A DNA stretch of 64,000 nucleotides from an uncultured Acetatifactor sp. GTDB taxonomy: Bacteria > Bacillota > Clostridia > Lachnospirales > Lachnospiraceae. The stretch covers positions 1 through 64,000 of the forward strand of contig CANQNT010000016.1 in assembly GCA_947625255.1 (NCBI GenBank). Reading direction: 5' to 3'. Positions within the stretch are counted from its first letter, which is position 1. Each line of letters begins with the position of its first letter. This document shows positions 1 to 64,000 of this stretch, one piece after another. The position numbers and the translations under genes are program-made. Below the pieces are notes generated by a model. The model was not told the origin of the DNA, made no database searches, and saw nothing but the letters and a program-made list of their open reading frames with translations.

Positions 1-9
1 AATAACAGA

Positions 10-42
10 AGCACCGCATTCAATACACGGTGCTAATGTTTT
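10..42 (+). terminator. Rho-independent terminator (upstream gene outside window)
   Basis: AGCACCG...CGGTGCT inverted repeat followed by aatgttttt. Confidence 0.6.
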
Positions 43-166
43 TGATTTTTTGAGACATTTTCAAAAATGCTTGACAGCTAATATTCCAACCCGCAGCAAG
101 TCCTGCAACCATCCAGACAGGCCGCCAGGAAACGGCCGGGAGGCGGGCCTATCCCGGACCAAAGTC

Positions 167-202
167 AAAAGGGCAGGAAACCTTGCGATTTCCCGCCCTT
201 TT
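167..202 (-). terminator. Intrinsic terminator downstream of response regulator
   Basis: AAAAGGGCAGGAAA / TTTCCCGCCCTTTT inverted repeat just after the stop at 222; T-run on the minus strand. Confidence 0.7.
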
Positions 203-221
203 ACCATCTTTTTCCATCTTC

Positions 222-920
222 TTATCCAACCTTGTAGCCCGTTCCCCATACCACCTTTAGATATCTGGGCTCCTTGGGATTGCTTTCAATCTTCTCGCGG
301 ATGTGGCGAATATGTACGGCAATGGTGTTATCCGCGCCAATCGCCTGCATATGCCAGATTGATTCATAAATCTGCGCGATGGATAAAACCTTTCCGCGCT
401 CCTGCACCAGCAGGCGTAAAATCTTGTACTCGATGGGCGTCAGCTTGACCTCCTTGCCATCCACGGACACCTTTCTGCGGACATCGTCAATGACCAATTC
501 CCCCACCTGATAAATTCTGTCGATATTCGCACAAACATTGACAAGCTGCGTGTACCGGCGCAGATGAGACTTCACCCGGGCCAGAATCTCCAGCGGATTA
601 CACCCCGCCACAATATAGTCATCCGCGCCCGCGTTCAGGGCCATGATTTTGGAGCTTTCACTGCCCTCCGCGGAAACCACGATGATCGGCACACTGCTCC
701 TCTTGCGGATGGCGGAAATCAGCTCGATTCCATTTACAAACCCTTTTTGATGCATCTTCACGTCCGTAATCATCAGATGAATGTCCCCCTCGTCCAAAGC
801 ATCCAACATTTCACGGTAATTTCTGGCGACATACATTTGCAGCCCTTCTCCTGCAAACAACGGGCTCATGATTTCCACAATACCCGTACTGTTATTGTAC
901 ACCAAGATGTTCTTTGACAT
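222..920 (-). CDS. OmpR/PhoB-family response regulator with atypical receiver
   Basis: Receiver (MITDVKM) plus C-terminal winged helix (LTPIEYKILRLLVQERGKVLS...VHIRHIREKIE...VWGTGYKVG). Start placed at MSKNILVYNN rather than the longer ORF start at 1016. Confidence 0.9.
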   Translation of the reverse strand: MSKNILVYNNSTGIVEIMSPLFAGEGLQMYVARNYREMLDALDEGDIHLMITDVKMHQKGFVNGIELISAIRKRSSVPIIVVSAEGSESSKIMALNAGADDYIVAGCNPLEILARVKSHLRRYTQLVNVCANIDRIYQVGELVIDDVRRKVSVDGKEVKLTPIEYKILRLLVQERGKVLSIAQIYESIWHMQAIGADNTIAVHIRHIREKIESNPKEPRYLKVVWGTGYKVG

Positions 921-999
921 ATTTATACTCTCCTTTCTATTGGTTTGCCAATAATCTCCCCTATGTTGATCCCAAGCCGGATTCTCAAGCCTTCGCGGC

Positions 1000-1884
1000 T
1001 TAAAAATTCTCTTCAAAGTATATACTAAAATCCAAATGCTTCAAAATTGCATCAACTTCCACATTTTCATAACCAAAAAAACTCATCGTGATGTCTCTTT
1101 CATTCACGGAAATCGCGGCACAGATACCAACCACCTCTCCGTCCCGCTCACAGTCGGCCAGCGTCCAGGCAAATCCCTGATCATTGGTCAATAGCCGTTC
1201 ATTCACCATCTTTCCCGGATAGGCGTACCCGGAAGCATATCCCAGACTCCCCCGGTTGTCCTGCTGATCCATGAAAAAGACCTTGCCATCATCAAAGCCC
1301 AAGCTCACATGAACATCTCCAAGATCCGGCGTCACGACCACGTTCTGGAACTCCACCGTTCCATCCCCCAGAGACTCCAGATCCGGGATTGCAATGGGAA
1401 TCTGCTCAGCCGCAAGGAACGCTTCAATCGTATCATATTCCGTCTGTTCACATTCTTCACCGACAGCGCCTTCATCAGCCGCCCCGGCCTCGTCCGCATC
1501 TTCTTTCCTGGCCGCTCCGGCCTCGCCCTGGAATTCTTCTTCGGGCAAGGCCATCCTGCCATTCCCCGCCGGCAGGCTCGCCAGCATGGGCGTCTCCGCC
1601 CCTTCTCCCGGCGAATACCCTGCGGCTTCTCCCCCCACGAAAGCGAACCCGTTTTCGTTCACCTCCAGTTGACTGCTCCGATAATTTACGGCAACCGCCG
1701 TCCCCAGACCAAACAAAAGGAACACGCTGGCGGCTGTCGCCACGGAAACAAGCGCCTTACGTCTGGCCGCCGCGACCATCTTCTGATGATGCAGCCTGTC
1801 ACTCACCTTGTCCGCATCCAGAGAGAACTTAGGCAGTTCGTTCATCGCTTCTTGATATGCATCTCGAAAATCACGCAAAGCCAT
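1000..1884 (-). CDS. Putative membrane anti-sigma factor (DUF4367/DUF4179-like)
   Basis: Cytoplasmic N-terminus, single TM (ALVSVATAASVFLLFGLGTAVAV), acidic linker; overlaps the ECF sigma gene by about 14 nt. Confidence 0.7.
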   Translation of the reverse strand: MALRDFRDAYQEAMNELPKFSLDADKVSDRLHHQKMVAAARRKALVSVATAASVFLLFGLGTAVAVNYRSSQLEVNENGFAFVGGEAAGYSPGEGAETPMLASLPAGNGRMALPEEEFQGEAGAARKEDADEAGAADEGAVGEECEQTEYDTIEAFLAAEQIPIAIPDLESLGDGTVEFQNVVVTPDLGDVHVSLGFDDGKVFFMDQQDNRGSLGYASGYAYPGKMVNERLLTNDQGFAWTLADCERDGEVVGICAAISVNERDITMSFFGYENVEVDAILKHLDFSIYFEENF

Positions 1885-2428
1885 ATCCCTCCTTCAACCT
1901 TTTTTTCAACAATTCTCTTCCCCTGGTCAGTTGGGAAGTGACCGTGGATTCTCTGCGCCCCGTCACCGCCCCGATTTCTTTGATCGAAAGTTCTTCATAA
2001 TAAAACAGGTGAATCACGTCCCGGTACCTGGGCGGAAGCGAACGCACCGCTTCCAAAAGAAGTCTGCTGTCCTCTGCCAGAATCACGCTCTCTTCCAATC
2101 CCTGCGGAATATGCTCCGAACGGAGCTCTTCCGACGCTTCTCCGTCCGTATCGCTCCGATGGCGATTCCAGGCACTGCGCCAGACCTTGCGGCAGGAATT
2201 CAGGGTAACCTTAATAAGCCATGCTTTCTCATGCTCATCGTTCTCAAACGCCTCTTTCCTTTTTAAATATTGAAAGAACGTCTCCTGAACCACATCCTCC
2301 GCGTCCTGAATATTCCCAAGCCGCATATAAGCAATCTTGAATAACATGTCGGAATACTTGTCAAGCTTAAACTGAAGTTCTTGATTCTCTCTTCCTGACT
2401 GTTCCATCATCCCGTCCGCTTTGCGCAA
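1871..2428 (-). CDS. ECF-type RNA polymerase sigma factor
   Basis: Sigma-2 (DMLFKIAYMRLGNIQDAEDVVQETFFQYLKR) and sigma-4 (LPPRYRDVIHLFYYEELSIKEIGAVTGRRESTVTSQLTRGRELLKKRL). Confidence 0.92.
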   Translation of the reverse strand: MRKADGMMEQSGRENQELQFKLDKYSDMLFKIAYMRLGNIQDAEDVVQETFFQYLKRKEAFENDEHEKAWLIKVTLNSCRKVWRSAWNRHRSDTDGEASEELRSEHIPQGLEESVILAEDSRLLLEAVRSLPPRYRDVIHLFYYEELSIKEIGAVTGRRESTVTSQLTRGRELLKKRLKEGYGFA

Positions 2429-2584
2429 AACGTGTACTTCTGCTAATAATATCCGCCACCGTGACGTTTTACTGCAAATTTTCGAAATTTTATTTAAATT
2501 TATTTACCTTTTTGATCCCCCTATAATTAATAAGACGATTTTTTCTCAAAAAAGTTTCAACGAACTGCGCTTGTTCTTAAAAAA

Positions 2585-2622
2585 ATACACATATCCCGGC
2601 TTTCCGCCGATGGTATGTGTAT
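2585..2622 (-). terminator. Intrinsic terminator after truA
   Basis: ATACACATA...TATGTGTAT inverted repeat; TTTTTT follows on the minus strand. Confidence 0.7.
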
Positions 2623-2669
2623 CCGTTTCCAATCAGGACTGATGCCTGCGGCTCCCAGTCCCGCCACTC

Positions 2670-3407
2670 CTAAAACAACACTTCCACCAAGGTCAGTCCC
2701 TTGCCTGGTACCAAAGGCCCTGCCAATTCCCTCTGTCCGGATGCCAGCAGCCCGGGAATGCTTTGAGGATCCCGCTCCCCTTTTCCCACTTCCAAAAGAG
2801 TTCCCATCAAAATGCGAATCATATGAAAAAGAAAACCGTTTCCCCGAAACGTAAAGGCAACCACATCCCCGTCCTTTTCAATACGGATTTCATCAATCCG
2901 GCGCACCGTGGATTTCCTGGATTTTTTGGCGGAGGTAAACGCTTTAAAATCATGCTCGCCCAAAAACATGGACGCCGCCTCCCGCATGGCTTCCAAATCC
3001 AGCTTCTGGGGCACCTCCAGCGCATACCGCCTGCGGAACACGTCCGGCGCCGCGCTGTTGATCACCAGATAGCGGTAAACCTTGCCCCTGGCGTTCAGAC
3101 GGCTGTGAAAACGCTCCGGCATCTCCGCGATTTCCACCACGGCAATGTCCTCCGGCAAATACCGATTGATCGCCTCCTGCAGTTCCTCCAGAGGCAACTC
3201 ACAAGAGGTATGGAAATTGGCAATCTGTCCCAGGGCATGCACCCCGGCATCCGTACGACCGCTCCCCTGTACCTCAATGGCCTCCCCGCAGACCCGGCTC
3301 AAAAGCTTCTCCAGCTTTCCCTGAATCGTATGATCGGAAGAAACCTGACGCTGCCAGCCCTGATACCTGGTTCCTTCATATTGCAGCTTTAATCGTATAT
3401 TTCTCAT
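2670..3407 (-). CDS. truA: tRNA pseudouridine(38-40) synthase TruA
   Basis: MRNIRLKLQYEGTRYQGWQRQ..., GSGRTDAGVHALGQ, RGNGFLFHMIRILMGTLLEVG. Confidence 0.95.
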   Translation of the reverse strand: MRNIRLKLQYEGTRYQGWQRQVSSDHTIQGKLEKLLSRVCGEAIEVQGSGRTDAGVHALGQIANFHTSCELPLEELQEAINRYLPEDIAVVEIAEMPERFHSRLNARGKVYRYLVINSAAPDVFRRRYALEVPQKLDLEAMREAASMFLGEHDFKAFTSAKKSRKSTVRRIDEIRIEKDGDVVAFTFRGNGFLFHMIRILMGTLLEVGKGERDPQSIPGLLASGQRELAGPLVPGKGLTLVEVLF

Positions 3408-3447
3408 CCTTATCTCCATTTCAGAACGCTCGCGCGACATTTTTGAA

Positions 3448-4635
3448 TCACTTCTTATCGGAAGTTTCTTCCAAATCCTCCGGATCCAGATGCCGGAACT
3501 TATTGATGCCCGTCACCAGGATCATAAGGCTGTTTTTCGTAGTATCAAAGGCGCCCTCCTGATACATACTGTACAAAATCATGCCCAGAGGCACAGCCAG
3601 AATCATTCCCAGCACTCCGGCCAACCGATAACCAATAAACAAAAGGAACAAGGTCGGAATAGGGGGCACACCGATGGAATCCCCCACAATCTTAGGCTGG
3701 ATGATCTGTCTCGCCAGCTGACCACCGCCCCAGATGATCAGCAGTCCCACGGCCATCTTGTAGTCCCCGCTTAAAATCTTGACAATGGCCCAGGGCACCA
3801 TGACCGTCCCTGTTCCAAAGAACGGAAGCAAATCCAGAATAGCGATCACCAGCGCGATCAGCAATACATAATTCACTTTTAAAACGCTTAATCCGATGAC
3901 CAGCAGCAAATACATCCAAACTTCGATCTTCAACTGTGCCTTAAAATATCCGCCTACCGAATACATCATACTTTTTCGGATAATGGCATACCTTTCCTGC
4001 AGGCTCCGGGGAACGTGACGACTGCACCACTCATTGATCTGCTGCCGCTCCGCCACGAAGAAATAGGAAGAAAGCAGACACATAATAATACCGATCAGGA
4101 TCGTGGGCAATTGCTTCGCAAAATTTCCCACCGCCATAATGGTAGGCGTACTGATCCGACTGAACAAGTCTCCCACAAAAGTGCTGGCCTTCTGGGACAA
4201 ATTAGTGATCGTCTCCTGTATATTTTCAGGGAGTTTCTCATAAATCGTGCCAAGGTTCTGCCCAATGTCCCTGAAATCATTTTCCATGCCTTCCCACATA
4301 TCCGGCAAGGCATTCACCAGACCAATCACCTCGTCCACGAGCCTGGCGCAAACCAGGTACAGAACCAGCACCACCAGGGCGATCACCACGATAATAACAA
4401 AGGCGCTTCCCGTCTTCCTGCGAATTTTCACTTTCTCCTCAAAAAAGCGGACCAAAGGGCCGGCGATCAGCGCGATAATCCAGCCGATCACAAAGGGCAG
4501 GAAAAACACCAAAAGCCTGGGCAGCAAAGATATCACCAGAAACAGGATAACCAGGGACAGCCCTAAGTTTACCAGCGCTTTCCAATATTTTTTCATAGGA
4601 GACTCCATAATTGTCCTTTCCGATGGATCTTCCAT
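3448..4635 (-). CDS. AI-2E family transporter / multi-TM permease
   Basis: Multiple TM segments, PF01594-like C-terminus (LPFFGTGTVMVPWAI...IVGDSIGVPPIPTLFLLFIGYRLAGVLGMILAVPLGMI). Confidence 0.85.
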   Translation of the reverse strand: MEDPSERTIMESPMKKYWKALVNLGLSLVILFLVISLLPRLLVFFLPFVIGWIIALIAGPLVRFFEEKVKIRRKTGSAFVIIVVIALVVLVLYLVCARLVDEVIGLVNALPDMWEGMENDFRDIGQNLGTIYEKLPENIQETITNLSQKASTFVGDLFSRISTPTIMAVGNFAKQLPTILIGIIMCLLSSYFFVAERQQINEWCSRHVPRSLQERYAIIRKSMMYSVGGYFKAQLKIEVWMYLLLVIGLSVLKVNYVLLIALVIAILDLLPFFGTGTVMVPWAIVKILSGDYKMAVGLLIIWGGGQLARQIIQPKIVGDSIGVPPIPTLFLLFIGYRLAGVLGMILAVPLGMILYSMYQEGAFDTTKNSLMILVTGINKFRHLDPEDLEETSDKK

Positions 4636-4659
4636 CCCAATCCAATCATTCCATCTCCG

Positions 4660-5256
4660 TTAATCCGGGGATGTTTCCAGCATTCCGTCCAATAAGGCGT
4701 AAATTTCTTCCCGCCCTTGCTTTGTCTGTGCTGAAAAAGGAATAACCACAGCGTCCGGGACAAGCTGCAGCGTCATTCGGATCTGTTTCACCTGCCTGTC
4801 AATCTGGGAACGCTTGATCTTGTCCAGCTTAGTGGCAATAATGATGGGGGAAAAGCCCTGCCGCACGATCCAGTCATACATGACGCGGTCATTCTCGGAG
4901 GGCGCGTGACGGATATCCACAAGCAAAAACACCGCCATCAGTTTCTTGGACTTGTGCAGATAATTTTCCACCATCTTGCCCCACTGGGCCTTGACCTCCA
5001 CATTGGCCTTGGTGAAGCCATATCCCGGCAAGTCCACGAAATAAAGCCGCTGATTGATATTATAAAAATTGATGGTCTGGGTTTTTCCGGGCTGGGAACT
5101 GGTTCTGGCCAGAGATTTACGGTTCATCAGCGCGTTGATCAGCGAAGACTTTCCTACGTTGCTCTTGCCCGCAAAAGCCACCTCCGGATAGGCGGAATCC
5201 GGGATCTTGCTCGTAATTCCGCAGACAGTTTCCAGACTGACTTGCTTAATGATCAT
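4660..5256 (-). CDS. ysxC: Ribosome biogenesis GTP-binding protein YsxC/EngB
   Basis: GKSNVGKSSLINALMNRKSLARTSSQPGKTQTINFYNI, DLPGYGFTK, TKLDKIKRS. Confidence 0.95.
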   Translation of the reverse strand: MIIKQVSLETVCGITSKIPDSAYPEVAFAGKSNVGKSSLINALMNRKSLARTSSQPGKTQTINFYNINQRLYFVDLPGYGFTKANVEVKAQWGKMVENYLHKSKKLMAVFLLVDIRHAPSENDRVMYDWIVRQGFSPIIIATKLDKIKRSQIDRQVKQIRMTLQLVPDAVVIPFSAQTKQGREEIYALLDGMLETSPD

Positions 5257-7633
5257 TTTCTTCCTCCGTAACGGGCTTCTTCTTTTTCTTCTCCTTAGGC
5301 TGCGGCTGGCCGGTCAGGGACTGCTCCAGCACCTGTGACATATTCTGGACAAACACGATCTCCATACCGCTCTTGATCTCCCGGGAAATCTCCTCCACAT
5401 CCTTGCGGTTTTCCTCCGGCACCAGCACCTTGCGCATTCCCGCGGTCTTGGCTGCCAGCAGTTTCTCTTTCAGACCACCGATAGGAAGCACTCTGCCCCG
5501 CAGAGTAATCTCCCCTGTCATGGCCACGTCCGCCCGCACCGGAATTCCCGTAATCGCCGATACCAGGGCGGCAGCCATGGTGATTCCCGCACTGGGGCCG
5601 TCCTTGGGCACCGCGCCCTCCGGAATGTGAATATGAAAATCATTTTTCCGGAAAACATCCGCGCTCACTTGATACTTTTTACTGATAGAGCGGACATAAC
5701 TCATGCCCGTGATGGCGGACTCTTTCATCACGTCCCCCATCTGGCCCGTCAGATCAATATCTCCTTTTCCCGGCATCATATTGACCTCGATCTGGAGAGT
5801 CTCCCCTCCCACGCTGGTCCAGGCCAGTCCCCGGACAATTCCTACCTCGTCCGTCAGGTTACGTTTCTCCGGGACGTATTTCACGTTTCCCAGATACTTC
5901 TGCAGATTCTGTCCGGTCACCCGGATTTTCTTTGCCTGACCTTTTAAAAGCTCCCTGGCGGCCTTGCGGCAGATCTCGCCCAGCTTCCGTTCCAGATCAC
6001 GGACACCGGCCTCACGGGTATAACCCTCGATGATCTGACGCAGCGCGCTGTCGCTGATCGTCAATTGCTCCTGGGTCAGGCCATTGCGCTTCCATTCCTT
6101 TGCTACCAGATGCTCCCTTGCAATATGGAACTTTTCGTTGGCCGTATAGCTGTTCACTTCAATGATCTCCATACGGTCCAGGAGCGGTCCCGGTATGGTC
6201 GCCGTGGTGTTGGCCGTGGCAATGAAAAGCACCTCCGACAAATCCACGGGAATTTCAATATAGTGATCCCGGAAACGGCAGTTCTGCTCCCCGTCCAGCA
6301 CTTCCAGCAGCGCTGCGGAAGTATCCCCCTTGTAGTCGCTGCTCACCTTGTCAATCTCGTCCAAAAGCATCAGGGGATTCTTCACCTCCGCCTGACGCAG
6401 CGCGCCCACGATGCGCCCGGGCATGGCTCCCACATAGGTCCTGCGGTGTCCGCGGATCTCCGCCTCGTCCCGCACGCCGCCCAGGCTGATGCGCACATAT
6501 TTTTTATCCAAAGCCTCCGCCACGCTTTTCGCGATAGAAGTCTTGCCCGTTCCGGGAGGCCCTACCAGACAAATGATGGGGCTCTCTCCCTGCTTGGTCA
6601 GGCTGCGGACTGCCAGAAATTCCAGAATTCGCTCTTTTACCTTTTCCAGGCCATAATGCTGCTCTGCCAGAATCCGCTCCGCCCGGTTAATATCCGTATT
6701 GTCCCTGGATACCCGATCCCAGGGCAGTTCCAACAAGGTCTCGATATAAGTCCGCTCCACCGAGCTTTCCGAGCTATTGATATTCAGATTCCGAAAACGG
6801 TCGATTTCCTTACGAATCCGATCCTTAACCTCTTTTTTGGCTTTTAGCTTTTCCAACGCCGCCTCAAACTGCTCCACGTCGCTTAAGCTGTCCGCGTCTT
6901 CTCCCAATTCTTTGCGGATATAGGAAAGCTGCTCCCGCAGGATGTATTCTCTCTGATTTTTCTCCACGCGGCTCTTCACCTGCTCTGAAAGCTCCGCCTT
7001 GGCCCTGGCAATCTCAATCTCATTGTATAGCACCGAACTGAGGTAATCGTAACGCTCCTGCAAAGTGGGCAATTCCAGAACCTTTTGCTTGGTTGTATAA
7101 GACAAGGGTATGCTCATCGTCAAAAGATCCATGAGCTTCTCCATCTGCCCCGCCTCAAACTGCCGCTCCAGCCCCCGTCCGATCTTTGGATAAAATTTGC
7201 GGTACTCTTCAAACAATTCCCACAGGTGACGGATCATGGCTTCCGCCGTAACGGCGTCCATCTCCTCCGCGCAGGGCGGCATTTCTTCCGTTTCCGCCAG
7301 CAAATAGTTCTCTTCTTCCTCACGGAAACCATGCAGTACGGCCCGGGTCCTGCCTTCCACTAAAACACGCACGATCCCACCCGGCAGCTTGCTGATCTGC
7401 TTGATTTGGGCGAGGGTCCCCACATGATAGACTGATTCATAATCCGGTTCCTCCGCCTCCGGGTCCCGCTGGGTCACCAGCATCAATTCCTCTCCCGTTT
7501 TCATGGCCTGTTCCACTGCCGCAATGGATTTCCTGCGGCTTAGGTCAAAGTGAATCACCAGCCTGGGCAGAATCGTCAGCCCTCTCAGCGCCACCGCCGG
7601 CAACAGAGTCGTCGTCTTCTCTTCTTCACTCAT
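5246..7633 (-). CDS. lon: ATP-dependent endopeptidase La (Lon)
   Basis: GPPGTGKTSIAKSVAEAL, LLDEIDKVSSDYKGDTSAALLEVLDGEQN, PKDGPSAGITMAAALVSAITG. Start set at MSEEEKTTTLLPAVALRG. Confidence 0.96.
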   Translation of the reverse strand: MSEEEKTTTLLPAVALRGLTILPRLVIHFDLSRRKSIAAVEQAMKTGEELMLVTQRDPEAEEPDYESVYHVGTLAQIKQISKLPGGIVRVLVEGRTRAVLHGFREEEENYLLAETEEMPPCAEEMDAVTAEAMIRHLWELFEEYRKFYPKIGRGLERQFEAGQMEKLMDLLTMSIPLSYTTKQKVLELPTLQERYDYLSSVLYNEIEIARAKAELSEQVKSRVEKNQREYILREQLSYIRKELGEDADSLSDVEQFEAALEKLKAKKEVKDRIRKEIDRFRNLNINSSESSVERTYIETLLELPWDRVSRDNTDINRAERILAEQHYGLEKVKERILEFLAVRSLTKQGESPIICLVGPPGTGKTSIAKSVAEALDKKYVRISLGGVRDEAEIRGHRRTYVGAMPGRIVGALRQAEVKNPLMLLDEIDKVSSDYKGDTSAALLEVLDGEQNCRFRDHYIEIPVDLSEVLFIATANTTATIPGPLLDRMEIIEVNSYTANEKFHIAREHLVAKEWKRNGLTQEQLTISDSALRQIIEGYTREAGVRDLERKLGEICRKAARELLKGQAKKIRVTGQNLQKYLGNVKYVPEKRNLTDEVGIVRGLAWTSVGGETLQIEVNMMPGKGDIDLTGQMGDVMKESAITGMSYVRSISKKYQVSADVFRKNDFHIHIPEGAVPKDGPSAGITMAAALVSAITGIPVRADVAMTGEITLRGRVLPIGGLKEKLLAAKTAGMRKVLVPEENRKDVEEISREIKSGMEIVFVQNMSQVLEQSLTGQPQPKEKKKKKPVTEEENDH

Positions 7634-7739
7634 TTTTCTTCCTCCAAAAGCAATACGGGCGCTGCAAAAATCTCCCATCCCTTTTGCAGCACCCGCTTCC
7701 CGCCTTTTGGCCGCGCGGTGCGCAGCCACAAACGAACAT

Positions 7740-9002
7740 TTATTTCGCTTTCTTCATCGGCAAAGCTTCCCGATGAATTGTAAGAGGCTTTCCCTTTCCT
7801 TCCACGGAATCCTTGGTGATCACGCAAGTCTCAATGGTATCATCCGAAGGGATCTCATACATCGTATCCATCATGACATCTTCCATGATGGAACGAAGCC
7901 CTCTGGCACCGGTCTTGCGTTCAAGAGCCCTCTCCGCGATCGCTTCAATCGCATCGTCGTCAAAGGTCAGGCTGACACCGTCCAAATCAAACAGTTTCTT
8001 GTACTGCTTGATCAACGCGTTCTTCGGCTCGGTCAGAATCCGAATCAAGGCATCCTTGTCCAGACCCTGGAGCGCCACAAGGATGGGCACACGTCCGACA
8101 AATTCCGGAATGATTCCAAACTTCACCAGATCCTGAGGAGTCACTTCATTCAAAAGCTCCCCGATCTCCTTGGTGCTCTTTTCCGCCAGTTCCGTGTTGA
8201 AACCAATGGACTTGCGGTCCAGCCTGGCTTCCACGATCTTCTCCAGGCCGTCAAAAGCGCCTCCGCAGATAAACAGGATATTGGTCGTGTCGATCTGCAG
8301 CAATTCCTGATGGGGATGCTTTCGTCCGCCCTGGGGCGGAACACTGGCCACCGTGCCCTCCACAATCTTCAAAAGCGCCTGCTGCACGCCCTCACCGGAC
8401 ACGTCCCTGGTAATGGACACATTTTCACCCTTTTTGGAAATCTTGTCAATCTCGTCAATATAAATAATACCGTATTGCGCGCGTTCAATATCATAATCCG
8501 CGGCCTGGATAAGCTTTAACAGGATGTTTTCCACATCCTCACCCACATAACCGGCCTCGGTCAGTGTCGTCGCGTCCGCGATTGCAAATGGAACATTTAT
8601 GATTTTTGCCAAAGTTTGCGCCAAATAGGTCTTTCCGGAACCAGTGGGGCCCATCAAAAGAATATTGCTCTTCTGCAGCTCCACATCGTCCAGCGTCCTG
8701 GGCGCGGTAACTCTCTTATAATGGTTGTAGACGGCCACGGACAAGACCTTTTTGGCTTCCTCCTGCCCGATCACATAGTCGTCCAGAAATTCTTTCAGCT
8801 CTTTCGGCGTAAGAAGATTGATATCGGACTTCCGCTCCTCGTCATACAGATCGTCCTCCAGCTCCTCTTCCAGAATATCCGCGCAGATATCCACGCATTC
8901 GTCACAAATATAGACGCCGGCCGGTCCCGAAATCAGCTTCCTTACCTGATTTTGTGTCTTGTTACAGAAAGAACATCTGACACCACCAGAAATTTTTGCC
9001 AT
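7740..9002 (-). CDS. clpX: ATP-dependent Clp protease ATP-binding subunit ClpX
   Basis: N-terminal zinc finger ([28 protein letters not shown]), [18 protein letters not shown]. Confidence 0.97.
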
Positions 9003-9014
9003 ACTTCTAACTCC

Positions 9015-9608
9015 TTATGCTTGCATTGCGTGAGATGTAATAACTTTATCGATCAGACCGTAAGCGCAGGCTTCCTCCGCGGTCTTCCAGTTGTCGCGTT
9101 CCGTGTCCGCGCAGATGGTCTCATAATCCTTGCCTGTATTCTCCGCCAGCATATGATTCAGCTTTTCCTTGGTCTGCAGGATATGCCTGGCCGCGATCTC
9201 GATCTCCGTAGCCTGCCCCTGCGTTCCGCCAAGAGGCTGATGAATCATAATCTCCGCGTTGGGAAGGGCAAATCTCTTCCCTTTGGCTCCGCCCGCCAGC
9301 AAAAAGGCTCCCATGCTGGCCGCCATACCGATGCACACGGTGGAAACGTCGCACTTGATATAGTGCATAGTGTCATAAATCGCCATGCCCGCGGTCACAC
9401 TGCCTCCGGGGCTGTTAATATACAAATGAATATCCTTTTCCGGATCCTCTGCCTCCAGGAACAACAGCTGCGCCACCACCAGGCTGGCAGTCACCTCGTT
9501 CACTTCTTCTCCCAGGAAGATAATCCGATCCTTTAACAGTCTGGAATAAATGTCGTAGGATCTCTCTCCTCTGCTTGTCTGTTCAATGACATAAGGTACC
9601 AAACTCAT
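9015..9608 (-). CDS. clpP: ATP-dependent Clp protease proteolytic subunit ClpP
   Basis: [66 protein letters not shown]. Confidence 0.97.
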
Positions 9609-9657
9609 CCTCGATTCCTCCATTCTTCCATTCAAACCCCTCTTAAGGTCAATTGAT

Positions 9658-10947
9658 TTACTCCGTCTCCACGGCGTTCTCAACCACGAAGGCCAAAGCC
9701 TTGTTCACACAGATATCTTCCATCACTTGCTTCTTGCCATTCTCGCCCAGAAGCTCCTTGACCTTATCGGCTTCCATCTTGTAGTTCTCCGCCATCTTGG
9801 CAGCTTCCGCCTCGAAATCTTCCTCACTGGCAGTAATCTGCTCCGCCTTTACCACGGCCTCCAGCACCAGACGGGACTGGATCCTGCGCAGGGCCTGGGG
9901 CCTCATCTGCTCATGAAGCCTGCTCTCGGTCATGCCTGTGTACTGCAGATACTGCTCCATGGAAATGCCCTGGGTCTCCATCCGGTTTGCAAAATCATCA
10001 ACCATCTGCCTCTGCTGCGTCTCCAGCATGGCATCGGGAATCTCCATCCGGGCTCCCTCGATGATCGCGCTGATTACGTTATCTTCCTTGGCGTTCTTGG
10101 CCTCCTCTTCCTTGCGCTCGGCGATCTTCTTCTTCACATCCTCGCGATACTCGGCCAGAGTTTCAAAAACGGAAACCTCGCTGGCGAACTCGTCATCCAG
10201 CTCGGGCAGTTCTTTCTCCTTGATTTCCTTGACGGTGCATTTGAAAACGGCCGCCTTGCCGGCCAGCTCCGCCGCCTGATAATCCTCAGGGAATGTTACG
10301 TTTACATCTGTCTCCACGCCGATCTCGGCGCCGATCAACGCCTCCTCAAAACCGGGAATGAACGTGCCGGAGCCGATTGTCAGGGGATAATTCTCACCCT
10401 TACCGCCCTCAAAAGCTACGCCGTCCACAAAGCCCTCAAAATCAATCACCGTCATATCGCCGTCCTTGACGGGTCTGTCTTCCACGGTAATGGTTCTGGC
10501 GCTGTTCTCTCTCTCTCTGTTCACCTCGGCGTCGATCTCCTCCTCGGTAACCTCCACGTCGGCTTTCTTCACCTCCACGCCCTTGTACTGTCCCAGGGTC
10601 ACTTCCGGCTTCAGCGCCACTTCCGCCGTAAAGACGAAAGGCTTGCCGGACTCCAGCTGCACCACATTGATCTTCGGGGAAGAAACAATCGTTTCCTCAC
10701 ACTCCTTAAGGGCCTTCTCATACGCGGTCTGAATCAGCTCGTTGGCCGCGTCCTCATAAAACACGCCCTTGCCATACATCTGCTCGATCACCTTACGGGG
10801 AGCCTTGCCCTTACGGAAGCCAGGAATGGCAATCTTGCCGCGATTCTTACGATATACATCCTCAATGGCGTTTTCCAATTCTTCGGCGGGCACCTCGATG
10901 GTAAGCTTCGCCATGTTCTTTTCAAGCTTTTCTACTTGTAAACTCAT
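9658..10947 (-). CDS. tig: Trigger factor
   Basis: Ribosome-binding [21 protein letters not shown]-like middle domain, C-terminal chaperone domain; tig-clpP-clpX-lon order. Confidence 0.95.
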
Positions 10948-11116
10948 TCTTGTATTTCCTCCTTCATTCCTTCTGTGCCTTTTTATAGTAAAAATCCCTT
11001 ACCCGCGGAAGTCTTTCTCCGAATGGGAGTCTTTTTTCTGGAAAGAAAGACATAATCACAGTCATTATAAGATTATAACACGGGATGGGAAAAAATACAA
11101 ATGTTTTCTAATAAAA

Positions 11117-11157
11117 AAGTTCCACCCGGTGGAATTTACTTCTACGGGGTGGAACTT
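11117..11157 (-). terminator. Intrinsic terminator after AP2-like gene
   Basis: AAGTTCCACCC / GGGTGGAACTT 11-bp arms; minus-strand side followed by TTTTTTATTAG. Confidence 0.65.
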
Positions 11158-11197
11158 CGTGTTACAAAGCGAAAGCACCAGATCTGTCTTAAATCTG

Positions 11198-12139
11198 TCA
11201 CGTTCCGTTCGTGCTGACGTGGAAATCTCCGTCGGATCTTGTCACTTCATAATAAAAGGGGTTTTCACGGGCCCACTCCGGGTCCTGCTCCGCCCTCTCC
11301 CGGTACCGCTCGCAGGCCGCCAGGTACCCCGCGTGCAGACATTCCTCCGCCTCCAGGCGGGCCCGCACCGCGTCGGCGAAGTCCTTGTAGTACCCGAGGG
11401 TGTAATGCACCTTGCGGAACGTGATCATCGCACGGTAGGAGCCGCTCTTGGTCAGAAACAGCCCCCGGAATCCGGCCTTGTTTTTCTCCGTGTTCTTCTG
11501 GGCCCTCACCAGGCGCTCCAGCCAGGTGTCGTCCTGGTAGTGCAGGTGGTCGTGCATCTTTGATCTCACCTCCTGGTTCAGGCAGCCGCAGCTGCGGGTC
11601 AGGCCCCGCAGCAGGCTGGCCGCGCTCACCTCCGTCTCTCCGCCGCAGTCGCAGCGGCAATGCCATACCGCCATGTTGCTCTTGGCCGCATTCCTGACCG
11701 GGTACTCGGCCACCAGCCTGCCGAAGCGCTGTCCCGTCAGGTCCCGCAGGTTCGGGGAGGGATCGTGCTTCTTGCAGCCGCAGCTCTGGGTCCTGCCCGT
11801 TTTCAGGCGCAGGGCGAGTACCTGGCATTCCCTGCCGCAGTCGCAGCGGCAGCGCCAGAGGGTCCGGTTGTTCCGGACGTTTTCCGTCCGTCCAAGCACC
11901 GTCAGTCTGCCGAAGCGTTGTCCCGTCAGGTCCTCCGCCTCGCCATGGGGTTTCCTCATCCTGGGCACGCAGCCGCAATTCGCCGCATATCCCCCGGTCA
12001 GTTCCCGCCGGATCAGCAGGATCTCGCCGCCGCAGTCGCAGCGGCAGCGCCAGAGGACGCTGCCCGCCCGGCGCTCCCCGGAGTCCCCCAGCACCGTCAG
12101 CATTCCGAACCGCTGACCGATCAAATCCGTATTCCCCAT
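11198..12139 (-). CDS. AP2-like domain protein with three tandem Cys-rich modules
   Basis: Three copies of (D)LxGQRFGxL...WxCRCDCG...CGC, then KAGFRGLFLTKSGSYRAMITFRKVHYTLGYYKDFADAVRARLEAEE resembling the AP2 fold. Start at MGNTDLIGQ. Confidence 0.7.
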   Translation of the reverse strand: MGNTDLIGQRFGMLTVLGDSGERRAGSVLWRCRCDCGGEILLIRRELTGGYAANCGCVPRMRKPHGEAEDLTGQRFGRLTVLGRTENVRNNRTLWRCRCDCGRECQVLALRLKTGRTQSCGCKKHDPSPNLRDLTGQRFGRLVAEYPVRNAAKSNMAVWHCRCDCGGETEVSAASLLRGLTRSCGCLNQEVRSKMHDHLHYQDDTWLERLVRAQKNTEKNKAGFRGLFLTKSGSYRAMITFRKVHYTLGYYKDFADAVRARLEAEECLHAGYLAACERYRERAEQDPEWARENPFYYEVTRSDGDFHVSTNGT

Positions 12140-12194
12140 TTTTTCCAACCTCCAAACATCGCGGCCTCCAGGCATCGGCGGCGCCCTGCGCACA

Positions 12195-12229
12195 GGGCGG
12201 CGGACAGGCTCATCGCCCGTCCGCCGCCC
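12195..12229. other. Strong GC hairpin between surface-protein gene and AP2-like gene
   Basis: GGGCGGCGGAC / GTCCGCCGCCC perfect 11-bp arms, 13-nt loop, no clear U-tract on the minus strand. Confidence 0.5.
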
Positions 12230-12375
12230 CTTTATGTCTTGTAACTTATGTCTTGCTGCCTGTATCCTGTTGCTTATGCCTTTCTGTCTGCGCTTTGCCG
12301 TTTGTGTCTTTCCGCTTGGGCTTTTCCACTCGCTTTCCTGCCCGCATTACGGCCTCACGTTTCCCTTGTGAAAGA

Positions 12376-15300
12376 CTATTCGTCGCGTCCTCCCTTGTTC
12401 TCTGCAGAACGCCTTTTCTCCAGGACCACGGCGGACGCTCCCACGCCAAAGAGCGCGGTCGTCATCATCAGGATCCACAATTCCAGCTCGCTTCCATCGC
12501 CTGTTTCAGGTGCCGGGGTGACGGGCGGCGTTTCAGGAGTCGTGGGATTCCCGGGCTCGCCGGGCTTTGTGGGCTCAGTGGGTTCCGTCGGTTCGCTGGG
12601 CTCACTGGGCTTTGTAGGCTCAGTAGGTTCCGTCGGTTCACTGGGCTCGGTGGGCTCACTGGGCTTTGTAGACTCAGTGGGTTCCGTCGGCTCGCTGGGT
12701 TCCGTCGATTCGGTGGGCTTGGTAGGCTCAGTCGGTTCCGTGGGCTCGGTAGGCTCAGTCGGTTCCGTGGGCTCGGTGGGCTCAGTCGGTTCCGTCGGCT
12801 CGGTGGGCTCGGTCGGTTCCGTCGGCTCGCTGGGTTCCTCCGTCTTCTCATTGACGAAGGTCGCCTTGTTGTTTCCTCCGTCCGTGATCATTCCCTCGGC
12901 CCCGGTCGCCGTCGTCTTGTAGCCCGACTGGTTCGCCTCCGCCTCCGTCACCTTGTAGGTGACGTTCGCGGGCAGACCTGTCGCCGTCCTGCTCTCCCCG
13001 TGCTTCAGGGTAAACTCGGACACGCCTCCCTCGAAGCTCATGTCTCCGTAACTTCCGTTCAACTCCTTGTCTCCAAGCTCCACGCGGAAGTGGAACTCCC
13101 TGTCCGTCTCTCCGGCGTTTCCGGCCACCATCTTCAGCACCGTCAGGCTTCCCGTCTCGGGTGTCGGTTTCTCGCCGTCCTTGTGGTTCACAAAGGTCGC
13201 CGCGCTTCCGGCCGACGCGCTGATCGTTCCGGCCGTCCCGCTTTCCGTCGTATCGTAACCGTCACGGTTCGCCTCCGTCTCGGTGACCTTGTAAGTCGTT
13301 CCCTCGGGCAGACCCGTCGCCGTCCTGCTCTCCCCGTGTTTCAGGGTGAACTCGGACACGCCTCCCTCGAAGCTCATGTCTCCATAGAGTCCGTTCAATT
13401 CCTTGTTTCCAAGTTCCACGCGGAAGTGGAACTTCTTGTTTCGGTCGCCGGCGTCCCCGGTCACCATCTTCGTCACGGTCAGGCTTCCCTTCCTGACCTC
13501 GTTCACGAACTCGGCCTGGCCCACGACCCTGTCTCCCTGTTTGTACAGGACAGATGCCTGCAGGATCCCGTCGCGGTCCCGGGTGACGGTCACGACCGCC
13601 GTGTACACGGTCTCGTCATACACCACGTCCTGGCGCTCCCCCTTGCGCTCCCGGATCTCGTAGGTGTACGTTCCGGGCCGCGTGTAGGTGATGGAGCCGA
13701 AGCTCACGTCCCCGTCGGCGTCGTTGGTGGTCACCCTGGCCGACGCGTCGTCGGGCATGGGCGGCGTTGCCAGTGCGTTCGCCAGGTACGGCGTCACGTC
13801 CTTGTCCAGGCCCAGCAGTCCGCCCAACAGGGCGCCGCTGGCGGCTCCCCTGCCCGCACGGGCCGCTCTTACGCCGACTGCGCTGCCGCCGGACACGTTC
13901 CCGCCGGAGGTTTCATTGTCGGACACTTCGTTTCCGGACACGTCACTGTCGGACACGTCTCCTCCGGACACGTCCGCGGACACGCCGACCAGCTCAAACT
14001 CGAACTCTCCTGACGCCAGGTTTCCGCCCACCAGCGTCTTGTGCGCGTTCAGGATGACGTTGGCGTCCGTGGTGAACTCGTTCACGAATTCCATGCCGTC
14101 CACGGGCCGGCCGTCTCCCTTGCGGGTCAGGCTCACCTCCGCCGACAGCTCCGCATCCAGCGTCTCGCTCTTGCTCTCGCTCACGGTCACGGTTACCACG
14201 TAGACCGTTCCGTCGTACTTCATTCCCGCCACCCTGTCCGCGGGTTCCGGGATCTCTTCCTTTACCTCGTATCGGTACGTGCCGACCTGGCTGTAGGCCG
14301 CGTCGTCAAGCACCTTTGCCTCCGCCGTCTTCCCGTCGCGGCTCGCTCCGTGGCTCACCCTCACGGTCCCGGTGACCGGGTCGGCCGTCGGGTTGTCCGT
14401 GTAAGGGGTCAGCAGAAACGAGAACTGTCCGGGCTGCAGGGTGTAGCCGCCTCCCAGGCTGTCCACCAGGGTCTTGGTCAGCGCCAGGTCCACGCGGACC
14501 GGGGTCTTCAGCGGGTTGTGGAGCACTTCCGTGTACTCGTCCGCGTAGACGGTGAACTCGTTGTCCACGTCCACGACCTTCTCCCTTGCCCTGTTGACCA
14601 CTTCGCCGTCCTCGGCGGCATCGTCCACCTCGGGAATCTCTCCCGTTCCGTACATCCATTTCTGGTAGGCCTTGTCGTTGACCTCCACCGTCAGCTCCAC
14701 GAAGCCCGTGGCCCCGGCAGGTCTCTCGTCCAGGGTCCACACCACGGTGCGGCTGGACGCGTCGTAATGGATGGTGAAGTTCTCGCCCGCGGCGTCATCG
14801 GTGTCCTTCGCTTTCAGCGTCACGCCGTCGAAGCTCGCGGACACGAAGTCCACTCCCTTGTCCAGGGGATCGTACACGTAGACCTTGCCCCTGGTCAGCC
14901 TGCCGCTCACGGGGTCGGCCGCGCTGTTCACCCAGTCGATCCGATAGGTGATCTCGTCCCCTATCTTGACGGCGGGTCCCTTGTGGCCGTCCTCCACGGA
15001 CTCCAGGTCGCCGCTCACGTCGTTGCCGTTCACCTTTGTCTCGGTCTTGGAGGGGCCGGTGGGATTCGGGATGACTTCCGTCAACACCTCCACGTCGTTC
15101 CCCACGACCACGCCGGCCTGGTTCTCCACGCCGCCCTTGGCCTCCGCCTTTTCGTTGACCCTCACGGTCAGGTGTACCGTTCCTTTCGCTTGGCCAGGCT
15201 GTTCGCCCAGGCTCCAGACAACCTTGTGGTTGTCCTTGTCATAGGCGCCGTTCTCTCCCTCGCCGACGGACACGAAGTCCACGCCCGCGTCAAGGGGATC

Positions 15301-18300
15301 TATGATGGTCACCGCGGCTTTCTCGTCATGACCGTTGGTCCAGTGGATCTCGTAGGTGATCTCCTGACCCGCCTCGACGATCTGGCCCGCCCCGGGATCC
15401 GTCTCCGTCTTCTCGGGCACGGGGTTTTCCACCTCGTTGGTGTAGACCGAATGGTTTGCCACGGACACCTGGGCGCGGTTTACCACCTCGTGGTCCTTGC
15501 CGTTTCCGGGGCCGTTTTCATAGGTCCAGGTCTGGACCGCGTTTTCATTGACCCTGACCGTCAACTCCACGTCGCCGGCAAAGTCAGGCTCGGTGTTCGC
15601 CAGGGCCCGGGCGGTAAAGGTCCAGGTCACCGTATGGCTTTCCTTGTCATACACGATGCTAATCTTTATCTGTCCGTTCCCGTCGGCCTCCACGAAAGCG
15701 TCTCCCGTGTCGCTTCCAATGCCCACGCTGTCAATCCGCGTGCTTCCCCCGTCGGCCGCAGCGGCAAGCGTCACGCCGTCAAAGGACGCGGACACGAAGT
15801 CCACACCTTTATCCAGGGGGTCGGTAATGACCACGAGCGCTTTTTCGTCATGAGGATTCTCCCAGTGTACCTTGTAGGTGATCTGATCGCCCACGCCCAC
15901 CAGGACTCCCTCGCCGGGCTCGCTCTCCGTCTTCTCGGGAACGTGGTTCTCCACGGTGTTGGTGTACTTGGAAACGTTGTTCACCTCCACCCTGGCACGG
16001 TTCTTCACCGCGTGGTCGGTTCCCTCTCCCAGCACGGGCTCATCGCCGTCCCCGTAGCCGTAGTTCTTGTACGCGTTCTCGTTCACGGAGACGATCAATA
16101 CCACTTTTCCGGCAGCGCCCGGGTTCTTCTTGCCAAGGTTCCAGGTCACGCAGTCCACGCCGGTCTCGGTGTTCGTCGTGCATACGCCCCCGTCGGAAGC
16201 GGACACGAACGTCACGCCGCCGTCCAGGTAATCGTACACTTTCACCTCGGCCGCCTCGTCTTCCTCGTTCTTCCAGTAGATCTCGTAGGTAATCCGGTCG
16301 CCAATTCCCACGAGGACGTCCTGTCCGGGATCGATCTCCTTTTTCTCGGGGATCGGGTTCTCCACCACGTCGGTGTAGGCGGAGTTGCCCGCCACCGTCA
16401 CCAGGGCGCGGTTCAGCACCTTGTAGTCGTCCTCCCTGTCGGGCTTGTAGCTTCCGCCAGGTTTCAACGTGTCCGTCTCATTGTCATAATCCCAGGCCTT
16501 GACCGCGTTGTCATTGACCCTGACCGTCAGGCCCACGTCGTCGCCGCTGTTGGCAGCGCCATCAAAGCTCCATTTGATCTCGTGGGTCTTCTCGTTGTAT
16601 GTGATCGTAACCTCCCCAGCCACGGAATCCTTTCCACTGTCTCCCGTTATGGAGGCGGTCCGCTCTCCCGGCTGGTGGATGGTGTCCCCTGCCAGTTTCT
16701 CCGCTTCCAGGGTCAGGTTTCCAAAGGAGGCGGACACGAAGTCCACGCCCTTGTCCAAGGGGTCAACGATGGTCACCGCGGCCTGGTCGTCCCTGGTGTT
16801 CTCCCAATGCACTCTGTAGGTGATCGGATCGCCAACGCCCACCAGCTTGCCGTCCCCGGGCGTCGTCTCCGTCTTCTCGGGGATGGGGTTCTCCACGATG
16901 TTGGTGTACTTGGAATCGTTCCCCACTTCCACCTTGGCCCGGTTCTGGACCTTGTGATCCTCGGTGGTATCAGAGACATCCGGGGCATCCGGATCCTGAC
17001 CCGGTTCCGGGTTCTCGCGGTAACTCCATGTCTTCACGGCCTTGTCATTGACCTTGACCGTGAGCGTCACGACGCCGGAGGCGCCGGGATCTTGATTTCC
17101 CAGGTTCCAGATAACAGTCGCCCTGTCTTCCTGGTTTTCTTCTTTCAAAACCTTGTACTGGATCGTGATGCCGTTCTCCGTAACCTGCACGTCGTCCGTG
17201 CCGTTCGCTTCCAGGGTCACGGCATCCGTTCCCTCGCCGAAGCTGGCGGACACGAAGTCCACGCCCTTGTCAAGGTAGTCGGTCACCACGACCTTGGCGG
17301 TTTCCGTCTTGTCGTTCACCCAGCGCACCTTGTACACGATCTCGTCGCCGGGCTTCACCTGCTGGTCCTCGCCAGGGGTTTCCTCTGCCTTCTGGGTCTT
17401 CGGCAGGGTCTGATTGGTGTATTGGACCTCCACCACAGCATCTTCTATTGAAATCTCGCCGGTTACGGTATCAGTTTCACCCTTGGAAACAGAGTCCACA
17501 ACGACCTTGGGCAGGTATCCGTCCGTCGTTTCCTCTTTTACCGTGTATTGCGTGTCAAGAGGCAGACCTGTCAGCTGCACATAGTCGCCATTCTTCAGCT
17601 TCACGGAAAGGGTTCCGTTGGAAATGGTCCCTTTGGTAAAGCCGCTGGTAACGGTCGACGGTGTTTGTGCAGGATCGTTCTCCCTAAAGATCGTATAGGC
17701 ATAGGTACCGACCAGAGGGTCCTTGTTGACATCCCACAGCGTGATCGTGAAATCGAATTCCGCCTTGGAATCCACGGTTCCTCCCTCCAAGGGGATAACA
17801 GTCTTCTGAACTATGAGATCCCCCTTCAGCAAAGGATTGTGGATCGTTTCCGTGTAATCGGTTCTTACGTTCGCACTATGGTCCACATCGACCACTTCAA
17901 CCTTTGCACGGTTTTCAACCTGCAGGTCCGTTTCATCATCCTTTTCATCAGTTTCAATTCCAGTCGAATACTGCCACTTCTTATAAGCGTTTCCGTTGAC
18001 CTTGACTTTCAGTTCCACGTTTCCGGCCGATTCAGGCGGACGGTTATTTAAGGTCCAAGTCACGGTGTGCTCGTCGTAGGAAATGGTAACTTCTCCATTA
18101 GTGCTGGTGATGGAACCCTTGCCATTTGACACGTTACTCGCATCCAAGGTCACCTTATTGGCCCCTTCACCAAAACTTGCGGATACAAAGTCCACACCCT
18201 TGTCAAGAGGGTCCGTAATGGTGACGTTGCCGGGTACCAGTTTCCCATCATAGAAAGCGTTGTTCACCCAGTCGATCCGGTAGGTAATTTCGTCCCCTAT

Positions 18301-21300
18301 CTTGACGGCGGGTCCCTTGTGGCCGTCCTTCACGGGCTCCAGGTCGCCGCTCACGTCGTTGTCGTTCACCTCTGTCTCGGTCTTGTGGGGGCCAGTGGGG
18401 TTCGGGATGAACTCCGTTTTCACTTCCGCATCGTTGCCCACCTTTACGCTCGCCTGGTTCTTGACATTGCCCTGGGTCCTCGCGGTATCGTTTACCTTTA
18501 CCTTCAGGGTGACTTCTCCACTGGCATGGGCGGGCTGAGAGGCAAGTGTCCAGGTAACCGTGCGGGTGTCAGCGTCGTAGCTGCCGCCATGGTCAGCGCT
18601 GACAAAGTCCACGCCCTTATCAAGGGTGTCCGTGATGGTCACGTCGGCCGGCTCGTCATGGCCGTTGGTCCAATGGACCTTATAGGTGATCTCGTCGCCC
18701 ACGTTCACGATCTCGCCCGCGCCGGGTGTCGTTTCCTCTTTTTCGGGGATCGGGTTCTCCACCTTGGCCGTGTAAGACGGATCATGATCGCCAACCGTCA
18801 CGCTCGCCATGTTTACCACCTCATAATCCTTGGCGTCGTCATTGACAGTGGGGTGTTCATAATCCTTGTCGTTATATTGCCAGGACTTGACCGCTTTCTC
18901 GTTGACCTCTACCGTAAGGGTCACGTCCCCACAGTCCTTGGGAGCCTGATTATCAAACGTCCAGGTTACGGTATGCGTATCTGCGTTGTAGATTCCTGCG
19001 GGGTATGATGACTTGTACGTAAGTCCCTTGTCCAGCTTGTCGGTTACAACCACCGTCGCCGTCTCGTTCCAGTTGTTGACCCAGTGGATCTTGTAGGTGA
19101 TCTCCTCGCCCACGCCCACCATCTCGCCGTCCCCGGGCGTGGTCTCGGTCTTCTCGTTCCCGGGAACCTCCTCGTTCGTAAAGGTCAGCGTGTACTCTTC
19201 CCTTTCCTCTTTGACGTTCCCGGTCACCCCGTAGTAATATTCCTTTTTCGTGGGGTCACTGGAGGGTGAACCCGCCGGGTCGGTGGAAACGATGTACCCC
19301 TGCTTCGTGATCTCCTTGACCGTGTAGGACACTCCCACGGGCAGACCCTTGACCGTAAGCTTGTCACCGTCCCTCAACTTAAACTCAAGACGTCCGTCGA
19401 CAATCTGCAGCCCCGCCGCATCTCCATTCTTCTTGTCGATGACGACGACGTCCTGATTGATCCGCTCCTTTTCCTCGAACTCAATGATGAAGCCAAACTC
19501 CCCGGCCAGAGTCGCGTTGCCCGTCACCTTCTTTTCCACGGCCAGGCTGCCGGTGGGCGTGGGATTCTCGATGATATTGGTCTGCGCGGATTTCTCTCCG
19601 ACCTGGACGGTCGCCTGGTTGTCCACGATCTTGTCGTCCGACAGGGCCTTGGCCGTCACTCTGACGAGCAGTGTCACGTCCCCATCCGCTCCGGCGGGAA
19701 CGCCGACATCGTTCGTCCCGATTGTCCAGGTGACCGTCGAAATTCCTTTCGCATCCGTCGTGCAGGAAACACTCACGGGAACGTTGGGAACACTCGTCCC
19801 GTCGGCGCCCTGGATGGCAGCGGTTCCGCTCTTGGTATCCGTTCCGCCTGTAGGGTCGGTCAACTCTATCCCCTCATAGGAGGCGCTTACGAACTCCACC
19901 CCCGGATCCAATTCGTCAGTCACTTGCACGACCGCCGCGGCTTTCAGCCCGTTCTTCCAGCGAACCTTATAAGTGATCACGTCGCCCACGTAAACCTTGG
20001 GACCTGTCAGCGTGTTGTCACTGCCTTCCTTGGGAACTAGGTCTGAATCGCCAACAGGAGAAGGATTGCCATCGGTCCTGGTGATGTTTGTCTCCGTCTT
20101 CTCTGTGACCGGGTTCTCCACCTGTTCTGTCAGCCTGAAAGAATCATTCCCAACTTTCACACGAGCCTTGTTCAGGACCTCATAATCAGGAGTTGTTCCT
20201 GCTGGTCCAAAACCATCCGCAGTATCGTTGTAGTCATAATCAATTTTAGCGTTCAAATTTACTTTTACTTTCAGACCTACAAAGCCTGTGGCATTGGGAT
20301 TCTGCATTCCCAAATCCCATACTACAGTGTGGGCAGGAATTTCTGTTATTCCCATAGAAGAAAACAAAGAGTCCAGAGGAGATTTGGAAGTATCATCCTC
20401 CTTATCTTTATAATAAGTTGCTGTAATTCCACTTGTGAGTTCCCCACCACCTCCAGATATTTGATAGGCCTTGGCAGTACCCGGTACATAGTCCACACCA
20501 GGATCCAGTGTATCCATTACAATGACATGAGCTGGTTCAGCCGTATAATTACTCCAACTAATCTCATAAGAAATCTCACTGCCAATGGTGACAAGTTCCC
20601 CATCACCGGGTGTAAGCTCTTTCTTATGAATGTCGAGTTTTTTATTGGTATATTTTACCGTTTCCGTCTCTTCATCTTTTGTAATATCTCCACTTACTTT
20701 ATATTTTTGGGGATCTGAAAGCTCATTTTTAGAAACTACCGTACCCACAGCAGCAGATGTAAAATAATCATTCTCCAAAGTTTCGGTAATATAATATTTT
20801 ACTCCGACAGGAAGATCCTTAATTTGCAGAGTTTGGTTATGTTTCAGTTTAACTGTAGCTTTTCCATGATTGAATGTTATCTCTCCAACACCATTTTTCA
20901 AAACAAAACCATACTTATCCCCCGTGTCATCTGTGTCATCTGACTTTTTCTCAGATCCATCATCCCACAACACAACAGGATAAGTTCCACTCAAAGGGGC
21001 ATCTTTTTCATCATGAAGTTCAATGTCAAAATCCCACAGTTTTACTTTGTCACCATTCTCACCAGTAACTTCTTTGGACAAGTCAAGCTCAACGGTCTCA
21101 AATGTGTTCGTACAAGTGAATTGAATTTCTCCGATATTATCAGGTGAACTCCCCACATTAAAAGATCCACCATTAAGTTCATAACCATTTTCGTCCAAAA
21201 CTGTATACGTGGTCTCCGATGTTGTGGCCCCTCCCTTATCGGTTTCCGTTAAATCAAACTTATAATCACATTCATTCTCAAAAATGTTCTCGTTTACATC

Positions 21301-24066
21301 ACTTCCCTTTTTTCGAAAATTAGTAAATCGTATCCCTTCGTTTGCTTTCAATTCGAAAGTATAGCTGATTTTTGAATAATAAGCCCCCTCTTCTCCTTCT
21401 ATTGTTCGGACAAATTGTGCTGGCGACCCTGAACCTAATTGTGTTCCATCACTCCCCAACATATAGTACTTAATGTCAAACTGGTCTCCTTCTGGAAAAC
21501 CATTTGATTCAGCTTCCGATTTAGTAAAATAACTAGAGTCTTTCGTAATACTAAACACAAATTTAAACGTTTTCTTTTCCTTGCCCTCATCAGAAAGTCC
21601 CACAACTTCCTTTTTTATGGTAACTTTCAAATCCCCGGCAATAACAGTACCATTTACCATCACTCCGCCGCCGGCATAGAGTGCAGACTTCGTATGGTTG
21701 CCAATAATGCGAACCTCATACTCATCCGTCTCATCATTGGCCGCGGACATCGTCATAATTCCAGCATTATTCAGATTTGCCTTAAAGCCCACCGGCTCAA
21801 GGTCTTTTTCTCCGGTGTAGCCACCGTCCAGGGCAGACATCGTGGCAATCCCGTTACGAATGTTCGTCCAGTCATATTCGCCGGTACGCGCTTCTTCTCC
21901 GCTTAAGTTCGTCCAGTTGTATTCCCGGCCGTCCGGGGTCGTGTCGCTGATATAGAGTTTGGCAGGCGTCTCATGCGTGATAACCGGGAAATCATAAGGC
22001 ACAGCCAAAATGTCCATGGTATTGCCGTCGCCATTGCCATAAATCGTCGCCCCGTGTTCAGGGTACAAATAAACCTGGGCATTAGGGCACAGACCGATAC
22101 CGCTGCCGACCACATTGTTTTCATAACCATCTTCCACATAGTTTTCGGTAACAAGCGCATCATACATATGGCAAACGATGTTCTCGCCGATATAGATACC
22201 GCCGGTATTGTAGTGCTTCGTGGGTTCCAAGTCAGAAGCCGTATAACGTGAAAAATCTGCGTTACAAACGTTGTCCAGGATGTCACAAGACAAAAGCTGT
22301 ACCGTACCCGGACGTTCTGTGTTGTTCCGGCGAACAGAAAACGCACCCGCATTTACATCAGCGGAGTTTCCCTGGAACAAGGACTTGCCCGTAACCGTCA
22401 CCGTGGCATCCGCAATGTACGCCATAAATCCACCGCCGGACTCGCCGGTAGTGTTGCCGACGAAGCTGCTGCCGTCAACCGTAAAGTCACAATTTTCAAA
22501 GGTACCATAAATCGCACCGCCGGAACTCAATGCTTTATTATTCGTAAAGGCGCTTCCTTCTACCGTGAAGTTCGTTCCCTCACGAAAATGACCGCCAAAC
22601 ACGCCGCCATACGTTCCGCTCTCATTCTCCTCAAAGGTACAGTCTTTAATGAGAAAATCGTTGTACTGCTGGATGGTCTGCCAGAACACACCGCCGCCCT
22701 GGTCAGCTTTGTTCTTTTTGAACGTGGAATTTTCCAGCGTGAATTTTACATAAGAAGACTTGTTGTACAACGCGCCGCCCCATACGGAATGGTTTCCTGT
22801 AAACGTCACGTTTTCTATCTGTCCCGTAAGACCGTTGTTGTTCACAACATATACGCAGGAACCTCTTTGCGAAACATTGTTTTCAAACTTCACGCCGTCA
22901 TGGATAAGGATGACGGAAGTCTCAGAGTTAACCGGTTCATAATATCTATCTACATAAATACCGCCCGATTCTTTGGATTCATTGTCAGAGAAAACAACGT
23001 TCCCGCTGATATCGATCCTGCTGCACAAGGCATTAGAACAAACCACAGAGCCATTACCGGTAGCTTGATTCCCGGTAAATGTTCCGGCAGTCATTGTAAA
23101 ATCGGCCGTTCCCGCATCAATACCGAAATAGACCGCGCCGCCGTCTCCCTGCTCGGCACTGTTGTCAGAAAATTTTGTCCCTTGAATCGTCACGCGATTG
23201 CTGCTGCCGCCGTCCAGGCAAAGCGCGCCGCCGGTGGCAGGAATGCCCGCTGCCGACACAGCCTTGTTTTCCAAGAACGTACCGCCGTTCAGCTTTATAT
23301 CGCCAGATTCCCAGGCATAAACCGCGCCGCCGCTCAGTGCGGTATTCCCGCTGATCTCGCCGGCGGTCATCGTGAAATGGGATCCATTTACCATCAGGAC
23401 AGCGCCGCCCAGACCTTGCTTGCTCCCAAAGTCTTTGCTGAACACGTATCTTGTAGTATCATTGGTCCAAATTCCGTTTGCCGGATAATCCTTTGTACCG
23501 GCCTGACCATCGGCTATATTATTCTGAATCACGCCGCCGTTCACGTTGATAGCCGCGCCGTCCAGATACACCGCGCCGTAAGCGGTATTGTTTTTCAACA
23601 CCGCGCCCGCACCCAGCGTAAGGGTCGCGCCGCCGTCCGCCAGGACGGTCCGGCCCTGGGTATTATTCGTCGCGTCGACCACCACATTTTCCAGCGTCAG
23701 CGCGCTGCCGCCGGACAGCACCAGCATATTTGCACCAGCGCCGGATTTCGACATGGTGCAAGCAGTTCCCCCATAGGATGTAATCGTCACTGCCTGTCCA
23801 TTTGTAAAAGCGACCTGATTTACGGTTACATGATCCGTCAGACAGATCATTCCGCCATCCGTCAGGTTTGCCGCCGCTTCCTCCACGGTCGCGTAAGATT
23901 CCGCGTTCTTCTCTCCCTCAGGAAGACTGGGAACATATACCGTTTTCTCGGAGCCGGTCGTCTGTGCCGCCTGTCCGGCGAAAGAAGCGCCGGGTAAGAA
24001 GAATGTTCCGAGCGCCACGACCAGCACCAGGAACGCCAGAAAACCTGTTTTCTTTAAATGATTCAT
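12376..24066 (-). CDS. Giant cell-wall-anchored surface protein (~3,896 aa)
   Basis: Signal peptide MNHLKKTGFLAFLVLVVALGTFFLPGASFA; beta-helix/Pmp-like repeats (GGAVY..N..F..N); at least 11 DUF11-like repeats (VGVGDxITYKVHW...DPLDKGVDFVSASF); FctA/pilin-like and CnaB-like domains; (EPT)n stalk; C-terminal APETGD + TM + KRR tail. Confidence 0.92.
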   Translation of the reverse strand: MNHLKKTGFLAFLVLVVALGTFFLPGASFAGQAAQTTGSEKTVYVPSLPEGEKNAESYATVEEAAANLTDGGMICLTDHVTVNQVAFTNGQAVTITSYGGTACTMSKSGAGANMLVLSGGSALTLENVVVDATNNTQGRTVLADGGATLTLGAGAVLKNNTAYGAVYLDGAAINVNGGVIQNNIADGQAGTKDYPANGIWTNDTTRYVFSKDFGSKQGLGGAVLMVNGSHFTMTAGEISGNTALSGGAVYAWESGDIKLNGGTFLENKAVSAAGIPATGGALCLDGGSSNRVTIQGTKFSDNSAEQGDGGAVYFGIDAGTADFTMTAGTFTGNQATGNGSVVCSNALCSRIDISGNVVFSDNESKESGGIYVDRYYEPVNSETSVILIHDGVKFENNVSQRGSCVYVVNNNGLTGQIENVTFTGNHSVWGGALYNKSSYVKFTLENSTFKKNKADQGGGVFWQTIQQYNDFLIKDCTFEENESGTYGGVFGGHFREGTNFTVEGSAFTNNKALSSGGAIYGTFENCDFTVDGSSFVGNTTGESGGGFMAYIADATVTVTGKSLFQGNSADVNAGAFSVRRNNTERPGTVQLLSCDILDNVCNADFSRYTASDLEPTKHYNTGGIYIGENIVCHMYDALVTENYVEDGYENNVVGSGIGLCPNAQVYLYPEHGATIYGNGDGNTMDILAVPYDFPVITHETPAKLYISDTTPDGREYNWTNLSGEEARTGEYDWTNIRNGIATMSALDGGYTGEKDLEPVGFKANLNNAGIMTMSAANDETDEYEVRIIGNHTKSALYAGGGVMVNGTVIAGDLKVTIKKEVVGLSDEGKEKKTFKFVFSITKDSSYFTKSEAESNGFPEGDQFDIKYYMLGSDGTQLGSGSPAQFVRTIEGEEGAYYSKISYTFELKANEGIRFTNFRKKGSDVNENIFENECDYKFDLTETDKGGATTSETTYTVLDENGYELNGGSFNVGSSPDNIGEIQFTCTNTFETVELDLSKEVTGENGDKVKLWDFDIELHDEKDAPLSGTYPVVLWDDGSEKKSDDTDDTGDKYGFVLKNGVGEITFNHGKATVKLKHNQTLQIKDLPVGVKYYITETLENDYFTSAAVGTVVSKNELSDPQKYKVSGDITKDEETETVKYTNKKLDIHKKELTPGDGELVTIGSEISYEISWSNYTAEPAHVIVMDTLDPGVDYVPGTAKAYQISGGGGELTSGITATYYKDKEDDTSKSPLDSLFSSMGITEIPAHTVVWDLGMQNPNATGFVGLKVKVNLNAKIDYDYNDTADGFGPAGTTPDYEVLNKARVKVGNDSFRLTEQVENPVTEKTETNITRTDGNPSPVGDSDLVPKEGSDNTLTGPKVYVGDVITYKVRWKNGLKAAAVVQVTDELDPGVEFVSASYEGIELTDPTGGTDTKSGTAAIQGADGTSVPNVPVSVSCTTDAKGISTVTWTIGTNDVGVPAGADGDVTLLVRVTAKALSDDKIVDNQATVQVGEKSAQTNIIENPTPTGSLAVEKKVTGNATLAGEFGFIIEFEEKERINQDVVVIDKKNGDAAGLQIVDGRLEFKLRDGDKLTVKGLPVGVSYTVKEITKQGYIVSTDPAGSPSSDPTKKEYYYGVTGNVKEEREEYTLTFTNEEVPGNEKTETTPGDGEMVGVGEEITYKIHWVNNWNETATVVVTDKLDKGLTYKSSYPAGIYNADTHTVTWTFDNQAPKDCGDVTLTVEVNEKAVKSWQYNDKDYEHPTVNDDAKDYEVVNMASVTVGDHDPSYTAKVENPIPEKEETTPGAGEIVNVGDEITYKVHWTNGHDEPADVTITDTLDKGVDFVSADHGGSYDADTRTVTWTLASQPAHASGEVTLKVKVNDTARTQGNVKNQASVKVGNDAEVKTEFIPNPTGPHKTETEVNDNDVSGDLEPVKDGHKGPAVKIGDEITYRIDWVNNAFYDGKLVPGNVTITDPLDKGVDFVSASFGEGANKVTLDASNVSNGKGSITSTNGEVTISYDEHTVTWTLNNRPPESAGNVELKVKVNGNAYKKWQYSTGIETDEKDDETDLQVENRAKVEVVDVDHSANVRTDYTETIHNPLLKGDLIVQKTVIPLEGGTVDSKAEFDFTITLWDVNKDPLVGTYAYTIFRENDPAQTPSTVTSGFTKGTISNGTLSVKLKNGDYVQLTGLPLDTQYTVKEETTDGYLPKVVVDSVSKGETDTVTGEISIEDAVVEVQYTNQTLPKTQKAEETPGEDQQVKPGDEIVYKVRWVNDKTETAKVVVTDYLDKGVDFVSASFGEGTDAVTLEANGTDDVQVTENGITIQYKVLKEENQEDRATVIWNLGNQDPGASGVVTLTVKVNDKAVKTWSYRENPEPGQDPDAPDVSDTTEDHKVQNRAKVEVGNDSKYTNIVENPIPEKTETTPGDGKLVGVGDPITYRVHWENTRDDQAAVTIVDPLDKGVDFVSASFGNLTLEAEKLAGDTIHQPGERTASITGDSGKDSVAGEVTITYNEKTHEIKWSFDGAANSGDDVGLTVRVNDNAVKAWDYDNETDTLKPGGSYKPDREDDYKVLNRALVTVAGNSAYTDVVENPIPEKKEIDPGQDVLVGIGDRITYEIYWKNEEDEAAEVKVYDYLDGGVTFVSASDGGVCTTNTETGVDCVTWNLGKKNPGAAGKVVLIVSVNENAYKNYGYGDGDEPVLGEGTDHAVKNRARVEVNNVSKYTNTVENHVPEKTESEPGEGVLVGVGDQITYKVHWENPHDEKALVVITDPLDKGVDFVSASFDGVTLAAAADGGSTRIDSVGIGSDTGDAFVEADGNGQIKISIVYDKESHTVTWTFTARALANTEPDFAGDVELTVRVNENAVQTWTYENGPGNGKDHEVVNRAQVSVANHSVYTNEVENPVPEKTETDPGAGQIVEAGQEITYEIHWTNGHDEKAAVTIIDPLDAGVDFVSVGEGENGAYDKDNHKVVWSLGEQPGQAKGTVHLTVRVNEKAEAKGGVENQAGVVVGNDVEVLTEVIPNPTGPSKTETKVNGNDVSGDLESVEDGHKGPAVKIGDEITYRIDWVNSAADPVSGRLTRGKVYVYDPLDKGVDFVSASFDGVTLKAKDTDDAAGENFTIHYDASSRTVVWTLDERPAGATGFVELTVEVNDKAYQKWMYGTGEIPEVDDAAEDGEVVNRAREKVVDVDNEFTVYADEYTEVLHNPLKTPVRVDLALTKTLVDSLGGGYTLQPGQFSFLLTPYTDNPTADPVTGTVRVSHGASRDGKTAEAKVLDDAAYSQVGTYRYEVKEEIPEPADRVAGMKYDGTVYVVTVTVSESKSETLDAELSAEVSLTRKGDGRPVDGMEFVNEFTTDANVILNAHKTLVGGNLASGEFEFELVGVSADVSGGDVSDSDVSGNEVSDNETSGGNVSGGSAVGVRAARAGRGAASGALLGGLLGLDKDVTPYLANALATPPMPDDASARVTTNDADGDVSFGSITYTRPGTYTYEIRERKGERQDVVYDETVYTAVVTVTRDRDGILQASVLYKQGDRVVGQAEFVNEVRKGSLTVTKMVTGDAGDRNKKFHFRVELGNKELNGLYGDMSFEGGVSEFTLKHGESRTATGLPEGTTYKVTETEANRDGYDTTESGTAGTISASAGSAATFVNHKDGEKPTPETGSLTVLKMVAGNAGETDREFHFRVELGDKELNGSYGDMSFEGGVSEFTLKHGESRTATGLPANVTYKVTEAEANQSGYKTTATGAEGMITDGGNNKATFVNEKTEEPSEPTEPTEPTEPTEPTEPTEPTEPTEPTEPTEPTEPTKPTESTEPSEPTEPTESTKPSEPTEPSEPTEPTEPTKPSEPSEPTEPTEPTKPGEPGNPTTPETPPVTPAPETGDGSELELWILMMTTALFGVGASAVVLEKRRSAENKGGRDE
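12550..12840 (-). repeat. 9-bp-unit low-complexity repeat encoding (E/K/S)P(T/S) stalk
   Basis: Reiterated ggctcagtgggttccgtcggttcg-like units, translating to EPTEPTEPT...KPTEST. Confidence 0.9.
13010..13490 (-). repeat. Two tandem copies of a ~100-aa CnaB/DUF7601-like domain
   Basis: KELNGxYGDMSFEGGVSEFTLKHGESRTATGLP repeated about 306 bp apart at DNA level (from about 13019 and 13325). Confidence 0.8.
14930..15075 (-). repeat. Long intragenic repeat copy A (partner 18268-18413)
   Basis: Near-identical DNA encoding KTETxVNxNDVSGDLExVxDGHKGPAVKIGDEITYRIDWVN. Confidence 0.8.
18268..18413 (-). repeat. Long intragenic repeat copy B (partner 14930-15075)
   Basis: See copy A. Confidence 0.8.
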
Positions 24067-24227
24067 ATTTTCCTCCTTAAAGCTTTAAATACGGAACCTT
24101 AACACGTCCCGACAAACATTTCATTGGATGATCAAAATTCTTCTCTTTTTAGGCGCTTCGAATCCCTTTCATTTTTCCCTCCACAAAATCAAATCCAAAA
24201 CATACTCCTACAACTTACTGTTTTTTT

Positions 24228-24250
24228 TCGCAGAGTTGGCTACTCTACGA
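24228..24250. promoter_or_regulatory. Near-palindromic element, copy 1, upstream of giant surface protein
   Basis: TCGCAGAGTTGGCTACTCTACGA: 8-bp arms with one mismatch and 7-nt spacer; 16 bp are an exact inverted repeat of 24615-24630. Confidence 0.6.
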
Positions 24251-24614
24251 TAAATTCTTGTAAAACAGCATAAAATGCTTTATTCCCGGCATTTTTAAAA
24301 TGGTCTGACTAGAGAAACTGACTGCGAAAAGGAGCCGGAATTTTCCTTAAAAAAACTTTGAAACTGGCTTAAACAGGGGGATAAATGGACAAGGCGTTTG
24401 ACGGCGTAATTGACACCTATTAGATTTTTTTTCCTAAAAAAGAGTAAAAAAACGGAGACAAAAGAACCGTCCGCGAAAATAGGGACGGGTAAATAGAGGG
24501 CTGATATTTATTGTATTTCACGTTTTTTCAAAAAATAGAGAAAAATTTTACTATCCTACTTGAATTTATATCTTTTTTGCGATAAAATAATGCAACATAA
24601 TGATGGGAAATTTT

Positions 24615-24637
24615 TCGTAGAGTAGCCAACCCTACGA
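24615..24637. promoter_or_regulatory. Near-palindromic element, copy 2 (inverted relative to copy 1)
   Basis: TCGTAGAGTAGCCAACCCTACGA; TCGTAGAGTAGCCAAC is the exact reverse complement of 24235-24250. Confidence 0.6.
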
Positions 24638-24906
24638 TTTTTTTGTCGAAAAATTGCGGAAAAACATCTTCAACGGCAACTATAATTTCAAATCAAAGAA
24701 ACCCATACAATAATAAGCTGTGCGAAAGTCCGCAGTTGTCACTTGAAGTCAGGACATATGATCAAACCTACCCAACGGCCAGGAAATAGTCCTTGATTTA
24801 CGCAATTCCCTGCTATATAATGAATTCAAGCCACATAGACGGACTCTACGAAGCGGTTTTTCCGCTCTTCCCTTATGCGTCCCTTAAGTTATGAGGAACA
24901 TGGAAG

Positions 24907-25942
24907 ATGCGAAAGAATTCAAAGAAAACCGACTCCTGCAAAAGAGAAAAACCTGCGGATAAAAACGATAAGGGAAGACATACTTCAGATAAGAATATCA
25001 TAACAAAAGGTACTGCGGATGGCGGTGCGGGGACTCAGGGTGCCGGCGTTAAGGATGAAAGTTCTGGCGTTAAGGACGCAGCGGGGACCTGGAGTACCGT
25101 CGCCCAGGATGAAAACTCCATTACTAAGGACGCGGCCAGAGCCCGGGACGGCTACTCCCCCGAGGTACACGCCCGGGACGCCAAGCCGCACCATTTTCCG
25201 CAACAAGAAGCTCACCTGACAGTTCCTGCGGGACTACACCGGCCTCGCCATCTTTTCCGACCTGCAGCCGGAGGACATCGAGGACGTGACGGAACGCTAC
25301 AAGGCTTTCCTGGGCGTCCAGTTCGAGGCGGACACCGTCAAGAAAGTGCGGATCCGGGGCAGGGAGGGTGAACGGGAGGTTTTCGTGCTCCCACTGGTGG
25401 AACACAAGACGGACGTGGACTACGACGTGGCCATGCAGCTGCTCCGCTACATGGCGGTGATCTGGTACGACTGCAAGAGGCAGCAGGAGGGCCTGAAAGA
25501 GGGCTCCAGCAGCTTGAAAGGTTTCTACTACCCTCCCATCATTCCCATCGTGTACTACGAGGGACGGGAGAACGAGATGTCCCTGGTGATGATGATCAAC
25601 CGGATTCAGAGCCCGGAGGACTTTTCGGAACTGCTGGACACCTCCAGGGAATACGTGGACGAGATCTACAACGGCTCGCCCGCGGACATCCGTGCGATCT
25701 ACCAGGACATCCTGTGGTCCCTGTTACGGAAGATGAACGTGCCGGTGGAAGAATCGGACCGAAAGCTGGAGGAAGCAGACGGGCGACTAAACACAATTTT
25801 CCGTCAGCTCATTTCCATATGCCAAAGCAAGAATCTGTCCCAGGACGGGACCCTTGCGTGTTTGCAGGAACAGTACGGCCTGAATGAAGCGGAGGCCATT
25901 TCCGCGATTGAACAGTTTTGGCAGCGCAAGCAGCACAAATAA
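24907..25942 (+). pseudogene. Degenerate Rpn/PD-(D/E)XK-type nuclease ('transposase-like') gene
   Basis: Frame of 25286-25942 extends upstream as TPSRTIFRNKKLT*QFLRDYTGLAIFSDLQPEDIEDVTERYKAF...LPLVEHKTDVDYDVAMQLLRYM; in-frame TGA near 25217, and the N-terminal segment lies in another frame. Confidence 0.7.
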
Positions 25943-26056
25943 GCATCACAAAAAACCAATACAAAGAACCAACACAAAGAACTATAATTGTATCAATGCA
26001 TAACGGGAAACAGGAAGCCATCAATGTGGCATACTACACGCCGTGAGGCGGATGAG

Positions 26057-26092
26057 AAAGAGGCTGTCTATTCTTGACGGCTTCTTTTTTGA
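26057..26092 (+). terminator. Intrinsic terminator after Rpn-type gene
   Basis: GAGGCTGTC tattctt GACGGCTTC (G-U pairs allowed) followed by a T-run. Confidence 0.6.
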
Positions 26093-26133
26093 GCAGCTCA
26101 AATAACGCGCATAAACATCAAATACAAAAGCTT

Positions 26134-26658
26134 TCAGTAGTTCCTGCTCACAAAATCAACCTCGGGAACCCCTTCATCGGCGTTGAGCTTCAAGGCCAGG
26201 AAAAAGAAATAGCCGGAGAGGAGATTGGAAAGATCCAAAAGAAGCGGGTCCGCGGCATGACCCTGATGAACATGGCGATAGATCAGGCGTACAAGCTCCT
26301 TGCTTCTGACGCGGAGAATATGAGCAAGACAGGCGGTTTCACATCCCTGTGTCATCACGAAACGATATTTCCGGTCCCCCGCTTCACAGCGGATTCGCTC
26401 GAGAGCGGCGAGGAGCCGGTCCTTTTCCGCCGCCGTCACTTTCAGGCCCGTTCTCAGGGCAGGATTCATATGATAAACAAGCTCGCAGATCCAGAGAAGT
26501 TCCTCCCGCAGATCCCCGTCCGTTACTTTGGAACGCAGAAGCCCGACGACGCTTGCCATGCCGTCAGTCATCAGTTCAAAATCACACCGCAGGTCGTCCG
26601 GCCCGTCGCTTAAAAACGGATACGCCTCATAGGGGCTTCTATAAATTTTATCTGTCAT
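26134..26658 (-). CDS. Cobalamin adenosyltransferase-like protein
   Basis: Resembles PduO-type ATR pattern (CDFELMTDGMASVVGLLRS..., RFVMTQGCETACLAHILRVRSKELVRLIYR, LLLDLSNLLSGYFFFLALKLN); last gene of the riboswitch-led ABC operon. Confidence 0.55.
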   Translation of the reverse strand: MTDKIYRSPYEAYPFLSDGPDDLRCDFELMTDGMASVVGLLRSKVTDGDLREELLWICELVYHMNPALRTGLKVTAAEKDRLLAALERIRCEAGDRKYRFVMTQGCETACLAHILRVRSKELVRLIYRHVHQGHAADPLLLDLSNLLSGYFFFLALKLNADEGVPEVDFVSRNY

Positions 26659-26664
26659 ATTCCA

Positions 26665-27432
26665 TTATCCTCCCAGGCTTTCCCAGCGTTTTCGGCTTCT
26701 CCGCATATAGGCCGGCACATCCATGCCGAAAACGCCGTTTAAGATCGCCGGATCGAGTTCCTCCTTTTTTCCAAAAAAAACAGAGTGTCCCTGATTCAGC
26801 AAAAGCACCATGTCCGCAAAATCCATCGCCAGGTCCAGGTCATGAAACACGCCGACGGCGGCACGGCGCGGCTCCGCCGTCCAATCCTTGAGTTCCGACA
26901 CCAGCTCCGCCTGGTACCTAAGATCCAAATGGTTCGTGGGCTCGTCCAACAGGATGACCTTGGGCGTTTGCGCAAAGGTCCGGGCCAGAAGCACCCTCTG
27001 AAGCTGGCCTCCGGAAAGCTCCGTGATCGGCCGCTCACGTTCCTCCCACAGCCCAAGACGCTTAAGGCAGGCCTCCGCGATCCTGCGGTCGTTTTGCGAC
27101 GGAGCGGAAAAAAATCCCGGCTTCCGATGCGCATATCGTCCCATCAATACCGTTTCCAACACGCTGTAGGCAAAGGACGCGGTTCCCATCTGGGGAAGTT
27201 CGGCGAGATTTCTCCCCCTTTCCCGGGCGGACATGGAGGAAAGCGGCACCCCGTCCAGGGTAACCGTCCCCGCAGACGGCAAAAATCCCATGATTCCACG
27301 CAGAAGCGTGGTTTTTCCGCAGCCGTTGGGTCCCAATATTGCCAGGCGGCCTCCCTCCGGTACCGCGAAAGTTATTTGATTCACCACATTCTCCCTGCCA
27401 TAACCGCAGGAAAGATTTTCCACGCTCAGCAT
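26665..27432 (-). CDS. Corrinoid/Fe-siderophore-type ABC transporter ATP-binding protein
   Basis: Walker A GPNGCGKTTLLRG, LSGGQLQRVLLARTFAQTPKVILLDEPTNHLD. Confidence 0.93.
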   Translation of the reverse strand: MLSVENLSCGYGRENVVNQITFAVPEGGRLAILGPNGCGKTTLLRGIMGFLPSAGTVTLDGVPLSSMSARERGRNLAELPQMGTASFAYSVLETVLMGRYAHRKPGFFSAPSQNDRRIAEACLKRLGLWEERERPITELSGGQLQRVLLARTFAQTPKVILLDEPTNHLDLRYQAELVSELKDWTAEPRRAAVGVFHDLDLAMDFADMVLLLNQGHSVFFGKKEELDPAILNGVFGMDVPAYMRRSRKRWESLGG

Positions 27433-27436
27433 CCTG

Positions 27437-28432
27437 TCACCTCCCGCGTTTTGAAAAGAAGATCCACAAAAAGAACGGAGCGCCGATGATCGCCGTGATC
27501 GCGCCGATGGGGATTTCCCGGGGGACGATCAGCGTTCTGGCCGCCAAATCGCACAGGACCATGAAGCTCCCGCCCAAAATCGCCCCGGCGGGCAAAATGT
27601 GCCGATGGGAAGCGCCAAAAAGGCGGCGGGCCACATGAGGGGCGATCAAATCCACGAAACCGATAATTCCCGAGAACGCCACCGCAGCCCCGGTGAGAAC
27701 GGCCACCAAACCGATGAGGATGCGCCTGCTCCTTTTCGGGTCCGCCCCCATGGCCTGTGCCTGTTCCTCTCCAAAGGTGAGCAGGTCCAGCTCCCTCGAC
27801 AAAAACAGAAACAACGCAAAGCAAACCAGGAAGACCGGCGCCAGCACCGCGGGAGCGCGCCATCCCCTGGAGGCAAAGCTTCCCATCTGCCAGAGGCCGA
27901 TACGTTGGGCGTACTCCGGCGACATGGCGGCCATCAGGTCCATGACGGCGGAGAAAAAAAGGGACATCACCATGCCGGTGAGTACCACGGTTACATTAGA
28001 CATACGCCGGTCCAGGGCCCGTGACACGGCCAGAACGAGTATCACGGTGAACACTCCTCCCGCGAAACCGGAAACCGGCAGAAGCACCGCTCCAAAAGCT
28101 CCGGCGGATGCCCCGGTAACCAGCACCGCCGTGGCGCCCAGCCCGGCCCCGGCGGAAACTCCCAGGCCAAAAGGCGAGGCCAACGGGTTTTCCAGCACGG
28201 ACTGCATCACGGTGCCGCCCACGGAAAGCGCCGCCCCGGTCAAAAACGCAAGAAATACCCGAGGGAGGCGCAGATTCAGGACCAGCATACGCGTATTCTC
28301 CTCCCCCGCCCCCAGGAGGGCGGAGAGGATTTTGGGCGGCGATATGTAGACACTTCCCGCGCCGACTCCAAGAAGCACGGCGACAAGGGCAAACACGGCC
28401 AGCAGAAAAAATTTACCTTTTCCCTTACTCAT
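27437..28432 (-). CDS. FecCD/BtuC-family ABC permease
   Basis: LRLPRVFLAFLTGAALSVGGTVMQSVLENPLASPFGLGVSAGAGLGA; GFVDLIAPHVARRLFG; DLAARTLIVPREIPIGAITAIIGAPFFLWI. Confidence 0.93.
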   Translation of the reverse strand: MSKGKGKFFLLAVFALVAVLLGVGAGSVYISPPKILSALLGAGEENTRMLVLNLRLPRVFLAFLTGAALSVGGTVMQSVLENPLASPFGLGVSAGAGLGATAVLVTGASAGAFGAVLLPVSGFAGGVFTVILVLAVSRALDRRMSNVTVVLTGMVMSLFFSAVMDLMAAMSPEYAQRIGLWQMGSFASRGWRAPAVLAPVFLVCFALFLFLSRELDLLTFGEEQAQAMGADPKRSRRILIGLVAVLTGAAVAFSGIIGFVDLIAPHVARRLFGASHRHILPAGAILGGSFMVLCDLAARTLIVPREIPIGAITAIIGAPFFLWIFFSKRGR

Positions 28433-29363
28433 TATAATACTCCGGATATACGGCGGCGGCGATCTGCTCCATGGCTTTCACCACGTTTTGATTGGGCAGG
28501 GACGACGCCATATTATCGATATAGAATACCTCCCCGTTTTTAACGGCGGGCACCTCCTCCCAGCCGGGACGGGACAGGATTTCCTGCACAGGGTCCTCGA
28601 TATAGTTCACATTCGTAAGAATAACATCCGGCTCGGCAGCGACCACGGTCTCTTCGGCAACGCTAAGCCAGCCTTCCTCGGAAGCCAAAATATTCTCGGC
28701 GCCGATCAGTTCGATCAGCTCGTCAAGGAAAACGCCTGATCCAAAGCTATACATATAAGGGGCGGCGGAAATTTCAAAATAGACCTTTTTCTTCTCCGTT
28801 ATCGTCCGACCGATAGCGGAAAGCCGGTCGATCTGGGCCTGCATATCGTCTATCAGCTTCTGACCCGCATCCTCTTCGCCAAGCAAGTCCGCGACAAAAG
28901 CAATATCGCTCTGAATATCGGCAATGCTGTCGCTGGTCGGCACGCACGCCACGCACACGCCGAGATCGATGAGCGGCTGATAAGGAGTTTCCTGATCATA
29001 GAGAGACATATTCGTCACCAACAGCACATCCGGCTTCAAAGCCACAAGCTGCTCCATGTCCGGCGAAACCAGATCCAGAACCAGGGCGTCCTCCGCCAGA
29101 CCGGGAAGCCCGACACTTGAAGTGTCATACGCCACGATCTCATCTCCATGCCCCAGGCCCACTACGATTTCCGCCAGTGAAGGGGCGAGGACCGCAATAG
29201 AGTCTATTTCGGCAGGAACGCTGATCTCGGTTCCGGCGGGATCAGTGAGTGTGCGGGGAGCGGAGTCTGATGAACTTCCGCCGCACGCAGTGATGCTGAT
29301 TGCCAAAACAACGGCAAAGAGCAGGAGCAAGCCTTTTGTTTTTGTTTCTCTTTTTGTTTTCAT
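28425..29363 (-). CDS. Periplasmic-binding lipoprotein, BtuF/FecB type
   Basis: Lipobox ISITACGG; RTLTDPAGTEISVPAEIDSIAVLAPSLAEIVVGLGHGDEIVAYD; start at MKTKRETKTKG. Confidence 0.9.
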   Translation of the reverse strand: MKTKRETKTKGLLLLFAVVLAISITACGGSSSDSAPRTLTDPAGTEISVPAEIDSIAVLAPSLAEIVVGLGHGDEIVAYDTSSVGLPGLAEDALVLDLVSPDMEQLVALKPDVLLVTNMSLYDQETPYQPLIDLGVCVACVPTSDSIADIQSDIAFVADLLGEEDAGQKLIDDMQAQIDRLSAIGRTITEKKKVYFEISAAPYMYSFGSGVFLDELIELIGAENILASEEGWLSVAEETVVAAEPDVILTNVNYIEDPVQEILSRPGWEEVPAVKNGEVFYIDNMASSLPNQNVVKAMEQIAAAVYPEYYNE

Positions 29364-29394
29364 ATGATTACCATACCTTTCTTCCGACAAAACG

Positions 29395-29421
29395 AACACC
29401 CCTCCAAGATGAAGGGGTGTT
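29395..29421 (-). terminator. Terminator/attenuator between riboswitch and btuF-like gene
   Basis: AACACCCCT / AGGGGTGTT 9-bp arms then cgttttg on the minus strand. Confidence 0.6.
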
Positions 29422-29494
29422 TTTGCCATCAGAAACCAAACCGCGTAAAAAACTGCGCGGCGGCACAAAAACAGACATGGGCTTATTCATCGTA

Positions 29495-29635
29495 AGCTCA
29501 TGCAAGACAGACTCAGCGATCTGGCTGAACGCGCGCGACATCCTTACAAGGATGTCCAAAAGCGCATATCACAGTGGCGGGACCGTGCGGGATTCTCACC
29601 CGGCTTCTCTGAATAACAGTCTGACCCTTAATTTT
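29495..29635 (-). ncRNA. Cobalamin riboswitch
   Basis: Minus strand reads ...AGGGTCAG...GAAGCCGGGTGAGAATCCCGCACGGTCCCGCCACTGTGATATGC...GCCAGATCGCTGAGTCTG: conserved CCCGCCACTGT and B12-box-like segments. Confidence 0.88.
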
Positions 29636-29816
29636 GGAAAGTATTCTGTTTTTCGGATTCATTTCCCCTTTTGGGGTAAACAAAGTATAGCAGAGACTCG
29701 TACCTCTGTCAAGCACAGTCGTATATTTCCAAAACCATCAGACCCCGTTGCTTTTCATATGGTAACCAGATGACTTCCGATTGATTTTTATTTATCCACA
29801 CCCAAAAAGATCTCAG

Positions 29817-30806
29817 CTAAATCATCTTCATCAGGATTGCCTGATCTTCCTTGCTTATCTTCAAACCCTTCATGGCTTCTTCTTTGTTCAAATGAAAAGC
29901 CTCCATGGCATTCTGGATGGCTTCACTTAATGCCTCCAGACGGCCCTCTTGTCGACCCTCCTGCCTACCTTCCAGTCTGCCTTCCCGCTTTCCTTCCAAT
30001 CTTGCTTTTTCTTTCATTTCACGTTCCGCTTTGCACATATTAACCACCTTTGCGTCATCCTCAATTTCAATCTCTGTCCTCGCACACGCTTTTATCACCC
30101 TCGCGGCTTCCACATCCAAGGCCTCCAGGCCCCGCTCCTTTAAGAGGAACTCATCCAATTCCTCACCGTTATCGGAGTATTTTATGAACCCCAAAACGGA
30201 CCTTAGGTTTGAACGAAGCTTGTTAAGATCTCCCGCTTCCATGGCTGCCGGTTCAATCAGATTGAGCCGATAGTCTGCCGCATACTTCAGGATCTCCGGA
30301 TCCTGCAGGGACATCATCTCATGCAGGGTCTTCGGTCCATCCCAGTTCTTCGGACTAAACAGGATGACCAGCGTTATCACCGGCGTCAACCGATCCTCCC
30401 GATAGAACCCGGAAAGAAATTCTCCGGTCTCATGCCCTTTCCAGTCCTTTTCCTCCCGGTGCCGGAGCGCCGTCTTCCTCACCTGCTCTGAATATTGCAG
30501 GAAGTCATACAGGCCCACTTTTACTGGCTCCGCGAACCTTACCCCCGATTCGTTTTCCACGCCCAGGACAAGGTAGGTCGCCTTGTCATCCGCCATGAAA
30601 GTCGCCGCTTTCAGCAGGTCCCTGAACTTCTGGACTGCAACTTCGTCGTCGCCGCCAAAGGGAACCGCTATCTCTTCCGTATCTAACTCACGCAGGCTTT
30701 CCGGTTGGATCACCTGCTCTCCGCCGTAAATAAAATAGTTGAAGGCATCAGCAAAAACCGAGCTATTCCTCATGTAATCTTTTGTAATGGTGTCAATCTT
30801 TCCCAA
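29817..30806 (-). CDS. Rpn family / PD-(D/E)XK nuclease family transposase-like protein
   Basis: MRNSSVFADAFNYFIYGGEQVIQPESLRELDTEEIAVPFGGD..., VILFSPKNWDGPKTLHEMMSL, C-terminal KREGRLEGRQEGRQEGRLEA repeat. Confidence 0.75.
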   Translation of the reverse strand: MGKIDTITKDYMRNSSVFADAFNYFIYGGEQVIQPESLRELDTEEIAVPFGGDDEVAVQKFRDLLKAATFMADDKATYLVLGVENESGVRFAEPVKVGLYDFLQYSEQVRKTALRHREEKDWKGHETGEFLSGFYREDRLTPVITLVILFSPKNWDGPKTLHEMMSLQDPEILKYAADYRLNLIEPAAMEAGDLNKLRSNLRSVLGFIKYSDNGEELDEFLLKERGLEALDVEAARVIKACARTEIEIEDDAKVVNMCKAEREMKEKARLEGKREGRLEGRQEGRQEGRLEALSEAIQNAMEAFHLNKEEAMKGLKISKEDQAILMKMI

Positions 30807-31153
30807 TGTCCATCATCTCCTATTCCGTGCAATTTTCAAGGTGCCGTTTATGGTATGTATCCGCGGAAAAGGGAACGGCAGAATCATCGGAGATTTGCTG
30901 CCGGATTCCTTTCGCGCAGTTTCATTATACCCAAATCTACAATTAAAATCAATAGATTCGTATACTTTTCCATATAAAACCGTAACAGTTCAGCCGCGCC
31001 ATTCGCAAAGCCGCGGAATGAGAAGGAACACTGGAAGCAAAAACCTTGGAATACCTGGAAATATTTTTTTATTTTCAGCAATCTGCACAATGAAAAATCA
31101 ATCGTAAGTCATCTGGCTACCGTGTGAAAAGTAACCCCTGCCGGCATTTCTCG

Positions 31154-33328
31154 CTACAACCCCTCATTCACCAGGATCTGGGCCCGGTTCTGGATAAGGG
31201 GCAGTACCTCGTCCAGGGTCTTGTCCCCGGACAAGTAGGAACCCATCTCCTCCAGGATGATGTCGATGATCCCGCTCCGAGCTCCTCCCTCCACGCTGTA
31301 GTGCATATGTTCCATCATCTCCAGTACTCCGTCCACCTGCTCCTGGGTCGTCTCTATCTCCTGCCATTCCCCGTACACATATACAAACCAGGTCCCTTTC
31401 GCCACATACTCCTCCTCCAGCTGCTCCAGCTGGTCCAGACGGCTCGGGAAATCGTATACCTCCGCGTTTGTCAGAAAGTATTCCAGGAACTCCCAGGCCC
31501 CCTCCTTGTGAGAGGAACGGGACACGATCCCGATCAGGTCCATTGGTTCCATGTGGTAGCTCACCTCCCCGTCCGCCGACGGGTAGCCGACCGGCACCAG
31601 GCCGTAGGTCTCTGGCACGATCCAGGTCTCAAAGCTTGAGAACCAGTCATCCTCCAGAAGCAGCTGCTCCGAGAGTGGCCAGCCGTATTCCCAAAGAGAG
31701 TCCTCGTAATTCTCCCTTTCCCAGGAATAAACCCCCCTACAGTTTCGTCCCATCCACTCCATCAGTTCCCGGAACTCCCCGCTCTCGAACCGGCACTCCC
31801 CGCTCTCCCAGTCCACGTAACGCTCCAAGATGTAATCATAGGCAAGCCGCAGCAAGCTTTGAAGGGTCCTGTTGTCAATCACCCTGCAGTCCGGGTATTC
31901 TTCCGTCAGTTCCATCAGGTCCTCCATGGTGTACCCGGGCGTCTCCCACACCTGGGACGCGCGGCCAGAATACAGTTCGATTGAAAACTGCGTGGGGATG
32001 CTCACCAGCATGCCGTCAATGGTGAACTCCCCGATAACACTCTCCAGGTAGTCCTCCTCGTGTACCTTGTCGCTCTCCTCCAGGTAGGGGTTCAGATCCT
32101 CCAGGACCTGCTTATCCGTGTAGGTTAAAAGGTCCAGCTTGGTCAGATCCAGGAGGTCCGGCGGTCTGCTGGACACCAGGCTGGCGTTCAGGCGCGTCTC
32201 CACCTCGTTCACGGTATAAAGCCGGAGCGTGACGTGGTACCGATCGCTCTGGCGGTTGAATTCCGACACGGCCTGCTCCAACCCCGCGTTGGTGGGATTC
32301 ACCGCCGCGAACACCAGGATCTCCTTTTCCGGCAGATCCTCCACCGCCGTCCGGGTCAGCAGGTACGCTTCCTGATCCATGAGCCAGGTCGCCAGCACCA
32401 GCAGCCGGTCCCCGGACAAGGTGCAGATGTCGTCCGGCTCCGGCGAAAGGTTGCTGTCGCCCCAGTACAGCACCGCCTCCCGGGAGGCCAGGCCCTCCCC
32501 GTATCGATAGAGAAACCCGTCCGCGCCGTTGTCGTACAGCAGACCCAGGGGGGAGCCATAAATCCTCCCCCTGTCCTCAGGGCTAATCTCCTCCTGCGCC
32601 AGGCTTAAGTGTCCCGTCCCGTCCGTCTCTATCCGATATGCCAGCCGCACGCCCGGCTGGTCGTCCGTTACCAGGCAGTAGTAGGCTGTTCCGTCCTCCC
32701 CTGTCACCAGGCTCTCCTCCCCCGTCGCCAGGTCGTTTCCCTCGATCCGCTCCCCGCGGTACTCCTCCGTGGGCAGTCTGTCGAGGACCGTTCCGTCCTC
32801 TCCGTTCAGCAGCAAGAGCGCTTCCGAAGTCAGCAGCACGACGCTCTCTTCCCCGACAAGGGTCAGCTTTCCTCCCTTGTTCAAAGAAAGCGACTCCTCC
32901 ACGGGGTTCTCGTACGCCAGCTTCCCGCCTGGCAGTCTGCGGCCCACGGCGGCATAAGAGATTCTCCCCATTATATTCTCCTGCGTCACGTAGTAAATTC
33001 CCCCCTCCTCGTCCAAAACGTAATCGGATATGGCCCCGGATTTCGCCTTGCAGACCGTCTTCACGGAGGCGGGATCTCCCAGCGAAAAGGCCTTCACCGT
33101 TCCGTCGTTAAGAAAATACACCTTTTCGTCATGTACTTTCAACTCGTTTATCGTTCCTCGTTCCACCCTTGGCAGGTCGACTTTCTCCGCCACGTACACG
33201 TACCCGTCCACGCCGAACAGGTGCCCCTCGTCCTCCTGGCCGCAGGCGGAAAGGAAGAATGCTCCCAAAAGGGCCAACAGGATAGGCAGGACCTTGCACA
33301 GAACCTTATTCATCGTTCGGTCACGCAT
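31154..33328 (-). CDS. Extracellular solute-binding-like lipoprotein (tandem copy 1)
   Basis: Lipobox FFLSACGQ; C-terminal family-1 SBP-like region (PTNAGLEQAVSEFNRQSDRYHVTLRLYTVNEVETRLNASLVSSRPPDLLDL); RBS AGAGGTG before MRDRTMNK. Confidence 0.8.
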   Translation of the reverse strand: MRDRTMNKVLCKVLPILLALLGAFFLSACGQEDEGHLFGVDGYVYVAEKVDLPRVERGTINELKVHDEKVYFLNDGTVKAFSLGDPASVKTVCKAKSGAISDYVLDEEGGIYYVTQENIMGRISYAAVGRRLPGGKLAYENPVEESLSLNKGGKLTLVGEESVVLLTSEALLLLNGEDGTVLDRLPTEEYRGERIEGNDLATGEESLVTGEDGTAYYCLVTDDQPGVRLAYRIETDGTGHLSLAQEEISPEDRGRIYGSPLGLLYDNGADGFLYRYGEGLASREAVLYWGDSNLSPEPDDICTLSGDRLLVLATWLMDQEAYLLTRTAVEDLPEKEILVFAAVNPTNAGLEQAVSEFNRQSDRYHVTLRLYTVNEVETRLNASLVSSRPPDLLDLTKLDLLTYTDKQVLEDLNPYLEESDKVHEEDYLESVIGEFTIDGMLVSIPTQFSIELYSGRASQVWETPGYTMEDLMELTEEYPDCRVIDNRTLQSLLRLAYDYILERYVDWESGECRFESGEFRELMEWMGRNCRGVYSWERENYEDSLWEYGWPLSEQLLLEDDWFSSFETWIVPETYGLVPVGYPSADGEVSYHMEPMDLIGIVSRSSHKEGAWEFLEYFLTNAEVYDFPSRLDQLEQLEEEYVAKGTWFVYVYGEWQEIETTQEQVDGVLEMMEHMHYSVEGGARSGIIDIILEEMGSYLSGDKTLDEVLPLIQNRAQILVNEGL

Positions 33329-33391
33329 CTTCACACCTCTCTTATTCAGCAGGGATCCCTGCCGCTCCTCTTCTTTTCTCACGACGGCTTC

Positions 33392-35566
33392 CTACAACCC
33401 CTCATTCACCAGGATCTGGGCCCGGTTCTGGATAAGGGGCAGCACCTCGTCCAGGGTCTTGTCCCCGGACAAGTAGGAACCCATCTCCTCCAGGATGATG
33501 TCGATGATCCCGCTTCGGGCTCCCCCCTCCACGCTGTAGTGCATATGCTCCATCATCTCCAGCACTCCGTCCACCTGCTCCTGGGTCGTCTCTATCTCCT
33601 GCCATTTTCCGTACATATATACAACCCAAGTCCCTTTTGCCACATACTCCTCCTCCATCTGCTCCAGCTGGTCAAGACGGCTCGGAAAATCGAATACCTC
33701 CGCGTTTGTCAGAAAGTATTCCAGGAACTCCCAGGCCCCCTCCTTGTGACGAGAACGGGACACGATCCCAATCAGGTCCCACGGTACCATTTGGTAACTC
33801 ACCTCCCCGTCCGCCGACGGATAGCCGACCGGCACCAGGCCGTAAGTCTCGGGCACAATCCAACTCTCAAAGCTTGAAACGAATTCCCCTTCCAGAAGCA
33901 GCTGCTCCGAGGGTGGCCAGCCATCTTCCCAAAGAGAGTCCTCGTAATTCATCCTTTCCCAGTAATAAACGCCCTTGCAGTTTCGTCCCATCCACTCCAT
34001 CAGTTCTCGGAACTCCCCACTCTCGAACCGGCACTCCCCGCTCTCCCAGTCCACGTAACGCTCCAGAATGTAGTCGTAGGCAAGCCACAGCAAGCTTTCA
34101 AGAGTCCTGTTGTCAAGCACCCTGCAGTCCGGGTACTCCTCCGTCAGTTCCATCAGATCCTCCATGGTGTACCCGGGCGTCTCCCACACCTGGGACGCGC
34201 GGCCAGAATACAGGTAGATTGAAAACCTCGTGGGAATACTCACCAGTCTGCCGCCGATGGTGAACTCCTCGATAACGCTCTCCAGGTAGTCCTCCTTGTG
34301 TACCCTGTCGCTCTCCTCCAGGTAGGGACTCAGGTCCTCCAGGACCTGCTTGTCCGTGTAGGTCAAAAGGTCCAGCGCGGTCAGGTCCAATAGGTCCGGC
34401 GGTCTGGTGGACACCAGGCTGGCGTTCAGGCGCGTCTCCACCTCGTCCACGAAGTAAAGTCGAAGCGTGACGTGGTACCGATCGCTCTGGCGGTTGAACG
34501 CCGACACGGCCTGCTCCAACCCCGCGTTGGTGGGATTCACCGCCGCGAACACCAGGATCTCCTTTTCCGGCAGGTCCTCCACCGCCGTCCGGGTCAGCAG
34601 GTACGCCTCTTGATCCATGAGCCAGGTTGCCAGCACCAGCAGCCGGTCCCCGGACAGTGTGCAGACGTCGTCCGGCTTTGGCGAAAGGTTGCTGTCGCCC
34701 CAGTACAGCACCGCCTCCCGGGAGGCCAGGCCCTCCCCGTATCGATAGAGAAATCCGTCCGCGCCGTTGTCGTACAGCAGACCCAGGGGGGAGCCGTAGA
34801 TCCTCCCCCTGTCCTCAGGGCTAATCTCCTCCTGCGCCAGGCTTAAGTGCCCCGTCCCGTCCGTCTCTATCCGATATGCCAGCCGCACGCCCGGCTGGCC
34901 GTCTGTTACCAGGCAGTAGTAGGCCGTTCCGTCCTCCCCTGTCACCAGGCTCTCTCCCTCTGCCGCCAAATCGTTTCCCTCGACCTGCTCCCCGCGGTAC
35001 TCCTCCGTGGGCAATCGGTCGAGAACCGTTCCGTCATCCCCGTTCAGCAGCAGGAGCGCTTCCGGGGACAAGAGGACGATATCCCCCTCCCCGATGAGCG
35101 CCATCATATCTCCCGTACGCAGGGAAAACAACTCTTCCACGGGACTTTCGTATACCAACTTCCCGTCCGGCAGTCTGCAGCACACGGCGGCATAAGGGAT
35201 TATCCCTATTCCACTTTCTTTTTTCAGGTAATAAATCTTCCCCTCCTCATCCAGAACGTAATCAGCTATGACCCCGTTCTCCATCCTGCAGACCGTCCTC
35301 ACGGAGGCGGGATCTCCCAGAGGAAAAGTTTTAACCGCTCCGTCATTGATAAAGTACACGTTTTCGTCATGTACTTTCATCTCGTTTATCATTCCTCGTT
35401 TCACCTCTGGCAGGTCGACTTTCTCCGCCACGTACACGTACCCGTCCACGCCGAACAGGTGCCCCTCGTCCTCCTGGCCGCAGGCGGAAAGGAAGAATGC
35501 TCCCAAAAGGGCCAACAGGATAGGCAGGACCTTGCACAGAACCTTATTCATCGTTCGGTCACGCAT
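33392..35566 (-). CDS. Extracellular solute-binding-like lipoprotein (tandem copy 2)
   Basis: Near-identical paralog of 31154-33328. Confidence 0.8.
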   Translation of the reverse strand: MRDRTMNKVLCKVLPILLALLGAFFLSACGQEDEGHLFGVDGYVYVAEKVDLPEVKRGMINEMKVHDENVYFINDGAVKTFPLGDPASVRTVCRMENGVIADYVLDEEGKIYYLKKESGIGIIPYAAVCCRLPDGKLVYESPVEELFSLRTGDMMALIGEGDIVLLSPEALLLLNGDDGTVLDRLPTEEYRGEQVEGNDLAAEGESLVTGEDGTAYYCLVTDGQPGVRLAYRIETDGTGHLSLAQEEISPEDRGRIYGSPLGLLYDNGADGFLYRYGEGLASREAVLYWGDSNLSPKPDDVCTLSGDRLLVLATWLMDQEAYLLTRTAVEDLPEKEILVFAAVNPTNAGLEQAVSAFNRQSDRYHVTLRLYFVDEVETRLNASLVSTRPPDLLDLTALDLLTYTDKQVLEDLSPYLEESDRVHKEDYLESVIEEFTIGGRLVSIPTRFSIYLYSGRASQVWETPGYTMEDLMELTEEYPDCRVLDNRTLESLLWLAYDYILERYVDWESGECRFESGEFRELMEWMGRNCKGVYYWERMNYEDSLWEDGWPPSEQLLLEGEFVSSFESWIVPETYGLVPVGYPSADGEVSYQMVPWDLIGIVSRSRHKEGAWEFLEYFLTNAEVFDFPSRLDQLEQMEEEYVAKGTWVVYMYGKWQEIETTQEQVDGVLEMMEHMHYSVEGGARSGIIDIILEEMGSYLSGDKTLDEVLPLIQNRAQILVNEGL

Positions 35567-35629
35567 CTTCACACCTCTCTTATTCAGCAGGGATCCCTGC
35601 CGCTCCTCTTCTTTTCTCACGACGGCTTC

Positions 35630-37825
35630 CTACAACCCCTCATTCACCAGGATCTGGGCCCGGTTCTGGATAAGGGGCAGCACCTCGTCCAGGGTCTTGT
35701 CCCCGGACAAGTAGGAACCCATCTCCTCCAGGACGATGTCGATAATCCCGCTCCGGACTCCTCCCTCCACGCTGTAGTGCATATGTTCCATCATCTCCAG
35801 TACTCCGTCCACCTGCTCCTGGGTCGTCTCTATTTCCTGCCATTTCCCGTACATATATACAACCCAGGTCCCTTTCGCCACATACTCCTCCTCCAGCTGC
35901 TCCAGCTGGTCAAGGCGGCTCGGAAATGCATTCGGCTTTGCGTTCGCCAGAAAGTATTCCAGGAACTCCCAGGCCCCCTCCTTGTGGCGAGAACGGGACA
36001 CGATCCCGATCAGGTCCCAGGGTACCATGTGGTAGTTCACTTCCCCGTCCGCCGATGGGTAGCCGACCGGCACCAGGCCGTAGGTCTCGGGCACGATCCA
36101 ACTCTCAAAGCTTGAAACATATTCTCCCTCCAGAAGCAGCTGCTCCGAGGGTGGCCAGCCGTATTCCTCCAGAGAATCCTCGTAATTCTCCCACTCCCAG
36201 TAATCGATCCCCCTGCAGTTTCGTCCCATCCACTCCATCAGTTCCCGGAACTCCCCGCTTTCGAACCGGCACTCCCCGCTCTCCCAGTCCACGTAGCGCT
36301 CCAGGATGTAATCATAGGCAAGTAGCAACAACTTGTCAAGGGCTCTGATATCCAGCACCCTGCAGTTCGGGTGCTCCTCCGTCAGCTCCATCAGGTCCTC
36401 CATGGTGTACCCGGGCGTCTCCCACACCTGGGACGCGCGGCCAGAATATAGAAAGATTGAAAATTCGGAGGGAATACTCACCAGTCTGCCACCGATGGTG
36501 AACTCCTCGATAACGCTCTCCAGGTAGTCCTCCTCGTGTACCTTGTCGCTCTCCTCCAGGTAGGGGCTCAGGTCCTCCAGGACCTGCTTGTCCGTGTAGG
36601 TTAAAAGGTCCAGCGCGGTCAGGTCCAGGAGGTCCGGCGGACTACTGGATACCAGGCTGGCATTCAAGCGCGTCTCCACCTCGTCCACGGTATAAAGCCG
36701 AAGCGTTACGTGGTACCGATCGCTCTGGCGGTTGAACGCCGACACGGCCTGCTCCAATCCAATGTTGGTGGGCGTTACCGCCGCAAATACCAGGATCTCC
36801 TTTTCCGGCAGGTCCTCCACCGCCGTCCGGGTCAGCAGGTACGCCTCCTGATCCATGAGCCAGGTCGTCAGCACCAACAGCCGGTCCCCGGACAGGGTAC
36901 AGATGTCATCCGGCTCCGGCGAAAGGTTGCTGTCGCCCCAGTACAGCATTGCCTCCTGGGAGGCCAGGCTTTCCCCATATCGGTAGAGGAACCCATCCTC
37001 GCCGTCATCGTACAGCAGACCCAGGGGGGAACCGTAAACCCTCCCCCTGTCCTTAGGGTCGATCTCCTCCTGCGCCAGGTTTAAATGACCGGCCTCGTCC
37101 GTCTCTATCCGATATGCCAGCCGCATGCCCGGCTGGCCGTCCGTTACCAGACAGTAGTAGGCCGTTCCGTCCTCCCCCGTCACCAGGCTCTCCTCCCCCG
37201 TCACCAGGCTCTCCTCCCCCGCTGCCAGGTCGTTTCCCTCGATCCGCTCCCCGCGGTACTCCTCCGTGGGCAGCCGGTCAAGGACCGTCCCGTCCTCCCC
37301 GTTCAGCAGCAGGAGCGCTTCCGAAGACAAGAGAACAAGATCTCCCTCCCCGATGAGCGCCATCATCCCTCCCGTGTGTAGAGGAAACGAATCTTCCACG
37401 GGACTCTCGTATACCAGCTTCCCGTCCGGCAGTCTGCAGCCTATGGCCGCATAGGGGATTCTCCCCATTATGTTTTCCCTTGCCAGATAGTAAATCTTCC
37501 CCTCTTCATCCAGAACATAATCAGCTATGGTTCCGAATTTCGCCTTGCAGACCGTCTTCACAGAGGCAGTGTCTCCCAGTGGAAAGGCTCTCACCGTTCC
37601 GTCGTTGATAAAGTACACTTTCTCATCATGTGCCTTCAACTCGTTTATCATTCCGCGTTCCACCTCTGGCAGGTCGACTTTCTCCGCCACATACACGTAT
37701 CCGTCCACGCCGAACAGATGCCCCTCGTCCTCCTGGCCACAGGCAGAAAGGAAGAATGCTCCCAAAAGGGCCAGCAGGATAGGTAGGGCCTTGCGCAGAT
37801 CCTTTTTCATCGTTCGGTCACGCAT
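35630..37825 (-). CDS. Extracellular solute-binding-like lipoprotein (tandem copy 3)
   Basis: Paralog of the two preceding genes; carries an extra SLVTGEE heptapeptide (21-bp duplication). Confidence 0.8.
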   Translation of the reverse strand: MRDRTMKKDLRKALPILLALLGAFFLSACGQEDEGHLFGVDGYVYVAEKVDLPEVERGMINELKAHDEKVYFINDGTVRAFPLGDTASVKTVCKAKFGTIADYVLDEEGKIYYLARENIMGRIPYAAIGCRLPDGKLVYESPVEDSFPLHTGGMMALIGEGDLVLLSSEALLLLNGEDGTVLDRLPTEEYRGERIEGNDLAAGEESLVTGEESLVTGEDGTAYYCLVTDGQPGMRLAYRIETDEAGHLNLAQEEIDPKDRGRVYGSPLGLLYDDGEDGFLYRYGESLASQEAMLYWGDSNLSPEPDDICTLSGDRLLVLTTWLMDQEAYLLTRTAVEDLPEKEILVFAAVTPTNIGLEQAVSAFNRQSDRYHVTLRLYTVDEVETRLNASLVSSSPPDLLDLTALDLLTYTDKQVLEDLSPYLEESDKVHEEDYLESVIEEFTIGGRLVSIPSEFSIFLYSGRASQVWETPGYTMEDLMELTEEHPNCRVLDIRALDKLLLLAYDYILERYVDWESGECRFESGEFRELMEWMGRNCRGIDYWEWENYEDSLEEYGWPPSEQLLLEGEYVSSFESWIVPETYGLVPVGYPSADGEVNYHMVPWDLIGIVSRSRHKEGAWEFLEYFLANAKPNAFPSRLDQLEQLEEEYVAKGTWVVYMYGKWQEIETTQEQVDGVLEMMEHMHYSVEGGVRSGIIDIVLEEMGSYLSGDKTLDEVLPLIQNRAQILVNEGL

Positions 37826-38027
37826 CTTCACACCTCTCTTATTCAGCAGGGAACCCTGTCGCTCCTCTTCTTTTCTCACAACGGATTCCCATTTATTATA
37901 ACTAACCTATAGGAAATTGCCCGTCTGATTTTAACGATCGCAAACTCAGACGGACACTCATCAACAACCTAATTCAAGTTCAGTAAATCGAATCTTTCCT
38001 TTCCCGACATACGAAATTGGACCTTTC

Positions 38028-38405
38028 TTAAGGATGGGCATGGCCTCCCCCATCTATGAGGGCCATGCATGCAATTCCCAAGTCATAATACTCCTGACAT
38101 ACAGTACAATACACGTTATACCTGTGTACCCCTATACTTACATGTCCCAAATCCGTATAACTTCCAATGGAATGTCCTTCTTCCACCTGCACAATCTCAG
38201 TTCCATGCTTATCACATATCGAGCAATCAAACTCTTCACGATATGTACTTGTATGAGTCTCAACACCATTAAAATGTGCATACTGTAACACACTCCGAAC
38301 ATTTTTCTTATGCTCACTGCAATTATGCGGCACACTAGAAGCCTGGACCGGGAACGAACAGAACAACAACGCTACGCACAAAACACTCATAATTATTTTC
38401 TTCAT
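38028..38405 (-). CDS. Small secreted Cys/His-rich protein of unknown function
   Basis: Signal peptide MKKIIMSVLCVALLFCSFPVQA; two CxxC pairs (CSIC, CTVC). Confidence 0.55.
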   Translation of the reverse strand: MKKIIMSVLCVALLFCSFPVQASSVPHNCSEHKKNVRSVLQYAHFNGVETHTSTYREEFDCSICDKHGTEIVQVEEGHSIGSYTDLGHVSIGVHRYNVYCTVCQEYYDLGIACMALIDGGGHAHP

Positions 38406-38634
38406 TATGCAACTCCTCCTTTTTCGCAAACAACTTTACTTTTAAGTTTCTCCATTACAAAAACCACACAATCAGCCAATCATTCTCCATTTTTCACACA
38501 ACTCTCATAAGCATCCCTCCTTTTACAGCAATCGAACGAATTTATTGTACCAAAAATAATACATATAAGTACACGCACCGCCTCTCCCTTGATACATACT
38601 GCTCCGGCAGCCGCGTAACCTCCCTTTCATCACT

Positions 38635-40155
38635 TCACGGATTCTGCTCCGAAAGATAAAGCGCAACCCTTTTATCAATACTTTTCACTACTTCGTCCAA
38701 ATCCTTGCCGGATTCAAAGTAAGCGGCAGCGTCATCTAAAACGATGTCCAACAACTTGTCCGAATGGAAAGGAATGACAGACAGATGTTCCATAAAATCC
38801 TGATACTCTTCAAGATAGAAATCCTTTTTCCCATCCCAGGGCAGGACGACCGCTCCTCGATTGCCTCCCTCTACCCAAAAATACTTTCCTGCATACTCAT
38901 TATAGACCACCTTGGCTTCCACCACGTCACGGCGAACGCTGGTCCCGCTGCTCAGCTGAATCGTCTGCTGGTTTTCCAGGCTGTAAAGGTATTGGAGAAG
39001 CTCCGCAATCCCAGGCTTGTTCTGGGCGGCCTGATTCACCGCGATCATCCCCAGAGGATTCAAATATCCGCTGACAGTCTCACCGGATTCCGATGGGAGT
39101 CCCATGAAGCGCAGTTCTTCCCCCAGACCATTTTGCACGTAATTGCCGTACATATTGATGCCCATCATCATGACATATGCTCCAAGAAAATCTCCTTTGT
39201 AAACAACGTCGGCAGCCGTTTCATACATACTGTCGCCTCTTTTCCAGGAGACAGAACCGTTTACCTTTTCCTTGACCAGGGAAAGAATCTCTCTGAATTC
39301 CGGAGAATCAAAATGACTCTCCCCATCGGTCACAAAGGAAGAGTTCTCCAGATCGCTTAACAAATAAAATAGATTTTTCCTCCAATCACCTATTCCGTCA
39401 AATGCGTCAACGAACAGCCCCTTGAAATCGGCGCCCTCCTTGAACAAGGATACCACGTCCGCAGCGGACCAGGAACCGTCTCCATATACGTCGCTTCTTA
39501 CCAACATGGTATCGCATACAAATGTGGTAGGCAGTCCCATCAGCTTTCCGCCGTAGGTTCCCACCTCCAGAGCCGCTGGATACACCTGCTCCAGTATGTC
39601 TTCCGTAAGAAGAGAACCCAGCTCCGCCAATGCGCCGTTTTTCTGCAGATTATCCATATCCGTACTGGACATACACAGAATATCCGGCCCTCCTCCATTC
39701 ATCACTTCTGCCAGGACCGCATCCCTATTCTCATAGAGATTCTCATAGCTGACGACGTACTGCGGATTGGCCTTGTCGAAATCCACCGCCATCCGCATTA
39801 CATAGGTGTCCTGTCTGTCGAGAAAGACAACGGAAATCTCAGTAACGTTCTCCGGTGCTTCACTTCCCGGTGTTTCACTTCCCGGTGCTTCACTTCCCGG
39901 TGCTTCCTCTTCCTGCGGCTCCGATTCCTGAGAAGATATCGTCTCAGGCTCCTGCCTCGGAGAGGTCTGTTCCTGCCTCGAAGAGGTCTGTTCCTGGGAT
40001 ACAAATTCTTGTCCAACGGTATCCGAACTCTGTTCTCCAACCAGCCCCTGGTTTCCACCCGTATCCGATCCCCCGTCCGCACACGATACCAGAATAGCCA
40101 TTATACAGAGACAACATATTCCTATATTTATTTTTGCCGCGAAACGCTTTTTCAT
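38635..40155 (-). CDS. Extracellular solute-binding lipoprotein (divergent fourth paralog)
   Basis: Lipobox AILVSCADG; SBP-like ISVVFLDRQDTYVMRMAVDFDKANPQYVVSYENLYENRDAVLAEVMNGGGPDILCMSS; C-terminal LLDIVLDDAAAYFESGKDLDEVVKSIDKRVALYLSEQ parallels IIDIILEEMGSYLSGDKTLDEVLPLIQNRAQILVNEGL of the tandem genes. Confidence 0.8.
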   Translation of the reverse strand: MKKRFAAKINIGICCLCIMAILVSCADGGSDTGGNQGLVGEQSSDTVGQEFVSQEQTSSRQEQTSPRQEPETISSQESEPQEEEAPGSEAPGSETPGSEAPENVTEISVVFLDRQDTYVMRMAVDFDKANPQYVVSYENLYENRDAVLAEVMNGGGPDILCMSSTDMDNLQKNGALAELGSLLTEDILEQVYPAALEVGTYGGKLMGLPTTFVCDTMLVRSDVYGDGSWSAADVVSLFKEGADFKGLFVDAFDGIGDWRKNLFYLLSDLENSSFVTDGESHFDSPEFREILSLVKEKVNGSVSWKRGDSMYETAADVVYKGDFLGAYVMMMGINMYGNYVQNGLGEELRFMGLPSESGETVSGYLNPLGMIAVNQAAQNKPGIAELLQYLYSLENQQTIQLSSGTSVRRDVVEAKVVYNEYAGKYFWVEGGNRGAVVLPWDGKKDFYLEEYQDFMEHLSVIPFHSDKLLDIVLDDAAAYFESGKDLDEVVKSIDKRVALYLSEQNP

Positions 40156-40235
40156 AAATCCTCCTATAATTCTACTCTGCGTGTACCTCTGTTCCTCTAC
40201 CTATAGAATATCATTACCATACACTCTACGTCAAT

Positions 40236-40270
40236 ATATTATTTTAAAAATAATATTGAAAAACAATATT
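40236..40270. promoter_or_regulatory. AT-rich dyads in the divergent promoter upstream of padR-like gene
   Basis: ATATTATTTT-a-AAAATAATAT (40236-40256) overlapping AATATTG-aaaaa-CAATATT (40252-40270). Confidence 0.5.
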
Positions 40271-40307
40271 CCCCATGATAAAATGTAAAAACGAAAGGAA
40301 GATGGGC

Positions 40308-40706
40308 ATGAGATGGGAAAAAGAAATTTGTGAAAACGTCCGCAGCGGTATTGTAGAACTGTTAATTCTTCGTCTGCTTTGCGAGGGTGATATGTATGGA
40401 TATGGGATTCGGAATACCTTGGCGGAGCGAACCCTGTATGCCTTTGACCTAAAGGAGGCGGCGTTGTACGGTCCGCTGTACAGAATGTCGTCACGGGGTC
40501 TGATTTCTTCCCGCAAGGAACTCGTGGGAGAGAAGCGTTTCCGAGTCTATTATCACATCGAGGAGGAAGGCCGGAGATACCTTGAATATGGGGAAGAGCA
40601 GCTTCGATATGTATTTTCCGGCATTATGGGACTATTGGATTGGAAAGGGGGGCAGCATGAGCTGCAGCAAGAGAATCATTCATCTATACTTAAGGGAGAT
40701 CAGTAA
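40308..40706 (+). CDS. PadR-family transcriptional regulator
   Basis: MRWEKEICENVRSGIVELLILRLLCEGDMYGYGIRNTLAERT...LKEAALYGPLYRMSSRGLISS. Confidence 0.88.
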   Translation: MRWEKEICENVRSGIVELLILRLLCEGDMYGYGIRNTLAERTLYAFDLKEAALYGPLYRMSSRGLISSRKELVGEKRFRVYYHIEEEGRRYLEYGEEQLRYVFSGIMGLLDWKGGQHELQQENHSSILKGDQ

Positions 40707-41022
40707 GGAAATCACCTGTCCGCGATCGGCGAAAAATTTTTTTCTGGAAGAATTGAAGAACCGTATCGAAGAATTTCAAGCAGAAGAGCCAAATCTGAGA
40801 AAGGAATTGCTTTATGATAAGTTCGGTTCGCCGCGCGAAGTTGCCGAAAGCTTTTTGAATCAGAACGACCTCAACAAAAAGCTCCTTTATTCCAAAAAGA
40901 AGCTTTTTGTATATCAATTTATTGCGTTCTCCTTATCCGTCATGCTCGTGCTGATCATTGCGTTATTTATCTATACAGTTTACCAGTCAAGACAGGTTAT
41001 TACTGTGACTAACCCGTTTTAA
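40657..41022 (+). CDS. HAAS/DUF1700-like signalling membrane protein
   Basis: MSCSKRIIHLYLREISKEITCPRSAKNFFLEELKNRIEEF...KFGSPREVAESFL plus C-terminal TM; overlaps padR-like gene. Confidence 0.65.
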   Translation: MSCSKRIIHLYLREISKEITCPRSAKNFFLEELKNRIEEFQAEEPNLRKELLYDKFGSPREVAESFLNQNDLNKKLLYSKKKLFVYQFIAFSLSVMLVLIIALFIYTVYQSRQVITVTNPF

Positions 41023-41049
41023 CTTTAATAAAAAAAGAATTGAAAGATC

Positions 41050-41450
41050 ATGCAAAAAATCTTATTATCGATTATGACACTCTCCGTTTTGTTTTTTTCT
41101 GCACGACATCCGTTTATGCGGCCGACAAAGCACCTTCCGAAACCATTATTGATCTGGAGGACGGCAGTCGCCTCATTATCTCCGCCGTATACGAAAGCGA
41201 AAATGATTCTTCCGCAAAAGCAGCGACGAATACAGTTACCAAATCCCGGGAAGTCTACCGTGAAGACCCTGCTGGTAATTTAGAATGGAAATACACTCTC
41301 ACGGCTACCTTTTCCAACGGTTCCGCCTCCAAATCAGGAAATGCCGCTTATGGGAAAGGGCATTATACCAAAAAGGCACTATCTATCGAGATAAAAAATA
41401 TAGATGTGGACATCAGTCTTACCTGCGATGTCTACGGCAATGTGACCTAA
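41050..41450 (+). pseudogene. Secreted protein of unknown function with frameshift in a poly-T tract
   Basis: Signal peptide start MQKILLSIMTLSVLFF in frame of 41050; remainder CTTSVYAADKAPSETIIDLEDG... in frame of 41040; the frames join if the T7 tract were T8. Confidence 0.6.
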
Positions 41451-41533
41451 AGCAAGTTATCCGCCGCGAAATAACGGCACAGAAAAGTCATTCGTAAATA
41501 AGACTTTAAATATAACAATCAAGAGGTATCAAA

Positions 41534-42469
41534 ATGAGCAGGAAAAAAGTGGTCGTGTCCCTGGGGCATGAAGCGTTGGGCTATACCACGACGCAGCAGC
41601 AGGACGCGGTAAAGGTAACCGCCAGGGCACTGGCGGATTTGATCGAGGAGGACTATCAGCTTACGATCACGCACAGCAATGGTCCTCAGGTAAGCATGAT
41701 TCATAAGGCGATGAGCGAGCTGCGGAGGGTTTACACGGATTACACGCCGGCGCCCATGTGTGTGTGTTCCGCCATGAGCCAGGGCTATGTGGGTTTCGAC
41801 ATCCAGAACTCCCTGCGGGCGGAGCTGCTGGGCCGGGGAATCTCCAAGACGGTCAGCACGATTCTGACGCAGGTGACGGTGGATCCTTACGACGAGGCCT
41901 TTTACGAACCCACCAAGATCATCGGACGCTTCATGTCCAGGGAGGACGCGGAAGCGGAGCAGAAAAAAGGAAATTATGTAAAGGAGTATCCGGACCATCG
42001 TTTCCGCCGCATTATCGCCGCGCCCAAGCCCATTGACATCGTGGAGATCGAAGCGATCCGGGCCTTGGTAAACGCGGATCAGGTGGTAATCGCCTGTGGA
42101 GGCGGCGGCATCCCCGTGATCGAGCAGCAGCACGCCCTTAAGGGAGCATCCGCCGTGATTGAAAAGGATGCCATCGCCGGCAAGCTGGCCGCGGATCTGG
42201 CAACGGAAGAGCTGATCATTTTGACCGGCGAGGATTCCGTGTACCGTGATTATGGCAAGGAAAACCAGAAAGCCATTTCCGCCATGACCACAGCCCAGGC
42301 CAGGGAGCTGATCGCGGAAGAACAATTCGAGGCCGGAACCATGCTTCCCAAAATTGAAGCCGCCATCGGCTATCTGGAAAAGGTTCCCTCCGGCAAGGTG
42401 CTGATCACCTCCTTAAAAACAGTGAAAGCCGCCATCGCCGGTAAGGCCGGAACGGTGATCACCGTGTAA
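41534..42469 (+). CDS. arcC: Carbamate kinase
   Basis: VVSLGHEALGYTT, SNGPQVSMIHKAM, VIACGGGGIPVIEQQ, AVIEKDAIAGKLAADL, GKAGTVIT. Confidence 0.95.
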   Translation: MSRKKVVVSLGHEALGYTTTQQQDAVKVTARALADLIEEDYQLTITHSNGPQVSMIHKAMSELRRVYTDYTPAPMCVCSAMSQGYVGFDIQNSLRAELLGRGISKTVSTILTQVTVDPYDEAFYEPTKIIGRFMSREDAEAEQKKGNYVKEYPDHRFRRIIAAPKPIDIVEIEAIRALVNADQVVIACGGGGIPVIEQQHALKGASAVIEKDAIAGKLAADLATEELIILTGEDSVYRDYGKENQKAISAMTTAQARELIAEEQFEAGTMLPKIEAAIGYLEKVPSGKVLITSLKTVKAAIAGKAGTVITV

Positions 42470-42499
42470 AAGTATCCTCCCCCAAATAGGACTTCACTG

Positions 42500-42800
42500 A
42501 CTCCATTGCAGCTACGTAGGTAGTAGCTGCCAAAGATTCACTATCAAAACTTTTGGTACCTCCTATTCTTTGTAGGCTACTTCCGGGGCATCGGCATGGT
42601 GATGATTCCTTTTTGCGGTACCTCGCTTCATCTCTTTCTGCGCGTGATCTTGTCATGGAGTATGATTGGCGGATTGGGCCTGTCCGTGGTTGCCCTTGCC
42701 ACAGGCGCCGGGTGGGTGCTGGTCGTCCTTTATTATCTGCTCATCACTTTTGCCGTCAATCACACCACAGGATTGTCACTTTGGAAACATACAAAAACAC
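42500..42800 (+). pseudogene. MATE-type transporter C-terminal remnant
   Basis: Open frame reads PKIHYQNFWYLLFFVGYFRGIGMVMIPFCGTSLHLFLRVILSWSMIGGLGLSVVALATGAGWVLVVLYYLLITFAV; no N-terminal part upstream. Confidence 0.5.
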
Positions 42801-42839
42801 TCCCATTCGGGCGGACTTTTACGTCCGCCCGAATGGGAG
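42800..42839. terminator. Long perfect hairpin, terminator of S1-domain gene
   Basis: CTCCCATTCGGGCGGAC ttttac GTCCGCCCGAATGGGAG 17-bp arms; gtgttttt on the minus strand. Confidence 0.75.
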
Positions 42840-42860
42840 CGCTGAAAAAATATCCTGTCT

Positions 42861-43853
42861 TTATTTCAAATCCAGCTTCAGATTTGCGAACAGGCTGCCC
42901 AGGCTGGTAGTGGCGTTTCCATCAGACTCATAGTGGAATTCTTCAATCTTGTCCGTTTCCGCCTCCATGTCCTCTTCCAGGGCTTTCATACTCAGGGAAA
43001 TCTTGCCATTATTGGTATTGAGTACCTTGGCCTTGACCTTGTCGCCAATCGTCAATACCTCGGAGGGTTTCCTGATCCGCTTGCGGCTGATCTGGGAAAT
43101 ATGCACCAGGCCGCTTAAGCCATCGCCCAGATTCACAAATGCTCCATAGGGAGTCAGGCTTTCCACCGTACCCTCCAGAACGCTGCCCGGAATGACCATG
43201 GCCACCTTACGTTCATGCTCCAGAACCGCTTCCTCTTTCAAAATCACCTTGGCGGACATCACCAGCTTCGACCTTTCGCGGTCCACCGCGATCACACGCA
43301 CCTTAAGCCTGCGTCCCAGCCATGGATTCACGTCCTCCACATAGTTCAGGGACAGCTGAGAGGCCGGAATGAAGCCACGGATATCCTCCACATAGGCAAT
43401 CGCGCCGCTATTGGTCACACCGCTTATTTTTACGTCCAGATCCGTATTTTCTTCCATATACTTTTCCAACTTGGCCCAGGCCAACACTTGATTGGCCTCC
43501 TTTTTGGACAATTGGATGTTGCCCTGCCCGTCGTCCAAACGAACCACCGTCGCTTCCACGGTATCTCCAATCCGCACGTCCTGCAGGATGGAAAAACCGG
43601 GGGCATCGCTCATGTCCTCCGCCTTAATTACCCCTTGGGTATAATAGTGCAGATCCAGAATGACACCTTCCTCGCTGACATCAATAACGGTACCGGTAAG
43701 GATGTCACCCTCGGAAATCTTCCGGAAAGAGGCCTCCAACTCCCTGGAATAATCCGCCATGGTCTCCATGGACGTTTCCGCCTCAACCGCGGACGCGGCC
43801 TCCGCTGCCGCTTCCTGTTCAACAGTTTCCACTTCTTTTTTTACTTCTTCCAT
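42861..43853 (-). CDS. S1 RNA-binding domain protein (ribosomal protein S1-like)
   Basis: Several S1-like repeats (EGDILTGTVIDVSEEGVILDL..., VLEGTVESLTPYGAFVNLGDGLSGLVHISQIS). Confidence 0.9.
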   Translation of the reverse strand: MEEVKKEVETVEQEAAAEAASAVEAETSMETMADYSRELEASFRKISEGDILTGTVIDVSEEGVILDLHYYTQGVIKAEDMSDAPGFSILQDVRIGDTVEATVVRLDDGQGNIQLSKKEANQVLAWAKLEKYMEENTDLDVKISGVTNSGAIAYVEDIRGFIPASQLSLNYVEDVNPWLGRRLKVRVIAVDRERSKLVMSAKVILKEEAVLEHERKVAMVIPGSVLEGTVESLTPYGAFVNLGDGLSGLVHISQISRKRIRKPSEVLTIGDKVKAKVLNTNNGKISLSMKALEEDMEAETDKIEEFHYESDGNATTSLGSLFANLKLDLK

Positions 43854-43910
43854 CTGTAAACCCTCCAAATCTACTATCCTGCTTTCTATCATAATAGCCA
43901 AATCTTAAAG

Positions 43911-45290
43911 CTATAAAGCTTTCTTTTTCCAACGTCCCATGAAGAAAAACACCGCCGTAATACAAGCGCCCAGGATCCAGGAAATCAGCAGGGACACGAA
44001 AATACAAGAGCTGCTTCCTCCGGGCAGCTCCGGCGATCTGGTAAAATAGGCGATTCCATAAGCCAAAGGCACGCGGATGACAACCGTGGTGACCATGGAA
44101 ATCCACATGGGAGTCACTGTATCTCCCGCTCCCCGCATCACGCCGGACAGGCACTGGGTGACCTCCATGGCAATATAGCCTACCGCCAGTATCTTCATCA
44201 TATGAAAGCTCAGCTCCACCAGTTCCGCCGTATCCGTGAAAATCTCCATTAAATATCGCCCGAACAGCAAAATCAATATCGTGATCACGGTAGAAGTCGC
44301 CACCGCCACGGCGGTTCCTTCCTTGGTGCCCTGCATCACGCGATCCATCCGCCTGGCCCCCACGTTCTGCCCGGCATAGGTAGTCATGGCAGTGCCAAAG
44401 GAAAAGGCAGGCATCATGGCAAAACCATCCACACGCATGACGATGACATTGGCCGCAATAAACTGCTCACCGAAGCTGTTGGTCAAAGACTGGACCACAA
44501 TCATGGACAAAGAAAAAATGGCCTGCGTCACCCCCGAAGGCAGACCCAGCCGCAACAGATTGAGCGTGTAGGTCCTTTCGGGAATCAGATACTTTTTTCC
44601 CATGTCAAAAACATCTTTCATTTTGCGCAGCTTTAAGAAAGCCATAAACGCTGAAATCCACTGGGCGATCACGGTCGCCAGCGCCACGCCCGCCACGCCC
44701 ATCTGAAAGCCTACCACGAACAATAAATCCAGCACGATATTGATCCCCGTGGCAATCAGCAAATAAACCAGGGCGGATACCGAATCCCCAAGTCCCCTCA
44801 AAATTCCGCTTAAAATATTGTAAAAGGCCATCCCGGCAAAACCGGTGAACAATATCATCAGGTAAGAATTGCACCAGCCGATAATGCTGTCCGGCGTGTT
44901 CAGCAGACGCAGCAGAGGCATTACCACAAAAGGCGCCAAAACCATCACCAGAATGGTGGCGAACACGGTCAGTACCAGACAGCAGCCGATGGTCTTGGAC
45001 AACTCCTCCCGCTGCTTCGCGCCATAATATTGGGACACCATGATGCCCGCTCCCACGGAAATTCCCACAAACAGCACCAACAGCAGATTGAGGATCGGTC
45101 CCGCGTTTCCCACCGCGGCCAGCGCATTGTCCCCCACATATTTACCCACCACGATACTATCCACCGTGTTATACAGCTGCTGCGCGATATTGCCGATCAG
45201 CATGGGAATCGCGAAAGCGATAATCTGCTTCACCGGCCTCCCCTGCGTCATATCGATAGGCGCAAACAGCCTTTTCATTTGCTCCAGCAT
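43911..45290 (-). CDS. MATE family efflux transporter
   Basis: FAIPMLIGNIAQQLYNTVDSIVVGKYVGDNALAAVG; two ~6-TM halves (YNILSGILRGLGD; QCLSGVMRGAGDTV). Confidence 0.93.
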   Translation of the reverse strand: MLEQMKRLFAPIDMTQGRPVKQIIAFAIPMLIGNIAQQLYNTVDSIVVGKYVGDNALAAVGNAGPILNLLLVLFVGISVGAGIMVSQYYGAKQREELSKTIGCCLVLTVFATILVMVLAPFVVMPLLRLLNTPDSIIGWCNSYLMILFTGFAGMAFYNILSGILRGLGDSVSALVYLLIATGINIVLDLLFVVGFQMGVAGVALATVIAQWISAFMAFLKLRKMKDVFDMGKKYLIPERTYTLNLLRLGLPSGVTQAIFSLSMIVVQSLTNSFGEQFIAANVIVMRVDGFAMMPAFSFGTAMTTYAGQNVGARRMDRVMQGTKEGTAVAVATSTVITILILLFGRYLMEIFTDTAELVELSFHMMKILAVGYIAMEVTQCLSGVMRGAGDTVTPMWISMVTTVVIRVPLAYGIAYFTRSPELPGGSSSCIFVSLLISWILGACITAVFFFMGRWKKKAL

Positions 45291-45498
45291 AAAAATATCT
45301 TCACTCCTCTATCCATGATTTTTCCCCAATACATTATACTTTCTGCCGCAGACGCCAATAGAAATCTCACCTCGTCGCAGCGAAACGCCGCAACAACAGA
45401 ACAATTCGTCCGCCACATAACCGACAATCTGAAACAAGCATCCGGAAACCCATTGGTTGATTTGTCTTGCTCCTAGCGGTTCCCTCTTTCAAAACCTC

Positions 45499-45514
45499 TG
45501 TAATCATGATTACA
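45499..45514. promoter_or_regulatory. Perfect 16-bp palindrome, candidate operator
   Basis: TGTAATCATGATTACA between the PMI-ROK gene stop (45566) and MATE gene start (45290), both minus strand. Confidence 0.4.
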
Positions 45515-45565
45515 CTTATATAGCGCCTCAAAACCAGATTGGATAGGCTTTTGGGATAACTTTTT

Positions 45566-47470
45566 TTATACCAGATTCGCCGCGCCGATCATACCGGCAT
45601 TGTTGCCCAGGGTCGCTTCCGCCACTTCCGGAATCTGTCCCTTTTCACGGCCATAGCACTCTTCCTGAAGTCTCTGATTGATAGGGTCGAACAAATAAGC
45701 TCCCTGTCTGGAGACACCCCCGCCCACCAGAATCTTCTTAGGACGGAAAATGTTCACCAGATTGATGATCCCGGTCCCCAGCTTCTTGCGGTAATTTTCC
45801 ACCAGTGCCGTACAAACCGGATCTCCCTCCTTGGCCGCTTCGAAAATCAGTTCCACTCGGGGCTGCTCCAGATCGCCGCCGCATTTCTTCCAAAGCAAGG
45901 TCTCCGGATGCTCTTTCATGGCGCGCACGCCGTCCCTCCAGAGCGCCGTGGCGGAAGCATAAGCCTCTAAACAGCCCTTGCGGCCGCAGGTGCAGGGTTC
46001 TCCGTCCTCCACGATCACCATGTGACCGATCTCACAGCCGCCCACCATTTTCCCGGTAAAAATCCTGCCATCCAAAATCACGCCGCCTCCAACTCCGGTG
46101 CCGAGAGTCAACATGATCACGTCTTTCTCGCCCTTGGCGGCTCCTGCCACCGCTTCTCCAAGGGCGGCACAATCCGCGTCATTCGCCACATAGACCGGAA
46201 CGGGCAAATATTTCCCCAGCTCAGAAGCCAAAGGAACATTTTCCCAACGAATATTGTTGGAATAGATGACCACGCCGTTCTCACGGTCGATGGTGCCGGG
46301 CATACCGACTCCCGCGCCCACACATCTGACGATCGGAATCCCTTGCTCCTGGAGCAGCGCAACGCTGCCCTCTCCGATATCCTTGATCATGTTCTTCCAG
46401 TCGCGTTCCGCTCCCGTGGGAATGGAGGTCTGGGCAATGAGATTCTGCTCCGCGTCCACCAGACCGATCTTCACCGCGGTTCCGCCCACGTCGATCCCCA
46501 CACGCACCGGATCCTCCTGGGGGCCAATGGTGGTCACCAGCGCCTCGCAGCAGCCGCGCACTTCATATTCCCCGCTGCCAGCCGTTAAGAAGAAGCTGTC
46601 TCCTTTGCGGTAGGCGAAGGTTTCCCTGCCACAGTGAAGCAGACCGCTTCCCTCCAGGAAAAGGATGCTGACAAAGGAATCCGTTCCCGCAAAGCCCTTT
46701 TGAGACTTCGTCCCATCTCCGTCCAAAGATAATTTATCCACGACGAAATAATCACAGCTGGCCACATGAGGACCGCTATTCTCCCGCTTTACCACCGGCC
46801 CGCGATTGGTCACGTCCAGGGCCTTGGCCACATGAAGCTCACGCCTCTTGCCGTCCTTGCCTACACGGCCATAATCATATACCCGATATGTCACGTTGGA
46901 ATTCTGCTGAATCTCCGCGATCACGATGTCCTTGCCAATGGCGTGGATGGTTCCCGCCTCGATAAAGAACACATCTCCCTTGTGGACGGGCACCGCGTTC
47001 AAAACCTCCAGCAGCGTGTCCTCCGCGATCCTGCGCTCAAATTCCTCCAGGCTGATCTCCTTTTGGAACCCATAATAAAGAAAAGCGCCTTCTTTGCAGT
47101 CACAAATGACCCACATCTCCGTCTTGCCGTACTGTCCCTCATTTTTCAGGGCATACTGATTGTCGGGGTGTACCTGAATCGACAGATTGTCCCTGGCGTC
47201 AATGAGCTTGATCATAATCGGGAAATCCCGGAACCTCCTGCAGTTCTCGCCCAAGACTCCTTTTCCCTCCGCAGCAATATATTCCGCCAAAGTCTTGCCC
47301 GCGTATGGTCCGTTCTGAATTCTGGACGGGCCGTCCGGATGGCAGGACAGTTCCCAGCTTTCCGCCAGGACATCGCCATCATACTGCTTATGATATTCTT
47401 CCACCAGACGATGACCTCCCCAGATATAATCCTTAAAACTGGGGACCAATTGTAAAATTCCCATGACCAC
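45566..47470 (-). CDS. Fused class I mannose-6-phosphate isomerase and ROK-family sugar kinase
   Basis: N-term PMI (FKDYIWGGHRL, VQVHPDN-type IQVHPDNQYA, GDVFFIEAGTIHAIG) then ROK (RVGIDVGGTAVKIGLVD, NDADCAALGEAVAGAAKG, LGTGVGGGVILDGRIFTG, CTCGRKGCLEAYAS) in one continuous frame. Confidence 0.93.
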   Translation of the reverse strand: MVMGILQLVPSFKDYIWGGHRLVEEYHKQYDGDVLAESWELSCHPDGPSRIQNGPYAGKTLAEYIAAEGKGVLGENCRRFRDFPIMIKLIDARDNLSIQVHPDNQYALKNEGQYGKTEMWVICDCKEGAFLYYGFQKEISLEEFERRIAEDTLLEVLNAVPVHKGDVFFIEAGTIHAIGKDIVIAEIQQNSNVTYRVYDYGRVGKDGKRRELHVAKALDVTNRGPVVKRENSGPHVASCDYFVVDKLSLDGDGTKSQKGFAGTDSFVSILFLEGSGLLHCGRETFAYRKGDSFFLTAGSGEYEVRGCCEALVTTIGPQEDPVRVGIDVGGTAVKIGLVDAEQNLIAQTSIPTGAERDWKNMIKDIGEGSVALLQEQGIPIVRCVGAGVGMPGTIDRENGVVIYSNNIRWENVPLASELGKYLPVPVYVANDADCAALGEAVAGAAKGEKDVIMLTLGTGVGGGVILDGRIFTGKMVGGCEIGHMVIVEDGEPCTCGRKGCLEAYASATALWRDGVRAMKEHPETLLWKKCGGDLEQPRVELIFEAAKEGDPVCTALVENYRKKLGTGIINLVNIFRPKKILVGGGVSRQGAYLFDPINQRLQEECYGREKGQIPEVAEATLGNNAGMIGAANLV

Positions 47471-47593
47471 TCCTCCTTTTCGATACTCTCACTACTTCCA
47501 TATTACAATAGGTTTCCTAAATCTTCAAGCTTTTTCCGCCCTTTCCGAACCGGCATTCCAGACACAGCTTTCCAGACACCAACCACCGCCCAT

Positions 47594-48205
47594 CTACCGC
47601 AAAAAGGCAAACGGCTCCTGCGCGGACATCTGCAGAAACTGCATACAAAGATACGCCCCGCGGAGGCTCATCCGCTCTTCAGACAGGATCCGTCGGACTT
47701 CCCCCTTATCGGCCAGAACCACGCTGATGCGTTCGGAAGATTCACACAGCTGCGCTCCCTCCACGTCCTTTACCATGCCGAAGACGGCGGCACTGGCTTC
47801 ATCGGTCAGCCCCGGTCCCAGATAAAAAGGTCTGCGGAAACAGGGATCGCCCCCGATATATTCCTCAAAAGCAAGGCCTGTCTCCTCTTTCATCTCCCGC
47901 ACGGCAGCCTCACCGGCGCTCTCTCCTTTGTCCACCAGTCCCGCGGGCAGGGCGTAGATTTCCTGATCCAGGGGATAGCGGTATTCGCGGATCAGCACCA
48001 ACCGGGGACTTTCCTCCCTGGTCACCGCATAAATTACGATGCCCTCCGGTATGAGCTCCTTGGTATAAAGCTTCAGTTTCCGCTCCGGATTTCTGGACGC
48101 AAAATAATAGTCAAACAGCTCTCCCCTGGTATTGCGCGCGTCAATATGGTAAAGATTCAGATGGGGATTCTCCGTCAGCTTTTGCACCGCCTCTATTTTT
48201 TTCAT
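47594..48205 (-). CDS. NUDIX hydrolase (ADP-ribose pyrophosphatase-like)
   Basis: ALPAGLVDKGESAGEAAVREMKEETGLAFEEY NUDIX box. Confidence 0.9.
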   Translation of the reverse strand: MKKIEAVQKLTENPHLNLYHIDARNTRGELFDYYFASRNPERKLKLYTKELIPEGIVIYAVTREESPRLVLIREYRYPLDQEIYALPAGLVDKGESAGEAAVREMKEETGLAFEEYIGGDPCFRRPFYLGPGLTDEASAAVFGMVKDVEGAQLCESSERISVVLADKGEVRRILSEERMSLRGAYLCMQFLQMSAQEPFAFLR

Positions 48206-48330
48206 CACACACTCCTTTCGCGCAGATAACGCCGGCGCGGGAATAACCACGTTCTTTCCGCGCCGGCCATATGCGAACGATAAGGGAAGCCGTTTGACTT
48301 CCCTTATCTGATTCTTCTCTCTATTACCCT

Positions 48331-48609
48331 TTATCTAGGTGCCTTATGCTTAAGATCCCTGATCGGAATATTGGCATAAAGAGCCGGAACGGTTCCATTG
48401 CCGCCCTCGGACTCTGTCTCAGTGATCTGGATATCCAATCCCTGCGGGTCGATATCCATGTATTTGGAAATCACTTCTATAATATCGTTCTTAATCATCT
48501 CCATCAGTTCAGGAGAACATTTGGATCTGTCCGATACCAGGATAAACTTCAGACGGTCTTTGGCCACCTCTCCGGATCCCTTTTTACGGAAAAGATCGAT
48601 CAATTTCAT
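48331..48609 (-). CDS. minE: Cell division topological specificity factor MinE
   Basis: AKDRLKFILVSDRSKCSPELMEMIKNDIIEVISKYMDIDPQGLDIQIT, adjacent to minD. Confidence 0.93.
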   Translation of the reverse strand: MKLIDLFRKKGSGEVAKDRLKFILVSDRSKCSPELMEMIKNDIIEVISKYMDIDPQGLDIQITETESEGGNGTVPALYANIPIRDLKHKAPR

Positions 48610-48621
48610 AGAGACACCCCC

Positions 48622-49407
48622 TTATTTAAACAGCTCGACAATCTTGGCAATAATACCTTTCTTCGCATCCAGATCCAGGAACGGAACCTCTTCTCCCAGG
48701 ATACGATGACAAATATTGTAATATGCCTGACCGGCCTTGCTGCCGCCTCCTACAAGGGGTTCGCCCTGATTGGTGGAAACCACGATCTGCTCGTCATCCG
48801 GCACCACGCCGATCAGGTTGATGGAAAGGATGTCGCACACGTCCTCTACTTTCAACATATCGCCGCGCTTCACCATGTCCATCCGAACTCTGTTGATCAC
48901 CAGGTCAATACGCTTCATCTCACCGGCCTCCAAAAGGCCCACGATTCTGTCCGCGTCACGGATGGCGGAAACCTCCGGAGTGGTCACCACGATGGCTCTG
49001 TCCGCGCCGGCAACGGCATTCTTAAAACCCTGCTCGATACCGGCCGGGCAATCCAGCAGAATATAATCAAATTCCTCACGCAGCTCCTCCACCAGGGCCA
49101 CCATCTGCTCCGGCGTCACCGCGTCCTTGTCTCTTGTCTGTGCAGAGGGCAATAGACACAGATCCGGGAACTTCTTATGCTTGATCAATGCCTGCTTCAA
49201 GCGACACTTTCCCTCTACCACGTCCACCAGATTATATACAATACGATTTTCCAGACCCAGCACCACGTCCAGATTCCGCAGGCCGATATCCGTATCGATC
49301 ATTACCACACTCTTACCCAACATGGCAAGTCCCGTACCCACATTCGCCGTAGTGGTCGTCTTGCCCACACCGCCCTTGCCGGACGTGATCACAATTACTT
49401 CGCTCAT
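48622..49407 (-). CDS. minD: Septum site-determining protein MinD
   Basis: VITSGKGGVGKTTTTANVGTGLAMLGKSVVMIDTDIGLRNLDVVLGLENRIVYNLVDV. Confidence 0.97.
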   Translation of the reverse strand: MSEVIVITSGKGGVGKTTTTANVGTGLAMLGKSVVMIDTDIGLRNLDVVLGLENRIVYNLVDVVEGKCRLKQALIKHKKFPDLCLLPSAQTRDKDAVTPEQMVALVEELREEFDYILLDCPAGIEQGFKNAVAGADRAIVVTTPEVSAIRDADRIVGLLEAGEMKRIDLVINRVRMDMVKRGDMLKVEDVCDILSINLIGVVPDDEQIVVSTNQGEPLVGGGSKAGQAYYNICHRILGEEVPFLDLDAKKGIIAKIVELFK

Positions 49408-49441
49408 TTTCCCTGTTTCCTCCTACTATTCTTTTCCTCGA

Positions 49442-50221
49442 TTACAATTTATCCAGGCATCCCTTGGTCATGGGCTCGATACAGATCGTCCCCTCCCTGG
49501 CGGTAGCGACCTGGGGCGCGTAAGCGCTGGGCGCGGTTTTTTCCTTACGGAAAGGATGCTTTCCATCCTTTACTTTATCGGGGCTCTTAGCGATGAACTC
49601 CCCGATCTGAAGCTGTATGGGCTGCATATCCAACGCAAAAATGAAGCAATTGTTATCACCATTGGATCCCGCGCAGGCATTCCCTTTCAATGCCCCGAGT
49701 ACGACCACGTTCCCAGCCGACTCAATCCTTGCGCCGGGATTTACATCCCCGATCAAAGTCACACTGCAGGGACATTCCAGCACTTGTCCCGAACGGAGGT
49801 TGCCCTTATAAAAACCAGTCGGTACCCCGCCGTCTCCAACAATCTGCGCCGTTTCCGGTGTCGCCGTCTGGACCGCCCTCCTGCCGTGCTCCGAACTCCG
49901 CCGTCTGCCGGATACCGGAACACTGTCCTGTACGGCCTCCACCCGTTCTTTCATCCGCGCTTCCAACGCGCCGCCCCGCTCCATGATGCTGACCACCCGA
50001 ATGGTACTATTTTCCGTGATCGCGTCCACGATGCGAAACGCCTCTTCCTGGCTCAATTCCCTGCCTGTGAATGTGACCGCCATTTTCGCGTTCTTAAAGA
50101 AATCACCCGATTCCCTAAACTTATCCCCAATGATCCGCAACAATTCCGGAAAAGGAAGCTGATCATTTAAAATCAACTCCATTCCGTAACGATTGCTTTT
50201 AATCACCACATCTTTCGTCAT
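49442..50221 (-). CDS. minC: Septum site-determining protein MinC
   Basis: C-terminal beta-helix (GNLRSGQVLECPCSVTLIGDVNPGARIESAGNVVVLGALKGNACAG); upstream of minD. Confidence 0.93.
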   Translation of the reverse strand: MTKDVVIKSNRYGMELILNDQLPFPELLRIIGDKFRESGDFFKNAKMAVTFTGRELSQEEAFRIVDAITENSTIRVVSIMERGGALEARMKERVEAVQDSVPVSGRRRSSEHGRRAVQTATPETAQIVGDGGVPTGFYKGNLRSGQVLECPCSVTLIGDVNPGARIESAGNVVVLGALKGNACAGSNGDNNCFIFALDMQPIQLQIGEFIAKSPDKVKDGKHPFRKEKTAPSAYAPQVATAREGTICIEPMTKGCLDKL

Positions 50222-50345
50222 ATTTCCTCCGAAAACACTGTCTTTTCCTATTTTTCGCGCTTCTTCTGATTTTCTCGACAAGCTACATTATACCTTGTTT
50301 GCGAAAAGAAGAAAAGTCTTTTTTGTAATAAAAAAGAAAAATATT

Positions 50346-50380
50346 ACGGCCGGCAAGGCTTCCATAAGCCTGCCGGCCGT
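50346..50380 (-). terminator. Intrinsic terminator of htpG
   Basis: ACGGCCGGCAaGGCTT / AAGCCTGCCGGCCGT hairpin followed by T-rich stretch on the minus strand. Confidence 0.7.
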
Positions 50381-50394
50381 ATAAGAAAAGCGTG

Positions 50395-52557
50395 TTATTC
50401 CGCCAACACCATCATGATCTCATTGCTTCTGTTCACGAAGCGTGTCATGGCTTCGGGAGAAAGGGGCGCCTGCTGGAGCTTTGCCAGATCATAAAGCTGC
50501 TCGCAGATCAGGTCCACATGCTCTCCGTCCTGATGTTCGATCACATACTGCACAAGCGGATGGTTGGCATTGAGGATCAGGGTCTCGCCCTCGGAGCCGT
50601 AGCCGCCCATGTCCATACCAGGCATGGAATACATCTTCATCATATCCTGCATTCTGCGGCTTTCCTCGGAAAGGGTCAGGACGGAGGATATCTTCTTGTT
50701 TTTCAGCTTCTCCACTTTGACGACGATATCCTTGTTCTTCAGGACCTTCTTCATCTTTTCGCCCAGAACCTTGGCCTGTTCCTCCATCTCCCTGGCCGCC
50801 TTCTTGGAGGTCTTGGCCTTCATGGAATCAGTCATATCCGCGTCGATTCTCAAGAACTTGATTCCCTCGTTCTTGGCTTCCAACTGGGAAATGAACGGCT
50901 GGTCGATGTTATGGTTCAGGATGACTGCATCCATCCTGGCGGCCTTGAACATATTGATATATTGGCTCTGCTGCTGCTCGTCCGTCACATAATAGATGAT
51001 CTTTTTCTTCTTCTCATCCTTGTCCTCATCATCCTTGTCTTCACCGTCCTCGTCCGTCTCGTCAGCCTCCTCAGACTCCGGGGTGACGACCTCGGTTTCC
51101 ACCTTTTCTCCGTTCTCATCGGTGGCCGTGCCGGCCTCTTCCTGTTTCTCCTCCTTGGGAGCATCGGGATCCACCGGCTTCACCTCCAGGCACTCCGGAA
51201 GGGTCAGATACTTGCCGTCCAGATTCTTGAAGAGGATATAATCCGTCATCTTTTCACAGAACTTGTCATCCTTGAGGCATCCATACTTGATGAAAGGACT
51301 GATATCATCCCAGTACTTGTCGTACTCTTCTTTCTGGGTCTTGCACATGCCGGAGAGCTTATCCGCCACTTTCTTGGTGATATACTCGGAAATCTTCTTT
51401 ACGAAGCCATCATTCTGCAGAGCGCTTCTGGAAACGTTCAGCGGCAGGTCCGGACAATCGATAACGCCCTTTAACAAAAGCAGGAACTCCGGAATCACTT
51501 CCTTGATATTATCAGCAATAAATACCTGATTGTTATAAAGCTTGATCACACCCTCGATGGATTCATACTCCATGTTGATCTTCGGGAAGTAAAGAATTCC
51601 TTTCAGGTTGAAAGGATAATCCATATTCAAATGAATCCAGAACAAAGGCTCCTTGTAATCCTGGAAGACCTTGCGGTAAAACTGCAGATACTCCTCTTTG
51701 GTACACTCGCTGGGATTCTTAGCCCACAACGGCAGGGTCTCATTGATCAGCTCGGGACGCCTGCGGATCTTCAGCTTGCGGGGGGCTTCCTTTTCCTCGC
51801 CCTCTTCTTTGTCACTCTTCTGGGCATCCTTCTTGTCAGCGTCCTTCTTCTCCGGCTCGATGACCTCCAACACCACGTCATCGTCCCTCTTTTCGCTCTC
51901 CTCGATGGTCTGGGTCTCCGTGGTATTGGCCTTGGACAGATAAATCTCCGTGGGCATGAATGAACAGTACTTCTTCAACACCTCTCTGGCCTTGTACTCG
52001 TTGCAGAACTCCAGGCAGTCCTCGTTTAAGAACAGGGTCACCGTGGTTCCCACTTCGGTTCTGTCACCATCCTCCATGGTAAACTGGGTACCTCCGTCAC
52101 ATTCCCAATGCACGGCCTTGGCCCCTTCCTGATAGGACAGTGTATCGATATGCACCTCGTCCGCCACCATGAACGCGGAGTAAAAGCCCAGCCCGAAATG
52201 ACCGATGATCTGGTCCGCGTTGCTCTTATCCTTATAGCGCTCAATGAAATCCGTGGCCCCGGAAAAAGCAATCTGATTGATATATTCCTCCACCTCGTCA
52301 GCGGTCATGCCCAGACCGTTATCGCTAAAGGCAAGGGTCTTCTTCTCGGGATCCACCACCACGTCCACTCTGGCCTTAAAGCCTTCCGGCAGCGTGTATT
52401 CACCCATCATGTCCAGCTTCTTTAACTTCGTCACGGCATCACAGCCATTGGAGATCAGCTCTCTGTAAAAAATATCATGATCCGAATACAGCCACTTCTT
52501 TATAATGGGAAAAATGTTCTCACTATTAATTGATAAATTACCATTTCTCGTTGCCAT
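50395..52557 (-). CDS. htpG: Molecular chaperone HtpG (Hsp90) with two charged insertions
   Basis: NLSINSENIFPIIKKWLYSDHDIFYRELISNGCDAVTKLKKL, AFSDNGLGMTADEVEEYINQIAFSGA, IGHFGLGFYSAFMVAD. Confidence 0.96.
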   Translation of the reverse strand: MATRNGNLSINSENIFPIIKKWLYSDHDIFYRELISNGCDAVTKLKKLDMMGEYTLPEGFKARVDVVVDPEKKTLAFSDNGLGMTADEVEEYINQIAFSGATDFIERYKDKSNADQIIGHFGLGFYSAFMVADEVHIDTLSYQEGAKAVHWECDGGTQFTMEDGDRTEVGTTVTLFLNEDCLEFCNEYKAREVLKKYCSFMPTEIYLSKANTTETQTIEESEKRDDDVVLEVIEPEKKDADKKDAQKSDKEEGEEKEAPRKLKIRRRPELINETLPLWAKNPSECTKEEYLQFYRKVFQDYKEPLFWIHLNMDYPFNLKGILYFPKINMEYESIEGVIKLYNNQVFIADNIKEVIPEFLLLLKGVIDCPDLPLNVSRSALQNDGFVKKISEYITKKVADKLSGMCKTQKEEYDKYWDDISPFIKYGCLKDDKFCEKMTDYILFKNLDGKYLTLPECLEVKPVDPDAPKEEKQEEAGTATDENGEKVETEVVTPESEEADETDEDGEDKDDEDKDEKKKKIIYYVTDEQQQSQYINMFKAARMDAVILNHNIDQPFISQLEAKNEGIKFLRIDADMTDSMKAKTSKKAAREMEEQAKVLGEKMKKVLKNKDIVVKVEKLKNKKISSVLTLSEESRRMQDMMKMYSMPGMDMGGYGSEGETLILNANHPLVQYVIEHQDGEHVDLICEQLYDLAKLQQAPLSPEAMTRFVNRSNEIMMVLAE

Positions 52558-52595
52558 GTTAGACACTCCCTTTTCTAAGATTTTTGCTAAAGACA

Positions 52596-52624
52596 AGTTT
52601 AGTACCGCTTTGCAAAAAAGTCAA
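52596..52624 (-). promoter_or_regulatory. Predicted sigma-A promoter of htpG
   Basis: Minus strand TTGACT - 17 bp - TAAACT (-35 at 52619-52624, -10 at 52596-52601). Confidence 0.7.
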
Positions 52625-52667
52625 GCACATTGTTAGCACTCGTTTTAAAAGAGTGCTAACAATGTGC
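52625..52667. promoter_or_regulatory. CIRCE operator (HrcA site) with extended arms
   Basis: TTAGCACTC-N9-GAGTGCTAA exact consensus at 52633-52659, palindrome extends to 17-bp perfect arms. Confidence 0.93.
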
Positions 52668-52768
52668 CTGAAAATGCCTGTTTTACGGGCTTTTTGACAT
52701 TTCTAAAATTTTTATGAATTTCCCAAAAACACTTATATCCGCGCCTCCAGTAAGCGTTCTTCCATAAA

Positions 52769-53821
52769 TCAGAAGTATTTTTCATAAATTTCAAAGAAAT
52801 TCATCGTCGTCACTTTTGGGTCCCGGATCAGGGAAACCCGCTCCCACAAGGACTCATTCAGCTGCCTGACCAGCGTGGCCACAAAGGCGTCATATTCCCG
52901 GGCAAAGGCCTCCTTGCGCCGCTCTTCCACAATCATCGCTTTGTTGGCATCGGTCTGGGCCCGGTCAAAGGTACTGATACATTTGATGATGTAATAGCCG
53001 TCCGCGTTGGTCACCACGGGACTGACCTCACCGGTTTCCAACTCGAAAGCCGCCTGCTCAATGGCCGCGTCCTCTTCTCCCTTGCGGAAAGAAAACGTGA
53101 TGACGTCATCCTCGCTGTACTGGGCCGCCAGCTCTTCAAAATCCTTTTCGCCGCTGACCGCCATCTCACGGATCTCCTCAGCCAGGGTATAAGCCTCCTG
53201 CTTCTCCGCCTGGGAATAGGGAATACGCCTCTTCCCGTCCAGATAATAGTTCTTACGGAAAATGCGCTGCACGGTAATGGTTCTGGCTTCGTCATCGCTG
53301 ATTTCCGGATTTACGTTCTCGATGATCTCCCGATATACCTTGTCGGCCAGGGCGTACTCCTGATAAAGCTTGCCGATGGTTTCCTCATCCACCCCCATCA
53401 GCTCCACTTCCCTCTCATCCAGAGACTCAAAATATTCCCCGGCGGCGGAATCCGCCAATCCCTGCTCCTCCTCCGTAAGCGCGTCCCCGCGATTCAGGGC
53501 CAGCAGGTACATGGTCTTGACCTGGGCAATCCGCGCCAGAACCGTCTCTTTCACATTTTCCTCCAGCGTGACCCCATTGTGGCTTGCATTCCAGATTTCC
53601 TCTCCATAAACACTTTGGTACTGATTCTGGATGGTCGTCAGATAAACCATCAGCTCCGGGAGCTTACAGGCCTCGTTGTTGATCAAAAACACCTCGTCTT
53701 CCTTAGGCCCCGTGGTAAAGACCACCCGTGTGCCGTCCTTTCCACAGCCGGCCAGAACGGCCAGGCACAAAATACACAATATGGCGTTAGCCACTCTTCT
53801 TCCTTTTCCACGTTTCCCCAT
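52769..53821 (-). CDS. PrsA/SurA-like peptidyl-prolyl isomerase lipoprotein
   Basis: Lipobox AVLAGCG; parvulin-like region (EEIREMAVSGEKDFEELAAQYSEDD...LETGEVSPVVTNADGYYIIKCIS). Confidence 0.75.
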   Translation of the reverse strand: MGKRGKGRRVANAILCILCLAVLAGCGKDGTRVVFTTGPKEDEVFLINNEACKLPELMVYLTTIQNQYQSVYGEEIWNASHNGVTLEENVKETVLARIAQVKTMYLLALNRGDALTEEEQGLADSAAGEYFESLDEREVELMGVDEETIGKLYQEYALADKVYREIIENVNPEISDDEARTITVQRIFRKNYYLDGKRRIPYSQAEKQEAYTLAEEIREMAVSGEKDFEELAAQYSEDDVITFSFRKGEEDAAIEQAAFELETGEVSPVVTNADGYYIIKCISTFDRAQTDANKAMIVEERRKEAFAREYDAFVATLVRQLNESLWERVSLIRDPKVTTMNFFEIYEKYF

Positions 53822-54030
53822 CTGCTTTCCCCTTCCATCAACCGTTTTGCATTTCATCAATCCATGTCCTCTTTCTGGTAAAGCTGCCGGAAATACGCAG
53901 AGCTTACCGGCAATTCCCGAAACGTACCATCCGCCCGGACGCGGCCGGCAAAATTTCGTACAACCTTTGTCCATTCACTGACACTCCTCGAAAAAACCTC
54001 TTAGACGCTTTGCCCTGTTTATGCTGCTCC

Positions 54031-55338
54031 TTAATCGTCCCTGTCGGAATGATATTTGAGTATCTCACCCGTCAGCGCGTTAATTTCATACTCATATTCT
54101 AAACCATTTTTACGAAATTCAATCTCATATACGGTATAGCCATCGTCATAATCCAGTTCCGCCTTGGAAAACAAAACATCGGAGACATCGAAACCCGCAT
54201 GGACGACCGCGATGGATTTGGCCTGATCAAGCCCGATATCACCGTTTTCCGCACCGTTATTACCGGCGCCTGCATTGCCATTGCCGTTACCAGTGCCGCT
54301 GCCGCCATTTCCAGCGCTGCCGCCGGAAGTATTTCCGGCCCTTAAACGCTCTGTGTCCCTACTGCGGATTTCGCCGGTGGCCACGACGATTTCATAATCA
54401 TATTCATACGATACTGTATAAAACTCAATATCATACACCAGGATCCCATCGTCATAATCCTGCCGCTCCTTGATCACCGTAACCTCTGATGCCGACACCC
54501 CGGCGTCGGCAAACGCAATGCCCTTCGCTTCCTCTAAGTCAACCTGATTTCCCACAGACTGTACGCCGGTCGTCCCGGCGTTACTGTTTCCCGACGGCTG
54601 GCCCGCTGATCCGGCGCCGCTTCCCGACGGCTGGCCCGCCGATCCGGCGCCGTTTCCCGACGGCTGGCCCGCCGATCCGGCGCCGTTTCCCGACGGCTGG
54701 CCCGCCGATCCAGGGCCGTTTCCCGACGGCTCACCGATTGATCCCGCACTGTTTTCCGGCTGCTGTGAACCGATTTCCCTGCTTCTGCCATATATAACGC
54801 CGGCCCCGGTATCAACCTCATACACATACCTTGTATCTCCGGCGTAAAATGTAATATCATATGTGGAACCGCCGCTTTCCGTGTCCAGCTTCTCTTCAAG
54901 ATACGTCACCTCATCAAGCGTGACTCCCGCATCGGCAAGCGCGATTTCCACCGCGTCAGCCATGGTAATCTGCCCGGAAACCGGATCATTCATTCCCCAC
55001 GCCCCATCAGAGTCTTTCTCTCTTTTCAGGACAGATCCGTCCGATGCGTTGATCCAGTAATCATATTCCACACCGTCTGCCATAAATTCAATCTCATAAA
55101 TTAGTTTCCCCTGTTCAAAGTCCAATTCCGTGCGGACATGATCCACGGAAGCCGGATCGACTCCCGCATCCGCGAACGCGAATTCTCTGGCGCTCGCGTC
55201 TCCAATCACAGGGTTTCTCGCGGCCGCCACCGCAATGGCAATTGCGATTCCTATGATCACCAGAAACACAACGACACAGACGACAAAAATCGCGATTCTT
55301 TTCGGAGTGGCAAACAACCCTTTCTTCTTATTATTCAT
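54031..55338 (-). CDS. Membrane-anchored PepSY-domain protein with Gly/Ser repeat linker
   Basis: N-terminal TM; repeated PepSY-like units (AVEIALADAGVTLDEVTYLEEKLDTESGGSTYDITFYAGDTRYVYEVDTGAG); GNGAGSAGQPS repeats. Confidence 0.82.
   Translation of the reverse strand: MNNKKKGLFATPKRIAIFVVCVVVFLVIIGIAIAIAVAAARNPVIGDASAREFAFADAGVDPASVDHVRTELDFEQGKLIYEIEFMADGVEYDYWINASDGSVLKREKDSDGAWGMNDPVSGQITMADAVEIALADAGVTLDEVTYLEEKLDTESGGSTYDITFYAGDTRYVYEVDTGAGVIYGRSREIGSQQPENSAGSIGEPSGNGPGSAGQPSGNGAGSAGQPSGNGAGSAGQPSGSGAGSAGQPSGNSNAGTTGVQSVGNQVDLEEAKGIAFADAGVSASEVTVIKERQDYDDGILVYDIEFYTVSYEYDYEIVVATGEIRSRDTERLRAGNTSGGSAGNGGSGTGNGNGNAGAGNNGAENGDIGLDQAKSIAVVHAGFDVSDVLFSKAELDYDDGYTVYEIEFRKNGLEYEYEINALTGEILKYHSDRDD
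54588..54735 (-). repeat. 33-bp tandem minisatellite in the PepSY gene
   Basis: About 4 copies of tttcccgacggctggcccgccgatccggcgccg (11-aa unit). Confidence 0.9.
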
Positions 55339-55479
55339 TTTCCTCACAATCTCCTGTTCTCCCCAAAAAACTAACACACTCCCTGCCGGCAACAAGTACA
55401 GTATAACAAAAAACCGCGCGACGGTCAATGCGTCGCGCGGCCAATTACGGTTTCGGATTGAATCGTCGGATTGAATCCG

Positions 55480-56334
55480 TCAACCGCCAAGATTCTTTAA
55501 AAATTCTTCGATCTTCTTTTGCTGGTATTCTCCCGCATAGGTACCGTCAAGCAGATGATCCCTGCCCTCCGCCACGAACTCGGTCCAGCTCTCCTTTTCC
55601 TTTTTCACAAGGATCGGGAAATAAAACACACCGTTCTTCTTCGCCGCATCCAGATCCCCTGGCGCGTCGCCGCACATCAGCACATGGTCCGGCTCATACC
55701 CGGCCTTAATCAATTCGCCAATGCAGAATGCCTTGCTTCCCGCGTCCTGGGCCAGCACGATATCCGTATGAGGGAGCAAACCGTACTTTTCCCACTCTTC
55801 CAGGACCGCGTCCAGATTGGCGCTGGTAACGATAGCCACGTCAGCTTTCTCGTGGGCAAAGGCCAGAGCCTCTTTTACTCCTTGGAAAGGCCGCTTCACT
55901 TCATCCGGCAGCTCCGTAATGGAAGCGTTTACCGCCCTGCTCCAGGACATGGCCTTTTTCAGGATCACACTGTCAGGATTGCTGTCGATGGCCTTTTGCA
56001 GCGCGTTGTTGGAAAGCTCCGGACTATTGTCCACCCATTCCGCCAGGGTGGCCAGATCCTCAATCTCCTTGTACTTTCCGCTGATCTCCTGCAGGGCCAT
56101 GGATAACCCCTTGAAACGATTGATGCCTCTGGTCATGGTGTAAAGATTGATCTCATTCCAACGATCCAGAATCTCTTGCCCCCATTGTTCCAATCCCCAT
56201 TCAGTCACCATGCAGGGACCGAAGCAACGGATATGCTTGATATCCATGGTATCCATGGCGCAGCCATCGCTGTCCACACATACCAGGAAATCCTTTTTCT
56301 TCTGATACTCCGATAGTTTGCTCACCTTTCGCAA
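55480..56334 (-). CDS. HAD-superfamily hydrolase
   Basis: FLVCVDSDGCAMDTMD motif I; VAIVTSAN; LMCGDAPGDLDAAKKNG. Confidence 0.85.
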   Translation of the reverse strand: MRKVSKLSEYQKKKDFLVCVDSDGCAMDTMDIKHIRCFGPCMVTEWGLEQWGQEILDRWNEINLYTMTRGINRFKGLSMALQEISGKYKEIEDLATLAEWVDNSPELSNNALQKAIDSNPDSVILKKAMSWSRAVNASITELPDEVKRPFQGVKEALAFAHEKADVAIVTSANLDAVLEEWEKYGLLPHTDIVLAQDAGSKAFCIGELIKAGYEPDHVLMCGDAPGDLDAAKKNGVFYFPILVKKEKESWTEFVAEGRDHLLDGTYAGEYQQKKIEEFLKNLGG

Positions 56335-56436
56335 CCTCCTAAAACGTTACCGCATTTCCCGGCCTTGATCAACCACTCTGATCCATTCCTCTTCATCAGC
56401 CCGTCCCCGGCCTGATGAACTCATCCCGGACCCGAT

Positions 56437-58764
56437 TCAGTTCTTTTTAATCTTAATCAGCCTGGCGTTGACGCTCTCCGCAAAGCCCTCCGGCATCAGG
56501 GAACCGGCCATTTCGATCATTCCTTCGGGAGCCATGGACTTCAGCATATCCCACATCCCCACACCGGGCTTGATCTCCATGTTCGTCGCCATCTTCACGG
56601 CCTTGGAAACGATTTCCAGGGCCTCCTCGTTCTTTGCGATCTCTTCCATCGAATCCTTGATGCTGTAATAGCCCTCCGGAAACTCCATGGGCGCCTTCAA
56701 ATCCAGATCTCCAACGGTACTGAACCAGTTGGCCACACCTTCGGCGCGCTCATTCACTTCGGGAAGTACATAAATGGAAGGCTCTTTCTCCACCTTTTCC
56801 AGGGTCATGGTGTCTATGCAGTCTCCCGCCACGGCCTTGATCATGTTAAAGCCATCCTTCAGGGCCACTTCAAAGACATACACCTTTTCCTCGCTGGTCT
56901 GGGCTCCTACAACCTCGCCGTTTAAGTAAAGGGTCACGGTAGGCTGGTTGGAATATACGCGGATCTGGGTGGTTTCCCCGGCGCGCTGGGCATATCTTTT
57001 GCCGCACAGATGCACCATGGGCTCCTTGTTCCAGTAAGCTTTATAAATATAGTAGCTGTCCTTTTTGGTCTTGCGGTCAATGGTTACCAGACCCTTGTTG
57101 TTTCGGCCTGCCACACCGCCTTCGTTTCTGGCCGCGCAGCCGAAGTCAAACATATTCCAGACATGGCTGGACCAGATCCAGGGACGCTCCTCCAGAACCT
57201 TGGCCATATGCTCATGATAAAGCGCCTGATATTCCTCGCTGTAATCCTTGCAGGCAGGGTTGGGGCCATGATAGGTAATAATACCCTCACAGCCATACTC
57301 GGACAATCCCAGGCAAATGTCGGGATGCACCGCGTGGAAGTGATCAAGCCAGGGACCATTGTCCTCCATCTTGCCGCCGTACCAGCCAAAGTAATGGTTG
57401 TAGCTCTCGGTATCCGTGATATGATGCATCGGGCTCTCGATCGGTGTCATGGACACATGGGCAATGGTGGTCAGACGGGTGGGATCCAGGCTCTTGGCCA
57501 GGGCATTCAGTTCCTTATGGTTTTCCACCAGCTTCTCGGAAATACCGCCGATCAGAATCTCGTTGGACACGCCCCAGAAACAAATGGACGGATGATTATA
57601 GTTCTGGATGATCAGCTCTTTCATCTGGCTGACGCAGTTCTGGTGCGCTTCGGGATCCTTGTTAAAGACGCTGATAAAGGGAATTTCCGCCCAGATAATA
57701 AAGCCCAGCTCATCGCAGGCATCGTAGAAATCCTGGGAATGCTGATAATGGGCCAGACGAATGGTGTTGGCCCCCAACTCCTTGATGATGCGCGCGTCCT
57801 GATAATGGTCCTCTTTTGTTAAAGCATTGCCCTTGTAAAGACGATCCTGATGACGGCTCACACCACGCAAAGGGGTCTCCACGCCATTGATAATGAAGCC
57901 CTTGTTGGGATCACAGGAAAAGCTTCTGACACCGGCCTTAACAGATATCTCGTCATAAGACTCGTTTCTTCTCTGCAGAGTGGCCGTCACCGTATAAAGG
58001 TACGGATCGTCAATATTCCATCTGTGGGCTCCGGGCACCGGAATCACCACCCTGGTGTCATCGGCGGGACGGCAGGCGTAGCCTACTTCCTTGCCCTCAG
58101 CATCCTTAATCGAGTATAGCACGGTAAAATTCTCGTCCGGATTGGTCACATAAGACACAAGCTCAAACCGGGCCCCGCCGCAATGGTCGCAGGGTCTGGG
58201 TGTCACCTGCAGTCCAGGGCCTCCGTAATAATCCAGATCAAAATGGGTATCCGGCACACTGATCAGGTTCACGCCGCGATACAGGCCGCCATAGAACGTG
58301 AAGTCCGCGGACTGAGGATAAACACTGTCCTTGTACTCATTGCTGCACTCCACCACCAGAAGATTTTCCCCGTCCTCCTTGCAGAGGCTGGTTACATCCG
58401 CACGGAAAATGGAATATCCCCCTTCATGATAAGCAGCCCTGGTTCCGTTTACATATACCGCGGCCTGCTGGCCAGCCGCCAAAATCTCCACATATACCTT
58501 GCCGCCCGCCAAAGGCTGCCTGGGCGTGGTAAAGGTCTTCACATACCAATAGGTTCCGCGGTCATAGCTACCGTTCCCGTCATGGCCGTCCACCGCGTTC
58601 CAGGTATGGGGCAAATCCACCCGCTCCCCCTCCAACGCTTTGAAAGCCTTTCTCTGCAGCTTCTTTTTTCCGGAAAAGAGCATCTCCTTAATGCTCAGAT
58701 CCAAAACATCAATGGCTTTTCTGGTAAAAATCCAGTCTTGGTTCAAGCTGATAATCTTGCGCAT
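56437..58764 (-). CDS. Glycoside hydrolase family 2 (beta-galactosidase/beta-glucuronidase-like)
   Basis: GVSRHQDRLYKGNALTKEDHYQDARIIKELGANTIRLAHYQHSQDFYDACDELGFIIWAEIP; CFWGVSNEI. Confidence 0.9.
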   Translation of the reverse strand: MRKIISLNQDWIFTRKAIDVLDLSIKEMLFSGKKKLQRKAFKALEGERVDLPHTWNAVDGHDGNGSYDRGTYWYVKTFTTPRQPLAGGKVYVEILAAGQQAAVYVNGTRAAYHEGGYSIFRADVTSLCKEDGENLLVVECSNEYKDSVYPQSADFTFYGGLYRGVNLISVPDTHFDLDYYGGPGLQVTPRPCDHCGGARFELVSYVTNPDENFTVLYSIKDAEGKEVGYACRPADDTRVVIPVPGAHRWNIDDPYLYTVTATLQRRNESYDEISVKAGVRSFSCDPNKGFIINGVETPLRGVSRHQDRLYKGNALTKEDHYQDARIIKELGANTIRLAHYQHSQDFYDACDELGFIIWAEIPFISVFNKDPEAHQNCVSQMKELIIQNYNHPSICFWGVSNEILIGGISEKLVENHKELNALAKSLDPTRLTTIAHVSMTPIESPMHHITDTESYNHYFGWYGGKMEDNGPWLDHFHAVHPDICLGLSEYGCEGIITYHGPNPACKDYSEEYQALYHEHMAKVLEERPWIWSSHVWNMFDFGCAARNEGGVAGRNNKGLVTIDRKTKKDSYYIYKAYWNKEPMVHLCGKRYAQRAGETTQIRVYSNQPTVTLYLNGEVVGAQTSEEKVYVFEVALKDGFNMIKAVAGDCIDTMTLEKVEKEPSIYVLPEVNERAEGVANWFSTVGDLDLKAPMEFPEGYYSIKDSMEEIAKNEEALEIVSKAVKMATNMEIKPGVGMWDMLKSMAPEGMIEMAGSLMPEGFAESVNARLIKIKKN

Positions 58765-58775
58765 ACATTTCCTCC

Positions 58776-60542
58776 TTATAATCTGGCGTCAAACAGTCCG
58801 CAGAAACTGTCAATGGGGTCGATTCCCGTAAAGGCCTGGGGACCGGTCATCAGTTTCTCTACCAAAGCGTCCAGAGTGGTCGCCTTGGAATCATAGGTAT
58901 TGATATAGGTACGCGCCTGAGGGATGTCCGCCAGCATGGTGGGCTGTCCGCAGCCGATCACGACCACCGGCAGTTCAAAGACGTACCAGGGGATTTCTCC
59001 GCCGCCCTTGCTTAAGCCGAAGCTGGGTCTGCCGCTGGAAACATTACACAGAGTAATGACCATGTCCATATCCTTCAGGAAGTCCGCGATGGCGTTCTTG
59101 CCGGCGAAATACAGATTCAGGCTGGGCTTCTGTCCCGCGGCAATCTGCTTCTGCATTTTTTCCAGGGGGCTCTCATAAATGAACGCGTCAAAGCCCTTGT
59201 CACACAGTCTCTTCTTCAGATCCTCTGCCGCGTTGCCGGGCGCCATGCCCATGGATTTCATAATGGCGGTCATAGGTCCATCCGGCTCTTTCAGATGCAC
59301 GATCATAATTCTCTTATAGCGCTCCGGCGTAATGGGAAGAACGCCTTCATCCTTATATTTCACCAAAGTGATGCAGTCATTGCTGATGGCTTTCTGCATC
59401 ATTTTGTATTCTTCTCTGCCCAGAACCGCATCCGCCGCCTCCGGACTGGGAACCAGCTCTTCCTTGCTCTTCTTATGCAGACCCATATGCGCCTTCAGGC
59501 CCAGGATCCTGGTCAGTGCTTCCGTCATCCGCTCTTGACTGATCACGCCGTTTTGGTACGCTTTCAGCATGGTAGTGAAATCCTCTTCCGGATCATTAAA
59601 GAAAAGGAACATATCACAGCCCGCGTTAATGGCCCTGGGAAGCATCTCCACCCTCTTCATACGGTCCGTCATGCCCACCATATGGGAAGCGTCCGTCACC
59701 ACCATTCCATTGAAGCCCAGGCGGTCACGCAGAAGCCCCGTCATGATCTCATGGCTCAGGGTGGCGGGCATCAGCTCGTCCTCTTTCAGATCGGGATTGA
59801 TGGCCTTTGAATAGGAAGGCAGAAAAATATGGCCGCCCATAATGGCATCCAGACCATTTTCAATCAAAGTCTTATAGACCTTGCCGTAGGAAGCGTCCCA
59901 TTCTTCGGTGCTGAAATAATTCACATTGTTTGAAATGTGGGCATCACGGAAGTCTTGTCCATTGCCGGGGAAGTGCTTTGCGGCGCAGGCAAAACCGGGT
60001 ATGGTATGCGCGCCCCTGAGGTACGCCGTGCTCATCCTGGCCACACGGTCCGGGTCATTGCCGAAAGAGCGGCTCACAACCTCGGTATTCTGCCAGTTAT
60101 ACAGAATATCGCTGACCGGCGCGAACGCCATATTACAGCCAATGGCAGCCGCTTCTTCATTGGACATTTTGCCCAGGGCAAACGCATAATCGTCATTGTC
60201 CGTAGCAGCGATCTTCACGCCGGAGCCGATCGGCGTACCACCCATGCAGGCGCCGTCGCCTCCCGCCTCGGTATTGCAGGCGATAAAGATGGGAATTTTG
60301 GCATACTTCTGTAAAATACGGTTCTGCTGCTGCACCGCCTTGCCGGGCGCGGGATTGTAGCGGCAGCCGCCCAAATGGTACTTTTCCATCAATTCTTTTA
60401 AATGTGCTTCTTCAAAAGAGGAAGTAAGCTGGAAAAAGAGTTGTCCGACCTTTTCCTCGTCGCTCATTCCCGCGATGGTGTCTTCCACCCATTTGCAGTC
60501 CTCATCTGAAAGAAAATAAGGATTCGCTTTTAAATTGACCAT
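58776..60542 (-). CDS. Glycoside hydrolase family 3 (NagZ-like N-terminal domain)
   Basis: GMSDEEKVGQLFFQL, ACAAKHFPGNGQDFRDAH, MVVTDASHMVGM. Confidence 0.9.
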   Translation of the reverse strand: MVNLKANPYFLSDEDCKWVEDTIAGMSDEEKVGQLFFQLTSSFEEAHLKELMEKYHLGGCRYNPAPGKAVQQQNRILQKYAKIPIFIACNTEAGGDGACMGGTPIGSGVKIAATDNDDYAFALGKMSNEEAAAIGCNMAFAPVSDILYNWQNTEVVSRSFGNDPDRVARMSTAYLRGAHTIPGFACAAKHFPGNGQDFRDAHISNNVNYFSTEEWDASYGKVYKTLIENGLDAIMGGHIFLPSYSKAINPDLKEDELMPATLSHEIMTGLLRDRLGFNGMVVTDASHMVGMTDRMKRVEMLPRAINAGCDMFLFFNDPEEDFTTMLKAYQNGVISQERMTEALTRILGLKAHMGLHKKSKEELVPSPEAADAVLGREEYKMMQKAISNDCITLVKYKDEGVLPITPERYKRIMIVHLKEPDGPMTAIMKSMGMAPGNAAEDLKKRLCDKGFDAFIYESPLEKMQKQIAAGQKPSLNLYFAGKNAIADFLKDMDMVITLCNVSSGRPSFGLSKGGGEIPWYVFELPVVVIGCGQPTMLADIPQARTYINTYDSKATTLDALVEKLMTGPQAFTGIDPIDSFCGLFDARL

Positions 60543-60567
60543 GTACTCTCCTTTCTTTTATGAGAAT

Positions 60568-60592
60568 GGGGACTCTCCTTCGGAAAGTCCCC
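60568..60592. other. Intercistronic hairpin between GH3 and symporter genes
   Basis: GGGGACTcTCCttcGGAaAGTCCCC. Confidence 0.4.
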
Positions 60593-60663
60593 GCTCCTCT
60601 TACCCCCTAAAATGCCGTATCCGTTCTCAACGATAGATGCCTGCCCAGTGCGGCATCCGGCAT

Positions 60664-62046
60664 TTACTTACTCTTCTCCGCAAGGATCCTGGCATTCTCA
60701 TCCACACGCTTCTTATTCAGCGGATACAGGAACTGCAATACCAGCGCCAAAAGCACGAAACCAAGAGCCGGTACCAGACAAGTGATATTATAAATTCCGT
60801 TCACAACTCCTTCGTCAAAGGCTGTGGCCTCACTATATCCGATTAAGGTCAAAAGCAGTCCGGATACGCCGGCGGCCGCGGCCTGACCAAGCTTTCTGGC
60901 GAAAGAGTAAATAGAATAAATCTCACCGTCAGAACGGCTTCCTGTCTGAACCTCAGTGTCATCGATAACGTCCGTGATCATTGCCCAGCAGATCAGGCTG
61001 AAAATCGCGAGCCCCAGATAAGCCAGCGTATACAGTGCCACGAACACCCATGCGTTATGCGTATGAAGGAAGAACGCGACCGCAAATACCGCCGCGCCAA
61101 ACAGGGATGCGAAAATGGCAAGCTCCTTACGGCCAAACTTCTGGGACAGCTTCACGGTAAACACAGAACAGATCAAGGTCACGACCAGGCTGACCATTCC
61201 GGAAGCAGACTGTGCTTCCACGTTGCCGAAGTAGTTGGGATATACATAAGTGGTCATGGACTGAGAGGTCAGCTGGACAAGCAGCATACAAACGGAAGCT
61301 ACGACAATACCGATCAGGGCCTTATTGTGGAGCAGTCCGGAAAACAGCTTCACGATGTCGAATTTTTCTGTCTTCTGGGGAACCTTGACACGCTCGGTAC
61401 ACAGGTTATAGCAAAGCAAATAGCAAATCACCGCGCCGATAGAACAGATCAGGGCCGCAAGACTGGTCTTGGACCCGTTCAGGATCTGACGGCCATCCAC
61501 TTTATCATATACGATCAGAGGCAGAACCACGCCGATAAAGGTTCCGGCAAGGGAAGCGCCGATCGTTCTGAAATTAGATAGCTGGGCACGATCCTTGGGA
61601 TCTCCGGAAATGGCGCTCGCCATGGAACCGTAAGGGATATTGATGCTGGTGTAGAATACGCTGCCCCAAAGCAGGTATGTAAAAAACATCCAGAAAATCT
61701 TGAATGCCATGGGCATTCCCCGGAACCAGGACGCATACATCAAAAGGGAAGCAACCGCCACAGGACCACACATTCTTCTGATCCAGGGAAGGAACTTGCC
61801 CTTGGCACCGGGCTTGCTTCTGTCTACGATCTGGCCCATGGTCACGTCTGTGAAAGCGTCCACGAAACGGGCCACCATCATCATCACACCCACCAGGCCT
61901 ACAGCCACACCCATTACATCCGAATAGAACTTCATTAACATCATGCTGGATAAAATGAACGTGAAATCGTTCCCGAAGTCACCGAACATATACCCCACTT
62001 TGTCCGATAAGCCAAACGGCTTTACCGATGTCCTGTTGTTTGACAT
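60664..62046 (-). CDS. GPH-type (glycoside-pentoside-hexuronide) MFS symporter
   Basis: VKPFGLSDKVGYMFGDFGNDFTFILSSMMLMKFYSDVMGV...RFVDAFTDVTMGQIVDRSKPGAKGKFLPWI. Confidence 0.93.
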   Translation of the reverse strand: MSNNRTSVKPFGLSDKVGYMFGDFGNDFTFILSSMMLMKFYSDVMGVAVGLVGVMMMVARFVDAFTDVTMGQIVDRSKPGAKGKFLPWIRRMCGPVAVASLLMYASWFRGMPMAFKIFWMFFTYLLWGSVFYTSINIPYGSMASAISGDPKDRAQLSNFRTIGASLAGTFIGVVLPLIVYDKVDGRQILNGSKTSLAALICSIGAVICYLLCYNLCTERVKVPQKTEKFDIVKLFSGLLHNKALIGIVVASVCMLLVQLTSQSMTTYVYPNYFGNVEAQSASGMVSLVVTLICSVFTVKLSQKFGRKELAIFASLFGAAVFAVAFFLHTHNAWVFVALYTLAYLGLAIFSLICWAMITDVIDDTEVQTGSRSDGEIYSIYSFARKLGQAAAAGVSGLLLTLIGYSEATAFDEGVVNGIYNITCLVPALGFVLLALVLQFLYPLNKKRVDENARILAEKSK

Positions 62047-62298
62047 TTTGATTCCTCCTTTTTTTGTTTTTGGCATTCCAACATTGCCATTTGTCCATCA
62101 GTTCGAATTTTATGCAAAAATGACAACGTAAATTTGCCGCAAAAAACAGTTTCTGAATTTTTTAATAAAAAAATAGATTTTTTATTAAAATTCTTGTATA
62201 ATATTATAAACGAATCCGGTTCAAAAAAACATGGATGATTTTTGTGTTTTTTTGCATTATATTTACATTTCAAAAATCTGTCGACTGTGAGGCTTTTT

Positions 62299-63024
62299 AT
62301 GAACAAACCCTTTTCCGACATCGGGATGATCGAAGAACGCTACGCATTGGAAAACGCCATAATCAATGCCGTTACCGCCGGGAACGAAGCGGTAGCCCTG
62401 GAATACCTGGACCAATTCTCCAACGACACTTTGCCCTGGCGGCTCCCGGACAAGCTGCGGGACATCAAGAATTATATCATCACCACCAACACCCTGCTGC
62501 GGAAAGCCGTGGAATCCGCCGGTGTTCATCCCATCCATATCGATGCCTACTCCAACAGTATCATCCCTGCCATCGAACGTCTCTCCACCGTCCGGCAGGG
62601 CCAGCTTTTCACCCGCCAGCTGATCAAGGGATATTGCCAGTTAGTGCATGAATATCTCTATAAGACACGTTCGCCTCTGATCGGCAAAATTCTGGCCTAT
62701 ATAGACATTGATCTGAGTGCCGACTTATCCCTCAAGACCCTGGCGAAATATCTGGGGATCAACGCAAGTTATCTTTCCGCGCTTTTCTCCAGGGAAATGG
62801 AGATATCCCTGACAGATTATGTCAACCTACGCCGCATCGATCTGGCCAAGAAGCTTCTTGCGGGCACCAATCTGCCCATTAAATTCATCGCACGTCAATG
62901 CGGCTTTCCGGATATCCATTATTTCAGCCGTCTCTTTAAACGCATCACCGATACCACACCCAGAGCCTATCGGGAATCCACGCAATTTCAAAATCCCGGG
63001 GAAATAGAAAGGACGATCTTATGA
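62299..63024 (+). CDS. AraC-family transcriptional regulator
   Basis: LSLKTLAKYLGINASYLSALFSREMEISLTDYVNLRRIDLAKKLLAGTNLPIKFIARQCGFPDIHYFSRLFKRITDTTPRAYRES. Confidence 0.92.
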   Translation: MNKPFSDIGMIEERYALENAIINAVTAGNEAVALEYLDQFSNDTLPWRLPDKLRDIKNYIITTNTLLRKAVESAGVHPIHIDAYSNSIIPAIERLSTVRQGQLFTRQLIKGYCQLVHEYLYKTRSPLIGKILAYIDIDLSADLSLKTLAKYLGINASYLSALFSREMEISLTDYVNLRRIDLAKKLLAGTNLPIKFIARQCGFPDIHYFSRLFKRITDTTPRAYRESTQFQNPGEIERTIL

Positions 63025-64000
63025 ACATACTCGTACTCAACGGCAGCCCCAAGGCGCGCTACAGTATCACCCTCCAGACCGTTTTGTATCTGGAGCAGCT
63101 TTTTCCAAAGCAATCCTTCGAAATCCTCCATGTGGGAGGCCAGATCAAGCTCCTGGAAAAGGATTTTTCCCATGCCGAAGAGGCCCTGAAAAAGGCGGAT
63201 CTGCTGCTTTTTTCCTATCCGGTCTATACGTTCATCGCTCCCAGTCAGCTACAGCGTTTCATCGAATTGATCAAGGCTTCCGGCGTGAAGCTGGACGGTA
63301 AGTTCGCCACCCAGATCACCACCTCCAAGCATTTTTACGATGTGACCGCCCATCGATATATTCAGGACAATTGTCAGGACCTGGGCATGAAATTTATCAA
63401 GGGACTGTCCGCGGATATGGACGATCTTTTGACTCCCCAGGGGCAGACCGACGCGAAGAAATTTTTCTCTTATGTGTTATGGTGCGTCAAACACGACAGC
63501 TACGAACCCTTACCCGCACCTCAGGCGCCTTTCGTTCCGGTCCCCGTCACCCAGCCCGAGCCCGAAAAAAAGGCCCTTGGCGATAAGCACGTTGCCATTG
63601 TCACCGACTGTGAGAAAGACAATACTCAGCTGCAGGACATGATCCATCGTTTCCAGGCGGTCCTGCCCCATGAAAGCCGCGTGATTAATATCCGTGAGTA
63701 TCCGTTCCGGGGCGGCTGTCTGGGCTGTTTCAACTGTGCCGTCAGCGGCAAATGCGTCTACACGGACGGCTTTGATGATTTTCTGCGCGGCAAGATCCAG
63801 ACAGCGGATGCCATTATCTACGCCTTTACTATCAAGGATCACTCCATGGGCGCGCTTTTCAAGCAGTACGACGATCGTCAGTTCTGCAACGGCCACCGGA
63901 CCGTCACCATGGGAATGCCCATGGGATATCTGGTCAGCGGACGTTACGGCACGGAGACCAATCTCCAGATGATCATCGAGGGCCGCAGCGAAGTGGGCGG
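63021..64000 (+). CDS. Flavodoxin-family / NAD(P)H-dependent FMN reductase-like protein, truncated by window end
   Basis: Own translation: MNILVLNGSPKARYSITLQTVLYLEQLF...LLLFSYPVYTFIAPSQLQRFIELIK...HVAIVTDCEKD...YPFRGGCLGCFNCAVSGKCVYTDGFDDFL...; ATGA overlap with the AraC gene. Confidence 0.75.
   Translation, partial: MNILVLNGSPKARYSITLQTVLYLEQLFPKQSFEILHVGGQIKLLEKDFSHAEEALKKADLLLFSYPVYTFIAPSQLQRFIELIKASGVKLDGKFATQITTSKHFYDVTAHRYIQDNCQDLGMKFIKGLSADMDDLLTPQGQTDAKKFFSYVLWCVKHDSYEPLPAPQAPFVPVPVTQPEPEKKALGDKHVAIVTDCEKDNTQLQDMIHRFQAVLPHESRVINIREYPFRGGCLGCFNCAVSGKCVYTDGFDDFLRGKIQTADAIIYAFTIKDHSMGALFKQYDDRQFCNGHRTVTMGMPMGYLVSGRYGTETNLQMIIEGRSEVG

Follow-up and report, generated by a model that had tools for sequence, protein, structure and literature searches.

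A class I mannose-6-phosphate isomerase fused to a ROK sugar kinase in Clostridia, and the apparent decay of the kinase in related fusions

The fusion gene and its two halves

The window (the whole stretch of DNA that was analysed, 64,000 nt) contains an open reading frame on the minus strand at 45566-47470 that has 634 codons from a GTG and zero internal stops. The encoded protein consists of an N-terminal class I mannose-6-phosphate isomerase (PMI) and a C-terminal ROK sugar kinase, separated by about eight residues. The features of the gene are listed below (residues numbered from the GTG).

47471..47478, minus strand: Shine-Dalgarno AAGGAGGA, read directly; 7 nt to the ATG, counted from GGAGG
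45566..47464, minus strand: PMI-ROK fusion gene from the preferred start ATG 47464 (632 aa), the same start as in the congeners L160 and L161
46532..47455, minus strand: class I PMI domain, residues 6-313 (Pfam and NCBIfam profiles); the B. subtilis PMI, PDB 1qwr, matches in sequence (E=5.9e-57) and fold (TMt 0.88-0.89)
47159..47176, minus strand: QVHPDN, PMI metal ligands Gln and His, residues 99-104
47111..47128, minus strand: GKTEMW, PMI catalytic Lys and metal-ligand Glu, residues 115-120
46937..46960, minus strand: EAGTIHAI, PMI active-site motif, residues 171-178
46502..46531, minus strand: junction or linker TIGPQEDPVR, residues 314-323, of equal length in L031, L160, and L161; AlphaFold2 pLDDT block mean 88
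45569..46501, minus strand: ROK kinase domain, residues 324-634 (Pfam ROK, 231 bits; fold match to 3vgk)
46478..46498, minus strand: GIDVGGT, ATP phosphate and Mg motif, residues 325-331 (D327, T331)
46166..46183, minus strand: NDADCA, sugar-binding N430 and catalytic base D431; the corresponding D105N variant of Plesiomonas NagK (PsNagK) is inactive (PMC10031466)
46082..46108, minus strand: TLGTGVGGG, second phosphate loop, residues 455-463 (T458)
45965..46036, minus strand: EIGH...CTCGRKGCLE, the ROK zinc motif, with sugar-binding E480, H483, and E502 and zinc ligands H483, C493, C495, and C500

The true start is probably ATG 47464, which gives 632 aa, because a strong Shine-Dalgarno (AAGGAGGA, 47478-47471) precedes it and the proteins aligned from the congeners L160 and L161 have this same length. 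The alternative start, GTG 47470, directly abuts the Shine-Dalgarno. The initial annotation described a complete class I PMI that runs into a complete ROK kinase through GPQEDPVRVG. This description holds, as both domains were found with Pfam and NCBIfam profiles and the linker GPQEDP occupies residues 316-321 in the sequence ...VTTI-GPQEDP-VRVGIDVGGT... across the junction. At the junction, an AGGAGG followed after 5 nt by a GTG (V322; window 46505-46525) resembles a relict ROK start. Separate translation of the ROK from this GTG was rejected as the codon is unconserved, being GTC in L031 and L161.

The PMI half matches PMI_typeI_cat at residues 6-107 and the MPI cupin at residues 236-313. 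TIGR00218 (manA) scores 150.9 bits against a cut-off of 116.2 and PF20511 scores 53.6 against a cut-off of 22. The three PMI motifs (QxHP, GKTE, and GTxHA) are all present. The ROK half scores 231 bits with PF00480 (cut-off 22.9) and its fold matches 3vgk, a ROK glucokinase, at TMt 0.89-0.91 and 2qm1 at TMt 0.85-0.88. The ROK glucokinase subfamily profile TIGR00744 reaches only 247.1 bits, below its curated cut-off of 260.35.

The roles of the ROK residues were assigned from the structures of GNE (PMC2742894) and PsNagK (PMC10031466). Mg-binding D327, phosphate-binding T331 and T458, sugar-binding N430, E480, H483, and E502, the base D431, and all four zinc ligands are present. The GH, nine residues, and CTCGRKGCLE of the window protein agree with the ROK zinc motif GHx9-11CxCGx2G(C/H)xE (PMC2742894). 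At columns with at least 95% conservation among 32 free ROKs, the window protein shows two differences, neither of which falls in the ATP, sugar, or zinc class. The AlphaFold2 model of the fusion, built from an alignment of 34 relatives, has a mean pLDDT of 91.7 and a pTM of 0.78. Both predicted folds are confirmed by this model, and both domains are complete within a single chain in a GNE-like layout of isomerase and ROK.

Conservation, distribution, and origins of the fusion

The fusion was found in four of the 138 genomes of the window's genus, the window's own genome counted. The other three (G1177, G1180, and G1182) share the in-frame fusion and its junction at 77-79% identity over residues 2/3-634, which rules out an assembly or frameshift artefact joining two genes, one of the two outcomes that the initial annotation had named as fatal to it. 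L031 (GTDB contigs) and G1180 have an identical fusion protein. All four fusions are preceded by a NUDIX gene, and MinC/MinD-like genes come next; G1177 further shares with the window the MATE and S1-protein genes that follow. The fusion gene occupies a conserved chromosomal site, and the shared neighbours together with the presence of the fusion in four genomes of the genus indicate vertical inheritance within part of it. The pairwise dN/dS between congeners is 0.06-0.16 for ROK and 0.04-0.09 for PMI, with dS near saturation.

Most of the remaining congeners do not have a close fusion, and those examined have other PMIs or a PMI with other partners. PMI fusions to other partners in congeners are located at L051:5468-7798, L052:3688-5736, L053:1595-3943, L150:112-2460, and L151:115-2463. 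Other PMI partners are a GH1 beta-glucosidase (G016), an SGNH-type esterase (G003), and a mannose-1-phosphate guanylyltransferase-like protein (G007, G268, and G1201; 782 aa). In this group, PMI appears to be promiscuous in its choice of fusion partner.

The window's family (f1) was sampled with one or a few genomes per genus, and 14 of the 397 genomes have a full-length fusion, a count that includes G418 (inserts) and G596 (in-frame TAG in PMI). Beyond these 14, G439 and G489 have a truncated or internally deleted ROK. In G272 (L139:5880-6863), the PMI ends with SVRIGIDII and a stop, matching the ROK start, which marks an 11-residue stub of a lost fused kinase; the next gene encodes a LacI-type regulator. 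In other families, the fusion was found in 2 of 58 genomes (f17), 8 of 21 (f208), and 1 of 115 (f201), and no fusion except the window was found in a phylum-wide sample of 399 at E<=1e-100. The thresholds detect fairly close fusions only, so these counts are lower bounds. The search for the same domain order elsewhere, which the initial annotation had advised, thus places the fusion scattered in Clostridia, in at least four families and with at least two origins.

The in-frame TAG of G596 (L130/L095) lies at the Gln of QVHP, and G358 (L140) has an in-frame stop between GQ and GKTEMW in PMI; both PMI genes are conserved in other respects, and each is a pseudogene or a MAG sequence error. The 695-aa fusion of G418 (L106:231-2318) has extra low-complexity inserts in its cupin and ROK parts. 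The reverse order, ROK-PMI, with another ROK subfamily (GGIEAGGTKMVCAV, fructokinase-like) is present in G014 and G358 (L055:4958-6883 region and L140:3247-4203), and in G358 the ROK of the pair overlaps the PMI start.

The ROK tree groups 17 f1-type fusions in one clade (100/100) and the f17 pair in another. The f208 pair is sister to the unfused ROK of G1029/L119 (100/99), which in G1029 lies 23 bp downstream of a PMI. A single origin of all fusions was rejected (p-AU 0.012 for ROK and 0.0007 for PMI), which argues for at least two fusion events. One origin for the f1-type and f17 fusions was not rejected on ROK (p-AU 0.48), and these two may share one origin. Losses also nest inside the fusions in the PMI tree, and no ROK remnant was found at the unfused PMIs L117 (G187) and L105 (G470) that are nested near fusions, so these two lend no support to a loss. 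Such fusions were plausibly born by loss of the stop between neighbouring PMI and ROK genes. Adjacent unfused PMI-ROK pairs are present at L054, L061, L062 (family f8), and L119, and this step from pair to fusion is plausible because such neighbours also occur in family f8.

The ATP site in related fusions

The ATP site is kept in 12 of the 21 full-length fusions first compared and in six further f208 members; all eight f208 members have an intact kinase. Nine full-length fusions of the window's own clade have lost it (G554, G541, G498, G596, G654, G504, G667, G418, and G1346). The conserved columns of these nine show losses in 43 of 90 cells of the ATP, Mg, and base class, in 0 of 63 cells of the sugar and zinc class, and in 29 of 306 other cells. 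Column permutation gives p=1.6e-4 for the excess of ATP losses, p=0.006 without the four columns used to recognise dead members, and p=0.037 for the sugar/zinc deficit alone, all of them optimistic since the sequences are related. The first Asp, the counterpart of PsNagK D6, is replaced by Ala in G554, and the base Asp by Asn in G498, G596, G418, and G1346. In PsNagK, D6N/A and D105N abolish activity (PMC10031466). Three more fusions (G439, G489, and G272) keep only a part or a stub of ROK.

The dead members differ in their substitutions, which points to several losses of the ATP site; on the poorly resolved tree, however, two changes suffice under parsimony. Intact pairs have ROK/PMI dN ratios of 1.05-2.0, and the ratio rises to about 1.9-3.1 where a pair includes a dead member. 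The dN/dS of ROK is 0.08-0.16 even in pairs with a dead member (dS saturated). This low ratio and the concentration of losses at the ATP site fit a history in which phosphorylation was lost while the fold and the sugar pocket stayed under constraint. The type of locus, with GH130 and PMM supplying mannose 1-phosphate, was rejected as a clean rule for kinase decay since the intact L123 and L126 share the kind of mannan operon in which the dead L124, L128, and L131 lie.

The ATP site of the kinase has thus decayed repeatedly in the wider clade, with the sugar/zinc site and PMI retained, and this specific loss, seen in relatives, is the more surprising result of this work. Kinase activity appears to be dispensable in the window's clade, because nine related fusions have dead-looking kinases, a point that weighs against a working kinase in the window protein.

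Function of the window protein and comparison with known systems

With all catalytic motifs present in both halves, the window protein is most naturally read as a bifunctional kinase-isomerase. We lean towards a hexose, probably mannose, kinase-PMI. The C-terminal ROK would transfer phosphate from ATP-Mg to O6 of a free hexose, with mannose the most likely substrate and glucose a possible second one, and the N-terminal PMI would convert mannose 6-phosphate to fructose 6-phosphate, feeding glycolysis. The PMI half would also take mannose 6-phosphate from elsewhere, such as from a GH130 phosphorylase through mannose 1-phosphate and phosphomannomutase. Both activities and mannose as the kinase substrate are what we infer from the motifs and the genomic setting. 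The initial annotation had read the protein as a possible bifunctional entry enzyme for mannose or another hexose. The two complete enzymes bear this out for the window protein; mannose use does not follow from them, as the nearest profile is ROK glucokinase (below cut-off), and the reading does not extend to the whole clade, with its nine broken ATP sites and three truncated or vanished kinases.

No class I PMI other than that of the fusion was found in the window's genome, so the PMI half of the fusion is very likely functional. The same genome has a separate canonical glucokinase on C5 (TIGR00744, 290.6 bits against a cut-off of 260), and its other ROKs are a more distant copy on C3 and a marginal match. 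No EIID of the mannose-family PTS was found in this genome, while three control genomes gave matches, so free mannose would need a kinase. One GH130 mannoside phosphorylase adjoins ABC permease-like genes. These two observations suggest that mannose probably enters metabolism unphosphorylated, a route that would need both kinase and PMI, or as mannose 1-phosphate, which would need PMI.

Most f1 fusions are the last gene of a mannan operon that includes GH130, CE2-like and GDSL esterases, PGM/PMM, GH1, and GH113 or GH26; the intact L126 has PMM, GH1, GH113, and a CE2-like esterase alongside. The intact f208 fusions L157 and L158 adjoin a GH38 alpha-mannosidase. Four other f208 fusions are near GH43 genes, not mannosidases, which counts against the mannose reading. 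The neighbours in the window (NUDIX, MinD, MATE, and S1 protein) are uninformative on mannose. Glucose is equally open by sequence because the best profile of the ROK is the glucokinase subfamily (247 bits against the cut-off of 260). We are not aware of a sequence criterion by which mannose and glucose use can be told apart in these kinases.

The two halves may work in parallel and not in sequence. The ROK half would be a glucokinase that makes glucose 6-phosphate, and the PMI half would receive mannose 1-phosphate via mannose 6-phosphate and yield fructose 6-phosphate, such that one protein handles both products of (gluco)mannan phosphorolysis. The closest profile and the most similar ROK structures solved so far belong to glucokinases; many of the fusions stand last in a mannan operon that includes GH130, CE2-like, PMM, and GH1 genes; and the described mannan pathway yields glucose and mannose 1-phosphate (PMC6385246, PMC8262883). 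Against this, the window's genome already has a canonical glucokinase above cut-off, the fused ROKs form another clade, and mannose-releasing neighbours (GH38) suit mannose better. We consider this arrangement rather unlikely, though worth keeping in view.

The decayed relatives suggest other roles for the fused ROK. A disabled ROK has possibly been left as a sugar-sensing or structural module on PMI. We doubt, but would not dismiss, the broader proposal that Lachnospiraceae-type fusions repeatedly turned the kinase into an ATP-dead sugar-binding module that senses sugar and tunes PMI, with the window protein as the still-active state; by analogy, and equally doubtful, such a module would be an enzyme-attached counterpart of the change of use in Mlc and NagC. 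That part of the clade has a ROK that binds sugar and regulates or stabilises PMI, the window protein being an active, ancestor-like form, is improbable as an account of this locus. The contrast between ATP-site and sugar/zinc losses, the match of the decayed Asp positions to inactivating sites of PsNagK (PMC10031466), and the binding of sugar by ROK repressors without a need for kinase activity speak for it, but the window protein has an intact ATP site, G439, G489, and G272 show that ROK can shrink or vanish, and kinship makes the p-values optimistic. A neutral, accidental fusion whose kinase is of little use and drifts out in many lineages would explain the raised ROK/PMI dN in pairs with dead members, the truncations, and the stub of G272. 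It is very improbable, as the losses are centred on the ATP site, the zinc and sugar site is untouched, full-length frames are retained, ROK dN/dS is low (dS saturated), and the congeners and eight f208 members have an intact kinase.

For the window protein, we return to the kinase-PMI reading. The gut mannan pathway releases mannose 1-phosphate, glucose, and some mannose, and the phosphorylation of mannose has been ascribed to a hexokinase without an assigned gene (PMC6385246, PMC8262883). The fused ROK could be that hexokinase, or a glucokinase for the co-released glucose. The window fusion is a candidate for this kinase step and carries, on the same polypeptide, the isomerase for the step that follows. 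A natural series is also available within the family, running from gene pair through active, ATP-dead, and truncated fusions to a stub, which makes it testable whether a ROK retained without ATP chemistry has turned into a sugar sensor for the attached enzyme.

No publications on a PMI-ROK fusion or a ROK pseudokinase were found in a literature search; the fusion is a variant of known fusions (GH1-PMI, GNE, and AgaSK). In the glucomannan operon of Bacillus subtilis, gmuE encodes a ROK kinase and gmuF encodes a PMI. Both enzyme families thus stand side by side in mannan use there, but as separate proteins, in reverse gene order, and with another ROK subfamily.

The GH1-PMI fusion of Roseburia intestinalis (ROSINTL182_05469/70), in a mannan locus, is similar in having PMI within a fusion protein of a gut Firmicute that converts mannose 6-phosphate to fructose 6-phosphate. 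PMI activity was shown for one half, and the partner is a GH1 domain without detected activity and not a kinase (PMC6385246). AgaSK of Ruminococcus gnavus, an alpha-galactosidase-sucrose kinase, also joins a sugar-degrading enzyme to a sugar kinase in a gut Firmicute, with another hydrolase and another sugar (PMC7688924). Human GNE (UDP-GlcNAc 2-epimerase/ManNAc kinase) has a sugar-converting enzyme N-terminal to ROK for consecutive steps, but its epimerase precedes the kinase step, its N-terminal fold is different, and it acts on amino sugars (PMC2742894). The ROK repressors Mlc, NagC, and Lmo0178 share the ROK fold and the zinc motif, and their phosphorylation-independent response to sugar parallels the ATP-dead fusions; they have a DNA-binding domain in place of PMI, whereas the window protein is a kinase by motif.
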